This document shows positions 1-64,000 of a stretch of 64,000 nt of DNA, piece by piece; within the stretch, counting starts at the first letter, position 1, and every line of letters begins with the position of its first letter. This DNA is from Chaetoceros tenuissimus (Eukaryota > Bacillariophyta > Thalassiosirophyceae > Chaetocerotales > Chaetocerotaceae), in contig BLLK01000047.1 in NCBI GenBank assembly GCA_021927905.1, forward strand, positions 2,976,001 through 3,040,000, in the 5' to 3' direction. The position numbers were made by a program, and so were the translations under genes. A model generated the notes under the pieces. That model ran no database searches and was not told the origin of the DNA. It was given only the letters and a program-made list of their open reading frames with translations.

Positions 1-817
1 CTTTTCAACCATGACAAGAAATTATCCTTGAATTCGTCAGTCTCTTCAAGAAGGCTATAATCGATTCCTGAAAATGTTTTCTTCATACCATCAAGTGGCG
101 ACACAAAATCAGAATCACTACATGAAGGATATGCAACCCATTTTGTTTCTGAAATAGACCCAGGGCAATTGTATGGAAAAGAAATAAGAGCAGTTTCAAT
201 TGCGCAACGTAAAGGAGGGACCACAAAGAGTTGTGGAACTAGCTCTGTGTTTGGATTACAGTAAGCACCTGTTGTACCAGTCATTTTGAATGCATGACCT
301 ATCCCCTGTTAAACAGATCAAAATGTGAGATGAATCTCGTTGTGAACATATTATAGAAGAAATAGATTTTGTTATATACCTGACTGGTGAGAGCAATATC
401 TCCTTCAGCTTTATGTCCAAAACTCGCATCTGAATGTTCTTTAGTAACAATCTCTGCCTCAGTATGGGCAACGAGAATAATTACCTTGTCAAAAACATCT
501 TCTTTACTTTGTACGACAGCACCTGCCTCTTTTAATGTAAGTTCTGTTCCTAATACTTGAATATCTTCAAACTCTGCCATACTATGGACTGACTGCAACA
601 ATTCTGGGTTATATGAGAATTTCTCTCCTCCATAGTGTTGAACAGCAGTACTGAACTCTCTATGTTCATGTCTCTTGACATTACTGCTTTGTTCTCCATA
701 GGAAGATTCAATGTTTATGTTTGCAATAGTCGTGCTCGACGCATGGGTTCTTCGAGATGTGCAAAAAACTGCTGCTCTACTTGTTCGATGTGAGAAAGAT
801 GAAAAATACCGGAGCAT
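1..817 (-). CDS. Histidine-phosphatase-superfamily protein, degenerate active site, partial
   Basis: Two exons are visible, 380..817 and 1..305, joined at CAG|GTATAT and AACAG|GGG in phase 0; the gene continues off the left edge. The first 30 residues are rich in Arg and Ser and look like a mitochondrial presequence (inference). The body resembles phosphoglycerate-mutase-like phosphatases: a strand ending in the His118 motif LVAHTEAE, then DIALTSQGIGHA (family pattern DxxLTxxGxxQA), then VVPPLRCAIETAL (family pattern SPLxRCxxTA). The family signature is RHG; here it reads AHT, so the catalytic His is present but the Arg and Gly are not. The second catalytic His should lie beyond the edge. It may be a low-activity or non-catalytic relative. 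The fold assignment is fairly sure, the substrate unknown. Confidence 0.6.
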
Positions 818-1338
818 AGTCGGAACTTATTGGTACTATTGATTGGTGTTGAAACTTTCAAGTAAGATCTAATGAGCAAACTACTGCTACTGATAGAGAG
901 ACTATGATGGTAAAAAGTTACCCAAGATTCTCAAGATTTTGCAAATTAGGAGTGGTCTGTGATGTGTATTTATTATGAAGATTCTTTTGATTCTTGAAAT
1001 TCTTCTTTGTTTTGAAACAACAGCACGGTCCGTACGTAATTCCTTGTACCGAATGTGCACTCACTTCTTTGTTGACACAGACACATCACATTTTGATGGG
1101 CTTCGTATTTCGTACGTTGAGACAGAATTTTTCAATTAATGACCTCCTTTCCCCTGCCTTTTCCTTTTCAGTCTTTTTCTTTTCAGTTTCTTCCCTCCGA
1201 CACGGCTCATTATTCATGATAGTAGATGGTAGTCCTATGGTACATGGTACCTATTATTACCTAGACCATAGATATATTATTGTAAACTATTCATCATTTT
1301 CTACAAGTTTCGTTTGAAAACCAGATAACATCGTAGTC
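818..1338. other. Intergenic, divergent promoter region
   Basis: This is the space between two divergently transcribed genes, so it should hold both promoters. It is AT-rich with T-rich tracts (about 1141..1200). An open frame at 994..1317 has no recognisable domain and biased composition; I do not call it. I see no RNA gene or repeat. Confidence 0.5.
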
Positions 1339-2271
1339 ATGTGTGCACTGTCGCATCTTATTGCATTCTTTTGTGTAGTTCAGTGCTCTAGCTTCCAGAT
1401 TCTGTCATCATCTTCGAGACACTCTTCATTACAACTTCGTGTTGATGACACTACTGAGACGACTCTTATCAAAAACGTAGTCCATTGCGGGTCACGTCGC
1501 TCAATGATACAAGAAACTTTCCATAATCTGCTTGTAACAGCTAATTGTGGGTTAGTTTTTGCAGCTAGTGCTCCTCGCGCCGATGCCATTTCTTCTGAAG
1601 AAGCACAAAAGTCATATGATAAATATGCTGCTACATATGATGAATTAGACGGAGGAAAAGTAGCGGACTCGTTAGGAATCGAAGCCGCGAGGAGTAAATT
1701 GTTACAACAAGCTAGAGGCAGAACACTCGAAATCGGCGTGGGGACAGGGTTGAATCTACAAAAATATAAATTTGCATCATCTCCAACAGCGAATGATGGA
1801 GTTACATCACTCACCCTTCTTGATATCTCGGAAGGTATGATGGGTGAGGCAAAATCTAAACTTGCAAATTTAGACATTCCAGAATTTGTAGATATCAATT
1901 TCGTCCGTGCAGATGCAACATCAGAACTAGCAAATAAGTTTGAGCCAGAATCTTTCGATACCATTGTTGATACTTTCAGTTTATGTGTAATGGGGAATAT
2001 AGGAGCTAAGCAATGTCTTTCTCAAATGTCAAATGTTGTAAAGAAGGAAACAGGTCGAATATTACTCATTGAAAATTCTAGATCTTCAAATTCATTCATA
2101 GGAGCATATCAGGACCTTACTGCTGCTCCATCTGCTACTTTTGGCGGTAAGGGTTGCGTATCTAATCAAAATGTGGAGAAATTCATTCAAGATACTGCTG
2201 GTCTGCACATAATTAAACAGGAGGAGTTCGCGACTGGTTTGTTTCGATCATTCATATGTAAATGTGAATAA
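1339..2271 (+). CDS. Class I SAM-dependent methyltransferase with bipartite plastid/thylakoid leader
   Basis: Single exon, 310 aa. Residues 1-19 form a hydrophobic signal peptide ending CSSF, which fits the diatom plastid leader pattern with Phe at the cleavage point. A second leader follows: twin Arg at 53-54, a hydrophobic run, and AxA (ADA, ending at residue 83). This looks like a Tat-type thylakoid-lumen signal. The mature part carries YDKYAATYD, the SAM-binding loop EIGVGTGLN (131-139), the acidic end LLDIS, and FDTIVDTFSLC, as in METTL7/UbiE-like enzymes. The substrate is unknown. Compartment is inferred from the leader only. The neighbour on the right converges on it, with about 190 bp between stops. 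Confidence 0.75.
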   Translation: MCALSHLIAFFCVVQCSSFQILSSSSRHSSLQLRVDDTTETTLIKNVVHCGSRRSMIQETFHNLLVTANCGLVFAASAPRADAISSEEAQKSYDKYAATYDELDGGKVADSLGIEAARSKLLQQARGRTLEIGVGTGLNLQKYKFASSPTANDGVTSLTLLDISEGMMGEAKSKLANLDIPEFVDINFVRADATSELANKFEPESFDTIVDTFSLCVMGNIGAKQCLSQMSNVVKKETGRILLIENSRSSNSFIGAYQDLTAAPSATFGGKGCVSNQNVEKFIQDTAGLHIIKQEEFATGLFRSFICKCE

Positions 2272-2457
2272 GTTAAGTGATTTATCTTTACATATTTAGA
2301 TAGTTTATTGCTTTCACTTGGTGCGTGGGAAGCAATTTCTTTACCTCTATTATATTAAGCTGAATAAGAGGGGTTTTAGAAGAAATGTTGATACCATATG
2401 AATAAGATACTGAGTAATGGACTTTATCAGACACATTCCTGATATGAAACAAGTTTT

Positions 2458-4679
2458 TTACTTTCCATCTCCATGTGGGCCGTGGAATCTGCTATTTGTG
2501 AAAGTGAAACCTTCAAAAACATTGTCTTGAGGAGTACTTCCAAATCCTGCTGGTTGATAGCTAGAGGGACTGAAAATTGGCATACTTGTAAATTCTTCGT
2601 CAAATTGACTAGTATCCAAGCTACTTTGTACTTGCGGGTCCCAAGGTGGAGGGACTTCACCCTTCATTAGCTTTTCCCAATTGGTACCACTGAAGAACGC
2701 ATGCGACTTAATTGGAGCGGCGTCGTCGTGTCCACTACCTAGACGATGTTTTGGGTCTTTTGTTAGAAGCCCACGTAGTAATGTCTGTGATCTCGCGGAA
2801 AGAGATCTAGGATATTCAAGATGACCTCTTCTAATCTTTTCGAACAATTTCTCTCTATCTCTACAATAAAATGGGGGTAATCCTGTTAGCATTTCATATA
2901 GCAGTGCTCCTAGACTCCACCAGTCAACTGCACGTCCATGTCCTTGTCTATTCAAGATTTCAGGAGCTAGGTATTCAGGAGTTCCACAAAAACTATTAGC
3001 TCCACTACTACTGTTTGTAATTCCTTCCTTTGATAATCCGAAATCAGTAAGACGAACATGTCCCCTAGCATCCAATAGTACGTTTTCTGGTTTCAAATCA
3101 CGATAAACAATATCAAGTTGATGGATGTATTCAAGTGCCAACACGATTTCGGCAGCATAAAATGATGCGCGATGTTCATTGAACTTTCCAACTTTACTCA
3201 GATGAAAGAAAAGTTCTCCACCTGCACAATAGTCCAAAACGAAATAAAGCTTGTCTTTTGACTGGAATGCCATCTTTAATCCAACAATAAATGGATGGTC
3301 GACGTATCCTAAAACGCTTCTTTCTGTTTTGGTATGTTCTACTTGGTTTCTTTTAATAATGTTATCCTTACGGAGAACTTTCAAAGCAAACATTTCTTGT
3401 GTTTTAATTTCTCTCACCAAGAAAACTTTTCCTGAAGTTTTATATAGCAGTTAAGCATTTGTTCTGAAAAAAATGTCGGAAATAATTATGAAACTTACCA
3501 AATGAACCCTTTCCTACAACCTTGATCATCTTGAATGAGTCAAGTCTAGGTGCGGAAACAGGAGCTTTTTGATAAAAACTATCACTAAGGCCATCAATAC
3601 CTGCATTAGCGACTGCGTTACCAATTCCACCTCCTCCATTTGATACACCTGGTGAAGTTTTACTAAGTTTACTTCCAATATTGATTCCTTCTCGTTTGTC
3701 TTGAGGAAGAGTCGAAGTATTCTTTTTATAATTCGACATTTCAGCTTGTAGCTGAAGAGATCTTCCCAAATGCGAGGCGCCCATACTTTGAGCAAAAGAT
3801 CCTACATCCTCAATCATTTCGACATCATCAGCATTATTCTGAAGATCGAGCATGTCATCTTGAGTGACTTCTTCAACGGTTGGTTGATAGCGTTGAGTAG
3901 GAGAGAAATAATCAGGATCATAATCATCATCCTCGTCGTCTACCTCTCCCTCGCTATCATGATGGTCATCATGGCATCCAAAGAACATGGATTCTTCCAT
4001 CTCAAAGTCAGCTCCGTTGGTTCCATTATTGGTACCAGAGTTTTCATATGTTCCGCTTCGCTGGTTTGCAGAAGCGTTATTTGTAGTAATCCAGTTCACG
4101 CCCTGGTATTGAGGAGGTACAGTGTTTGCTCCGTAGCACAAAAATTGCTGAACTGCAGGACTTTCCCTTGCGCCAGGAAACAGCAAAACATTGCTCAGCC
4201 ACTGTTGTGCTTCATTTTTCACTTTGATAATCTGTGCAACCTCATCATTAGGACTGAGATTGAGCTGAGAAAATAATGGAGCAGTTGGACACTGGGGAAT
4301 ACCAGCAATCACAGTTGATAGCGCATTACCTAGTGTTACAAAGTCGACGTGAGCTCTGATTACCGTCCACGTTTGGACTGGTTGAGATATGGTGATGGCG
4401 TGTATAAGACTGGCTACTCTTTCTCCGTTGCTCTGTCCTGTGTTCAGATCAGCTCTTCCTGATGCTGATATGACGACCTGAAGATCGTTATTTGAGTTTT
4501 GCCCGTTTTCCTATATTTCAAATTATATATGATTAGATATTGTTCACATATTTTTTCAATAATAAGTAAAAAGTGCTGAGGAAAAAGAACACATCCTGGA
4601 TCCTGGATTGGTATCTTCCCCGCTAATTATGAGTCGAGTCCACTACTTTTCAGTACACAAATAAATTACTCACCCCCAT
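2458..4679 (-). CDS. PX-domain AGC protein kinase (SGK3-like)
   Basis: Exons 4674..4679, 3499..4510 and 2458..3431 sum to 663 codons plus stop. A PX domain (phosphoinositide binding) opens the protein: LQVVISAS, then QTWTVIRAHVDFVTL and IPQCP. A long acidic linker follows. The kinase has the Gly loop GKGSFGKVF (split by intron 2), ALKVL, YRDLKPENVLL, DFGLSKEG, the T-loop SFCGTPEYLAPE and the AGC hydrophobic motif FEGFTF near the C-terminus. PX plus AGC kinase is the layout of SGK3, which acts on endosomes downstream of PDK1; that role is inferred. The start is the weak point: no Met lies ahead of the PX core in exon 2, and the nearest in-phase start is a Met-Gly exon of 6 nt followed by GTGAGT. 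Confidence 0.82.
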
Positions 4680-5092
4680 GATATTAAAACCGTAATGCTC
4701 TTTACACTTTTGTAATTGATAGGTGATAGATAGTCTGCTTTTAAAGATACGATAGTGGTATTCAAATAGAAATACGATACATCTAAAACATCAGCGAAAG
4801 AAAAGAACTGAGAACTGACAAAACGCAGGATCAGAGATGAGCAACTGAAGATTTCCCCACAGCGCATCGCTCATCTTCTTTTGTGTTGTTGCCTCGTGTT
4901 TTTCCTCGAAAAGAGAATTTTTATCCAAATTAGCCATAAGTTATGAAGTGATCTTGCCACGTCAGATGAATGTGCTCAACGTGGTCAACATCATAATTGC
5001 GTACTTCAACAAGGATGAGGAGGAGTAAGTACGTAATAAGTACGTACAGTGTTCGTCATTTTCTTTCAAAAATAATGATAAGGTACTTCTTA
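4680..5092. other. Intergenic, upstream of the PX-AGC kinase
   Basis: This 413-bp stretch lies between the kinase start and the stop of the next minus-strand gene. It holds the kinase promoter and the next gene's 3' end. A cluster of GTAC-type words (TACGTAATAAGTACGTAC, about 5028..5047) is a short imperfect palindrome. I see no gene. Confidence 0.4.
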
Positions 5093-8000
5093 TTAGTTAT
5101 CAATTGCATCATCAATATTGTCGCTTCTATATTCGAGACCAGCAACAACTCTCGGTCCACCTACTTGGGATGACCATAAGTCCATTCTGGCCGAATGGAG
5201 TACCTCGTCGACAAGAGTTAATACAACTCTAGCTATCAAATTACCTATCTGGGCGCGTAATAGGTCCCCGCCAAGTGCACGTTGATGCCATCTGTCAAGG
5301 AATCCAAGGCCTTGACTGATATCCTCGGCAGTTGCTCGAACTGCTGCTTCAAATTCTTCTGGTTTGGCACGTCGATGATTGAATCGGAAGCCGCCAACTC
5401 CAATATGTTGAATCATATCAGCTTCTGTGATTGGTTTAAATGAAAACGAAAGTTGATGACCAAGAATTTGGAATTGTACTCCTTCGGCAAAATCGGATAC
5501 TACAGCAGCAATGAGGGTGATGATGTTTCCAAGTAAAGCACGCTGCCATGCTTGAGGGAAGAGTTTGAGCAATGGAGCTGATATTTGACAATGAGAAATG
5601 AGTGTTTCGACAACTGCGTCCCGTTGTACAAATGAGTCATCACCAGAGTTACTTCCAAACTGATAAGCGCGTTTCCTTTTCCTCTTCTTCTTAGAACCTT
5701 TTCGAATAGCTTTACCTATAGCTTCTTTTGCATAATCATCTCCTTCGAACATTGCTTTCGATACTGGCGGCAAATCTGTCGCACTTTCCACAAATAATCT
5801 AATGTCTGAATGCTTCATCACATTGACTCCATGAAGTGCTGCGATACTTCTGGCGAGCACTGACATAACAGCTGAACACACACCCCGATAGGCTGCAGTT
5901 TCAATTGCTTCGCCAATCTTTTCGCCAAGTTTACTTCCTGTACCAAGGCTTTGGCGAAGAAGCCAGCTTCCTCCACCTGCCCCATTCCCATTTCGCCTTG
6001 TATTCCCATTTCGACGTTCTTTGTTTTCATACAACTTTCTGGCGTCTCCTGAAGGAGTAAGGAGATCGTCGCCTATTTCATCTTCTTCGTCACTAAAAGA
6101 GACCTTTCGTTTCCAAAGTTCCGTATGATTCATTTTCTGCAATCTACGCATAGAATAAAGTTCTTCAATGTATTCGCTAACAAGCTTTTCAGAAGGAAAG
6201 TTGAAAACTCGAGATCCAGTGAATGCTTTATCGACACCATCCCCAAAGTCCTCATCATCACTACTTTCGCTATCTTCAATTGGGGCTGTATAGTTATAAA
6301 GAGGATTTGGGCTCTTTTGAAGTTCGTCTTTCTGTATTTGTAGCTCGAGTATACGTCTTTGTCCTTCTTGTATTAAACGATCAATTTCTTTCACCTTCTC
6401 TCTGTCTTCTTCGCTGATGACAGGTTTCATAGGTGGCACAGAGGGGTCTGGGATATCGGTGAAAAAACTCTGTTCTTCCTCAATGTTAGTGAAGTCTCGT
6501 GGAGTAGGGTTTATTACATCACCCTCATCTGCTTCAGCATTTGCTTGAGCAAGACGACGGGCTTTTCGTGCAAATGGTCTTCTCCATCGCGGAATATCCG
6601 ATAGCTTCACATTTGGTTTAGAAGCAGAGGTGCTTGCTGTCACAGATGCTATCCTTCTCCTTGCTGCTTCAATGGCTGCAATGCGCTTGCGTATATCACT
6701 AACTTCTTGATCGTTGAGATCTTGGCCTTCTGACGAGGCAATTGTTTTGCTAACTTCTGATTTACCCTTGCCACTAATGAAGCCATGCAAACCAGTGTAG
6801 TGGGCTGCTGTTTTTCTTAGAGTACGAAGCCGTCTTGATAAACGAAGTTCTTCGTGTGTTACCGAAAGCCCGAAAGAAGAGTATTTATCGATCGTCTCCC
6901 ACTGGTAAATAACACGTTCAGTCAAACATGGCTAGGACAAAATATAGTAAATGATGAACAAAATTACTCACCAATCCTGAGGAAATAAAAGGGCTTTCTT
7001 GACTTCTTTGCTGAGTATTTTGAGAAGGTGTACTCTTCATAATAGCTTCTTTCATTACTTGACTTGGCTCTTTCATTGTCTGCTTTGGACTTTCTTCATT
7101 TCTTCTCTGAGATATGATTGGTTGGGATGTCTTTTTCTTTTTCTTCTCGTCACTTGATTTCGTTTTCAAATCCTTTTGTTCTTTCTCGTGCCTTTGCTCA
7201 TTCTTCTTTTTGCTTTTTTTCTTAGCATTCTTCTGGTTTTCTCGTTTGGATCCTTTTCTAAGTTCATTTTCCTTTCCTTCATCTTCCACTTCAGTTTCTG
7301 GAATCATATCCCATTCTTTCTTTACTATTTCTTCCAAGGATTCTGTTGGCATTTGATATGTCGTATCTGCGGGTAGAACTTCCGAGTCGCTCGTTGAACT
7401 GCCAACGTCTTCAAAAACTGAAACATGTCCAGTTTCCTCGTCTGCTTCGGTGTCAGTGGAAATATATTCATCTGCTTCGTTCATGATTTCAATGTCTTCC
7501 ATTTGAGTATTATCTTTTATTGCGTTGTCCAGATTATCTTCCTCTTTACTATCAGATTCTTCATTCTCAGAATCTGATGTATTTGTCACCTCAATGTTAT
7601 CCTCTACCTCCTCGACATCATATTCGTCCTCTTCGTCAAATTCATCTATATCTTGATCTTCGTGAACGACTTCAACTGTTGGATTTACATTATTCATAGT
7701 TTCTTCCTCGCTTTGTTCTTCGTCAAGATCCTCAACTTCTTCAGTTGTATCTTCATCTTCGTGAATATGAATGTCCGAATCTTCTTCATTCCCATCAGAA
7801 AGTTCATTTGTTATAGTAATTTCTTCCTCTTCTATTGGTTCATCTTCATCTGATGAAAGACTTGACTCTTCTTCATCTGTCTCATCATCTTGTGATTCTT
7901 CATCAGCAGATCCTAAATCGTCCACTACCTCAGTGAGTAACTCATCTTTTGCATCAATATTCATTTGGAATGCACTACTTATAGATCCCCATAGGTTTGA

Positions 8001-8270
8001 ATTACTATCATCTTGATCATCTTTCAAAGTGTTATTCCCACTTGAAAATTCAGCCCCACCGCGAAAAGAAAGTAGCATAAGACTAAGTTTTTGTAATTTT
8101 TCATCTTGTCCAACAATATGTTCTAGTTTTTGTAATTCGTTTTGAGTAAAACCTTGTTGGATAGTCCTGAATCCTTTTGATTGAATTGTCGATGGATGTA
8201 TAGTAGCATTTGACGATATTGTCAATATTGATAAAATTGTGAGAGATAACATAATGGTGTTGACTTGCAT
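5093..8270 (-). CDS. Large secreted/targeted acidic protein of unknown family
   Basis: Exons 6972..8270 and 5093..6931, joined in phase 0 (TTG|GTGAGT ... CCTAG|CCA), give about 1,045 aa. I place the start at 8270 because the following 20 residues (MQVNTIMLSLTILSILTISS) form a clean signal peptide; an upstream in-frame Met at 8381 would bury it. Residues about 90-350 are dominated by Asp/Glu; a Lys-rich, coiled-coil-like stretch follows. The C-terminal 350 residues look folded: two similar Gly/Ala-rich amphipathic helices (around KLGEKIGEAIETAAYRG), a basic patch GSKKKRKRKRA, and a hydrophobic segment LLGNIITLIAAVVSDFAEG. I recognise no family. It enters the secretory route and may go on to the plastid. 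Confidence 0.7.
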
Positions 8271-8582
8271 CTGCCAACTGCAATCATTTAGTGTAAAGTT
8301 TCTCCTGGGAACTTTACAAATAGATCTACAAATAGCATTTCTTTGCATATGTTTCTGGTATATTCGATGCTTTTTGTACATTACTATGTTGTTATAAAAA
8401 AGGATGTACTAGCAAAGTACAATATGAACCGCTTGATTCTTATAAGTCTGAATAGCTTCGTACGTTTGCACTTCTTCTATATCTCTTTCTGGTTAAGGTA
8501 GCGTTAGCAAGAGAGCATCGATACATAAGTTGCTTAGATGATCTTGAAAAGAGCTTTGCGTCGATGGTCGTTGGTTTGGATT

Positions 8583-9680
8583 TTTGGGGCAGCGCCCCGA
8601 TATTCCTCAGCCCGCGTCATATACGTTAAAGAGCCAGTATTGCCCTATTGGAGACCTACCTTTTTTTTTTGAATTTTGTCGCAGAAACGAAATTTCCAAA
8701 CCTAATATCAACTCCATTTCAGAATATGCTGTATTGATAGCATAAAATACAAATCTTCATATCTATATTAACTAGGGACAATATAGGGTTTTGGAATTGT
8801 GCTCTTGTGTATGGAGATATAAGACCACAAACACATTTATCGTTTTTTGCAGACTGTCGCAGAAATTAATTCAAAACATATTCAAGCGAAATTATGCATA
8901 TTGACAGGTCAATTCCTCGCTTTCTGTCACATTTAAGGTTTGAATCAATGGGATTGAAAATACATACTATCTTACGTTACGTAGTTGCCCTTCATTGCGA
9001 CGGTGTGAGCGCTTCAGCGCGGGGGACACGACCGGCTTCTTGGAAGCTTGTTGCACAAATCAAACAGGTTTTTGGCTTGCCAACCAAAGGGGTGAAAGGC
9101 GCAGCCCCACTTTGCACCGCAACCAACTTATTTGGGGCAGCGCCCCGATATTCCTCAGCCCGCGTCATATACGTTAAAGAGCCAGTATTGCCCTATTGGA
9201 GACCTACCTTTTTTTTTTGAATTTTGTCGCAGAAACGAAATTTCCAAACCTAATATCAACTCCATTTCAGAATATGCTGTATTGATAGCATAAAATACAA
9301 ATCTTCATATCTATATTAACTAGGGACAATATAGGGTTTTGGAATTGTGCTCTTGTGTATGGAGATATAAGACCACAAACACATTTATCGTTTTTTGCAG
9401 ACTGTCGCAGAAATTAATTCAAAACATATTCAAGCGAAATTATGCATATTGACAGGTCAATTCCTCGCTTTCTGTCACATTTAAGGTTTGAATCAATGGG
9501 ATTGAAAATACATACTATCTTACGTTACGTAGTTGCCCTTCATTGCGACGGTGTGAGCGCTTCAGCGCGGGGGACACGACCGGCTTCTTGGAAGCTTGTT
9601 GCACAAATCAAACAGGTTTTTGGCTTGCCAACCAAAGGGGTGAAAGGCGCAGCCCCACTTTGCACCGCAACCAACTTATT
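8583..9680. repeat. Two identical 548-bp tandem direct repeats
   Basis: Copy 1 is 8583..9130 and copy 2 is 9131..9680 or a base or so less. I found no mismatch by eye. Each copy starts at TTTGGGGCAGCGCCCC (a short GC palindrome in AT-rich DNA) and has a T10 run, two TGTCGCAGAAA words and a GC-richer end (GGGGACACGACCGGCTTC). Translations (8894..9220, 9442..9828) are the same in both copies and match no domain, so I treat them as non-coding. No terminal inverted repeats or target duplication are evident. It is either a recent tandem duplication or a two-unit sample of a satellite. Confidence 0.85.
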
Positions 9681-9833
9681 CTTCATCTCGGATCTCCCAC
9701 AAACGTGCAAGCGTGCAAAAGAGAGGGAAAGGGGGGGCTTTGCCGTCTACCCCCAATCAAACCATTTTTTAACGCTCATTTTCTTTCATTTATTTTATTT
9801 GTTTGGTTTTGATGAGGAGTCTAGCTAGCTTAA
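9681..9833. other. Spacer after the tandem repeat
   Basis: Short spacer with a G7 run and T-rich tracts leading into the PEX5 stop codon. No gene seen. Confidence 0.4.
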
Positions 9834-11663
9834 TTACACAACAAAATCAAAGTGCTCTCTGAAAACGTCAATATTTTGTTCTGCTACAAGGGGCAAAAGA
9901 TCCCATCTTTCACAACAAGTTAATGCAATTCTTAAATAGCTCCATACATGAACGGCTCCAGGATTCAAACTTAGTGTCTGTAGATAACATCTGGCAGCTT
10001 CTTCATGGTGCTGTAAATTACTGTGGGCGATAGCTTTATTAAGCCATGACCTTGCATACTTTGGCTTAATTGAAAGGGCCTTCTGATATGCTTCATGAGC
10101 CTCTTCACTTCTATTGCTATTTGCCAATGTTGCCCCTAGCTTGTTCCAAAGTTGATGGTCATTTGGTCGCATAGATGTTGCTGTTCGAAAACATTCTATT
10201 GCTTCTTCATACTCTCTTGTGACGTTACAAACCACTCCAAGAGTCTCCAAAACATCTACAGCACTTTCAACATTTCCATTTGCTTCATCGAGGGCCTTTG
10301 CTTCGTGAAGTAATTGTTTCAATTTGAACAGTGATCCTTCGGTGTCGACATCTTCATTCTCAATTGTCAAGCCAGCATAGTTGGGATTATGAGTGACGAA
10401 ATTATGCAAGCACTTGTATGCTCGTTCATGATCTAATTCATTCACATAACTCACACCGAGTGTTAACAAGCTTTCACTTGCATATGGATCTCTTTCAACC
10501 GCATTTTCTAAACAAATAATAGCCTTCCTGTCTTCGTCATTTTCAGCGTGGCATTTTCCTAACATAAGCCATGCATCTGCATTATCACCATCGACATTTT
10601 GCAACTCTGACTCAAAGCACAAAATCGCCTCGGAAATATTTCCTTCTTGATAATTTTTCATACCTTCTTCCATGAGATCAACAAAGTTATCTTGTGTTCG
10701 ATCTCCAGTTTGTTGTGAGGTATTGGAGTCAATTTGACCATAGCTTCTACTATCTTGACTGAATTCGTAATGTTGATGAGAAGAACCAATTTCCACTTCA
10801 CTCAATTTTGTCGTTTTCGTAGAATCATCATACATCCATGATGCTAGATTGGCATAATCATCCGTTGCAAATTCTCGTTCAGCTTCTTCCCAAGCAGCAG
10901 CCAATTGATCCATACTTGCTCCTTCGACAAATCCTTCGTGGCCCAAATCATCATTTTCATGAGTAGAAATAGCATCATTCTGAGTTTGATTTTCGTTTTT
11001 CTCTAATTCATTTTTGTAGTCTTTGAGATAAGATCGAAATTCGTCTTCTAATGATTCATGCCAATCACTGCCGACTTTTTCTGTTTCTTTTTGAGTTTGT
11101 TCTACTTGTTGTTTTTGCTGCAAGTTTTGCGATTCTAGAATCTTTTCTTGTTCTCTTTCTTTCTGTAATTGCAGTTGCTGTTGTTGCATTTGCTGCTGTC
11201 GTGCCATTTGCATCATTGCCATTTGTTGTTGCTGCTGTTGTTGCATCATATTCATTTGCATATGCATTTGATGCATTTGTTGCATGGGATTCGCTTGATG
11301 CATAGAATACTGGGGGTGGTTATGTATCATTGAATTTGCTGGTACACGATGTAATTGTTCTTGTTGAGGTATACTCGTAGAATCCCATGCTTGATGCAAT
11401 GAGGTTTCATTATTCTGAACCAATTGTACATTTTGTTTCTGTGGTAGAGGTCCTAGATGGGTAGGTGCTGACATGGGTATCATGGGCCTTGCAGCGGAAG
11501 AAGAAATACCATTTTTCATCATGTTTCCTCCTACATATTGCGAAATTGCTTTTCCTGCCCGCATAGTGCTTGCTGTCGCTGCATCGTTGCTACTTTGAAT
11601 AGAAGAAAGGAATCGTGATGCTGTTCTGTCAATCGCTGATCCAGTTGCTCCGCAGTCTGCCAT
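9834..11663 (-). CDS. PEX5: PEX5, peroxisomal PTS1 import receptor
   Basis: Single exon, 609 aa, start at MADCGATG; an upstream in-frame TTG is not needed. The N-terminal Cys4 matches the conserved Cys of PEX5 that is monoubiquitinated during recycling. A Gln/Met-rich stretch occupies about residues 120-175. WxxxF/Y-type motifs that bind PEX14/PEX13 follow: DWHESLEDEF, AWEEAEREF and SWMYDD. The C-terminal half has about seven TPR units (for example AWLMLGKCHAENDEDRKAI, LWNKLGATLANSNRSEEA, SWLNKAIAHSNLQHHEEA), which form the PTS1 pocket. It binds SKL-type cargo in the cytosol and docks at the peroxisome. Length fits the family (600-650 aa). Confidence 0.93.
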   Translation of the reverse strand: MADCGATGSAIDRTASRFLSSIQSSNDAATASTMRAGKAISQYVGGNMMKNGISSSAARPMIPMSAPTHLGPLPQKQNVQLVQNNETSLHQAWDSTSIPQQEQLHRVPANSMIHNHPQYSMHQANPMQQMHQMHMQMNMMQQQQQQQMAMMQMARQQQMQQQQLQLQKEREQEKILESQNLQQKQQVEQTQKETEKVGSDWHESLEDEFRSYLKDYKNELEKNENQTQNDAISTHENDDLGHEGFVEGASMDQLAAAWEEAEREFATDDYANLASWMYDDSTKTTKLSEVEIGSSHQHYEFSQDSRSYGQIDSNTSQQTGDRTQDNFVDLMEEGMKNYQEGNISEAILCFESELQNVDGDNADAWLMLGKCHAENDEDRKAIICLENAVERDPYASESLLTLGVSYVNELDHERAYKCLHNFVTHNPNYAGLTIENEDVDTEGSLFKLKQLLHEAKALDEANGNVESAVDVLETLGVVCNVTREYEEAIECFRTATSMRPNDHQLWNKLGATLANSNRSEEAHEAYQKALSIKPKYARSWLNKAIAHSNLQHHEEAARCYLQTLSLNPGAVHVWSYLRIALTCCERWDLLPLVAEQNIDVFREHFDFVV

Positions 11664-12213
11664 TTTGTATCGAACCAATTTTTATTGAAGCTGTCTATCT
11701 TGTGGATATAGTCTATCGTAACTGTGAAATTCAGAATAAGTATAATGGATGACACAACTCTCTTTGTGAATTGAAGAATCACATTAAGGTATAGACAATG
11801 TTGTTGAATGAATGAAGAATCATGAAGATGAATGGATGATGGATGACCGTCGTGGTTGCAAACTATTTCTTAGATTCATTCTTTCTACCCTATGGAAGAA
11901 ACATAGATCTTCCGATTCTCCGGTATTTACGTATGGTACCTACATACTCTTACGTACTTCAAAAAGGATCCGAAATCAACTCCTCTCTGTGCCCGGGTTC
12001 AGGTATTCATGATGTTGTGTGGAAGAAGAACTGCATCTGAAGTTGTTGTGGTATGGTGCACCTCTCCTCTTTTGTTCGACGACCCGATACGCATCTTTCA
12101 CGAATATCACAAAACATCCAAAGCTCTCACATTTTAGCAAGATTGCTTTCTTCTTAATTTATTTCTTTACATAATATTCACATAGCAAACGTACCAATCA
12201 TACGGAAAGCAAC
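11664..12213. other. Intergenic between PEX5 and the acidic protein (divergent promoters)
   Basis: About 550 bp separates two divergent genes. Short open frames in it (for example 11812..12012) show no domain. No RNA gene or repeat recognised. Confidence 0.4.
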
Positions 12214-12753
12214 ATGTCAGATAGGGAATCAGACGACGAACAAGATCATTCTCAGAACGAGGAAGAGGAAAATGAAGAATCTGAGACAGAGTCACAAGAG
12301 AATGATGATGATGATGATGCTCAAGAAAGCGAAGTAGACCTTGGAAGTCAAGATTCTGATAGTGAAGATGAAGATGAGGCAGCAGCTGATGAATCTAGTG
12401 CTGGAGAGGATGGAGATGGCGAAGATGACGACGACGATGATGATGATAATAACGACGACGATGATGATGATGATGATGACGACGACGATGATGATAATAA
12501 TGATGATCAATCTCAAGAAGATGGCAGTGATGATGAAGAATCAGATGAGGAGGAAATAGGTCTAGCAGCTTTAATGGGACCTCCAATATCAGATGAAGAT
12601 AATTCCCAAGACTTTGACCCTACAGAAGAAGAAGATGGGTCTGGAACTGATGATGATGATGAGGAGGAGGATAGTGACAATAATGTAGGCCAAGACTCGG
12701 ATGATGATCAAGATGATGACGATCCTGTGGCGAAAAAGCAAAGGACAGAATAA
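12214..12753 (+). CDS. Hyper-acidic protein with a C-terminal basic patch
   Basis: Open frame of 179 aa, roughly 60% Asp/Glu, with no folded domain visible. It ends PVAKKQRTE, which looks like a short nuclear localisation signal. Part of the frame is a GAT/GAC microsatellite (about 12424..12510) that spells an Asp run interrupted by Asn pairs. The mixed Ser/Gly/Glu sequence on both sides, and the block EEIGLAALMGPPISDEDN, argue that it is a real gene rather than repeat noise. Acidic tails like this are common in histone chaperones and nucleolar proteins; that role is only a possibility. Confidence 0.6.
   Translation: MSDRESDDEQDHSQNEEEENEESETESQENDDDDDAQESEVDLGSQDSDSEDEDEAAADESSAGEDGDGEDDDDDDDDNNDDDDDDDDDDDDDDNNDDQSQEDGSDDEESDEEEIGLAALMGPPISDEDNSQDFDPTEEEDGSGTDDDDEEEDSDNNVGQDSDDDQDDDDPVAKKQRTE
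12424..12510 (+). repeat. GAT/GAC trinucleotide microsatellite inside a coding region
   Basis: Nearly uninterrupted GAY codons with a few AAY codons. Its length probably varies between alleles and would change only the length of an Asp tract. Confidence 0.85.
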
Positions 12754-12864
12754 CATCAGTCCAGGGGGAGATAGACTTAGCAGTTCTATTATATTTGCTA
12801 TTAAGTTAATTTTAACTTTTAGAGATCATGAAAATTTATCCAATTGACTCTTTTCTTCTGTTTA

Positions 12865-13572
12865 TCATTTGTTAACATTGTAAGAATATCGACAACAAAC
12901 TGCCGGCTCACTTCCTAATGGACGACCTTTCGCTGAGAAACCAAATATATCTATGGGATGCTTTGAATTGTTTTCTCTTTCAATAACTTTCATCAAACAG
13001 TTTTCTAGATTTTCAGGAAGTATTTGAACCAAGTCCCCCTTTCGGACAAAATTCACCCATTCACTTCGTTTGCCATCATTTGAATTACTATCTAGATATC
13101 CAGTTTTTTCCCAGCGTAATAAACTAAGTGGGTCATTGCTATCTTCCAATATTGCATTTGAACAGACTTTAATCCCAGGTGCTTCCATAGCTGCTCCCAT
13201 CCCTGTAGATCTAGCCCAATAATATGACCCGACGTGATGATTGTTGATGCCCATAACCAATTTTGCATTCTCGACAAAACTAAATGGTACATCTATTTCT
13301 GCCAAGATTGGTGAAGATCCATTTTGAAGATTTTCATTAATTGATTGAAAATCGTCTCTAGCTTTCGATATAGACGTATGAACATATCCTAGTGCTGATT
13401 GCTGTCCTCTAAATTCATTTACATTATATGGTGTCACATCACCATGCATTGGTTCCATCTTTGAATCATTTGATATAGGAAATAATGTCATCCTATGTGT
13501 AGGAAGATGTAGAGGATGAAACATCAGCTCATTCGTCCGACTGTTTTTAGATTTTCCTGCATTGTTCAGCAT
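12865..13572 (-). CDS. Unknown conserved-looking protein, 235 aa
   Basis: Single open frame with a real ATG at 13572. Composition is balanced and globular from about residue 60: AEIDVPFSFVENAKLVMG, GSYYWARSTGMGAAMEAPGIKV, and a C-terminal part WVNFVRKGDLVQILPEN ... GFSAKGRPLGSEP. The phrase FVRKGDLVQILPE resembles the loop of a small beta-barrel, but I cannot assign a family. No signal peptide or membrane segment is seen. It converges on the acidic gene, with about 110 bp between stops. Confidence 0.65.
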   Translation of the reverse strand: MLNNAGKSKNSRTNELMFHPLHLPTHRMTLFPISNDSKMEPMHGDVTPYNVNEFRGQQSALGYVHTSISKARDDFQSINENLQNGSSPILAEIDVPFSFVENAKLVMGINNHHVGSYYWARSTGMGAAMEAPGIKVCSNAILEDSNDPLSLLRWEKTGYLDSNSNDGKRSEWVNFVRKGDLVQILPENLENCLMKVIERENNSKHPIDIFGFSAKGRPLGSEPAVCCRYSYNVNK

Positions 13573-14200
13573 CAATCAGAAAAGATGGTGTAGGTAAGTC
13601 ACTGACTAGCATCAAAGATGAAACTATCTGTACGGAAAGTAGAATAAACGTTGTCGCTCTGAAACAGAAACTGTTGGAATTGTATATCATATTTTCTTGG
13701 AACTAGGAACTGGCGTAGTGTAGTTCATAAACTAAGGCCATAGAAGCATTCCCTTTGAACACAAATTCAAATAAAGTATCTATATCAAAGCACAAGCTGC
13801 AAACTTCAATTTCCAACTCATCAAAAGTGAAATAATGAATTGCATGAATTCCAATTACCTTAGTCTACGTATTCAAGAAAATTGAATCATATATCCGGGT
13901 CCATAGCATAATGGCGGTTATAGAACCAGTGTTTTTTGACACCTCTTCTGCATTTTCAATTTTCGTTGCTTTTGCAGCTTTCGTTGGGTTGGGAGTAGAG
14001 GCCTAGCTACTTGTGCTGTAGTATTTCTAGTGTAACCTCTTTTGAGGAGGAAGTAGCAGCAAGCATCAAGCAATCAAGCCATCATTTACTCCAGAACTAA
14101 GAGAAGTACTGGAGACATCAACTTTACTCAGCTTGCCAATAGGATAGGGAGCTTGGCATATCTAAACCACACACATATATATTAAAATACTTCCACTAGC
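13573..14200. other. Divergent promoter region upstream of SNF1
   Basis: About 630 bp between divergent genes, with no coding frame. One phrase near 13897..13930 resembles a tRNA 5' half but has no partner T-arm (see rejected items). Confidence 0.4.
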
Positions 14201-16778
<2,578 letters not shown>

Positions 16779-17124
16779 TACTGTAAGGTGGTGAGCTAGA
16801 ATGTTTTATCATATTTGGAAGGAGATATAAGTCATGCGTAAATAGCATTTGAAATAGACGGGAGGGATATATCGACTGCAGCTAGCAGAATTTGGAAGTA
16901 CTCTTACAATTATAATTCTATTAATGATAATTCTACGCAAAGTAAAGTCTTTAATCCACGTCTTTCATGGTTGAATGAAACCAAAAGCAAGATTTCCCAA
17001 TGAAAACTAAAGGGAATTCTCACTGTCTTACATCATAGCATTTAGATGAATAATAAAAAAAGCAGGAGTCCCTAGCAAAATCTTAAGGGAATGATCAAAG
17101 TATTGCATCTAGCATTTTCATTAT
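16779..17124. other. Convergent 3' intergenic spacer
   Basis: About 345 bp between two converging genes. It holds both 3' UTRs; an AATAAAAAA stretch near 17050 may be a plus-strand polyadenylation signal. No gene. Confidence 0.4.
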
Positions 17125-18376
17125 TTAGATTAATGTATATAGTAAATATTCAAGATAAAATAGATCCCAAATGTGCTTGTAGTAAACCTTGATCGATTTC
17201 ATTTCCTTAGGATCCAATTGTTTGAATCTGTATATCAACATAGTAGCAAGAACAGAGTGCCCTCCGATCATCGCCACTGGATTAAAGGTACCGACCTTTG
17301 ACAAAACTCCTGTTAAAATAGCATGTACATAGTTCAAAAATAGGCAAGCAGTTGCGCCCTTCGCGATCTTATCAACCCCGATCTTTGTGGCAAATGTTTC
17401 GATATTAAATGCCTTATCTCCTTCAATATCTGGTAAGTCTTTTGTAATTGCAATGACTGATGCAAAAGCTGTCATGAATCTTGCAATGAAAGATACCTTT
17501 GGTGACCAAGAAAATGTGGCTCCAATTGCATCTTTAACTGCAAAGTATACACCAAAGTTAAGAAGAAACCCACGAACAGTAGCAATTGTGAGTCCTGCCG
17601 CAATTGGATTTCTCTTTGTACGAATTGGTGGTACTGAATAAATGGCCCCCAATGTCCAACCAACCATGTAAAGTTTGAAAAGCAAAAGTGGGAAAAACTT
17701 CCATCTATTGAAATGAATCAAGTATCGTCAGTATTTAAGAAGTGGTTACATCTTTGTGATCAACAATCCATACAACTTACACAATCAAAGGCCCAATAGT
17801 TCCAGATGCTAGTACAGTAGCCCATGCGAACTTCCTTGACATTTCACCGCTTGCAACAGGCAAAAATGGCTTGTTCAATTTATCAATCTTTTCATCGTAA
17901 ATCTGATTAATACCAACAATGAAAGCATTTCCCATCAGTAAAGCAACCATACCAAGTACAGCTCTGGGAAGCATATATCCCCAGCGAGCATTAGCGATTG
18001 CACCAGGAGTATCGACTAAAGCTCTTGTTGTACCTGCTATTGACGCAAGGATTGTTCCCCTGATGGTGTGTGGTCTGGTGAATTTATATAATGCACGAAA
18101 CCTTGCTTTCAACGACCCAGCCTGAGCTTCTTCCACCGATTTTGAGAGAGCATCAGGATCAAAGTCTCCCTCTACTGCCATTGAAAGCCTTGTCTTTTTC
18201 GTTTGCGAATTAAACTGGCATTCTGAAAATGTGTTGTAGTGTGGATTGGTGGATGACGATGCAAAGCAAGGATTCAATTTATTGATGGTAACACTTGCTC
18301 TAGCTGCTGGTGCTGGAAATCCCTGCACAACTGCTGCACCAATAATCACATTTAAGCAAAATTTGAATAATTGCAT
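17125..18376 (-). CDS. Homogentisate prenyltransferase (tocopherol/plastoquinone), plastid
   Basis: Exons 17781..18376 and 17125..17704 join through a Val codon (GT|A) and give 391 aa. The leader [20 protein letters not shown] is a signal peptide with Phe at the cleavage site, typical of diatom plastid import. The UbiA-family motifs are present: [17 protein letters not shown] (first Asp motif) and [22 protein letters not shown] (second). The KDLPDIEGD form is characteristic of HPT/HST enzymes, which prenylate homogentisate with phytyl- or solanesyl-diphosphate. Hydrophobic segments match the 8-9 helices of the family. HPT versus HST cannot be decided by eye. Confidence 0.88.
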
Positions 18377-18990
18377 CTTCAACTTGGTCTATGAAAGGGA
18401 TGTGTAAAAGAAGTATTCCAGCTTGCCTTTGAAATAAGAAAGGCAATAGAAAATAATCTTTCTGTTCAACAAAAATCTATTTCTCTTCGTCATTCCTCTC
18501 GTAGTCATCACTTTTAGACACCAAAACACCTAGCCGAAATGGATAGTCACTAACTTACTTTTATGTTTCCATTTTTCCCCTCTGTTTGTGGTACGTTCTT
18601 TTGGTTATGTAGTACTTACCTAGTATGATCATCTATTTCATTGTTTTTTTATACGTAGAGATGTCTCATAGGCTAGTGAAATAGTAAAAGTGTCGAATAT
18701 TACGAACTCTCTTTCCGAGGAAATTCGAAAGCGATATCATGAGGAATATCATGGAAGGGAAAAGAGATATTCCAAACTTTGAGAAACTGTATGAAATTTG
18801 AGTCAGTCGTTCTACTTTCAGATGAAGATGTTCGCGTTCCACCTTGAATGGCAAATAATGTCCGTAATTGGTAATAGAAAAATAAGTATTCCTGTATACA
18901 GTAGTCGGCGCAGTCGTATGTGGAAGCATCTGGAACACAGGCTGCCAGCACAGCATGAGCTTCATGAGCTTAAGCAGTGATGCAAGATGA
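18377..18990. other. Intergenic upstream of the prenyltransferase
   Basis: The promoter side of the prenyltransferase gene. Short frames on both strands have no recognisable domain. No RNA gene seen. Confidence 0.35.
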
Positions 18991-18997
18991 TCCGGAG

Positions 18998-19064
18998 AGG
19001 TGGTCTGGGGTGAGAGGGTCGAGGGTGAGTGGGTTGGTGAGAGGGTGACTTGGACGCATAACCT
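18998..19064 (+). repeat. Left arm of a 67-bp inverted repeat, with G-quadruplex motif
   Basis: This arm is the near-perfect reverse complement of 19957..20023; the last 50 bp on the outer side are identical and one small indel lies near the inner end. The plus strand reads GGGG-TGAGA-GGG-TCGA-GGG-TGAGT-GGG, four G-runs with loops of 4-5 nt, a canonical G4 pattern. Confidence 0.85.
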
Positions 19065-19956
19065 AAGTCTCTTTCATATGTTAAAATTGCATGAAAATCT
19101 TCCATTTGAATCAATCCCAGAAAACAGTGATAGAGAAAAAAAAGCAAAAAAGCTGCAAAAGTAAGGTGCGATACGTATTGATGAGGTGATCAAATTGATG
19201 TTGGTTACGTATGGGTTTCTTTGCCTATTACATGTTTATTCTTTAAAATATCTAAAATACAATTTACATAAATGTTGGACTAGCAATTGAAATTGAGTAA
19301 TATTACTGCACATCAAATTAGAAATTAAAATTTTGAAAGGTATTACATTAGTTTAGGAGGCTTCCATTTCAAAATATACTGTAACCTGAATAGTCTCATC
19401 TGCTTTCTCTTTTCAACACTGGAATTGGAGGCGTTTTGTTACTGCGTCAATGTCACTGTCTGCAAACCGAATGTGAAACTTGACACATAATCATGTGTCT
19501 GTTTGGGCTGAAAATGTACCAAGAATCCTTAGACAAAAGCTTTCAGAACATATTTCAACCGCTTGCTTAACCAAAGCGTACTTCCTGAAAACAAATCTTG
19601 TTTAGATCAGCACAAGCCCTTATGCAAAGCCATAGCTGTGCAATCGATCACTTTTTTTATGGCTGAAGATCTTGGTGATCGATAAAACTAAGCCATACCC
19701 TACCTGGTACCCCTATCAATACATTCACTTCATTCTGATACAAAAATCAACCTACAGAAAATGTTTTAGAATGAATTGAGTGAATTGTAGTGAAAAGGAA
19801 TAGACAAACTTACCATGGCATAAGACGATGAAACGGTTTTTATGAAAGGAGAGAGGTGGATGATGATGCGCTGCTGCTTTTAGCAAGAGCACATACAACC
19901 AACGGCCAAATTCAAAAAGACGGGAATAACTCATTCAACTTGTTGAATTATTTACA
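19065..19956. other. 892-bp segment enclosed by the inverted repeat
   Basis: AT-rich, with no coding frame that looks real on either strand and no RNA gene recognised. With its arms it could be a non-autonomous foldback element or an inverted duplication. No target-site duplication could be recognised outside the arms. Confidence 0.4.
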
Positions 19957-20023
19957 GGTTATGCGTCCAAGTTGACCCTCTCACCAACCCACTCACCCTC
20001 GACCCTCTCACCCCAGACCACCT
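19957..20023 (-). repeat. Right arm of the inverted repeat, with C-rich complement of the G4 motif
   Basis: Reverse complement of 18998..19064. It lies about 280 bp upstream of the start codon of the KIX gene, so it may fall in that promoter or 5' UTR. Confidence 0.85.
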
Positions 20024-20300
20024 GGATCCGGAAGCTCTCGCCTTCCTCCTTAAGGCTAAATTTTATTTATTATAGAATTATTTATCATATAAAAGGCTAT
20101 TTGTTACTAAATAGTAAAAAGTCCTATAGGGTCTGCGTTACCTTCCCGAAGCCGAGGTGCAGTTTCCCTCACAAAACCATGCTCGCATGCTCTTCAACGC
20201 TCAACCCTTCTCCAGCTTCCTGCCTTCCTTTCCTTACACTTCTCCTCTCATAAAAACCCATTTTGAACAAATTCACAAGCAGAATAAAAATTCAGCAAAC

Positions 20301-20694
20301 ATGACACTAATTGAAGCACCTCTATCTGACACTACTAACCTCAAATGTACAGATAAGCATTCATGGAAATCACCAGCTAATGATTTGCCTTTACGAAGAG
20401 GAATGATTTACATCATGTAAGTTTGAAATGTTTCTTATTGCCACCCTCAAATGCATGACATGAACATTTTCTAATGATTATCTTTCTTTGCTTGAATGCA
20501 GAAAGAAACTCTTCGAAAAGAATGGAAAGCTCTCCAAATCGAAACTGGTCCTGCTGAAACGTATCGAACTCAATCTCTATGCATCGGCTTCTTCATTTGA
20601 AGAATATGCAGACATATCAACTCTGAAGGAACGTATAGTAGCAGTTGCAAAAAAGAGATGTGCGAGTGCAGATATGATTGTAGAGAAGCCATAA
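20301..20694 (+). CDS. Small KIX-domain protein
   Basis: Exons 20301..20416 and 20502..20694 join through an Ile codon (AT|A) and give 102 aa. Start context is CAAACATGA. The sequence from LRRGMIYI to the end fits the KIX fold of CBP and MED15: LRRGMIYIIKKLFEKNG, a middle helix KLVLLKRIELNLYASASS, and FEEYADISTLKERIVAVAKKR (family pattern ExxLYxxAxSxxEYxxxxTLKxR). KIX domains bind transactivation segments. Here it is nearly the whole protein, so it may be a free adaptor or a competitor of larger KIX proteins; that is inference. The open frame extends upstream but this Met is best placed. Confidence 0.72.
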
Positions 20695-21594
20695 CAGAAA
20701 GGAATGGTATAGATTTTCATATTCCCATGTTCTCTTTTTCTTTTCGTCGAATAGAACATCCAACATAATCCCAAATAAAAATGTAAAATACAAGCACGAC
20801 GACAAGGATAACAAAAGCGATTCATTCAAAAACACTGTATAAATAAATATTAAAGGTACATACTTTTTAAAACATATGTTTATTTCACACAACATCTCTA
20901 CACGATAGAGAGTCAATATGCATTACATGGAGAAAAGACCAGGAACCTCTGAGAAAGTTGTTGCGATGATGATGCGACATGCGGGCAGAGTGGTTCAATT
21001 TTTGAGTGCTCTCTAAAAAGTTCGAGATCCTGGATTATGGTGATACTTTATTTTCAATGACCGTCCTTTTCAGGACAGAAAGCTTCCTTTGTCCGCTTTC
21101 CATCTCTAGTATCCTGTACGTACTTGTGAGAAAAATCAAAAATCTAAAGGTACGTCATCAGAAATGAACTTTTTTCCTGTAAGTTTCTATCATGCATAGA
21201 CTGCCATTTTAAATTTGAACTGGAAATGATGAATGATGATTCTTCTTCTTCTTTTTGTTCTGTGCTCTTCGCCCTTCCCCTCCTCCATTGATGGATTATG
21301 AATTCTGAACGAATCAATAATGTACATAGTATCTGTATCTTTTTTAAATAGAAGTTACCATCGATTTTTATCAGTGTTCTCTACGCATATATCACATGTA
21401 TTATTGTATCTGACCTTCCCTTTCACTGAACCCTTCAAAATTTATTCTCTGTCAACAGTAGTCTTCTCTAATCTTCTCTCTCGACGCGTCTTTACTTGAC
21501 CTTCCTCTTGTGAGATGCCTTCTCGAATTTTCTCAGTAGACATCTCTTTTGTCGTGCACCCTCTTCTTCATTCTTACTTGCGAGTATTCCTGTT
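20695..21594. other. Gene-poor spacer between the KIX gene and CLPTM1
   Basis: About 900 bp with no convincing gene. It holds a weak A-box/B-box pair (20978..21030) and a decayed duplicate of the CLPTM1 coding tail (21460..21548), listed separately. Confidence 0.5.
21460..21548 (-). repeat. Decayed duplicate of the CLPTM1 3' coding end
   Basis: This segment matches 21602..21689, about 140 bp away in the same orientation. The shared core covers CTTGACCTTCCTCTTGTGAG and the next bases; the flanks have diverged with small indels. Read on the minus strand it still encodes EGISQEEGQVK followed by an Arg-rich end, like the true tail. It lies downstream of the CLPTM1 stop. Confidence 0.7.
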
Positions 21595-23794
21595 CTATTT
21601 GAGTCTTCTCTCTCGTGCACCACGACGCTTCTTCACTTGACCTTCCTCTTGTGAGATGCCTTCTCCATTTTTATTGGTAGGTATCTCTGTCTCATTGTCG
21701 TCGACTTCATCACGATGGGATTTCAACTCCTCTATCATTTCTTCAGATGGATTCTCACATTGACCAAACTCATTCACTCGTGAGAAGTCTGTTTTGTATT
21801 TCCATCTCTGGTAGCAAAATACGAGGAAGATTGCATCGTCTCTCAAACAAGCTAAACGATGCATGATTGGCATCTTGATCACAAATGCTGTATGCGTGAA
21901 AGATGTGGTTTAATCCAATGTTGATGTAGAAAGAACAATTTGATGTGTGAAAAAAAGCTTACCAAAGAGATCGTCTATGAAAGTATTGATACTTTTATAC
22001 GTCATAGTGCGGAAGTTGAGATGTGCTACGCTTTGCAGCTTGTAGTTGATAAAGAGCTGAGGAGTCATCATTACAACTAAGCACAAGAGAAAGTTAAGTA
22101 AATAATCATGAGCAGATATCAAGAATCAAATAAGGTGCAAAATACTCACATCCAAACATATAAATGAATCCAACAAAAGTGTTTAAGATGAAGCTATACC
22201 ATCCCTTGTGCTTCTGATAAAAAAGTGAATAAATTCCATATCCACAAACTAAAGGCATTGTGATATACATCAAGTGATCAGTTGCAATCTCATCGTACTC
22301 TTTTGTCTTTGATTTTGAGTATGTTTCTGTCTGTTTAAGCTTGATATTGAGCTTGCCATTTTCATCAAAAAGTGATAATGTAACAGCTCGCTTAATTTTC
22401 CAAACTTCGATCGCAATACCAACTGCATTACTGCATATCACCATGAAACTTGTATCATTATCGACAAGATATAATAGAATAATGAGCTGAAAGATCATAT
22501 TCACAATCATACTTCTCACAGATATACCTTCCATACTCTTTTTATTTTTGAAAAATTTCACATCGTTCTTGAAGGCTAGAGCATCAAACACAGTGTGTAA
22601 TACAGAGACAATACCTGTAACTGCTAGTAGAATAGGATTCGTCTCCAAGAGCATTGTACGAAACATGTCACTGCCAGCATCTTCATCTCCATCTGGATTA
22701 GTGATTGACTGTTTAGATTGATTTTCCCATTGCTCTTCCATTCCAGCCATGAGTTGCCATTTCCATACTTTTATTGGTTCTAGTTTGACTTCAAGGTTTG
22801 GATAATTCGATACAGTCTCGTTAATTTCTACCAAGGATGATCTAGTAATCCAGAATTCAGAGGAATACAAGAGTGGATAGAATTGGTTCGACTGGATTGT
22901 CTCACCATCCACGACATCATCTGGAAGCCATTCCATATGTTTCCCCACTTGAGGAGGAATTTTGGATCGTTCTGGTATATGTGGCATTCCATTCATGTCT
23001 ACCAATTGTAAAGTTAAGGATGGCTTCAAATACATGAGCATAGCATCTTGAGTAGTATTCGCAGATGCAATTGTCAATGGAGACTTGTATTCTGTCAATT
23101 TGGATTCATCTTTGGCTGTTGAATTATCGCCTCCTAATAGATTTCGTTCATCCTTGATTCGTTTACGTCTCTTATATTTCGTCAGAGCAACAGTTTTATA
23201 CATGATTTGATCATTCTTTTCTTTTGCGTCAGATTGCATATATTGTGGCTCTATACAGATATGTGCATAAATTTGAGTCTGATTGTACTGCACAGCATGT
23301 GGAATATCAAAAGAAAGAGTATTGTTTCTACTATTCACGGTCGAATCAAGACTATCAAGTTCTAGATTCATTTCATGCCACTCTGCCAAAATGTCATGCG
23401 CAGCAAGAGATTGAATGTGTGATCCAATGTCAAGACATGAATCAAACTTTTGCTTTTTCATTTCACTTTTACTGAATGGTTCCGCAACGTCTGTGACAAA
23501 TAGATGTAAATCAAATGGTGTATGCTTTTTCCAGATGCATGAAGGCATTTTTGCGCGATGAGGTCTTTGCGACGCCAATGATCCTTTTGGGATATTACTT
23601 GCAGCACCAGCATTATCAGCGTTGGTATTACCATTAGTCATTGGTTGAACAGGAGGGGTTGGTGGTTTGATGATACCATTTTCAATCATGTACCTCTGAG
23701 CGAAGTTCATGACCATGAACATCAAAAGTCCTTGTGTAATTGCATTTCCTATCGGATTAGGTGCAGCATTTTCAGCTGCAGCTCCTCCAGACAT
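21595..23794 (-). CDS. CLPTM1: CLPTM1-family membrane protein
   Basis: Exons 22150..23794, 21963..22076 and 21595..21887 join at GGA T|TT and TTT G|CA and give 683 aa. The start is MSGGAAAENAAP; earlier in-frame codons are 5' UTR. Family blocks are clear: MPSCIWKKHTPFDLHLFVTD in the luminal part, then several membrane helices, and PQLFINYKLQSVAHL, TYKSINTFIDDLFGF-type and MHRLACLRDDAIFLVFCYQRWKY near the end. Relatives are human CLPTM1 and CLPTM1L, ER/plasma-membrane proteins that affect receptor assembly and lipid scrambling. The last 50 residues are charged and end in RRGARERRLK. Confidence 0.9.
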
Positions 23795-24186
23795 GTCGCA
23801 GTTGATTTTATATTTCCTAAGAAAGTTGATAATTATCAGCAAATGAAAATAATGAGTGTATGGTGTATGGTGTATGAATGTAAGGTACGGTATGAATGCA
23901 AGCGATGCCAAAGAAGAGGAGAGAGAAACTTCAATGTACGTAGAGTGATGTTGGTAGAGAATAGCAGAAAAAGAGTGTCTGTACTTTCTCAGGCAAATTC
24001 TGCTTTTTTCCTGACCCCTCCTTCTCTAGACTATTGTTCGTATTGTTTTATTCTATTTTGAATTTGATCTCATTGGAATTAGTTAGAGAACAGTAATTGT
24101 ACTCTAGTCTATCCGCATTACCTTATTGAAACTCAAGTCCCAAGGTCGTCATCATATAGAGAAAAAATCAAAGTGGAATATTTCAT

Positions 24187-24768
24187 ATGATTCTTCAATC
24201 GAGATCTTTACGTGTGTCAATCTTTAGATCATGTGTTCGTTCCCATCACAAAAGGTCAATCATATCGAAAACTAGTCATCTTCAAAACCATCATGTCGGA
24301 AATATGTTCATAAATAGATTTCCAGTACTAGTAGATAGTCACCAGATGAATGTTCGAACTTTTGCTGACGATGGAAAGAAAGCATCTGAATCTGGAGATG
24401 AAGCTACTGTAAACATTTCTTTTGATGGAGCTGATCCTGATAAACCTACAGAGCAAGAGCAAGAAAATCAAAAGCAGCTCGAAGAAACTATCAATATTGA
24501 AGAATATACGCAAGAATTAGTTATTGAACTTCCAGATGTTGGGGACGATAATACAAGAGGGAAGGTCATCAAATGGTACAAACAAGAAGGAGATGTCGTT
24601 CATCCTAACGATACTATTTGCGACATTGAGACTTCTTTATTTACGTTTGGTATGGATGTTGAGGATGAATCTGAAGGTATTATGAAGGAAATTCTAGTGC
24701 AAGAAGGTGATGAAGAGCATCTTCCAGGTACAGCTATTTGCAAGATTATGCATAAACCAATGGAATGA
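24187..24768 (+). CDS. Mitochondrial lipoyl-like domain protein lacking the lipoyl lysine
   Basis: Single exon, 193 aa. The first 60 residues (MILQSRSLRVSIFRSCVRSH...) form an Arg/Ser/His-rich mitochondrial presequence. An acidic linker follows. Residues about 110-190 fit a biotinyl/lipoyl hammerhead: LPDVGDDNTRGKVIKWYKQEGD, DTICDIETS, then SEGIMKEILVQEGDEE. In lipoyl domains the turn is ETDKA; here it reads ETSLF, so the Lys that carries lipoate is a Leu (about residue 151). No catalytic or peripheral-subunit-binding domain follows. It may be a structural or regulatory relative of an E2 subunit, or a decoy substrate. Confidence 0.78.
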   Translation: MILQSRSLRVSIFRSCVRSHHKRSIISKTSHLQNHHVGNMFINRFPVLVDSHQMNVRTFADDGKKASESGDEATVNISFDGADPDKPTEQEQENQKQLEETINIEEYTQELVIELPDVGDDNTRGKVIKWYKQEGDVVHPNDTICDIETSLFTFGMDVEDESEGIMKEILVQEGDEEHLPGTAICKIMHKPME

Positions 24769-24956
24769 TTGTCGTGACCTGAAAAAGGGAAAGCCTAGCT
24801 TCTGGAGTCGAGCTCATCCATTGAGAGCATTCTTTCAACAAACTACACGACATCTGATTTTTAAGAAACTTTTTTGTAAAATTAAATAATTATTCTTGTA
24901 TTTGCGGAGATGTCATTTTACTATTTCGTAGTCAACCAAGCCCGATCGACTTGACT

Positions 24957-26503
24957 TTAGTTCTTCTTTTCAGGCATGCTAGTCACAGGCTCATCCTGTC
25001 CATCGTTGAACATTTCTTCTTTTGGCATCAAGCAAACTCTTTCCTCATGACAGCCATATGCATGAGGTTTAAGAATGATGATGTGATTCAAAGGTATCTT
25101 CACATAAGGTGCCTCTTCTCTTGTAAGTCCCATAAAGTAGGCATACAAGATTCTATGAATACCCTGATGAGCAATTATCAATAGAGGCTCTCTGCTTCTT
25201 TCCAAGTCATGTGCCAAGGGCTCAAGTCTTAAAGTCATGTCCATGTAACTTTCGCCACGAGGATAGCGGTAAGAAAGCTTGTCCTCTTGTCTTGCTGCAA
25301 ATTCTTCAGGATAAGTTTCCTCGATTTCCTTATAAGTCATACCATCACAAGTTCCAGCATAGATTTCATCAAGATTTCTTCTTTCATTCTGGCGAAATTG
25401 GACCCAAAGCGATTTGTCGCCGTTATCCCACTCTGCTTCAAATTCCTCGTGCTCAATGAACTGTGCTGTTTCCTTGGTTCTACAAAGTGTAGAAGTCCAT
25501 AGCCTCGCTGGAACTTTCTTTTGAATCTCTTTCCCAGTTTCCTTATCAATAACTGTTTTTGTACCAATCTTTTCCTTGGCAAATTTAGCAAGACGACGTG
25601 CGTACTCAGTTCCATTTGCTGATATTCCTGAATCTCCACCAATTTTCCCAAGCAAGTTGTATTCAGATTGACCATGGCGTGTAATGTAGTATGTTCGTTC
25701 AAGATTGTGAAGACTCATGATGAAGTGTACAACCTATGAAAATTCCAACGTCTATGAGAAATTCTATAATCCAGTAAAAGTCATGCAAATTCAAAACTAA
25801 TGCATTAAACACATACCTTGAGTTTTAGATATCCTCGAACATCATGAATCTCATATTTTTTGTAGTTGATGACTCTAACATAACTTCCTTCACTATCTTC
25901 AACGTTTGTGTACCCCTTGGCATAATTTCTTCTTCTCTCCATAAAATCTTTCAATGCCTTATCAGGATCCATATTCTTGTAATCCGGAGTAGAGAGCTTT
26001 ACAGTTCTAATATTCTCCTCGAGCATATTTTTATCATCTACAACGACTTCCAAGAACATGGTCTTTGCTCCAATGTTTTCTTTCTCAAGTCGATCCATGA
26101 TTTTGTTTCTATTCTTTTCAAGGTTGTTGGTTGCATCGTATACAGCCAGTCTCACTCCATCTTTCTTCATAAATTTGATCAAATCAGCTGTCGCAGCATC
26201 ACATGCTTTTGATCTCAGCTTCAGACCCTCTTCATTATCTTGGTCAAAGAAACTTGCTGGTTGGTGAGAACCACAAAATTCTCTCCTATAGTCACCTACA
26301 TTGAAGATCTGACTAGGAATGTCATTAAAGAATGAAATATAACGACAGATACGCTTCGATACCGAGGTCTTTCCGCAACCAGGCAAACCAACCATGATGA
26401 TTACCAATTTATCCGAAGCAGTTGCTCCGACCACTTCCAGAGGAGTAGCATTTTGCCCCTCTGGAATCACATGAGGCATTGGATTCTCTATCTTGTTCTT
26501 CAT
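24957..26503 (-). CDS. PFKFB: Bifunctional 6-phosphofructo-2-kinase / fructose-2,6-bisphosphatase
   Basis: Exons 25817..26503 and 24957..25733 join in phase 0 (AAG|GTATGT ... CATAG|GTT), giving 487 aa. The kinase half has the P-loop GLPGCGKT (39-46), NVGDYRREF and YDATNNLEKNR. The phosphatase half has ITRHGQSEYN (catalytic His about 249), GDSGISANG, STLCRTKETA, ERRNLDEIYAGTCDGMTYKEI and the second catalytic His in IIAHQGIHR. Both active sites look intact. It makes and breaks fructose-2,6-bisphosphate, the regulator of glycolysis versus gluconeogenesis. Length and the domain junction VVHFIMS match animal and fungal enzymes. The long plant N-terminal extension is absent. Confidence 0.94.
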
Positions 26504-26975
26504 TGTGTTTTTGAAGAGTATTAATGCTAGAAGAAATGCAACAGTGTATCTGGAAAACTACAATGTTTGTGTAAGCACAACAAAAATGTCTCATGCAATG
26601 AAGAAGATGCAATTGAAAGTATACGTATTATTTGTTGGCGATGACCAATGGAGTTCGTATGTCGAATGCAGGCACATCAATGACGTCGTTAGTTCTTCTT
26701 CCATTTATGAATTTGTAGCTGGTAATAAAAAGCGATATCTAGCTAGCTAGAAATTCAGATGGTATCCTCCGACCTATGTCCTACTTTATTCTCGGCATTC
26801 GTGTTAAAAACACACACTTCGATGAGCGATGATGAGACGATGAGACGATGTGTTCATTTACTTATTGCATGCATCTTCGCATATCATTGTGCTGCACTAC
26901 AAAGCAAAAACGAACAAAATATCGCCTACTTTCTTCACTTAACAAACCGAATCTCGTGATTATAGTTCCATCAAA
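26504..26975. other. Divergent promoter region, PFKFB / J-protein
   Basis: About 470 bp between two divergent starts. No coding frame with a domain; no repeat or RNA gene seen. Confidence 0.4.
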
Positions 26976-29031
26976 ATGCCTCGCTTTGACTTGGCTTTCT
27001 TTCTTTGCTGTTGCAAAGCATGTCTGGGATCACCGTCTTCAGAACAGGAGTCGTTTTATTCTCTTCTTTCCATTGAAAAAGATGCAACACAAGATGAGAT
27101 CAAGCGTGCATACAAACGCCAATCTTTAAAAATGCATCCAGATAAGATTGCACAAAGGGGTGCGAGCCAAGAAGAAATAAAAGGAGCTCAAGCAAAGTTC
27201 CAAAGAATGAAGGAAGCATATGAAGTTCTCTCCGACCCACATAAACGCGAAACATATGACGCTATTGGCGAAAAAGGAATGAAGTGGATTGATGAACCAC
27301 TATCAATAGATCCACAAGAATTAGCCACGAATTTTGCAAATTCTAGTTTTGTAGATCGAAGCAAAATTTTTGGTATCTTTGTTTTCTTCGCTGTGGCTAT
27401 TTTAATTCAGCCTCTTTTGATTTGTCTTCAACTTGATGGAAAGTTTGGGAACAATGCGAAGTGGGGAGCTATTTTGACTCCGTTGTGGATCTGGAATGCT
27501 TTCATTTTATTTTACCATTCTCGAGTTATCATGATGGGTGATATTCCAAAACCAGATCACATCCCAAGTGAAGAATGGCAAGACCCAATGCCTATGAAGA
27601 AAAGAGTCATTGCGTTGGTTAGATTTTTGCTATTTTTTGCATTTGAAGTTCAGTTGGCTTTGCATTTGGATGGAATAAACTCATATTCTTGGGGATGGGT
27701 ACTCACACCACTATTTTGCTTGGAAGCTATGGCATTATACATCAAGGTTCCACAGTCTAGAAAGGTAATTTTGACAATGGATGAACTCCAGTCAGCAATG
27801 GGAAAGGATTTTAGTGAATTTACCGAAGAAGAAAAGGCAAGCATTGAGAGGGCATATTTGATTGTTCCAAATAGAAATGGTGCCCCATATGATTCTGCAA
27901 GGCATATGGTGAATAGTGCGAAAGTCGAAGTTACTAGTACCCTGATGAAAGTTGCATTTATGATTTTGGTCTTACTGAAACTTGATGACAAACTAGCATG
28001 GAGTTGGTGGTTGATCTTCATTCCATTCTTTCTAACTGCTGTTCGTGTTTGCCTCTTTGGTTGTAACGATTTTGCTGAAGTCCAAGCTGATGTGGAAGAA
28101 TTGTTGCAAAGAGATGAGATGAATGCTGCGGGAACAAATGCTGATGCAACCACCGACTATGGAGCTATGGAAGAGGGTGCAGCCACTAACACCAATGAAA
28201 ATACAAATACTACTCCACCACTCACAGAGGAAGAAAAGGAGGAGATTAGAGCAAGAGTTTCGAGATCTAGCAGTATTTTGGCAGGGTCGCTTTGCTCGCA
28301 ATTCTTTTACATAATCTTTCTTATTGTGATTATTACCAAGATCCAAGGCGCATCTTTTTCAACTCTGTGGATCATTTCTCCCATTTTGATTGTGGTAAGT
28401 TTGACTATTGCTTCATGCCATTAAATTATGCACAACTTCTTTTCTCACATTTCTGTATGACAAGGTCTCAATTCTTTTGTGTTGCTTGGGTTGTATGATT
28501 TTCTGTGTTGCACCTATAGAAGATGATGCATTTATCTTCGATGGTCAAGACCCGACTTCAACTTATCATAATATGGATAGTGTAGCAGCTGCTGCAATGT
28601 CCAGTATGCCATACTCTGCTGCACCAACACAGCCATCTGAACCAATAGTTGTACCACCACCTCCTGTTGCCACTGTCTCAACTCCAGACAATACTTCGGA
28701 AAACATTGCATCTGAAAATACATCTAAAATTGCGTTACAACCTCCTTCCACGGATGCTGAACCTATTCATGAAGACATAGTGTCGAGTGTTGAAGTTAAT
28801 GTATCCGATATGCACACAGATGAAGTTACAGAGAATAAAAATGATGAAACAGAAAAAACGTCCACAGAACCATTGACAAGCACAGCGCCAGTCGAAGTAC
28901 CTGACTTATTGGACGCACCATCCGACGAAAAGGGTGCTTTTGCTCCCACCACTGAAAAAAGTGAAGTTGTTGCAACCATTGAAACTAGTGCGATTGCTCC
29001 AACGGCAAGTGAAATTGATGACTTAGATTAG
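26976..29031 (+). CDS. J-domain membrane protein with TMEM185-like helices
   Basis: Exons 26976..28394 and 28465..29031 (phase 0) give 661 aa. A J domain spans about residues 25-95: FYSLLSIEKDATQDEIKRAY, KMHPDKIA (HPD 54-56) and VLSDPHKRETYD. It is followed by paired hydrophobic segments: QLDGKFGNNAKWGAILTPLW, LHLDGINSYSWGWVLTPLF, LKLDDKLAWSWWLIFIPFF and FSTLWIISPILIV. The repeated LxLDxxxxxxWxxxxxPxW pattern matches the TMEM185/FAM11 family. The second exon completes the last helix and adds about 170 residues of Thr/Glu/Ala/Pro-rich tail. The J domain would recruit Hsp70 to a membrane; which membrane is unknown. Confidence 0.82.
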
Positions 29032-29093
29032 TAAATATTTTAAAGAATAACCGACATAATATTTATATCACACAACTACTTAGTATGTTTGAA

Positions 29094-31016
29094 TCAGACG
29101 ATTTCTTCCAAGTCAAACGTGGATTCATTCAATGCTCGACCAAAATATTCAATGTATAGAGGGACGCAGTACCCGCAAGCAGCGGGACATGTCTCCTTTA
29201 GCAGTAAATTGTCCATATGAGGGTATTCCCTTTCACAGTATATCTGTCTCCTTTCTACTACCTTATCTTCATTCCTTGATATCCACTCACAACCTCTGGA
29301 AAGACCATTATCAATTCTAAACTTGAACTCTTCGCGAGGTGTATCAACACAATCACAATTATCACAAGTAATTCTACACCTATTTCTAACTTCGAAACGA
29401 GGACAATACTTTGCAATACGAAATTCTGCATTCAATGAATTTTTTGTCAGCCAATTACAGTCTTGTGTATTTCCATTGTCCAGTGTAAAAATAAAATTGA
29501 TGTCATCAACGCAACTAATTGTGGGTCTGCTAGATGGTTGTGAAGATGGAATCTGTGTTGGTGAATCTGAAGGTTTAGAAGATGGATGTAAAGTAACTGA
29601 TGGTGTCTCCGAAGCATTCATCGATGGTGCAGAAGTACTAACGCTTGGCTTGCTTGATGGAATTTTTGATGGTGAAATCGATGGGGCTAGAGAGGGTTTG
29701 TCAGAAAGAATCATGCTTGGTTGAGCACTTGGAGCAGAAGACGGTGTATCTGATCTTGCGCTTGGAGATGAGCTAGGGATGGTAGAAGGCAGAAAACTTG
29801 GAGATATGGAAGGCAACTGTGAAGGTAACATAGAAGGTAAAGATGTAGGATTAAAGGATGGTAAATCGCTGGGGCTAGAGGATGGTGAGTTTGAATTACT
29901 TGGAAAATCTGAAGGTGCTGAAGATGTGCTTGGACTTGTTGAGGGCGCATTCGAAACACTTGGACTAGATGAGGGCACCATTGATAGACTCGGTAGAGAT
30001 GATGGGATGGATGAGGGCATAATACTTGGGGAGTCTTGCAAAATAGATGCAAATGAGAGAACATAACATCTGAAAAATTAAATCACCATATAGAAATACT
30101 TACTAGATATAGATGGTGTTAATGATGGTTCATTTGATGGAACAAAACTTGGAAGTGATGAAGGGATGAAGGACGGTGAGTTACTCGGGTATAATGATGG
30201 CAAATTTGAAGGTGTGACTGATGGTAATACACTTGGTTGAATAGATGGTAGATTTGTAGGAAGATTTGTAGGTAATAATGAAGGTGATGCTGAAGGGACT
30301 CTCTCTGATGGAAACTGTGATGGTATGAAACTTGGTTGCTCTGTCACGATCGCTTGAATTGCTGGAAAGCAATAATTACATGCAGCTGGGCACGCATCTC
30401 GGACCTTTTCAGCATATTAGTAAAAAATCTAATCTATAGATCAAAGAATTATTCACACAAAGCCATCTACACTTACCATTCTGCCACTATTCCAAGTATC
30501 ACAGTACCTTATCATACGAACTTCTTTTTGTCCAACCCATGCACATCTCTTTAGTGTTTCTAAATTAGTTGTAAGAACATAATCGGGATCATCCTGAGCA
30601 ATTATTATTGATATGAGAAATTTGAAAGATAAAAGCGCGAAAATTCAACACGAAATCATTGAAAAACTAACCTCACAGCAACGACCACATGTATGAGCGC
30701 ATTTTTCGTTTACTTCTGGAAGAGGGCATAATGCTTCTCTTCTTGAAAATTTCCATCTGATGGATATACAGGTTAGTGTTTTTATTCTATCATCTTCCTC
30801 ATAATCAATTTTGAATGTAGGACTATTCAAACAGGCGATATCAAATGTTCTCGGCTGTATTTCTAAAGCTGTGCTCTCGGATGTGCTCTGTGTCAGGTAT
30901 TCATCTTCATCAATTGTAGAATGCAAGGAAGACCCAAATATATTCCTTGCTCTTACGAGCTCCGGCAACCAACCAAATTGAACAAACAACGATACATAAC
31001 AGAGTTGTAACTTCAT
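29094..31016 (-). CDS. Secreted PSxxPS-repeat protein with Cys-rich modules
   Basis: Exons 30672..31016, 30477..30593, 30104..30404 and 29094..30034; phases agree and total 567 aa. A signal peptide (MKLQLCYVSLFVQFGWLPELVRA) leads. A first Cys module ends CAHTCGRCCE, a second KRCAWVG ... RYC ... ACPAACNYC. About 190 residues of PSxxPS repeats follow (Pro/Ser/Leu/Ile with Asn and Asp), then two more Cys modules (QDCNWLTKN ... CPRFEVRNRCRITCDNC and RGCEWISRN ... CPAACGYC). The module pattern CxWxxxN...YC...C..(A/T)C..C is the visible repeat. Such proteins are common in diatoms and are thought to sit at the cell surface or wall; the PS tract is probably glycosylated (inference). Confidence 0.78.
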
Positions 31017-31536
31017 CTTATTATCTGTTCGACATATACTGTAACAAATTCAGCATGAACTAAGGTGCTGTTACCCTAGTAGCTGATACACTTGAGAAAG
31101 GGAGAAAGGGAGCCTAGGTAGTGGAACGATGGTGGTGGAAGATGTTGTGAAAGTGCTGAACCACGAATTGAGCTTCCGTGTAGAAGTTTGAGATTTCAAT
31201 TTACAATGCTAAGCAAGTGCTAAAATACACATATTTATTGCTTCACAAGACTGTAAACAGTGGAGACGGACCAAAAAGATCTTCTGCTCCATATCCACGA
31301 ATGAAATGAAGTTTTTTATTGGTCGAAAAATATTCAATTTTTGACACTTCTAATTTAGCTTTTTAGCGATTTTGTTTTGTAAGTACAGTCTTCTCTCACC
31401 AATAACCAATAAGCCAATAAGCCAAATAACCAATAAGTGAAAGAACAAACTGACAGCAATGCTTCAATTTCATTCATGAAGTGAAGGAACCAATATTAGA
31501 TTTAAGGAAAAAATATATATACATAGTTTGGAGATC
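31017..31536. other. Divergent promoter region with a short CCAATAA tandem
   Basis: About 520 bp between divergent starts. At about 31399..31440 the phrase CCAATAA is repeated with 3-5 nt between copies. Some copies contain CCAAT, a known eukaryotic promoter word, but the repeat form suggests simple-sequence origin. Confidence 0.4.
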
Positions 31537-32014
31537 ATGTCAAGGCAAATTGGAAAGCTCTGGGTATGGTACCTAGTGGCTGCTGTGTATCAGTTGAATG
31601 TCGTAAGTCTTCACTAATGTTTTCATGTTTCAAGACGATATTCCATTTTCAATGAAACTGACCTTGTTTTACTTATCAAAGGCGGATGGTACGACAGCTA
31701 CTCGCAGAAACTTTCTTAGGGGCAATGAGAGTTACATATCTACTACATCAAATGAGCAGTCAGTATATACCATGCATTATGAAAAGATGAAAATAGCAAC
31801 AGAGAAATTACTATCAATGGAACTTTTTAGAGAAATGAATTTACAGAATCAGACAATAGAGAAGAAAGAAATAGAAGAGCTAAACTATCACATTATGCAT
31901 ACGAAAATCAAGAAAAGAAAAGATGCATCAAAATCATCGCGGAAAACACGAATGTTGGAACTATTCCAAGAGGTATCTGAGCAAAATCGAAAATTCGCAC
32001 AAAATGAATTATAG
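31537..32014 (+). CDS. Small secreted helical protein, unknown
   Basis: Exons 31537..31602 and 31682..32014 join in phase 0 (GTC|GTAAGT ... AAAG|GCG) and give 132 aa. Exon 1 alone encodes a signal peptide (RQIGKLWVWYLVAAVYQLNV). The rest is charged and helical, rich in Lys, Glu, Met and Asn, with no Cys, and starts ADGTTATRRNFLRGNE. I recognise no family. It sits beside the PSxxPS gene, divergently transcribed, but no functional link can be shown. Confidence 0.55.
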
Positions 32015-32175
32015 GAGATACTCCGAAAAGGTACAAAATCAATACGCAGTTGCAATAATTATAATAATAAAATACACTATATTCGTAAAATTGTTGACAT
32101 CAGTGAAGCCATTGTGTGAACGTAAAAGTATTTTTCCCTGTACCCTTACTTCAAGAAATAACAAGCCTTTGCAGG

Positions 32176-35100
32176 CTAGCAAACTGATATGCTACAGGAA
32201 GAATCATCAGACTCTGAACTGGATAGACTAGAACCAGACGAAGAAGAAGTGGAGCTGGAGTCAGAAGAACTACAACTAGATTTTGTTGAAGAATCTGACT
32301 TCGTCCAAATGCTGCTGTGTTTGTTTTGAAGTGCATTGGGTATCTCGAAGGAATGTGGTGATATTCTTGCAGATTCTTGTTTTGAGCTGCCTTCAGAAGT
32401 TTTCAATTCTCTCGTCATTTCACTGTTCATTGAGATACCAGCATCCTCTTTGTAATCGACTTCATGTACTATCTCATCTGAAGACATCGGTGTAGGTTCA
32501 ATATTTGTCATTTCGTTATTGTGATCATTTTCATTTGTTCTTGTCACTGGTCGATTTTGTTCCATTGTCGACTTGGAAGCAGGTGTCGTGAATTCCATCC
32601 TGGATCGTGAGAAGTTGATATTGGTATCGGTCTTTTCTTCTTCGTTTGAGTCTAATTGTCCGTTTGCATGGTTTGGATCATCTTTGGTGAATGAATCTAG
32701 AAATACTGACGCTTGATTTTGTCGGATTTCCATCTCGTCGCTTTGATCATTGCCCGATTCATCGTCCTCTGGTTGTTCTAGTATAGTTTCCTCGTTCTCA
32801 ATGCTATTGACAATGCATGCCAAAGCATCAGGTTCAAGTGGTAGACATGGAACTGCCGATTCTTGATCATCTAAAAGCAATTTTTTCATCATCTGAGTAA
32901 CATTTGGGTCATCTTGTAGAGCATATTGGTTGTGAAGATCCTAAGATAAAATGAGAACTAATAGTTGTAGTAATGCTGCAAATTTGATCTGTGCCTGATT
33001 CTGAACGCACCTGTAAATATTGTCTTCGAGCTTCATTGCTAAGACGATCTTCACTTGCCTTCAACGCAACAAGGTGCTTAGCGAGGTCATTTAGTAGATT
33101 CTCTGCCTTGGCTCTTACTTCAGCGATATCATGTGCACTATCTCCTGACTCCCTGTTACATAGCATATCTTCTGGCAGCTTTTTTTCCACCAATTTGCGA
33201 TATTCTCGTGCCTGTCAAAATGAATATTACGTCTCTAATGAGAGCCAAAAGATGAAGTTGCAAAAAATGATTCGAAAATCCTTACCATTTCTACTACATC
33301 TGCCTGCCATCCGCAACTTGCAGCCATTTCGACACCTGTAGGAAAAGACTATCAGCGCATCTGAAAGTGTAACCCTTTGCTCTTTATGTTTCTCTTACCA
33401 TAATCTGCCGACATTTTGCAAGAACCTGGAAGAATTTTGTGCAAGTAGCGCACTTCTCCGGAGTCATCGGCAACAGCCCCAAGATGTTGATTTTGCACAT
33501 TTGGGTAAACTTCTGCTAGACGGCATAACTGAGGGTAATGTGTTACAAAGAAAGACATGGACCTTTTGACAAGGAGAAATTCTATCAAGAGATAAGAAGA
33601 CAACTAAGGAGTCAAATATCATAAAATCTCATCACTTACCTGCTACTGCCCATGCAATAGCAACTCCATCCTCATTCGACGTAGCTCTCCCAAGCTCATC
33701 GATCAGAATCAATGACTTCTCGGTGGCGTTGCGGCATATATATGCAGTATCCTTCATTTCTTGCATGAAGGTTGAAATATTGTGTTCTTGGTCATCAGTG
33801 TTACCAATACGAGTACACAATCTATCTCTAATTGGAATAAATGCTTCTTCGGCAGGCACATAGCATCCACACTGGGCAAGGATCACTGTGATTGCAAGTT
33901 GCTTTAGGTACGTACTTTTCCCTGACCCATTGATACCTGTGATTACAGTGAAATTTTGAAATGCAGATGCATAGCTATCATTTGGAATATATTCATCACG
34001 TGCCCCCATTGCACTTGAGGTCAACCCAGTACTACTGACATCAATAGCATATCGACCATTCCTTATAGCAATACATCCACTACCAATTGAATTGTTTTGA
34101 TCCAGTTTCTCATGAGTTGAGCAGTCGTTTAGCACTGGTCGGCACCAGCTAGATCCACTGTTAGATGCAACTAAATCTGCGAAACTGTGGCACATATCCA
34201 ATAAGGCCACGGCATCGCATAGAGATGCGAGTGCATCATACCTTTCCCTTGCAAAATCCATCACCCCCTGAATGCGTTCATATGTCAATATCAAGAGTCT
34301 AGAGACGCTTTCATGGGTCCTGGAACTTAAACTCATCAACTACAAGAAAATGTGAGTAATTTGAATGTCAATGAAGAAACTACAAAATGAGAAACTTACT
34401 TCTTCTGTCGTACAATTAATGAATTTACCACTAGAGGCAACTTGCACGAAAGTTGGAGGTAAAACTGTAGACGTCATACTCGCTTTCTGGATGGCAATAT
34501 AAAATCCTCTGGCAGATGTTTCTTTGAGAGTTGCAGAAAACCCGAATTCTTCTGAATACTGTTCGACCAATGCGAGCATTTCTTCGTTGTTCGATAAATA
34601 TGCTTTCCTGATGACATCCTAGAGATGATGGAATGTTGAGAAATGCATCCTGTTTTATTCTTGTTTAGAGTTTGTTGCACAAAATATACAAGTACTCACC
34701 ATCATACCATCTGTGTTTGGTTTCAATGCAAAACATTCCTGATGTCTCATCGCATGACTGTTTTTTGTAAAAGTTGTACTTTCGGTAAAGATGTCACAAA
34801 CATGATCTAGGATTTCTTGTAGCTGGGGATTCCTCATAATGGCAAGTATAGCCTCGAGAAGCTGATAGTTGCTCATTGAATTGGCGTTATCTTTCCCTAA
34901 AGGAGTCTCCGGTCCAACTCCCAAGCCAATATTTAAAGTGGAGGCATCAGCACTCACCATCTCCTCTTCATCATCTGTAATACTACTTGCCTCACTTGTG
35001 CTACTATCATCACTACTCTCATCTGAATCTGAATTTTCATCACTATCACTACTATTTTTCTCTTTCATTCTATTTTGACGACTTTCATATTTCTCCTCTC

Positions 35101-36673
35101 TCTTATCACGCTTGACAAGAGACTTCAACTCTATATCCAAGACTCGTGCGAAATCAGCAACGTTAGTGAGTGCAGTCTTGATACAAACCAATGCCGATAT
35201 TCCTTTGCTGGCCATCTTCGACGTGACTTGTTTGTAATTTCCTGATCCTTTCCCACTTCTCCCATTAGCATGTTTCCTTGGCACTAAGATCATGGGAGCT
35301 AGCATTTTGTCAAGGTCAGGTAAAGCCTTCAGCTGGTCAAGTACTTCGTAGAAGAACTGTTCGTCTTGAAGAAAAATATCCACCATGTCTAATCTTGAAT
35401 TTATTGTCTGAAATCGAGTTGGTGGAGCAACCAAATTCATTTTCAGAAGACGATGCCCAACACTTGTCTTGGTACAATCAATTGTTCCCAGTAAAGAATG
35501 CTTGAGTTTCCCGGTCTTTGTATTACGCAATATCTCAAGGTGTGTTATTGTATTTCGATCAATGTGCATACGGCTATTGAATGAACCTTTGAATCCACCA
35601 GTAGTTTTATTTCCTTGAGCAACTTCATCATTATTCAAATTGCCATGATTGTTCCGGTGACGAAAGTCTACATTGCCATTTAGTTCTACAGATAGACTGT
35701 TGTTGGCATAATCGGCTCCGAGACAAACTTGCATATACTGTAATACAGCAAATGAAGATGATGTAAATACGTAATCACTCATCAATACAGGTGCGTCAAA
35801 GGTATTCTTTCGAGCAATACGATCCAACAATTCGTTCCCACGATGTTGGTCAAAGTAACTCCTTGGAACAAACTTGATCACAGTCTTTGTGTCACACGCT
35901 CCAAGTAAATCTTTCTTTGTAGCTGCAGTGTTTGGGGTAGTGGGATCATTCTCTTCTTCCTCCTTCTCTTCGTGATTTTTGTCACCAAAAACTTTCAGAA
36001 TTTTCTGACAGAGAATACTATTCTTTCTACCTTCGTTCAAAATAATTTCATGAGGTTCAATCATTTGTAGGAAATCAATTGTTTCCGAGTAAGTTTGCCC
36101 ATTAGCCGTCATGTGACATTGAAGTGATGTAGGAGCTCCAGCATCTATTGCAGCAAGACATGTTTCTTTTGCAATGTTCTCAGATACGGCTGTTATGATA
36201 TGCACGCCATTGTACTTCTTTCGAAGCGTAGATGGAGCCTGCTTGGCGGAGGAAGGTGGCACGTAGCGTCGTTCAGTATTCAAGTATGGGTTATTGGCAG
36301 CTGGGGTTTTGGGAACCCGTTCAGAATCACTCTTTTCCGCGTCTGTGCAACCTTGATTGCCTTTTGACTTTTCATTTTCAATTTTGTTCCTACGAATGTA
36401 AGCAGGAGTTGCAATAACTTGAAGCCTTTGATCCGATGAGACTCTTCCTTCTGGTCGGAACGTCCTTTGAATATTTTCAGCTTCCATGGTGCTTTTATCA
36501 TTTTTCTTTCCATTTCGTTTTCGTTTACGGCTATTGGATCTACTCCTCGATTTACTATTTTTATTATCATCGTCATTGCTGTCAAGTGCGAAACCATGAG
36601 TGGATCTTGAAGACGTCTTTTCAGCTAGAGATTTCATCTTGCCACTCTTTTCTTTGTTGCTCCCCCGGGGCAT
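32176..36673 (-). CDS. MSH4: MSH4, meiotic MutS homologue
   Basis: Seven exons: 34700..36673, 34400..34618, 33640..34339, 33399..33581, 33286..33335, 33011..33211 and 32176..32940. All joins keep phase and total 1,363 aa, longer than typical MSH4 (about 800-940). The N-terminal 120 residues are Lys/Ser-rich and disordered. Core: GVHIITAVSEN, EPHEIILNEGRKN, ITHLEILRNTKTG, HSLLGTIDCTKTSVGHRLL, SRLDMVDIFLQDEQFFYE. ATPase: Walker A GINGSGKSTYLKQ, STFMQEMKDTAYI, Walker B LILIDELGRATSNEDG, and THYPQL. There is no N-terminal mismatch-recognition module, as in MSH4. An acidic insert sits between core and clamp, and a Ser-rich acidic tail ends the protein. MSH4-MSH5 stabilises meiotic crossovers. Confidence 0.88.
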
Positions 36674-37291
36674 TTTCTAAAAACGTGAAGTGCACAATTC
36701 AATGTACAATGGAGAAGGTTTAGTAGGTTACATGCAGTAGTTGGAGTAGTATATGAAAATAACTTTAATTAGGTAGGAGAGAGAGATAAAGGTGTCGATG
36801 TTTTTGTTTGTGATCAGACGCCAAATTCTTCTCTTTGTTTCCCTTTTTTTCCTTTTTTGATAATAAAGAAGCGTGTCATCAACACATTCCTAAAAAATCG
36901 TCACGAGAGAAGCCCATGATGAAGACGAAATTGTCTTTGCCATGATGAAAATTCGTAAATGATATTTTGATCACGTGCGAGAAGGCATCTGCTTTTCTTT
37001 CGAAGATAACAAACTAACCAATCTGCCAATCACATCTGTTCTAGATCTAGATTTATCATTCCCACTTTCTGATTAGACATGATTCGTCCTTGAATCAGGC
37101 ATTCCCTACCAACTTCAATGCAAACATCACTCAACTTTGGGCAGGTGTCAAGACACAAGAAGGAAGAGATGGAAGTGTGCTACGGTGCAGATAAAAGATA
37201 AGATACAAAAAACCGCCTTGTTCTTCTCGGGAGAAACACACTATATCTCTTCATAGAAAAAATAAAAACAAGAATATTTCCTTGAGAAAAC
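36674..37291. other. Divergent promoter region, MSH4 / PAS kinase
   Basis: About 620 bp between two divergent starts, AT-rich, with no coding frame, RNA gene or repeat that I can support. Confidence 0.4.
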
Positions 37292-40200
37292 ATGAAGAGA
37301 TCTAACTCCAATGGAGATGATAGATCTGATGAAAAGCGCAAGCAGACAAAAGCTGAGAGGATTGACGAAATTCTAAGGCTTAGTCAAGTTGACATGGCTC
37401 ATGAGCTTCGAAAATTAGTTGATTCTGCCAACGCTCCTATTTTTGGAATTGATATTCATGGGAGAGTGAATGAATGGTGAGTAAGAAGGTCAATGTTTAC
37501 AATTGCAATATGTGGCGGTTGATGTATTCCTTATAGTTTAAAGTATATGTTATGAAACTATGTGATATGCAAAAACTAATAGTTCTCATCTTTCATAGGA
37601 ATTTCAAAACTGCAGAGATTACTGGATATTCAAGGGAGGAAGCATTTGATAAGCCGCTGGTAAAGGTGAGATTTTGTACTTGTTCAATGTTGATTATATT
37701 CCATCTTGAGTAATAGGTAGACTAAAATATGATTGTGAACAGACATTTATTGCTCCAAGATTCCGTGAATCCGTACAAGAAGTGCTAGACAAAGCTCTAA
37801 AGGGAATTGAGACTGCCAACTATGAACTAGAGTTTGACACTAAAACAAATGAGACAAGATTTTTGCTGGTGAATGCTAGTACTCGTCGCGATATTGACAA
37901 TCGGATTGTGGGAGGTGAGTTGTTACTAGCAAATAGTTATTTTCTTCTTCACTTTCTATGCATGGTTCCGAACTCATCATTATAACCAAACGTAGTCGTC
38001 GGCGTCGCACAGGATGTCACTGAATCGAGTAAGTATACTATGTTATCTTTGTTCCAGTACCTCTTTTCAATAGCCGTCTCTAATTCCCCAATAATTTAAC
38101 AGCCAAGCATGACAGAGCAGTGGCATCAGCTGCTAGAGAACTGCGTAATCTTGTCAATACGGCTAATGCGCCAATCTTTGGAATCGACAAGAATGGAAGA
38201 ATCAATGAATGGAATGATAAAACGTGAGTAATGTTTTCGTTATCATTCATCTGTCTCACTTAAGTAGTTTAGAACTAATTATGACTATTTCTCGATTTTT
38301 CTAGTGCGGAGATCACAGGATACAGTAGGGAGGAGGCTCAGAAGTTACCTCTCACCAAGCTCCTCGAACCTAATGTAAAGCTTATCATGGACAAAGCACT
38401 ACAAGGTATTGAAACAAGTAATTTTGAGATCGAGTTTCACAATAGAGAGCGACAAGAGAGGCATATGCTTGTAAATGCAACAACAAGACGAGATGAAAAT
38501 GCCAATATCGTGGGTGTATTGGGTGTCGGGCAAGATGTTACTGAGGTTACGAAACATGATCGAGAGGTTGCTGCTATGGCAAATGAGTTAAGACAGCTCA
38601 TTAATACGGCCAATGCTCCTATTTTTGGTATTGATGTGGATGGAAAGGTGAATGAATGGTAAGTCAGGGTAGTTTATGGTGTGATTGGATCAAGAGTGTG
38701 ATTCATTTTAAGTTCGAGTAATGTTGACTCATCACTATTGTGATCCCTTAATACTTTTTGCAGGAACAACAAGACAGTAGAGGTAAGTATTTTCGTCTAA
38801 AGGGTCTTCATCTGTCTTTTGAAAACTAACATGAATTCACAATCATGATCAATTAAGATAACCGGTTTTTCTAAAGGTAAGTCCATTTAGATTCTACAAT
38901 ATTCCAATACCTCATCATTTCTCATGTTTATTCTACACTATACTTCTTCAGATGAGGCCATGGGAAAAGAATTAAGTAAGTAATTTTCCGCTGAGAAAGC
39001 GCCCTTAGATTATTTCCATTTGCAGTTTTTCTTATCCTCTCTTTCCCTCCTCCATAGTTTCTACTTTCATTGTAGCGAAATTGCGGAATAGTGTGCAGCG
39101 TGTATTAGACGATGCACTTAGGGGAATAGAGACGAGTAACTACGAGCTTGAATTCAGGACAAAGTCAAAAGAAAGTCGTTATCTTCTAGGTAAGCAGGGA
39201 ACGCACCATGGAAATAAATGATGCTGAGATTTTTCCTAACTTGCCGCTTTTGTTTTAGTGAATGCAACTACGAGAAGAAATGCAGACCAGTGTATTATTG
39301 GAGTTGTTGGAGGTACGTGCAGATGCTCTTGATGAATGTTTCATGGATAGTAATATTTAATTTTATGTGGATTATGAGTCTCTCACTTTCCGATTAAACG
39401 CTGTCCGTTTGGTATCATTGTCACCTTTAATCACAGTGGCCCAAGATGTTACAGAAGCTGCAAAGCATGACCGCGAAGTAGCTTCCATAGCAAATGAGCT
39501 TCGTCAGCTAGTGGATACAGCAAATGCTCCGATCTTCGGTATCGACATTCATGGAACAGTTAATGAATGGTAAGTGTCAGGAAAACAAATAATTTGACAC
39601 ATACTAGTGATCATTTTCATTTGACTGATCCAATTATCCAAGGAACAACAAAACAGTAGAGATCACTGGTTATAGTAGACGTGAAGCAATCGGCAAGCCT
39701 CTTGTGACTGGCTTTATTGTGAAGAAACTTCGAGCGAGTGTACAGCAAGTTATGAGTAATGCTCTTAAAGGTATCGAGACAAGTAATTACGAATTGGAGT
39801 TTAGAACTAAGTCAAACCAGATTAGATATCTATTAGGTAAGCAAAACACAGGGAATCGTAGCTTTGTCTATCCAACTCACCGTCATATATTCCAACATCT
39901 CATCCATCTTTCACACTCTTTCAGTAAATGCCACGACAAGAAGAGATGCTGATAGAAACATCATTGGGGGTAAGTTTTCCACTAATGCTTTAGAACATTC
40001 CTTCATCTGTTGTGTCATTCTCAACCTTGCTCAAAATTTTCATTGAACATTTCCTATGTGAAATCATTCTAATCTTCGAATCACAGTTGTTGGAGGTACG
40101 TGCAGACATTCTTGATGATATTTCTTCTATGAAATAATTGCCAAATTAGATAATTATATACATGAAATATGATTCTCACACTTTCTCATTAAACATTGTC

Positions 40201-43200
40201 CGTGTACAATCATTATCAACTTGAATGACAGTTGCCCAGGATGTAACTGAGACTGCCAAGCATGATAGGGAAGTCGCTGCAATGGCAAACGAGCTTCGTC
40301 AGCTGGTAGATACTGCAAATGCACCAATTTTCGGTATAGATTTAAACGGTTTGGTGAATGAGTGGAATGAAAAGACAGCAGGTAAGTTTACGAATTTGAC
40401 CAAAGAAAGATCATTTATTCGTTATCTAATACATCTACACATGTAATTGCATAGAAATCACTGGATACACAAAAGATGAGGCAATTGGTAAGCCTCTTGT
40501 TAACACTTTCATTGTGAAGAAACTTCGTGATAGTGTGCAACATGTCCTAGATAATGCTTTAAGAGGACAAGAGACTAGTAACTACGAATTAGAGTTTAGA
40601 ACGAAGAGTAGTGAAATTCGCTATCTTTTAGGTAAGAAAGGAAAAAGAAAATTAAAATTGAATTATATCTTTTGACCCCTTTAACTGACCGTTTATCTTT
40701 GCAGTTAACGCGACTACTCGTAAGGATCCAGAAAACAACATTGTTGGAGGTATGTAACAGGCATATTTTTGTTTACATGTTTATTTTCCGTGTGCTATCT
40801 GTCATTCTCAACCTTGCTCAAAATTTTCATTGAACATTTCCTATGTGAAATCATTCTAATCTTCGAACCACAGTTGTTGGAGGTACGTGCGATGTTTCTT
40901 CTGTGAAAAAATTGCCAAATTAGATAATTATATACATGAAATATGATTCTCACACTTTCTCATTAAACATTGTCCGTGTACAATCATTATCAACTCGAAT
41001 AACAGTGGCTCAGGATGTAACAGAGACTGCCAAGCATGATAGGGAAGTCGCTGCAATGGCAAACGAGCTTCGTCAGCTGGTAGATACTGCAAATGCACCA
41101 ATTTTCGGTATTGACGTTGATGGGTAAGTCGCCATCGCTTTCTTCATGAATTTCTTTTCAACTATTTCTCATGACAATTATTGTTAGTAATGTGAATGAA
41201 TGGAATAATAAAACAGCTGAAATCACAGGTTACTCGAAGAATTTTGCATTAGGCAAGCCTCTCGTGCCAACATTTATCATGCCTGAATTACAAAAGTCAG
41301 TACAGTATGTGCTTGATCAAGCATTACATGGTAATGAAACATCAAATTACGAGCTTGAGTTCTGCAGTGCTTCTGATGAGATTCGGTATCTGCTAGGTAA
41401 GAGCAATGCAACATAAGCAAAACAAATTGAATTTTTAGGAGATATTTCCTTACTTACTGATAATCCTTGTTTTGAAATAGTTAATGCTACCACGAGAAGA
41501 GATGCTGAAAATAACATCGTTGGAGGTACGTGTGGATATTTTTGAGGTATGCTTGTCAAATTAATATCCTTTGTGACCTGTGATTCTAACGCTTTTTTCT
41601 TTAAACATTTTTCGTCTGCCATCATTCTCGACTTTGAATGACAGTTGTTGGAGGTAGGTGCAGAACTCTTGATTAAAATTTCATGTGTAATAATTGTCAA
41701 CCTAAATATGTCCCTTGATCTATGATTCTCACACTTGTAAAACCCTTTACTTATGCTATCATTACCAACTCGAATGACAGTGGCCCAGGATGTTACTGAA
41801 ACAAAGAGCAATGATCGTGCAGTCGCAGCAATGGCATCCGAGCTGCGTCAGCTGGTAGATACCGCGAATGCTCCTATCTTTGGAATTGATGTCGAAGGGT
41901 AAGTCAGTTTTTCTGCCTCCAAATGAAGCAATAAATTTCGCTTTCTCATGACGTTTTTTATTCAAAATAGCAACGTCAACGAATGGAACCAAAAGACAGC
42001 AGAAATCACAGGATACTCAAGAAATGAAGCAATCGACAAACCTCTTGTAAGTGGATTTATTGTTCCAAAACTACAGAAATCTGTACAGGAGGTTATGATG
42101 AACGCTCTAAGAGGCATAGAAACTAGCAACTATGAGCTCGAGTTTAAAACAAAAAACGACGAAGTACGATATCTCTTGGGTAAGTAAAACGGACTTCGAC
42201 TTTTTCGTGCATATATTTCAATGTCATCTGATTTGCCTTTTACTTTTAGTGAATGCTACTACGAGAAGAGATGCAAAACATAATATAATTGGAGGTACGG
42301 TACCATCTGATGAAATATTATTTATTTATTCTCAATTGCTCACATTTTCTAATTTCGTATTTTCATACAAATCTTAGTTGTTGGAGGTACGTACAGACAC
42401 TCTTGATTAGCTTTCAATTTGGTATCTTTTTCTCAAATGAAATGTTTCTTTGTACTATGATTCTCATACTTTCTCATTAAACATTGTCCGTGTACAATCA
42501 TTATCAACTCGAATAACAGTTGCTCAGGATGTTACTGAAAGTACTAAGAATGAAAGAAGTGTTGCTGCAATGGCCGATGAGCTTCGTCAGTTTGTAGACA
42601 AAGCGAATGCGCCAATTTTCGGAATAGATCGATTTGGTCTGGTGAATGAGTGGAATGATAAGACAGCTGAAATAACTGGTTTCAGTTCTAGAGAGGCACT
42701 AGGAAAGCCTTTGGTATCTACCTTTATTGTGCCAAAGTTACAAGCTTCCGTCAGAAATATTCTTGAAAATGCCTTGATTGGGAAAGAAACTAGTAACTAC
42801 GAACTTGAGTTCACAACCAAAAGTAATGAAATCAGATATCTTTTAGGTAAGGAAAGATCAGAATCACAAGAAAGATTATAGAGATACTACTTCCTAACCG
42901 CCTACTTTTTTCATTTTTCTGTTCAGTTAATGCAACCACTAGACGTGATCCTGATGCAAATATTGTTGGTGTTATCGGGGTTGCCCAGGATGTGACTGAG
43001 AGTTCCAAGAATGACCGTGCAGTTGCAGCTATGGCACATGAGTTGAGACAACTTGTTGATACTGCGAATGCTCCCATCTTTGGTATTGATGTAGATGGAA
43101 AGGTGAATGAATGGTATGTATTGAATTTTAACCTTGAGAAATCTTTAACAAAAAGGGTCATATTGAAAATCTGCTTTTGTACACTGTTTGTGCAAGTACT

Positions 43201-46200
43201 AACATCCAAGTTTTTTTCACTTATGAAGGAATAATAAAACAGCCGAGATTACTGGTTTCAGTAAAGATGAGGCTCTTGGTATGAATTTAGTATCCACTTT
43301 CATTGTACCATCACTTCGTCAGAGTGTTCATGAAGTTATGGACAAAGCTCTGGGGGGAGTAGAGACTAGTAATTATGAATTGGAATTCGAAACAAAGTCC
43401 AAGGAGATTCGCTATCTTCTTGTAAATGCTACAACCCGTCGTGACGCTGAATACAACATTACTGGTGTTGTCGGAGTTGCCCAAGACGTCACAGAAAGTA
43501 CTAAAAATGACCGTGCGATGACGGCAATGGCTAGAGAGCTTCGTCAGTTGGTTGACAAGGCCAATGCGCCTATTTTTGGAATTGATGTCAAAGGTGAGTA
43601 GTTCGTCAATCTTACTTTCGTGTTTTTGCCTACAATTAATCCTGTGTATCTCTAATCTTTGCACCTCTTTTCATTTGATGTAGGTGATGTTAATGAGTGG
43701 AATGACAAGGTAAGTGCTTATTGAAGAATGATTACGATAAATTTATTCCTACAGATTCATTTTCAACTAAAAAAACGTGCATAGACTGTGGAAATTACTG
43801 GTTACAGTCGACAGGAAGCGTAAGTTCATTTATATGATTGCATATTATTCGTCGCAAGTTATATCTCATACATTTTTACAGGATTGGTAATCCATTGGTT
43901 GAGACTTTTATTGTTCCTTCATTGCGTCACTCTGTTCAAGAAGTACTCGACAATGCGCTTCGGGGAGTAGAAACAAGTAATTATGGTACGTCTTGTATCT
44001 CCCTAGATTTTTGTTTACCGATATTTTCTTACAAATCATAATTCTTTAGAACTTGAGTTTAGAACCAAGAGCAATGAAGTGCGTTATCTTTTGGTCAATG
44101 CGACCACGAGAAGAAACGATGATAACGCCATCATTGGTGTGGTGGGGGTTGCCCAAGATGTCACAGAAGCAGCAAAACATGATCGAGCAGTTGCGGCTAT
44201 GGCAAATGAACTTCGTCAGTTGGTTGACACAGCGAATGCACCGATCTTTGGAATCGATGTAAATGGGTAAGTAATCATATGAGCTTGTTTATCATTTTAA
44301 CGCACGTTTTTCTCGATTATTCATGTCATTTCTATTTCTTTTTGCAAAGTAATGTAAATGAATGGAATAACAAAACTGCAGGTAAGTTTGGAATAATAGT
44401 GTTGAAACTCGAAGGCATGCAGCAATATTCTTACAAATTCATGTCTGAATTCATATAGAAATCACTGGTTTCAGAAAGGATGAAGCCATGGGAAAGCCAC
44501 TAGTCACGACCTTCATTGTGGAATCTTTAAAAAGTTCAGTTCAAGAGATTATGGATAACGCACTGAGTGGAAAAGAAACTAGTAACTATGGTAAGTGTTG
44601 TTAACAAAGTCGTTGTTGTTTAGAACAGCCAATGTATCCATGATCAAACTTTCTAATATTATTCACCCTTTTTCATCTAGAATTGGAGTTTCAAACCAAG
44701 GCTGGAAGGATCCGGTACCTTCTAGTCAATGCTACCACAAGAAGAGATGCTGAAGGGAATGTCGTTGGAGGTACGTTATCATATCTTATTGTGCTTCAAA
44801 AATTTACGCTTGCCTTCCTCATACTTTCTTGTAATAAATATTTCCCATATGCTATCAATCTTAACTTGATTCACAGTTGTCGGAGGTACGTGCAAACATT
44901 CTTTATTGACTCTTCATACTTGACTTCATTGTCAAATGAAACATTTATATGTACTGTGATACTCACACTTTCTCATTAAACATTGTCTGTGTACAATCAT
45001 TATCAACTCGAATGACAGTGGCTCAGGACGTCACAGAAGCCGCACAGCACGACAGAGCGGTTGCTGCGATGGCAAACGAGCTTCGTCAGCTTGTAGATAC
45101 AGCGAATGCACCGATTTTTGGTATTGACGTACATGGATTGGTGAATGAATGGAATGACAAGACAGCAGGTATGTACAAAAGGTTTTTTTCTCAAGTCTAT
45201 TCAAATTAATGTATATTTCTAACCTTCTTTGTGTTACATTCAGAAATTACTGGATTTACAAAAGATGAAGCACTAGATCTCCCCCTCGTGGAGACTTTTA
45301 TTGTACCTAATCTACGCAAGAGTGTTCACGAAGTCATGGACAATGCCTTGAGAGGACAGGGAACGAGTAACTACGAGCTCGAATTCAGGACAAAAGACAA
45401 AGAAATCAGATATCTTTTAGGTGAGCGACAAATCAAAGTGAAAGATATGATATTTCTCCTACTTCTTTACTAACTGTTACGGAAATAGTTAACGCAACAA
45501 CGAGAAGAGATGTTGACAATAAGATCGTTGGAGGTAAGTACTATCAGATACATTTTTGTTGACATATTTTTGTGTGCTATTATGATTCTCAGACTTTCCG
45601 CATAATCTCAACTTTAATCACAGTTGTTGGAGGTACGTGCAGACACTGTTGATTAAAAATTCCGTAAAGTATTGTTTTCAAATTAATTACGCGTTTACAT
45701 GAATTTTGATTCTCACACTTTTTCTCAAAATTACTTTTTAACTTTTACTCTCATTATCAACTCGAATGACAGTGGCTCAGGATGTAACAGAAGCTGCAAA
45801 ACATGATCGAGCAGTGGCAGTTATGGCAAATGAACTTCGTCAGCTGGTAGATACAGCGAATGCTCCTATTTTCGGTATTGACGTAGATGGAAAGGTGAAT
45901 GAATGGTATGTATTTAACAAGATTCGACGTTCACGCAGCACGCTGTGATTTAGTTTACGAGTGTCTTTATTATTTTGTATGAATGAAGCTAACCGGTTGT
46001 ATCATTTTGCTTCTTTTAGGAATAACAAAACTGCAGGTAAGACCAGCAGCTTCCCTTACATCTGTAATGCTCTTTCTCTCTAACTTTTGTTTGATCATTT
46101 TTAGAAATTACTGGCTTCAGTAAAGATGAAGCGTACGGGAAGCAATTAGTAACTACTTTCATTGTGCCGAAGCTCAGGAATTCTGTGAAAGAGATTCTTG

Positions 46201-48698
46201 ATAATGCTTTGAAGGGAAAAGAAACCTCAAACTATGAGCTTGAAATTCGAACAAAGACAAACGAATTTAGGTATCTATTAGGTGAGCAATACAAACGAAT
46301 CTTACAGAATATATTGCCATTGACTTTGACAATTTTCCTAACTGACCACTATTTAGTTAACGCAACAACGAGAAGGAATGCAGAAAACAGAATTATTGGT
46401 GGTACGTTCATAATACGCTTTAAAAATTACTTGAATCTTCATTCTCACACCCTCCTTAAACATTTTCGTTTGTAATCGTTGTCATCTTCGAATCATAGTT
46501 GTTGGAGGTACGTGCAGACATTCTTGATTGGCACTTCATAACTTCATCGTCAAATGAAATATTTATATGTACTATGATTCTCACACTTTCTCATAAACAT
46601 TGTTCGTACAATCATTATCAACTCGAATAACAGTGGCTCAGGATGTAACAGAAGCCGCACAGCGTGATAGAGCAGTAGCTGCGATGGCAAATGAGCTTCG
46701 TCAGCTTGTAGATACAGCGAATGCACCAATTTTCGGTATTGATGTGAGAGGTATGTGTCCTTCACCTTTGGTGCTTTTTCTAATAGGCTACATCTAACAT
46801 TTTGAACATGTCCAAACAATATTTAATAGGAAACGTAAACGAATGGAATGACAAGACAGCAGGTTAGTACTGAATTATTTCCAGATACAAAGTCATTTTC
46901 TTTTATCTCATGTTTGATTCTTCGAAGAAATTACTGGATATTCCAAGGATGAAGCTTTCAACAAGCCTCTCGTCTCTACATTTATTGTAGAAAAATTGCG
47001 GCCAAGTGTTCAGCAAGTATTGGACAATGCTCTACAAGGAAACGAAACAAGTAACTACGAGCTTGAGTTTGAAACAAAGTCGAAAGAGATTCGCTATCTT
47101 TTAGGTACGTCGGTGATATAACTAGCAAATGGAATGAATATTGAGATATTGCCTTTTTCCTAATGTTCTCTTTTGATGTAGTCAATGCGACAACTAGGAG
47201 AGATGCTGAAAGCAATATTGTTGGAGGTAAGTTACAGCACCTTTGATTTAAACAAATTTTGTGATTTCATTCTCACACTCCCCATTCAACATTCCCTATG
47301 TGAAATCATTCTCATCTTCGATTCGCAGTTGTTGGAGGTACGTATAGACACTCTTTATTTCCAACATTTCATCTTTAGTATTATTGTCAAATGAACATTT
47401 CACATGTACTATATTCTCACACTTTCTTATTAAACATTGTCCGTGTACAATCACTATCAATTCGAATGACAGTGGCTCAGGATGTTACTGACGACCGCAA
47501 ACATTCACAAGAACTCAGAGAAATGCAATACATTCGTGCATCTCAAGAAGCAAAGGTTGAAACTGAGAGGAATATGACTGCCTACTTTGCTCATGAATTA
47601 AGGAACCCTCTTCATGCTATTGATTCCGCTCTCATATCTATGCCAGAGACTGGAATGCCGATAGAAGCACAGCAACTTGTAGACGCTATGAAATTGTGTA
47701 CAGGTTTCATGTCCTCCATTATGAACAACTTGCTTGATGTGAGAAAGATGGAAGAAGGGAAGATGACATTAAGTCTAGCGCCTATTTGTCTAGAAGATAT
47801 TTTGAATGGCGTTTACAAGATGCTGCTTCCTAGTGTAAGACCAGGTGTCTCATTTAGAGTTCAATGTCGCGTTGGAGATAAGGGTTGGGTGTTAGGTGAT
47901 GCTCATAGAATCCAACAAGTAATGACGAACGTTGTGACAAATGCAATCAAATACACTACTAGCGGTTCTATCGTCTTGGTCATGGAATGGGTTGACGACA
48001 ATGTTCAGTTTGAATGTTGCGATACAGGTCCTGGTATTCCCAAAAAGGAACAGAAGAAACTCTTCGAAAGGTTTGTCCAAAGAGGTGGAGCACCAGGTAC
48101 TGGTCTAGGTTTAGCCATTGCCAAGCACTTGGTAGATTTGACTGGTGGATCGATTAGATTTTACAGTGATCCTACAATCAAATCAGGAACTTCTTGTGTG
48201 GTTAAGATGCCCCTCAAAGAATGTGATGAACCTGAGCAGGAAGTAGTCGAAGAACTTCCTGCTATGATTCAAGCAGCAGTCTCCGTCTTAATTATTGACG
48301 ATGTCAAGATGAATAGATTGATGTTACGACGTAGAATGAAGAAAGCTATTGTTCCTAATGCAACCATAATGGAGGCGTGCACAGGAGAAGAAGCTCTCGA
48401 AATTTGTGCTGAGAAAAAGTTTGACATCATTATAGTTGATCAATACATGGAGGAAGCAGGTGGAGTTCTCGTCGGAACTGATGTTGTTTTTGCCATGAGA
48501 AGACAAAGACTGGACTCCATTATTATTGGATGTTCAGGTAACGATATGGACGATTTGTTCAAGGAAGCAGGAGCAGATTGGGTTTGGAAGAAACCAATGC
48601 CGTCCAATGCTACGATTGTGAAACAGCTTCGACAAGGGCTGAGAAAGAGAAAAGCTGCAACCAGCAAAGAGAAAGCATCATGCTTACCGGTACATTGA
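37292..48698 (+). CDS. Giant hybrid histidine kinase with 14 tandem PAS modules
   Basis: I read 53 exons, first 37292..37476 and last 47473..48698; they sum to 6,597 nt, an open frame of 2,198 aa. Every junction is GT-AG and in phase. After a short basic start come 14 PAS/PAC units, each with NAPIFGID, a NEW(N)xKT motif, ITG(Y/F), ETxNYELEF, VNA(T/S)TRR and a PAC-like VAQDVTE. They fill about residues 30-1790. The C-terminus has an H-box AYFAHELRNPLHAI (His about 1831), N-box QVMTNVVTNAIKY, DTGPGIP, GTGLGLAIAK, then a receiver with IIDD, phospho-acceptor Asp (about 2113, IIVDQYM) and the KKP Lys. No membrane segment or LOV cysteine motif is seen. Probably a soluble phosphorelay sensor; ligand unknown. 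Confidence 0.85.
37397..47481 (+). repeat. Array of 14 PAS-encoding genomic repeats with their introns
   Basis: The motif NAPIFGID is encoded near 37430, 38163, 38611, 39523, 40318, 41095, 41868, 42607, 43069, 43562, 44235, 45103, 45858 and 46723. Modules 4-7, 12, 13 and 14 each sum to exactly 381 coding nt. Module 2 is shorter and most divergent. Introns repeat along with exons: for example 40016..40095 matches 40803..40882 almost base for base, and the phrase GATTCTCACACTTTCTCATT recurs ahead of several exons. Confidence 0.9.
40087..47337 (+). other. Eight 9-nt micro-exons of the PAS kinase
   Basis: Micro-exons at 40087..40095, 40874..40882, 41645..41653, 42378..42386, 44877..44885, 45624..45632, 46499..46507 and 47329..47337. 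All read TTGTTGGAG except 44877 (TTGTCGGAG). Each has an AG acceptor before it and GTACGT or GTAGGT after it, and both flanking introns are phase 1. Each adds Val-Val-Gly between (I/V)G and VAQDV. In modules where this part is not interrupted (for example 43460..43475 and 44130..44150) the same GVVGVAQDV is encoded in one exon, which supports real inclusion. Confidence 0.8.
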
Positions 48699-49209
48699 TT
48701 TCAAAGGTTATAGCAATGTCCAAGCACCTTGGGAGAAATATTTGTAAAGTTAAGAGTCAAAGTTATTAGTCGTTGCCACCTACAAATCCTTTTTGCATTG
48801 TAAGCAATATATTTTGAATGCATGAAATAAAAATGGCTATACCTATCCTTTGAGGAAGAAAAGGCTATATGTCCACATTTTTACAATTAGAGATTTATTG
48901 AATTTGCATTGAATCGAATCAATCATTACACTATCGCAACTTTTAATAAAATCTGACCCATGTCTTTTTTCCTCTTGTTTCAACTATGTGACTTTTCCTA
49001 CATAAACCGCCTTTACTTTCTAGTACATTGCTTTTATTGGGCAGCATGCTTCATTGAAAATCATCATAAATCGTATTTCTTTATTATTAAATGAGACTTC
49101 CCAACTTCCATTCTGCAGGAATGAAATGAAGAAAATCGTTCAACAAAAGAATCACTGTTGGTATACAGATATAGTAGAGGGAAAAGAAAGTGAGGCATAG
49201 GAGATCCTC
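48699..49209. other. 3' spacer after the PAS kinase
   Basis: About 510 bp, AT-rich. An ATGAAATAAAAATGG phrase near 48820 could hold the polyadenylation signal. No gene seen. Confidence 0.4.
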
Positions 49210-49612
49210 TCAAGCAAACTTCATAAAGCAAAATCGCCACTTACATGGAATCGCAACAAACACTGAAGAAATTCCACCGCCACCCATTGTATTTGCAGCC
49301 ATTTCTATTATGGAATTGTAACATGGATGAGCACTAGTTGAAAACATACTGAATAAGATTTAATAGAAATGCTTAAAGACAGAGTACTTACCCTCATCTT
49401 TCCATTGCTGAACTTTGTCCACATCCACATCTCACAAGATTCTTTGCTTGCTGTGAGGATGATTCCTCTGCTTCAAACTTGGAAGCAACCATGCTGTCTT
49501 CTTCTGCCATACGTAAAGGAGAAACATTTCTTGAGAGCGGCTGGAATTGAGAATTTGGACAGAATCCGCAGACTGCTGAAATAATGAGAAAGAAGGTAGT
49601 AATTCTGATCAT
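49210..49612 (-). CDS. Small, possibly plastid-targeted protein; exon structure uncertain
   Basis: A signal peptide starts at 49612 (MIRITTFFLIISAVCGF), with Phe at the likely cleavage site as in diatom plastid leaders. Two models fit. In one, exons 49513..49612, 49430..49392 and 49304..49210 join in phase and give 77 aa, containing VDVDKVQQWKDEEMAANTMG and GGISSVFVAIP. In the other, the first frame runs on without splicing to a TGA at 49394 (72 aa, ending GCGQSSAMER), and the strong GTAAGT donor just after it removes a 3' UTR intron. The two share the leader. I do not recognise the mature protein. Confidence 0.42.
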
Positions 49613-49828
49613 GATGTATAATAGTATATGTTCTGAAGAAAAATATTGAATTGATGTAACCAGTATGATCAAAGGATTACTGTGAAGAAGTATTTTGATG
49701 TAGTAGGTCGAATGCTATTTATTTGTTAGAAGACATCACGCAGATCGTCACATTCCAAACTTCAACTTTGCAAAAACCTATTATAGTAGTATTGGCTAAT
49801 GAATTCTGTAGTTAACCGTAATATAACG

Positions 49829-52800
49829 TTATACGTAGGAGTCACACTTTTTGAGCCTTGAAGCAAGAGCGGAGGTCTCAAAATGGATTGAAGGTTCAAG
49901 CTCATACTCTTTCATCTCTTCGTCATCATGGACAAGTGTCTCACATTTTCCATTTCCTCTAAGACGAATATTCTCATCTTTCTTTTGTTTGTGTTCACGT
50001 ATATCTGACTTGGCAAGTCCACTCTGTTCTTGATCTGTTTTCTTCGAACTTACAATCACTGTTGATCCGGACTTTAAATCAATGGTACCATTCCATTTTA
50101 AGAATTGAAATTTAGATATACCATATGTTTTGCAGATGCTGTCAATAGAGTCTCCGCGAGTGACAATGTGTATACTTCCATTCATTTCTTCTGTAGCTTT
50201 TAAATTCCAATAGAAATACTTCATGGTCCCTTCTTTTGACAAAGTCACAAGACTCTTTTCATCAAACTTTAGAGATATCACTGGTTTCTCAAAGTCTCTA
50301 ATTGTATTCAGAATCACTCCAGTTGTTGCATCGAGAACTTTTACGAAGGAGTCCATCCCACCGGATACAATGCGTGAAGCATCTAATTCCAGACAAGTTA
50401 TTGACGCGTCATGTGCTTTGGTGGAGAATATCTTCTCACTTGATTCCAACCAAAACGAAGTTACACATCCACACGAGTCTCCACATAGAATTTCAAGACT
50501 CCCACATTTGATGGCCGTGATTCTATTGCCGTTCTTTGTCCGAATCTTTTTACTTAATGAGAACTATGAAGTATGGAGTACATTTGGTCAACATTTGGCG
50601 ACAAAGGAGAGTAGTAATTACAACTCTAGAGACTTACCTTCTCTGAGTCCCATATACATATAGTACCGTCTGCACCTCCAGATGTAAAGATGGTATCACC
50701 GGTACTGAGAGATAACACACCCTTTGTATGAGCATCTAATTTGTGAAGGATAGACCCGTCGCTCTTGTTCCAAACAATGCTGAGTCTATCGGCAGACCCT
50801 GAAAGAAGAAATTTATCAAATCCTATAATATCAGTAATTGTAGCTCGGTGACCATCGCAGGTGAACATTGGCCCATCGTTGGAGAAGATGTCCCAACATC
50901 GTATTGTACAGTCTTTGGCTCCACTGAAGAGAAAACTCCCCTCGAAAAATAATGCAGTGATGATACCGGTATGACTCTTGCTAAGCTTCAAGTCTTTGTT
51001 GGCAATCCCCCCTTCGAAAACATTCAATATAGATCCACCAAGACTGTCATAAATGAATAAATCTTTTGCTATAGAAGCTGCAATGAACAAAGAATAATCT
51101 TGCTGATCATCACTATCCTCTCCAAGGGAGTTAAAGACCAGTAAACGGATTTCTTGCTTGGAAATAAGTTTTCGCACAAGTTGCCCATTTTCAATTTCAA
51201 TGTTTTGATTCAAAAGAACTAATTCATACTCCATATTCCGTAATTCTAATTGCCAACTTTCTTCTCTTGATTGCTTCAATTCTAGAATCTCTCTTGTCTC
51301 GTGATATTTTATGGTCAATCTTTCCTGAAGGTCGTCTCTTGTAAAGACCTGAGAATTTCCGTGGACTAATGAAGATGCTCGATGCTCTGTATTTGGATCT
51401 AGCAATGGGTAGAGTTCGTCTTTTATACTTTGCAGGAGTTTCGGCAGCCTTACAATCTCCTGTTGTAGTTGCAGTAATTCATTTCTTGTATATACAATCT
51501 GATCTTCTATTTCCTCCTTTCGTCTTTTAAACATGACACCTCTACACGATTCTCTCTTTAAATCAACCACTTTTGCTAGATGTAAGGAATCATTTCTGAT
51601 ACGTTTGCAAAGATCAATTGCCTTGTCAATACCTTTTTTGATTAATTCTTTTGACTTATCTGTAGATAACTCTCCTAATGAGGGTGTCTGTATATAGTCA
51701 GAGATTTGGCACGAATTAAGCATTCGAGTTGTTTCTTCGCCAAGTTTCTTTCGATCAAGTTCTTGGAATATAACAAGTGCAGACAAATATTCCTCTTTCG
51801 CCATATTCAAGTCACCCATTTCGAAATGAAGCTTTCCCATGTTGAGAAAAGATATTCCCACGTAGATTTTCAAATGAAACTCTTGTGATATCTTCAGTAG
51901 TCTATCAAAGTACAACAATGAAAGATTCAACCTTTTCCATGACATAGCCATACATCCACATTTGTTGAGAATGGAACATGTACCAACTGCAACGTCAGTA
52001 GTACCTAGAGTTGACTGTGACAATTCGCTCATTGCTAGCTCGTAATATTCAATCGCTCTAGAATAATTTCCTGAATGAGAATAAAAGTCTCCACGAAGCA
52101 AGGGTAACAACTCCATCAATGCATTGACAACTTTTTCGTTCATGTAAAGTAGTTCATCTGCTTGGAGCAATGAATCCTTCACGGAAATCGACCTCATGGC
52201 AATCTCAATGTCTTTTGCCACGTTTTGACGAGACACTTCACTTTCAATCAAGAGCAGTCCTGCTTTGCTTTGTATCACATGCTCGTTATTCATTTTACGA
52301 AGCAAATTTCTTTCAAACATTGCAACGTCATGCCAGTATCTCATCATCTTTCTTGAAGTAAACCACAGATATTGATTATTTCTTATTTTGATAATCTTTT
52401 GTAGTCGTATCGAAGTCATCAGACATCTCTTCCAACACTGAAAACAAGAGCTTAAAATATCATCTGGCTTATTGGAAATATCTCGGAGGAGCCTAAACGA
52501 TTTGGACTTTCTCTTTATAAAGATTGTGTAAGCAGCTTTCCTTTCACTGACTCGGTCTTCGAGTTTTTGGACTTCATCGCTTAGTACTTTATTAGTGTCG
52601 TCAATGTACAGGATTCGGACTCTCATCGCTTCTATCGCTGCAAGATAGGAATCAAGTTCCCTTTTGATATTTTTTCTAAACTCAATTGTTTTCAGCTTTT
52701 GTTGACATCCATGAAGAAGGCTTGATGAGACATACTCGTCTTCTACTTCTGTAACCCTTTTTAGTTCAAATGTATACTCATGTATTTTCTCTTGTTCTGT

Positions 52801-54380
52801 AGCAATCTTTCGGCTTAAAATTGCTCTTTCCTTCATGTTAGATTCTATCGTAGATCTGTTTTCTTCAATGTTTTTCTCTAAACAACTAATCCTAAATTGA
52901 AACTGCTTCTCGCGAAGGCAAGGGGATGCAGAAGTGTTCATTTTTTTCTCGGAAACAGTAACTTCCTTCTTCTGTTCTGTTCTTTTACCACTAGGTCCCA
53001 TGGAAGTTACATCTTCCAGTGTCTCATCGAATCTTGATGCTTCCAATATATGTAAGTTTGAGGATTTCAGGGTTTGTATCCTATGAGATGTCGATGGCTC
53101 ACTGGAGTAGTCAAAACTGTTGATTGCAACCATATTTATATTTTTATAGATTGACTCTGCTTCCAAATTATTGATGACCCATTGATTTGATACTGGAGAT
53201 ATTTTCACCATCACATTGACAAATTCCAACTAAGTATTGAAATTTGAGTGACAACGTGATATAGAGCAAATATTTCAAAATTATTACATGGAAACTTACT
53301 TCTTTGGGGGGATAAATATTAACGGAGCTCTCATCTTCTTTCACTTGTTCGTCGTAGAAAAGTAAGTATTCTTGAAGTTTTACGCCACCGGTACAAAGCG
53401 GAGGACTCCAAGTTATAGTAAAGGAAGTACCTGTTACATTTTTAATGGTCACATGCGTTGGTGGAGAAGGATTGGTTGGACCTAAGCACGACATTAATTT
53501 TCGAAAAGAGATGTTAGGTTTTGTCAAATGAATAGTAAAGAAGCTGGGCAGACAGAAGAATCTCACCCTTTGTTACAACGACATCTATGCTTTCAGAGTA
53601 ATCACTCCATCCGATTTTATTTCGGCATCGCAGTTTCACGTCACAATAAGATGTTTGCGCCTGCAAATCGCTCACCAAAAATATTCCTCTGGGTAAAGGG
53701 TTTACCATGACAAATATAGAACATGAGAAAGATTCATTGCGACTACCAATGTTGTATGATATTTCATAATCAAGTATGGTAGACCCTCCATCAAAGATAC
53801 TATCATCCCACTGTAATGTAAAGGAAGAGTGATCTACTGCACAAATTCTCAAATTTCTTGGCGGAGTAGGATTGACTTTTGTTTCAATGAAAGATTTGTC
53901 ATTGTTTTTGGAATCGTTTTGACCATGAGGTATGCCTTGCTTCGCTCTTGAAGAAATATTTTGCCGAATAGAACAAACATCAAGATGGGAATGATAAATT
54001 GCATCGAGAATGCTTTCCTTGCATACTTTGCATTGAACAAAGCTTTTCCCTTTTAACCCTCTTTTTGAATATTTGATATTCAGATCTTGATTTATTTCTC
54101 GATCTGTAGTTTGTTTCAAGGTCCCAGAATCATTTTGCAACATAGATCTTGAAGCCTTTTTCTGAAAAAGTAATTCGTCCACATGGTCAATGATGGATCT
54201 AGTCGATCTTTTCAACTTGCCCAAATCTCGAGAGATACTCGCAACCTTGAATTCTATTTGGTTTTGCTTGTCTGCTTGTCGTATCAATTCATACTTTTCA
54301 GACTCGAGCAATTTTAATTTTGCCAATGATACATGCATTGACTTTTCATTGCAGTCAATTTTATATTCACGTTCAAGCAT
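49829..54380 (-). CDS. FN3 / TPR / WD40 / LysM scaffold protein
   Basis: Exons 53567..54380, 53300..53481, 50638..53229 and 49829..50545 keep phase and give 1,434 aa. Order: a coiled-coil start; a C2HC-like site CKVCKESILDAIYHSHLDVC; two or more fibronectin type III domains (NPTPPRNLRIC...FTLQWD and NPSPPTHVTIK...FTITWSPP); long coiled coils; TPR-like helices (GDFYSHSGNYSRAIEYYELAM, GISFLNMGKLHFEMGDLNMA); another coiled coil; WD40 blades (FSGAKDCTIRCWD, LSGSADRLSIVWN, SGGADGTICIWD, SGGMDSFVKVLD); and a C-terminal LysM (HIVTRGDSIDSICKTYGIS...LKWN). No signal peptide. Probably an intracellular scaffold; cargo and site unknown. Confidence 0.82.
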
Positions 54381-54917
54381 AATTATAATGCATCATTCTT
54401 AATATTTTTGGAGAGGTTTTGAAATTCTTTTTGGTTGTTTTTCATTGAATGTGGACCAGTTTTTGCTTGTGTGAAGGGTGAAGGTCACTTCGGTACGTTA
54501 GCGGTTACACTCATGTCAAGAAAGATTGCGTTTCAACTCGCAATGAATGATGGAGACATTATACATTATACCTGACAAGTGAAAGCCAAATGCAAATTTA
54601 GGGAATAGAAAGAAGTACATTGTTTCAATTTTTTCAACCAACATCAATTTTGAACAACACCACGATAGAAGGAGGTATGTATTATCGTTAAACGCCGGTT
54701 TAGCGTTCAAGTTGTACTTTCATTTCATTGGCTTACCACGTCATAGATTGACCGAAAATATCCTTTCTCCGAAGAATAAGGTACTCCACGTCACATTTTC
54801 TTTTCATAATTCTTATTCTTTCTTCCTCTCTCTTCCAATGAACTCATCACCATCATAATTAATTGAATAGCAGGAAGCAACCAAGAACGGCATAGACACA
54901 AATCAATACAAAGAACA
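54381..54917. other. Divergent promoter region
   Basis: About 540 bp between the scaffold gene and the flavoprotein gene. No coding frame or repeat that I can support. Confidence 0.4.
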
Positions 54918-56678
54918 ATGGGAAATCAGCAGACTACATTGAACAAGAAAAAGCTGGATGAGGTGGTTGATCTTTTGAAGAAGGAGCTATCTGATCCTGA
55001 AATGAGAAAACTAAACAATCGTGCCATTCAAGCAAAGGTTTTCCAAATTCCTCAAATATCACAGTACATGCAGGATCTACGTCTTGAAGAGGAAAAGATT
55101 CGTCAAAAGATGTTATCGTTGATCTCTCGTCTAATTTATAAGTTGCAGGAACATTCTTTAGATGCGACATTAGCCAGAGCAGGTATCTTGTCTGACTCAA
55201 GAGTTCATGCAGGTACTTCTTTAGATGATGAAACTGAGTTTGACTTGATTTGTTTGGACGCGAAGGAGAGACTCTACATGATTCTTCAAAAATATGGATG
55301 GCTTCAAGATTTCTTCAAGTTTTATCCGCAGCATTTCTATGAAAATAGTTTTCAGTTTGTAGAAAGAATTCCTCCAAAGAAACTTCCTGTGAAGGTAAAG
55401 GTTGTAGGTCTTGGTATTGGTGGTTCTCTCGCAGTCAGTGGGCTGAAGAAGAATGGTATCGAAGTTATTGGATATGATAAAAGAGAAAGGAATGGTCCAA
55501 GATCTGTAACTTCCAGATTTCAAAATGCATCCTGGAGAGCTTATGATATTGCTGAACATTTGTTAGATGAAGAAGCCTTCAATCACTTGGTGAAATATCA
55601 GCAGCGGATTACTGTGAATTATGATAATGGTACCTCAAAGGTCATGACAAGTGACAGAGTACAAATCATTCTTGGAGATGCTATTGATTCTGCTTTGGAA
55701 TCCGCAGAGAGATTTGGAGCAGAGCTTTGTTTCAACGCTGACAGCAAAGACTTTTGCAAGGTAGAGGAGGGTCAGGACATGGACAAGACTGAAATTGTAG
55801 CATTATTTGCTGGTGCTCATACAGCCGGAATAGTTGATGGATTGAAGGAAGAAATGTCTATACATTCATGGAAGGATATTTCCTCTGATTGTAAATTGTG
55901 GTTAGAGATATTACCATCAAAGAAGAAAGAAGCCTACACTACAAGGAATGTAGAAGTTGGTGCTGAAAAATGGCACTTCTGTATTGAGTCAGCAAGGAAT
56001 ACCGTGGAAGATATTGTGAGGATTCGTGACAATTTGATTGCTCAGAAAGCTTGGAACATGAGGAAACTGGAGACAAGTGGTGCGTCAAAGGAAGAGATTG
56101 AAGCAGAGGAAGCCAAGTATGCCTTGCAGATGAAGAAAATTCAAGTTCTCCTAGACGAATATGATAGCAACGAAGAAAAGAAGGAAGAAGCTGAGGAGAA
56201 ACGTTTTGATTATATTTTCACAAATTGTCCAAGTAATGAGCACAATGATAAGAAGAAGCAAGCAGCACTCGATAGAGGAAACCTTGTCATTGATGGAGGC
56301 TACAGAGTAGATGTGCAAATTGCCGACAAGTCAGTCATTGACAACTCCAACTTTCTAAGTAAATTCAACGCTGGTGTGATCGTTACAGGTGGCGATGCAA
56401 CAGTAAATCCTAATCCAATGGCAGCTTACGGTGCTACTCTAGCTTGTGAGTTTGCGTCTAGCTTAGTGAACCTTGCAATCGCTCATGGGCATATCAATGC
56501 AATCACAAAAGGGTTGGAAGGTTCAAAGGATGCACACTCTGAATGGATTACTGAACTCGAGGAATTGAAAGTCATGACAAACCAATTTTATGATGCACAC
56601 GGTAGATCAGAAAATTACTTCCAATGGATTCAGACTCTCATATGCAATCTCTATTCTTTACCTCCACAAACAGTGTAG
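54918..56678 (+). CDS. FAD-dependent oxidoreductase-like protein with N-myristoylation motif
   Basis: Single exon, 586 aa. MGNQQTT fits the N-myristoylation rule (Gly2, Thr6). A helical segment of about 150 residues precedes the Rossmann strand VKVVGLGIGGSLAVSGLKKNG with GxGxxG (164-169) and an acidic end (IGYDKRE). Later, DRVQIILGDAID resembles the DG-type motif of flavin monooxygenases, and VIVTGGDATVNPNPMAAYGA resembles their GD motif that binds FAD ribose. The general plan resembles MICAL and aromatic hydroxylases. A Lys/Glu coiled-coil insert (about residues 395-440) lies between them. The substrate is unknown; the fatty-acid anchor suggests membrane attachment (inference). Confidence 0.72.
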   Translation: MGNQQTTLNKKKLDEVVDLLKKELSDPEMRKLNNRAIQAKVFQIPQISQYMQDLRLEEEKIRQKMLSLISRLIYKLQEHSLDATLARAGILSDSRVHAGTSLDDETEFDLICLDAKERLYMILQKYGWLQDFFKFYPQHFYENSFQFVERIPPKKLPVKVKVVGLGIGGSLAVSGLKKNGIEVIGYDKRERNGPRSVTSRFQNASWRAYDIAEHLLDEEAFNHLVKYQQRITVNYDNGTSKVMTSDRVQIILGDAIDSALESAERFGAELCFNADSKDFCKVEEGQDMDKTEIVALFAGAHTAGIVDGLKEEMSIHSWKDISSDCKLWLEILPSKKKEAYTTRNVEVGAEKWHFCIESARNTVEDIVRIRDNLIAQKAWNMRKLETSGASKEEIEAEEAKYALQMKKIQVLLDEYDSNEEKKEEAEEKRFDYIFTNCPSNEHNDKKKQAALDRGNLVIDGGYRVDVQIADKSVIDNSNFLSKFNAGVIVTGGDATVNPNPMAAYGATLACEFASSLVNLAIAHGHINAITKGLEGSKDAHSEWITELEELKVMTNQFYDAHGRSENYFQWIQTLICNLYSLPPQTV

Positions 56679-56762
56679 ACTTTTGAAAAGTAGCTTCAAA
56701 AATTAGTATTTTATTGATATTCATTCTTAAAGATAATGAAATTTGTTGTATAGATTTGTGTT

Positions 56763-58649
56763 CTAAGCTGCAAATTGCTTGATAAATTTGTCAAGCTCAT
56801 CGGTGTGGCCGCCAGTCGCTGTACCAATAGGGAATGCTTCTTCTGGTCGGGCAAGATCAATGATCAATACAATTCGATCATCGTCACTGTAATTGAATGC
56901 TCTGTGTGTCTTGGAGTCATCAAAACAAATGATTCTGCCGTCAGCATGGCTTTCTACACACCCATCTACCCATGTTCCACAAAGTCCTTCCTGCCCATTT
57001 TTGCTTGGAATGATGAGAGGTATGTGTATTCTCAAAACATGATTGGCAAGATCACTCCAACCAGTATGTGCACCAAGAGTAGTCCGTGGCTCTAATCTTG
57101 AAAATAATGCAGTGCGTAAGTAAGGACCTAAAGATTTCAATAATTCTGTAGTCTTCGGCACAAATCCACAAGTGAGGGGGATAAATTGGCGTTTGGATAC
57201 ATCAGTAGCAGGAAATGTATGGCACAAAGGGAATACAGTCCATGAAGCAGGATACATGGTATTCTTTTCATCGGAGTCGTCATAATCAGATTGATAATGG
57301 TTTTTCTCAGGCCAAGCTGTCCATTGTGGGATACGCCTTGCTTCTTTAGTCATAATTTTGATGTTTTCTTCTGATTGAAAAGATTGGAGTAGATCTCCAT
57401 ACAAATCATCAACTTCTTGATATGGAGATATAACCATTCTATTAGAAACTTCATCTCCGTTCGCTATACCCTCTCCTTCATTTTGACCATCTACACTCTT
57501 TCTTACACGACATTGCTCCCATAGACATCCCTTGAATGCATCTTTCTTCTCGTCAGCTTTAATTAGTGCAGTTTGAAATTGAGGTCGTTTCGGAATGTGT
57601 CTATAGATAAGCATTGTGTAACCTTTTGTTGAAATTGGTTCACCAGGATGTTTTCCACCATTCACTGAAAAGAAAGATTTCAATTCACTCACTGAATAAA
57701 GATAATAGTTCGGCGCTGCATCATTTGTGCGAAATTTGATGAATTCTTGGATTTCTTTCTTCTCCAATTCATCCCAATGTTTAGATGACTTGGAATTTGA
57801 GTTGTGGTACACCGATAAAGTATTACGTTCATTGATTTGATTGCACAGTACAAGAACAACAACTTGGTCCACATCATCACATTCTACAGTGTATTCATAA
57901 GATGAAGCGCCTTCTTCCTTTGTTTCGCAGTTTCTGCAATTATTTCTCCATGGTGATGCACAATGACATCCATATTTAGAAGGTTGAGACTCATCTCCGC
58001 ATTTCAGCGTAGATCTCAATAGATGACATATACTAGCAGGTGAGTCCAACATCATATATTCGTCATCGTCGGGCTTACAACTCTCTCTTCGATTATGCTG
58101 CAAGGTTGTCAAATCTACAACCTTTATTCTAGCATCAAAAGGCAGAGATTCAGCTTCTTTGATAGGAACTTCACTCTTCCCATGTTTTCTTGTCCAATCA
58201 AAGTTTGGATGAATGCAATGGCAACCCTTATCTGTATCGAAGTCAGACGGAGCCTTGTATACTTCAACTGAAACTTTCAGTTCTGTATCAGGCACTAAGC
58301 CTTCTGATAAAACGTCACGTTCTCTACTTGAAAATAAAGACTGACTTTCATAAATTCCAAACATGGTATATTTCCTATCTTCTTCATTAGAAATTGGAAC
58401 TTGGCACTGAAGAAGCCCCGCATCTTCTGAAAATTTCAAGTCAATAGGTGGGATAGGTTTGCCATCAGGAGTGACTCTTCCATGCTTCCAGTCTAGGTTA
58501 GCTTCAATTTGACAGCTGAAATCGTGCAATTTAGTAATGAGTTGTTTGTTGGACGATTCTGATTTCGAGTTTGCATCTCCTAGATCCAATTTAAGCATCG
58601 AGATTGATGCTTGCTCTCTCTTGTTTGTTCGCACGCAACAAGTCTTCAT
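56763..58649 (-). CDS. Aspartyl/asparaginyl beta-hydroxylase-domain protein
   Basis: Single exon, 628 aa from the first ATG (MKTCCVRTNKRE); an upstream TTG is not needed. The C-terminal 170 residues match the Fe(II)/2-oxoglutarate AspH fold: SRLEPRTTLGAHTGWSD (first iron His), HVLRIHIPLIIP, CFDDSKTHRAFN (second iron His) and DDRIVLIIDL (2OG Arg). As in AspH, only two His bind iron, with no acidic third ligand. The N-terminal 450 residues are unfamiliar: they hold several Cys and His (CHCIHPNFDW, GCHCASPWRNNCRNC) and a part with LYSVSELKSFFSVNGGKHPG. No signal peptide, so it may be cytosolic or nuclear. Hydroxylation of Asp/Asn or His is the family activity. Confidence 0.8.
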   Translation of the reverse strand: MKTCCVRTNKREQASISMLKLDLGDANSKSESSNKQLITKLHDFSCQIEANLDWKHGRVTPDGKPIPPIDLKFSEDAGLLQCQVPISNEEDRKYTMFGIYESQSLFSSRERDVLSEGLVPDTELKVSVEVYKAPSDFDTDKGCHCIHPNFDWTRKHGKSEVPIKEAESLPFDARIKVVDLTTLQHNRRESCKPDDDEYMMLDSPASICHLLRSTLKCGDESQPSKYGCHCASPWRNNCRNCETKEEGASSYEYTVECDDVDQVVVLVLCNQINERNTLSVYHNSNSKSSKHWDELEKKEIQEFIKFRTNDAAPNYYLYSVSELKSFFSVNGGKHPGEPISTKGYTMLIYRHIPKRPQFQTALIKADEKKDAFKGCLWEQCRVRKSVDGQNEGEGIANGDEVSNRMVISPYQEVDDLYGDLLQSFQSEENIKIMTKEARRIPQWTAWPEKNHYQSDYDDSDEKNTMYPASWTVFPLCHTFPATDVSKRQFIPLTCGFVPKTTELLKSLGPYLRTALFSRLEPRTTLGAHTGWSDLANHVLRIHIPLIIPSKNGQEGLCGTWVDGCVESHADGRIICFDDSKTHRAFNYSDDDRIVLIIDLARPEEAFPIGTATGGHTDELDKFIKQFAA

Positions 58650-59006
58650 ATCTTTGTATATGTAACTCTTTTGTATTTCCTTATGTAGTTTTTGAGGTGT
58701 GCTATGCAATCAATTGAGCTTTTATCTTTTATCAAAAAATGAAGAATGAAGGGGAAAAAATGAAAATGAGACCGTTGATATGAACAGTCCGTCATTGTTA
58801 TGGAATACCAACATGATGATGATAAAAGGGTCTTTTGTCCTCCCTACTTTAGAGGGATAAAACATGCCAGTCTTGTCCGTCATTGGTTCTTAGGGAATAT
58901 AACAGTTTTTACTAAAAAGCTTATCTATGTAAAAAATTATTACGCAACAAAAAATAAGCAAACGAAAAAAGAATAATAGTTATTCCTTGCTACAACCTAA
59001 CCTAAC
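58650..59006. other. Intergenic spacer
   Basis: About 360 bp between the hydroxylase start and the next gene's stop. It ends with three CCTAAC units (about 58994..59010). No gene. Confidence 0.4.
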
Positions 59007-62000
59007 CTAATTCAAACTACCATACACCAACCGCAGATCTGATACTAAAGATACATCGTCATAGCTCTCCTGGATGAATGTCACGTAATTTGCAACTGTA
59101 CCGTTCTCAAACTTTCCTATTGGCATTTCAATATATCGCAAGGGTTCGCCCCTTGCCTCTATAACGTCGATCTCTCCTACACACAGTATTCTACGTTGAC
59201 CATGAAGTCTGACTTTCACTCGAGACCCATACGTAGGTGGTGTCTCTACCTTCAAAATATCTTTGTGCGAATCATAGTAATGGTGGAATTCAATATTTCC
59301 TTCTTCATCTAGGATCGAGATACTCATATTAGTCAATTGATAGTCTCTACATTTCTGTCCTTTCTGTATCACAATAGACTTGATCAGATATGTTCTCGAG
59401 AGATATACCTCCAAGTACGGATTATCTTCTCTGATTGATTTGAAGGCTGTCTCTGGTCTTCCATCTACTGCCAACTCAGACCTGCCCTCGAAAGTAAACG
59501 AAGAAAAATCTGTTGACTTTCCCAAAGCTAAATTCATGCGATATATGCGCAGACCGTCAACGTGCATATTACCAAAGAAGGTTGAATAGATGAATTTGCT
59601 TCTTCCAACTTGTATACAGAAGCTATTGCTATTTTGGGTTTCAAGTATGTTTTCTTTTTCACTGAAACATATAAATATATTGATATGAGATCCAGATGTT
59701 ATCAATGTTTGAATTTTTGAATATGGATCGAATTCATATGTGTCTTGAAGTTTGAAGCTATTCCATGCATGGCCATAGAGTTGAATTGATTTTCCATTCG
59801 CTTGCACTATTGTGCCTCCATTTATATTGATAGCAGGAGTTGAAACTGGAGACGCCATTGATAATTGTAGCTTACTCACTGTAATGTCTTCAACAAGCTC
59901 GAAGCTCATCTCGAAATCCTGATTACAAGAAATGTCAGAATCCACTAGAGGAAGAAAAGCAAGTTAGAAAAATATTACACTTACATTTCCGCAATGTCTA
60001 TTGGGGGGACTGTTACAATATGCATCACTGCACTTTATGCAAGTATCATAAATTCCTTGACTATGACCGGCATTCGACGAGACATATCCGTCGAAACAAA
60101 TACACTCTGGCTCGTCATTGGCGTTTCGTCGTATTCTACCTGCATTTTTATCTTTACACACTCCTCTCTTATCGAAAAGATCAAAGTCCACGTCATCTGA
60201 AATTTGCAGATTTGTCACAGTTGTTTTGTCTGTAAATGCAGCTTCTCGTAATGAGTCATCATTTGATTTTGCTTTCTGCATGAAACTAATTTTTTGTACT
60301 GTCACATTGCGGTCAAAGAAAAGCTCGCCAAGTGCAACTTCTTTTTCTTTACCTTGTGGAAGATTTTGCAGGTTCATACAAGGTGAAGAACATTCTTCTT
60401 GTTTTCGTCCCATTGACTGCAAGGTGGAGAAGCACATAAGCGTTGACAATCCAAGACTATTTGGAATCACTCCGAACTTTAATTTTGTATATTTTGTAAC
60501 GTTGAACGAGCCCTCAATATCGAAAGTTGCTTGAGTAATCCCATAAATACTAACACTATTGGAAGGGAGTACAACTGCACCGCCCATCTTTCCGTATTGA
60601 AGATCCTGTTGCGAACCTATCTTTATATTGAATGGAGAAGCTGTTGAAACAGAAGACATTGATATAGGAAGAGGCTGCTCACAGAAACCATCGCTGCATA
60701 TCCCCGAGGCACATTCCCTATCCCAGTCGCAACCAATTTTATCGAAAAAGTAACCATTACCAATAAGACTGACACAAGTATCATATTTTCCAAGCAATAT
60801 TCCTCCATTTGAAGCTACAAAACCTTCTCTACAAGCACATCTAGATTCTTGTGTATTGGTGAGAAAGACTTGAATTGCATTTGGATCAATAACTCCACAT
60901 TGTCCATCCGCGAAATAGTATGCATCAAGGCCTTCTCTGTAGAAACGAAAGTCAGACAATACTAATTCCCCGTCAAAAAGTGCCTGACCTTTTTGATGTA
61001 GCTTAATATATCCTAAAAATGCCTTTCGAAATCCAAACATTATACCTAGATGAACGTTGATTGGCCCTGATGATTTTGGTGAAAAACATCGCTCTTCATC
61101 TTCGTATATATGTGCTTCACCTCTAACTTCTTGTTCGTTCTCAAAAAAGCACAGCATGAAGGTTTCAGGATTCTCTATTACTTCAAGACGAAATTCCAAA
61201 ACTGTATATTTGTCAATTGGTATGGGGTCTTTTATGTGAAGGACCCTATTCACCTGTCCCAAACTTCTTATACTATTCGCAGTCTCTACCCGGACACCAC
61301 CGAGACTCTCGAAGATGTCATCAAATGATGTGTCAACACCTCCATATGGAATATTTTCACCAGAATCAACGTACATATTGAGTTTCTTTGAAGCGATGTT
61401 AGTACCAATTCATGGGGAAAATAGATAAATTAAATTGATTGCTATGAAGGAACAAAACTTACATTCATCTTGCATCTTGACTCCTGACATTCGCGTTGAT
61501 CCTATTCAGTATAGATAATGTGAGATATAGATAATCAAAAGTTTACGTACTCGTACAGAAAAGATAGAATCAACTTACGCATTCATGATTTGAATTGCAA
61601 ATGTCTCCTTCAAAGCCACAAAAAGTTGAAAAAACACAATTCACACATACGTCCAAGTCGCTCAGTTCAACTCCACCATTTGATGCCACATATCCAGTGT
61701 TACAAATGCAAGTATTCGAAGAGTATCGCCCAAAGATGTTTTCCTCACTTTCGCTTCGTGTATCAACCACTGGTGATGCATTTACATCACTGCAACTTCC
61801 ATCTATATTCACAATAGCTGAAAGGTCAATGCTTTCAACTTTTAAATTAAGAAGAGAAATTCCATTTTCCGTATGGGTTGCATTAGATCGCTCAAATGAT
61901 ATAAAATTGATATCTGTTTGCCTGTGGTTCATTAAAGTTCCCAATCCAACGTCCATGAAGTTGAAAGAAGTATCAATATCAATACATTGTTTCAATTTGT

Positions 62001-64000
62001 TTGGATCGTCCAATCTCTCATAAATACAGATACTCAACATAGCGCTATTTTCATTAGCACTGTCTTCATTCAAAATTGTAGATTGGAGGCGTGTATTCTT
62101 TTGGCAGATCAATGACGAGGATAATTTGAATATGCGCACAGTATTGCCAAATATTTCCAAAGTTTGTTCGTCCCAAACCACAATCCCTCCATCGCCATCG
62201 GACTTGAACGGCTCTAGATACGCATCAATATTTTTTTCAAGACTTTGCGTATGATCTACTATACTGAGAGTCTAGAGGATCATACAGTTAGAATCAGAAA
62301 TTACTTCATCACTGTACCATATCGAAAGATTACATACCTTGCCCTTACAATGATTGCTGACACAGTTGAACGACGCACATTCGTTATTGAACCTGCACAT
62401 ATCTCCATCGTAAATAGTGCCATATGATGAGGGCCTTGCTGTTGGAGAAACTGTGGGAAAGTGAGATGTAGATGGAACAATTGATGAAAGTGAAGATGTA
62501 GGTTTTTGACTTGGATTCTTGGAGATTGAAGGTGACAATGATGGTAGTAAAGATATTGTTGGGTGATTCGACGGGGATAGAGACTGTGTTGGACTAGTAG
62601 TTGGCGAAGTTGTTGGTCTTTGTCCACAGTCAGTATCGAGACATATCATACAATGATCATCTTCACCTTGAAGTATATCATCTGTGCTACCTTTTGCCGA
62701 TTTGAAGCCACTGATACATTTACATTGCGAAATAAATGCGTTATGATCAGCCGAGTTTGGCTCTGAGTAAACATCTTTGCATTGATATTTATACTGAGCT
62801 CAATAAAATTGCGTTGGTAAATTGCAGAAATATTTCAACAAATCAAAATCTGGGAACTTACAACAAATGAAAAAACGTTGTCATTGTAGTCGTGAGCATC
62901 TACGCGGCCTTCTATACTATGCACAGTAAGGGAACCAAGCCCAATATTTCTCATTCCTCTACTGTCCCTTCCGTATAGAATTTCTACATGATCTCCCCAA
63001 CCACTTCCTTTAATCCATGGATATACGTAGATTGCACCTACTTCGATGTTATCATATGTCATGAGAGGGTCGGCAACTGCTATGCTTTGCGCGTCATTGG
63101 AAATAGCAACTTTCGTTCCGAATGTTCCAGCTCTTGAGTCATGTCTAATAGTTTCACCTAGAGCAGGAATAGATTTATCTGCCTCCAAAGAATATGTGTA
63201 TACCTTTTGCTCAATAGGACTGCCTACAATAATCACATTCAAGGATGATGCAATATCCACCCCAGTACCGAAACCTTGAAGCCAAAGCTTTTTATCGATC
63301 GGATCGACAGTCAATTTGTTTCTGCTACCAATTGAAATCATATGCACATGCAATATTCTCACAAAGCCATGGCTGCTGTCGACATTTCCATTGAGATATT
63401 CATCAAAACCGGCTATTACTACTCCTGCATCTGACACAGCAAGACTTCGAAGCTTACCACTTAGTTCGATATAAGAAGCAATTAATCCTCCATGATGAAC
63501 AATAATCTCATTATCCTTTGCTCTAATTACAAAAAAGTCTCCATTATCGCTCATTGTGCTGATTCCATCTCCTTGAATGTTGTTTCTATCATGGTTTGGA
63601 ATCTCGGTCCAAGTATCAGCCTAGAGAAGGAGAAAAATTCGAACTAAGTGCCATGCAAAAAAATTAGTTGAACAAATCTGAAATGCGTGAATAAGGTACC
63701 TACCGATGAAAATTTATCAGTTCTTGTATCAAAAACTAAATTTTCGATACATGTTGCCTTCTCTATTGGGTTGAAATGATCTTGCACAAACATCATATGG
63801 CTTATAGTCTTGCCACTTGGTACAAAACCTCGCAGTGGGATTTCATAATTTAAAGCGACTCCAAAAATTTCTACTTCCGCAAGACTTAATATTCTTTTTC
63901 CATCACCATTCAAAGTGATCCTCACTCTTCTGCCGATCACATTGTCGATTGGAATCGTGAACATAGCACCATCAAAGCTATCGTAGCTATTCGTGAAAAT
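59007..64000 (-). CDS. Large multi-domain surface protein, 5' end beyond the window
   Basis: Exons 63704..64000 (open to the edge), 62862..63620, 62338..62793, 61579..62271, 61463..61501, 59985..61385 and 59007..59918; phases agree and give about 1,518 visible residues. From the N-side: a galactose-binding-like end (NGDGKRILSLAEVEIFG); beta-propeller or FG-GAP-like repeats (GFGTGVDIASSLNVIIVGSP, GTFGTKVAISNDAQSIAVAD); a Cys module (YQCKDVYSE...CKCISGFKS); a PS-rich tract; and four Cys-rich EGF-like turns of form CxC..G(Y/F)V(A/S)SN(G/A)G...D(T/V)C. The C-terminus has an F5/8-type segment (NLALGKSTDFSS...LAVDGRPETAF). A wall or surface location is likely. The 39-nt exon at 61463 encodes DQRECQESRCKMN. 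Confidence 0.75.

What the first reader, a model, noticed from the sequence alone, without database searches (positions are those of the whole stretch)
37292..48698. A 14-PAS hybrid histidine kinase in 53 exons
One frame reads fourteen near-identical PAS/PAC modules into a complete histidine kinase plus receiver. Tandem PAS arrays of this length are unusual. The close similarity of the modules and the absence of any membrane segment suggest a soluble array that could bind many copies of one ligand or act as a lever or spacer. All catalytic motifs of kinase and receiver are present, so it is not a decayed relic.
Basis: partly seen in the sequence, partly recalled or inferred. Interest (0 to 1): 0.82.

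Follow-up and report, generated by a model that had tools for sequence, protein, structure and literature searches.

The report
Fourteen-PAS hybrid histidine kinase gene
A gene in about 53 pieces, probably from a diatom, encodes a soluble signalling kinase carrying fourteen sensor-type modules in a row; such long arrays are already published for oomycetes, but the tiny repeated exons and oddly well-kept introns between its modules are not explained.

Summary
A splice-aware reading gives 53 exons, 52 GT-AG introns and 2,198 residues: fourteen PAS modules, then HisKA, HATPase and a receiver, with no membrane segment. The modules are not near-identical (57-82% identity).

Each module matches the first C-terminal PAS of plant phytochromes and PAS modules of bacterial kinases. 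The fourteen form one clade. The period is exactly 127 residues in 12 of 13 window intervals and 38 of 39 bacterial tandem pairs; the bacterial exception lacks seven linker residues, one heptad. I read this as a phase-locked relay rod.

Oomycete hybrid kinases with 10, 15 and 21 PAS domains are published (PMC3019232), so the architecture is a known kind; common descent could not be tested.

Unexplained: synonymous sites between modules are near saturation, yet introns at one module position average 75% identity across nine modules, and the 9-nt microexon beside them is nearly fixed. Six other shared intron positions show none of this (0 of 61 pairs). Late spread, short conversions or selection on splicing remain open. 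No RNA, genome or eukaryotic relatives were available.

The parts
37292..48698 (+). whole gene model, 53 exons, 2,198 aa
37373..38107 (+). PAS module 1 (introns included)
38108..38554 (+). PAS module 2, five residues shorter in the PAS core
38555..39465 (+). PAS module 3 (117.1 intron, no 114.1 intron)
39466..40260 (+). PAS module 4
40261..41034 (+). PAS module 5
41035..41809 (+). PAS module 6
41810..42548 (+). PAS module 7
42549..43009 (+). PAS module 8 (one intron)
43010..43505 (+). PAS module 9 (one intron)
43506..44177 (+). PAS module 10
44178..45047 (+). PAS module 11
45048..45801 (+). PAS module 12
45802..46662 (+). PAS module 13
46663..47495 (+). PAS module 14
40087..40095 (+). 9-nt microexon, module 4 (others start at 40874, 41645, 42378, 44877, 45624, 46499, 47329)
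40096..40231 (+). 117.1 intron of module 4, one of nine alike (others start at 39313, 40883, 41654, 42387, 44886, 45633, 46508, 47338)
47568..47759 (+). HisKA with HELRNP box
47895..48218 (+). HATPase_c with N, G1 and G2 boxes
48285..48599 (+). receiver domain (DD, D, K positions present; positions recalled)

Best explanation
A soluble hybrid histidine kinase of an alga, probably a diatom. Fourteen PAS modules, each ending in a linker helix of fixed length, make a long parallel-dimer rod that holds and relays conformational state through in-phase coiled-coil joints to the kinase, which phosphorylates its own receiver. The array grew, or was homogenised, from a single module of the type seen in bacterial kinases and in the C-terminal part of plant phytochromes. 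Shown: module count, domain order, intact motifs, fixed period, one clade against the bacteria sampled. Inferred: dimer, rod, relay, kinase activity, and what (if anything) the modules sense.
For: Domain order and 14 PAS stretches. Period 127 in 12 of 13 window intervals and in 38 of 39 bacterial tandem pairs from 24 loci (pairs spaced outside 118-134 or scoring under 100 bits were dropped first). The exception, L018, lacks exactly seven linker residues. Window linker columns 5, 8, 12 and 15 are 93-100% hydrophobic, a 3-4-3 spacing. A bacterial pair is predicted as PAS, one 22-residue helix, PAS (pLDDT 91.4, pTM 0.65); the highest TM among the 50 PDB matches listed is 0.75, tandem PAS of FixL. 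Best solved relatives of the module are phytochromes B and A (E 5e-37, 1e-29). Heptad dependence of linker length is described for the kinase YF1 (PMC6798134, passages). One clade, 100/100, against 119 bacterial modules.
Against: No RNA, protein or dimer data. The fold model is of a bacterial relative and four of five models were poorer (mean pLDDT 57-78). The equivalent of window column 5 is hydrophobic in only 12% of 34 bacterial pairs, and Ala-rich columns 6, 7, 9 blur the heptad pattern. By E-value the first PDB matches are Brucella LOV-HK and DosP at lower TM. No eukaryotic relatives could be searched, so one clade does not date the expansion. The ten best bacterial kinase matches are only 24-29% identical, so kinase and modules may have separate histories.
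Confidence: 0.6

Rival explanations
1. Multi-site sensor: each module binds a small ligand or cofactor, so the kinase reads ligand level through many like sites.
For: PAS domains are often sensors, and the PAS core is the conserved part: 49 invariant columns of 127.
Against: No Cys or His is conserved across modules, two Cys in residues 1-1797, no LOV motif. C-terminal phytochrome PAS, the nearest solved kin, are described as serving dimerisation and signal transmission (PMC12558739, passage).
Confidence: 0.2
2. Splice-tuned array: equal intron phase at equal module positions lets whole modules be skipped in frame, so array length is set by splicing.
For: Introns at one module position share one phase, nine of them at 117.1; those nine resemble each other. 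Exon skipping is reported in Phaeodactylum (PMC5859163, passages).
Against: Equal phase follows from duplication alone. No RNA data.
Confidence: 0.12
3. Neutral expansion: modules multiplied by unequal crossing over and the number has no function.
For: One clade; one 320-nt tract at 96-99% identity points to recent exchange.
Against: Same-residue codons are close to saturation (0.432 observed, 0.393 expected) while protein identity stays at 57-82% and the period at 127, so selection has kept the modules.
Confidence: 0.08

Closest known systems
Oomycete PAS-array hybrid histidine kinases (P. infestans 10, 15 and 21 PAS; PMC3019232)
   Same: Long N-terminal PAS array, kinase plus receiver, no membrane segment (section 20 read).
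   Different: Their PAS subtype, period and exon structure were not available here, so kinship is untested. The authors give one PAS for the T. pseudonana kinase.
Bacterial multi-PAS histidine kinases, e.g. L029 (Rhodobacteraceae HTCC2150)
   Same: Modules 41-58% identical, same 127-residue period, kinase at the end.
   Different: At most six regular tandem modules in the 78 loci held, which are cut at contig or flank ends; kinase 24-29% identical in the ten best matches.
Plant phytochromes A and B, first C-terminal PAS
   Same: 11 of 13 PDB matches to the module profile are phytochromes, aligned over columns 5-125 or 5-123.
   Different: No GAF or PHY here; fourteen copies; in some streptophyte phytochromes the substrate His is replaced (PMC4422448, passage), whereas it is present here.

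Membership tests
hybrid histidine kinase | HisKA, HATPase_c and receiver with catalytic motifs | tested here: met
   motif names recalled
hybrid histidine kinase | phosphotransfer from kinase to receiver | not testable with these tools
   needs protein
oomycete-type PAS-array hybrid kinase | ten or more tandem N-terminal PAS | tested here: met
   14 stretches of PF00989
oomycete-type PAS-array hybrid kinase | no transmembrane segment | tested here: met
   highest 19-residue hydropathy 1.52
oomycete-type PAS-array hybrid kinase | common descent of modules and kinase | not testable with these tools
   no oomycete sequence could be searched
phytochrome-C-terminal-type PAS | full-length best match to that PAS among solved structures | tested here: met
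phytochrome | PAS-GAF-PHY photosensory part | tested here: not met
   no GAF or PHY among 20 Pfam families
LOV photoreceptor | G-x-N-C motif with reactive cysteine | tested here: not met
   motif recalled

The most novel reading that the evidence does not exclude
The 9-nt microexons were born by intron copying inside the array. The coding strand has two like 9-base repeats ending in GTTGGAG (or a near match), and introns 114.1 and 117.1 each follow one of them. The two intron classes resemble each other, and module 3 has only the 117.1 intron. A copy of that intron placed nine bases upstream would make a 9-nt microexon at once; the pair then spread between modules, or is held by selection on splicing, perhaps with regulated module number.
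Probability: 0.25. Interest if true: 0.75.

Novelty: new member of a known kind. Interest (0 to 1): 0.45.

Why it matters
It appears to carry the long PAS-array kinase architecture, published for oomycetes, to a photosynthetic stramenopile, and it shows a module period fixed at 127 residues from bacteria to this alga, with one heptad step as the bacterial exception. That makes a phase-locked relay directly testable. Introns and a microexon that stay alike inside an array whose synonymous sites are near saturation are a natural experiment on intron gain and splicing constraint.

Tried and rejected
RNA structure as the cause of intron conservation: Rfam gave nothing. Six of the nine 117.1 introns were folded alone; z ran from -1.28 to +1.14. 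The consensus fold paired the microexon and donor with the synonymous island downstream, but its covariation term was unfavourable (+1.66), and a recoding test gave mean z -0.96 for that pairing against -1.68 for the control donors of intron 99.1, so the pairing is not specific and was dropped.

Mobile intron family: the 21-base motif has eight places in the window, all in this gene, and no exact match in IMG/VR; no genome-wide test was possible. Viral relatives: 22 stretches matched a pattern in IMG/VR, none encoded a relative. Plasmids: 12 records with weak relatives, 24-31% identity. Own genome: none held. No tRNA or Rfam hit to help with the organism.

That I saw no diatom PAS-array kinase in print rests over an open-licence library, as listings, and on passages of PMC10468136, PMC12558739, PMC6944256, PMC9054022 and PMC6738920.

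Limits of counts: the tree used 119 bacterial modules that passed score and coverage limits; treekit warned of few columns and an unsettled bootstrap. Bacterial tandem pairs were pre-chosen by spacing 118-134 and score over 100; the fold alignment took 34 of the 39 plus three window exon pieces. Synonymous counts leave out Met, Trp and columns whose residues differ and, for intron-bearing pairs, modules 4-5. 11 of 69 columns reached p < 0.02 without correction. An earlier intron comparison with ends kept and another null gave 47 of 133 same-position and 39 of 1,193 different-position pairs above threshold. Several unrelated Pfam families (DUF6138, PhaP_Bmeg, P_C10) pass cut-off on the whole protein with no single stretch; I take them as sums over repeats.

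Full report
What is there. On the + strand, 37292-48698 reads as one gene of 53 exons and 2,198 residues. The model came from a dynamic program that aligns codons to a repeating PAS module while allowing GT-AG introns. Its reference was a module of the gene itself, so I repeated it with a bacterial module: 47 of 52 introns were identical, four others had a different boundary, and one 75-nt intron was read through. The score was 4,523; three control stretches scored 1,028, 1,125 and 1,880 and a fourth gave no path. All 52 introns are GT-AG. Pfam finds 14 PAS stretches, HisKA, HATPase_c and a receiver, and no GAF or PHY. No membrane segment shows in the hydropathy. For scale, Phaeodactylum averages 0.7 introns per gene (PMC5859163, passage).

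'Near-identical' is too strong. Pairwise identity is 57-82%, mean 73%. Where two modules have the same residue the codon is identical in 43.2% of 8,184 comparisons; codon usage alone predicts 39.3%. Synonymous sites are close to saturation, so I infer that the modules are old and held by selection on the protein.

What kind of module. A profile of the 14 modules matches 13 PDB sequences at E 0.001; 11 are plant phytochromes, best E 5e-37, aligned over the first C-terminal PAS. In prokaryote genomes 124 stretches matched a pattern, 93 encode a relative, and 78 loci were kept, at 41-58% identity; by title many are marine Gammaproteobacteria and Bacteroidota. Up to six regular tandem modules stand there, in L029. 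[quoted passage not shown] In a tree of 133 rows the 14 window modules form one clade, 100/100: the array grew from one module, or was homogenised, after separation from the bacteria sampled. The ten best bacterial kinase matches are 24-29% identical.

How it most likely works. The period is 127 residues in 12 of 13 intervals; the odd one, module 2, lacks five residues in the PAS core, not the linker. Of 39 bacterial tandem pairs from 24 loci, chosen by spacing and score, 38 span exactly 254 residues and one, L018, 247; the alignment puts the missing seven in the linker. Window linker columns 5, 8, 12 and 15 are hydrophobic, but the bacterial equivalent of column 5 is not (12% of 34). AlphaFold2 on a bacterial pair gives PAS, a 22-residue helix, PAS at pLDDT 91.4; the other four models were poorer. 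The highest TM among the 50 PDB matches listed is tandem PAS of FixL, 0.75, though Brucella LOV-HK and DosP lead by E-value. A review describes heptad dependence of linker length in YF1 and takes regularly spaced PAS tandems to imply coiled-coil integration (PMC6798134, passages). From this I infer an in-phase relay rod; neither dimer nor activity was tested.

Known kind. Judelson and Ah-Fong report that each oomycete histidine kinase has an N-terminal PAS array, with 10, 15 and 21 PAS in P. infestans, a receiver and no membrane segment; they cite up to 11 PAS in Geobacter and one for T. pseudonana (PMC3019232, section 20 read). The architecture is therefore not new. I saw no diatom PAS-array kinase in six searches of an open-licence library.

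The introns. They occupy 16 module positions. All 1,326 intron pairs, splice ends removed, were compared with dinucleotide shuffles. At 117.1, 35 of 36 pairs exceed the 99.9% level of the null. At 114.1, 8 of 36 do. At the six other shared positions (99.1, 40.1, 34.2, 29.2, 29.1, 84.1), 0 of 61 do. Between 114.1 and 117.1, 31 of 81 do; none of these involves module 1, whose 114.1 intron is unlike the rest, and of the eight pairs within one module only three pass. Among all other different-position pairs, 0 of 1,112 do. Mean pairwise identity of the nine 117.1 introns is 0.75.

Codons around them. The three microexon codons are identical in 92.4% of 105 comparisons among modules with the 117.1 intron, against 13% of 23 among modules without it. 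Eight of those nine modules have a separate microexon; module 3 lacks the 114.1 intron. The share falls to 67% in the next four codons, 43% and 37% after that, then rises to 74% of 196 in columns 9-16 of the next module. One long conversion tract would not leave that trough; several short ones might, and selection on splicing would fit too. I could not separate these, and an RNA-pairing explanation failed its control.

The microexon rests on protein evidence. Eight exons of 9 nt encode VVG. Modules 2, 8, 9 and 10, which lack both introns, encode the same three positions without a break, and the bacterial pairs align there without gaps. Skipping it would stay in frame but remove three residues from the last strand of the PAS.

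Organism. No genome is held and no eukaryotic collection could be searched. A PS-rich protein at 29094-30041 and a UbiA-type enzyme with a possible plastid signal at 17777-18382 recall diatoms; that is memory, not a test.

Noticed in passing
window 40013-40340 and 40800-41114: A tract of about 320 nt is 96-99% alike between two neighbouring modules while the rest of them is diverged, as a recent short gene conversion would leave.
   Followed up: partly
columns 9-16 of modules that follow a 117.1 intron (modules 4-8, 12-14): An island of synonymous conservation around CTTCGTCAG, 54-78 nt downstream of the intron, with a trough between; unexplained.
   Followed up: partly
L018 4632-5372: Linker between two bacterial modules shorter by exactly seven residues, one heptad.
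   Followed up: yes
window 37295-37351, protein residues 2-20: Basic clusters KR and KRKQTK eleven residues apart, as in a bipartite nuclear signal (pattern recalled, not tested).
   Followed up: no
window 29094-30041 (-): Protein rich in PSxxPS repeats, recalled as common in diatoms; no Pfam hit.
   Followed up: no
window 17777-18382 (-): UbiA-type prenyltransferase start with a possible signal and plastid-targeting motif; the ORF at 17125-17721 may continue it and was not scanned.
   Followed up: no
window 33632-36673 (-): MutS-like ORFs (domains III and V) lying head to head with the kinase gene.
   Followed up: no
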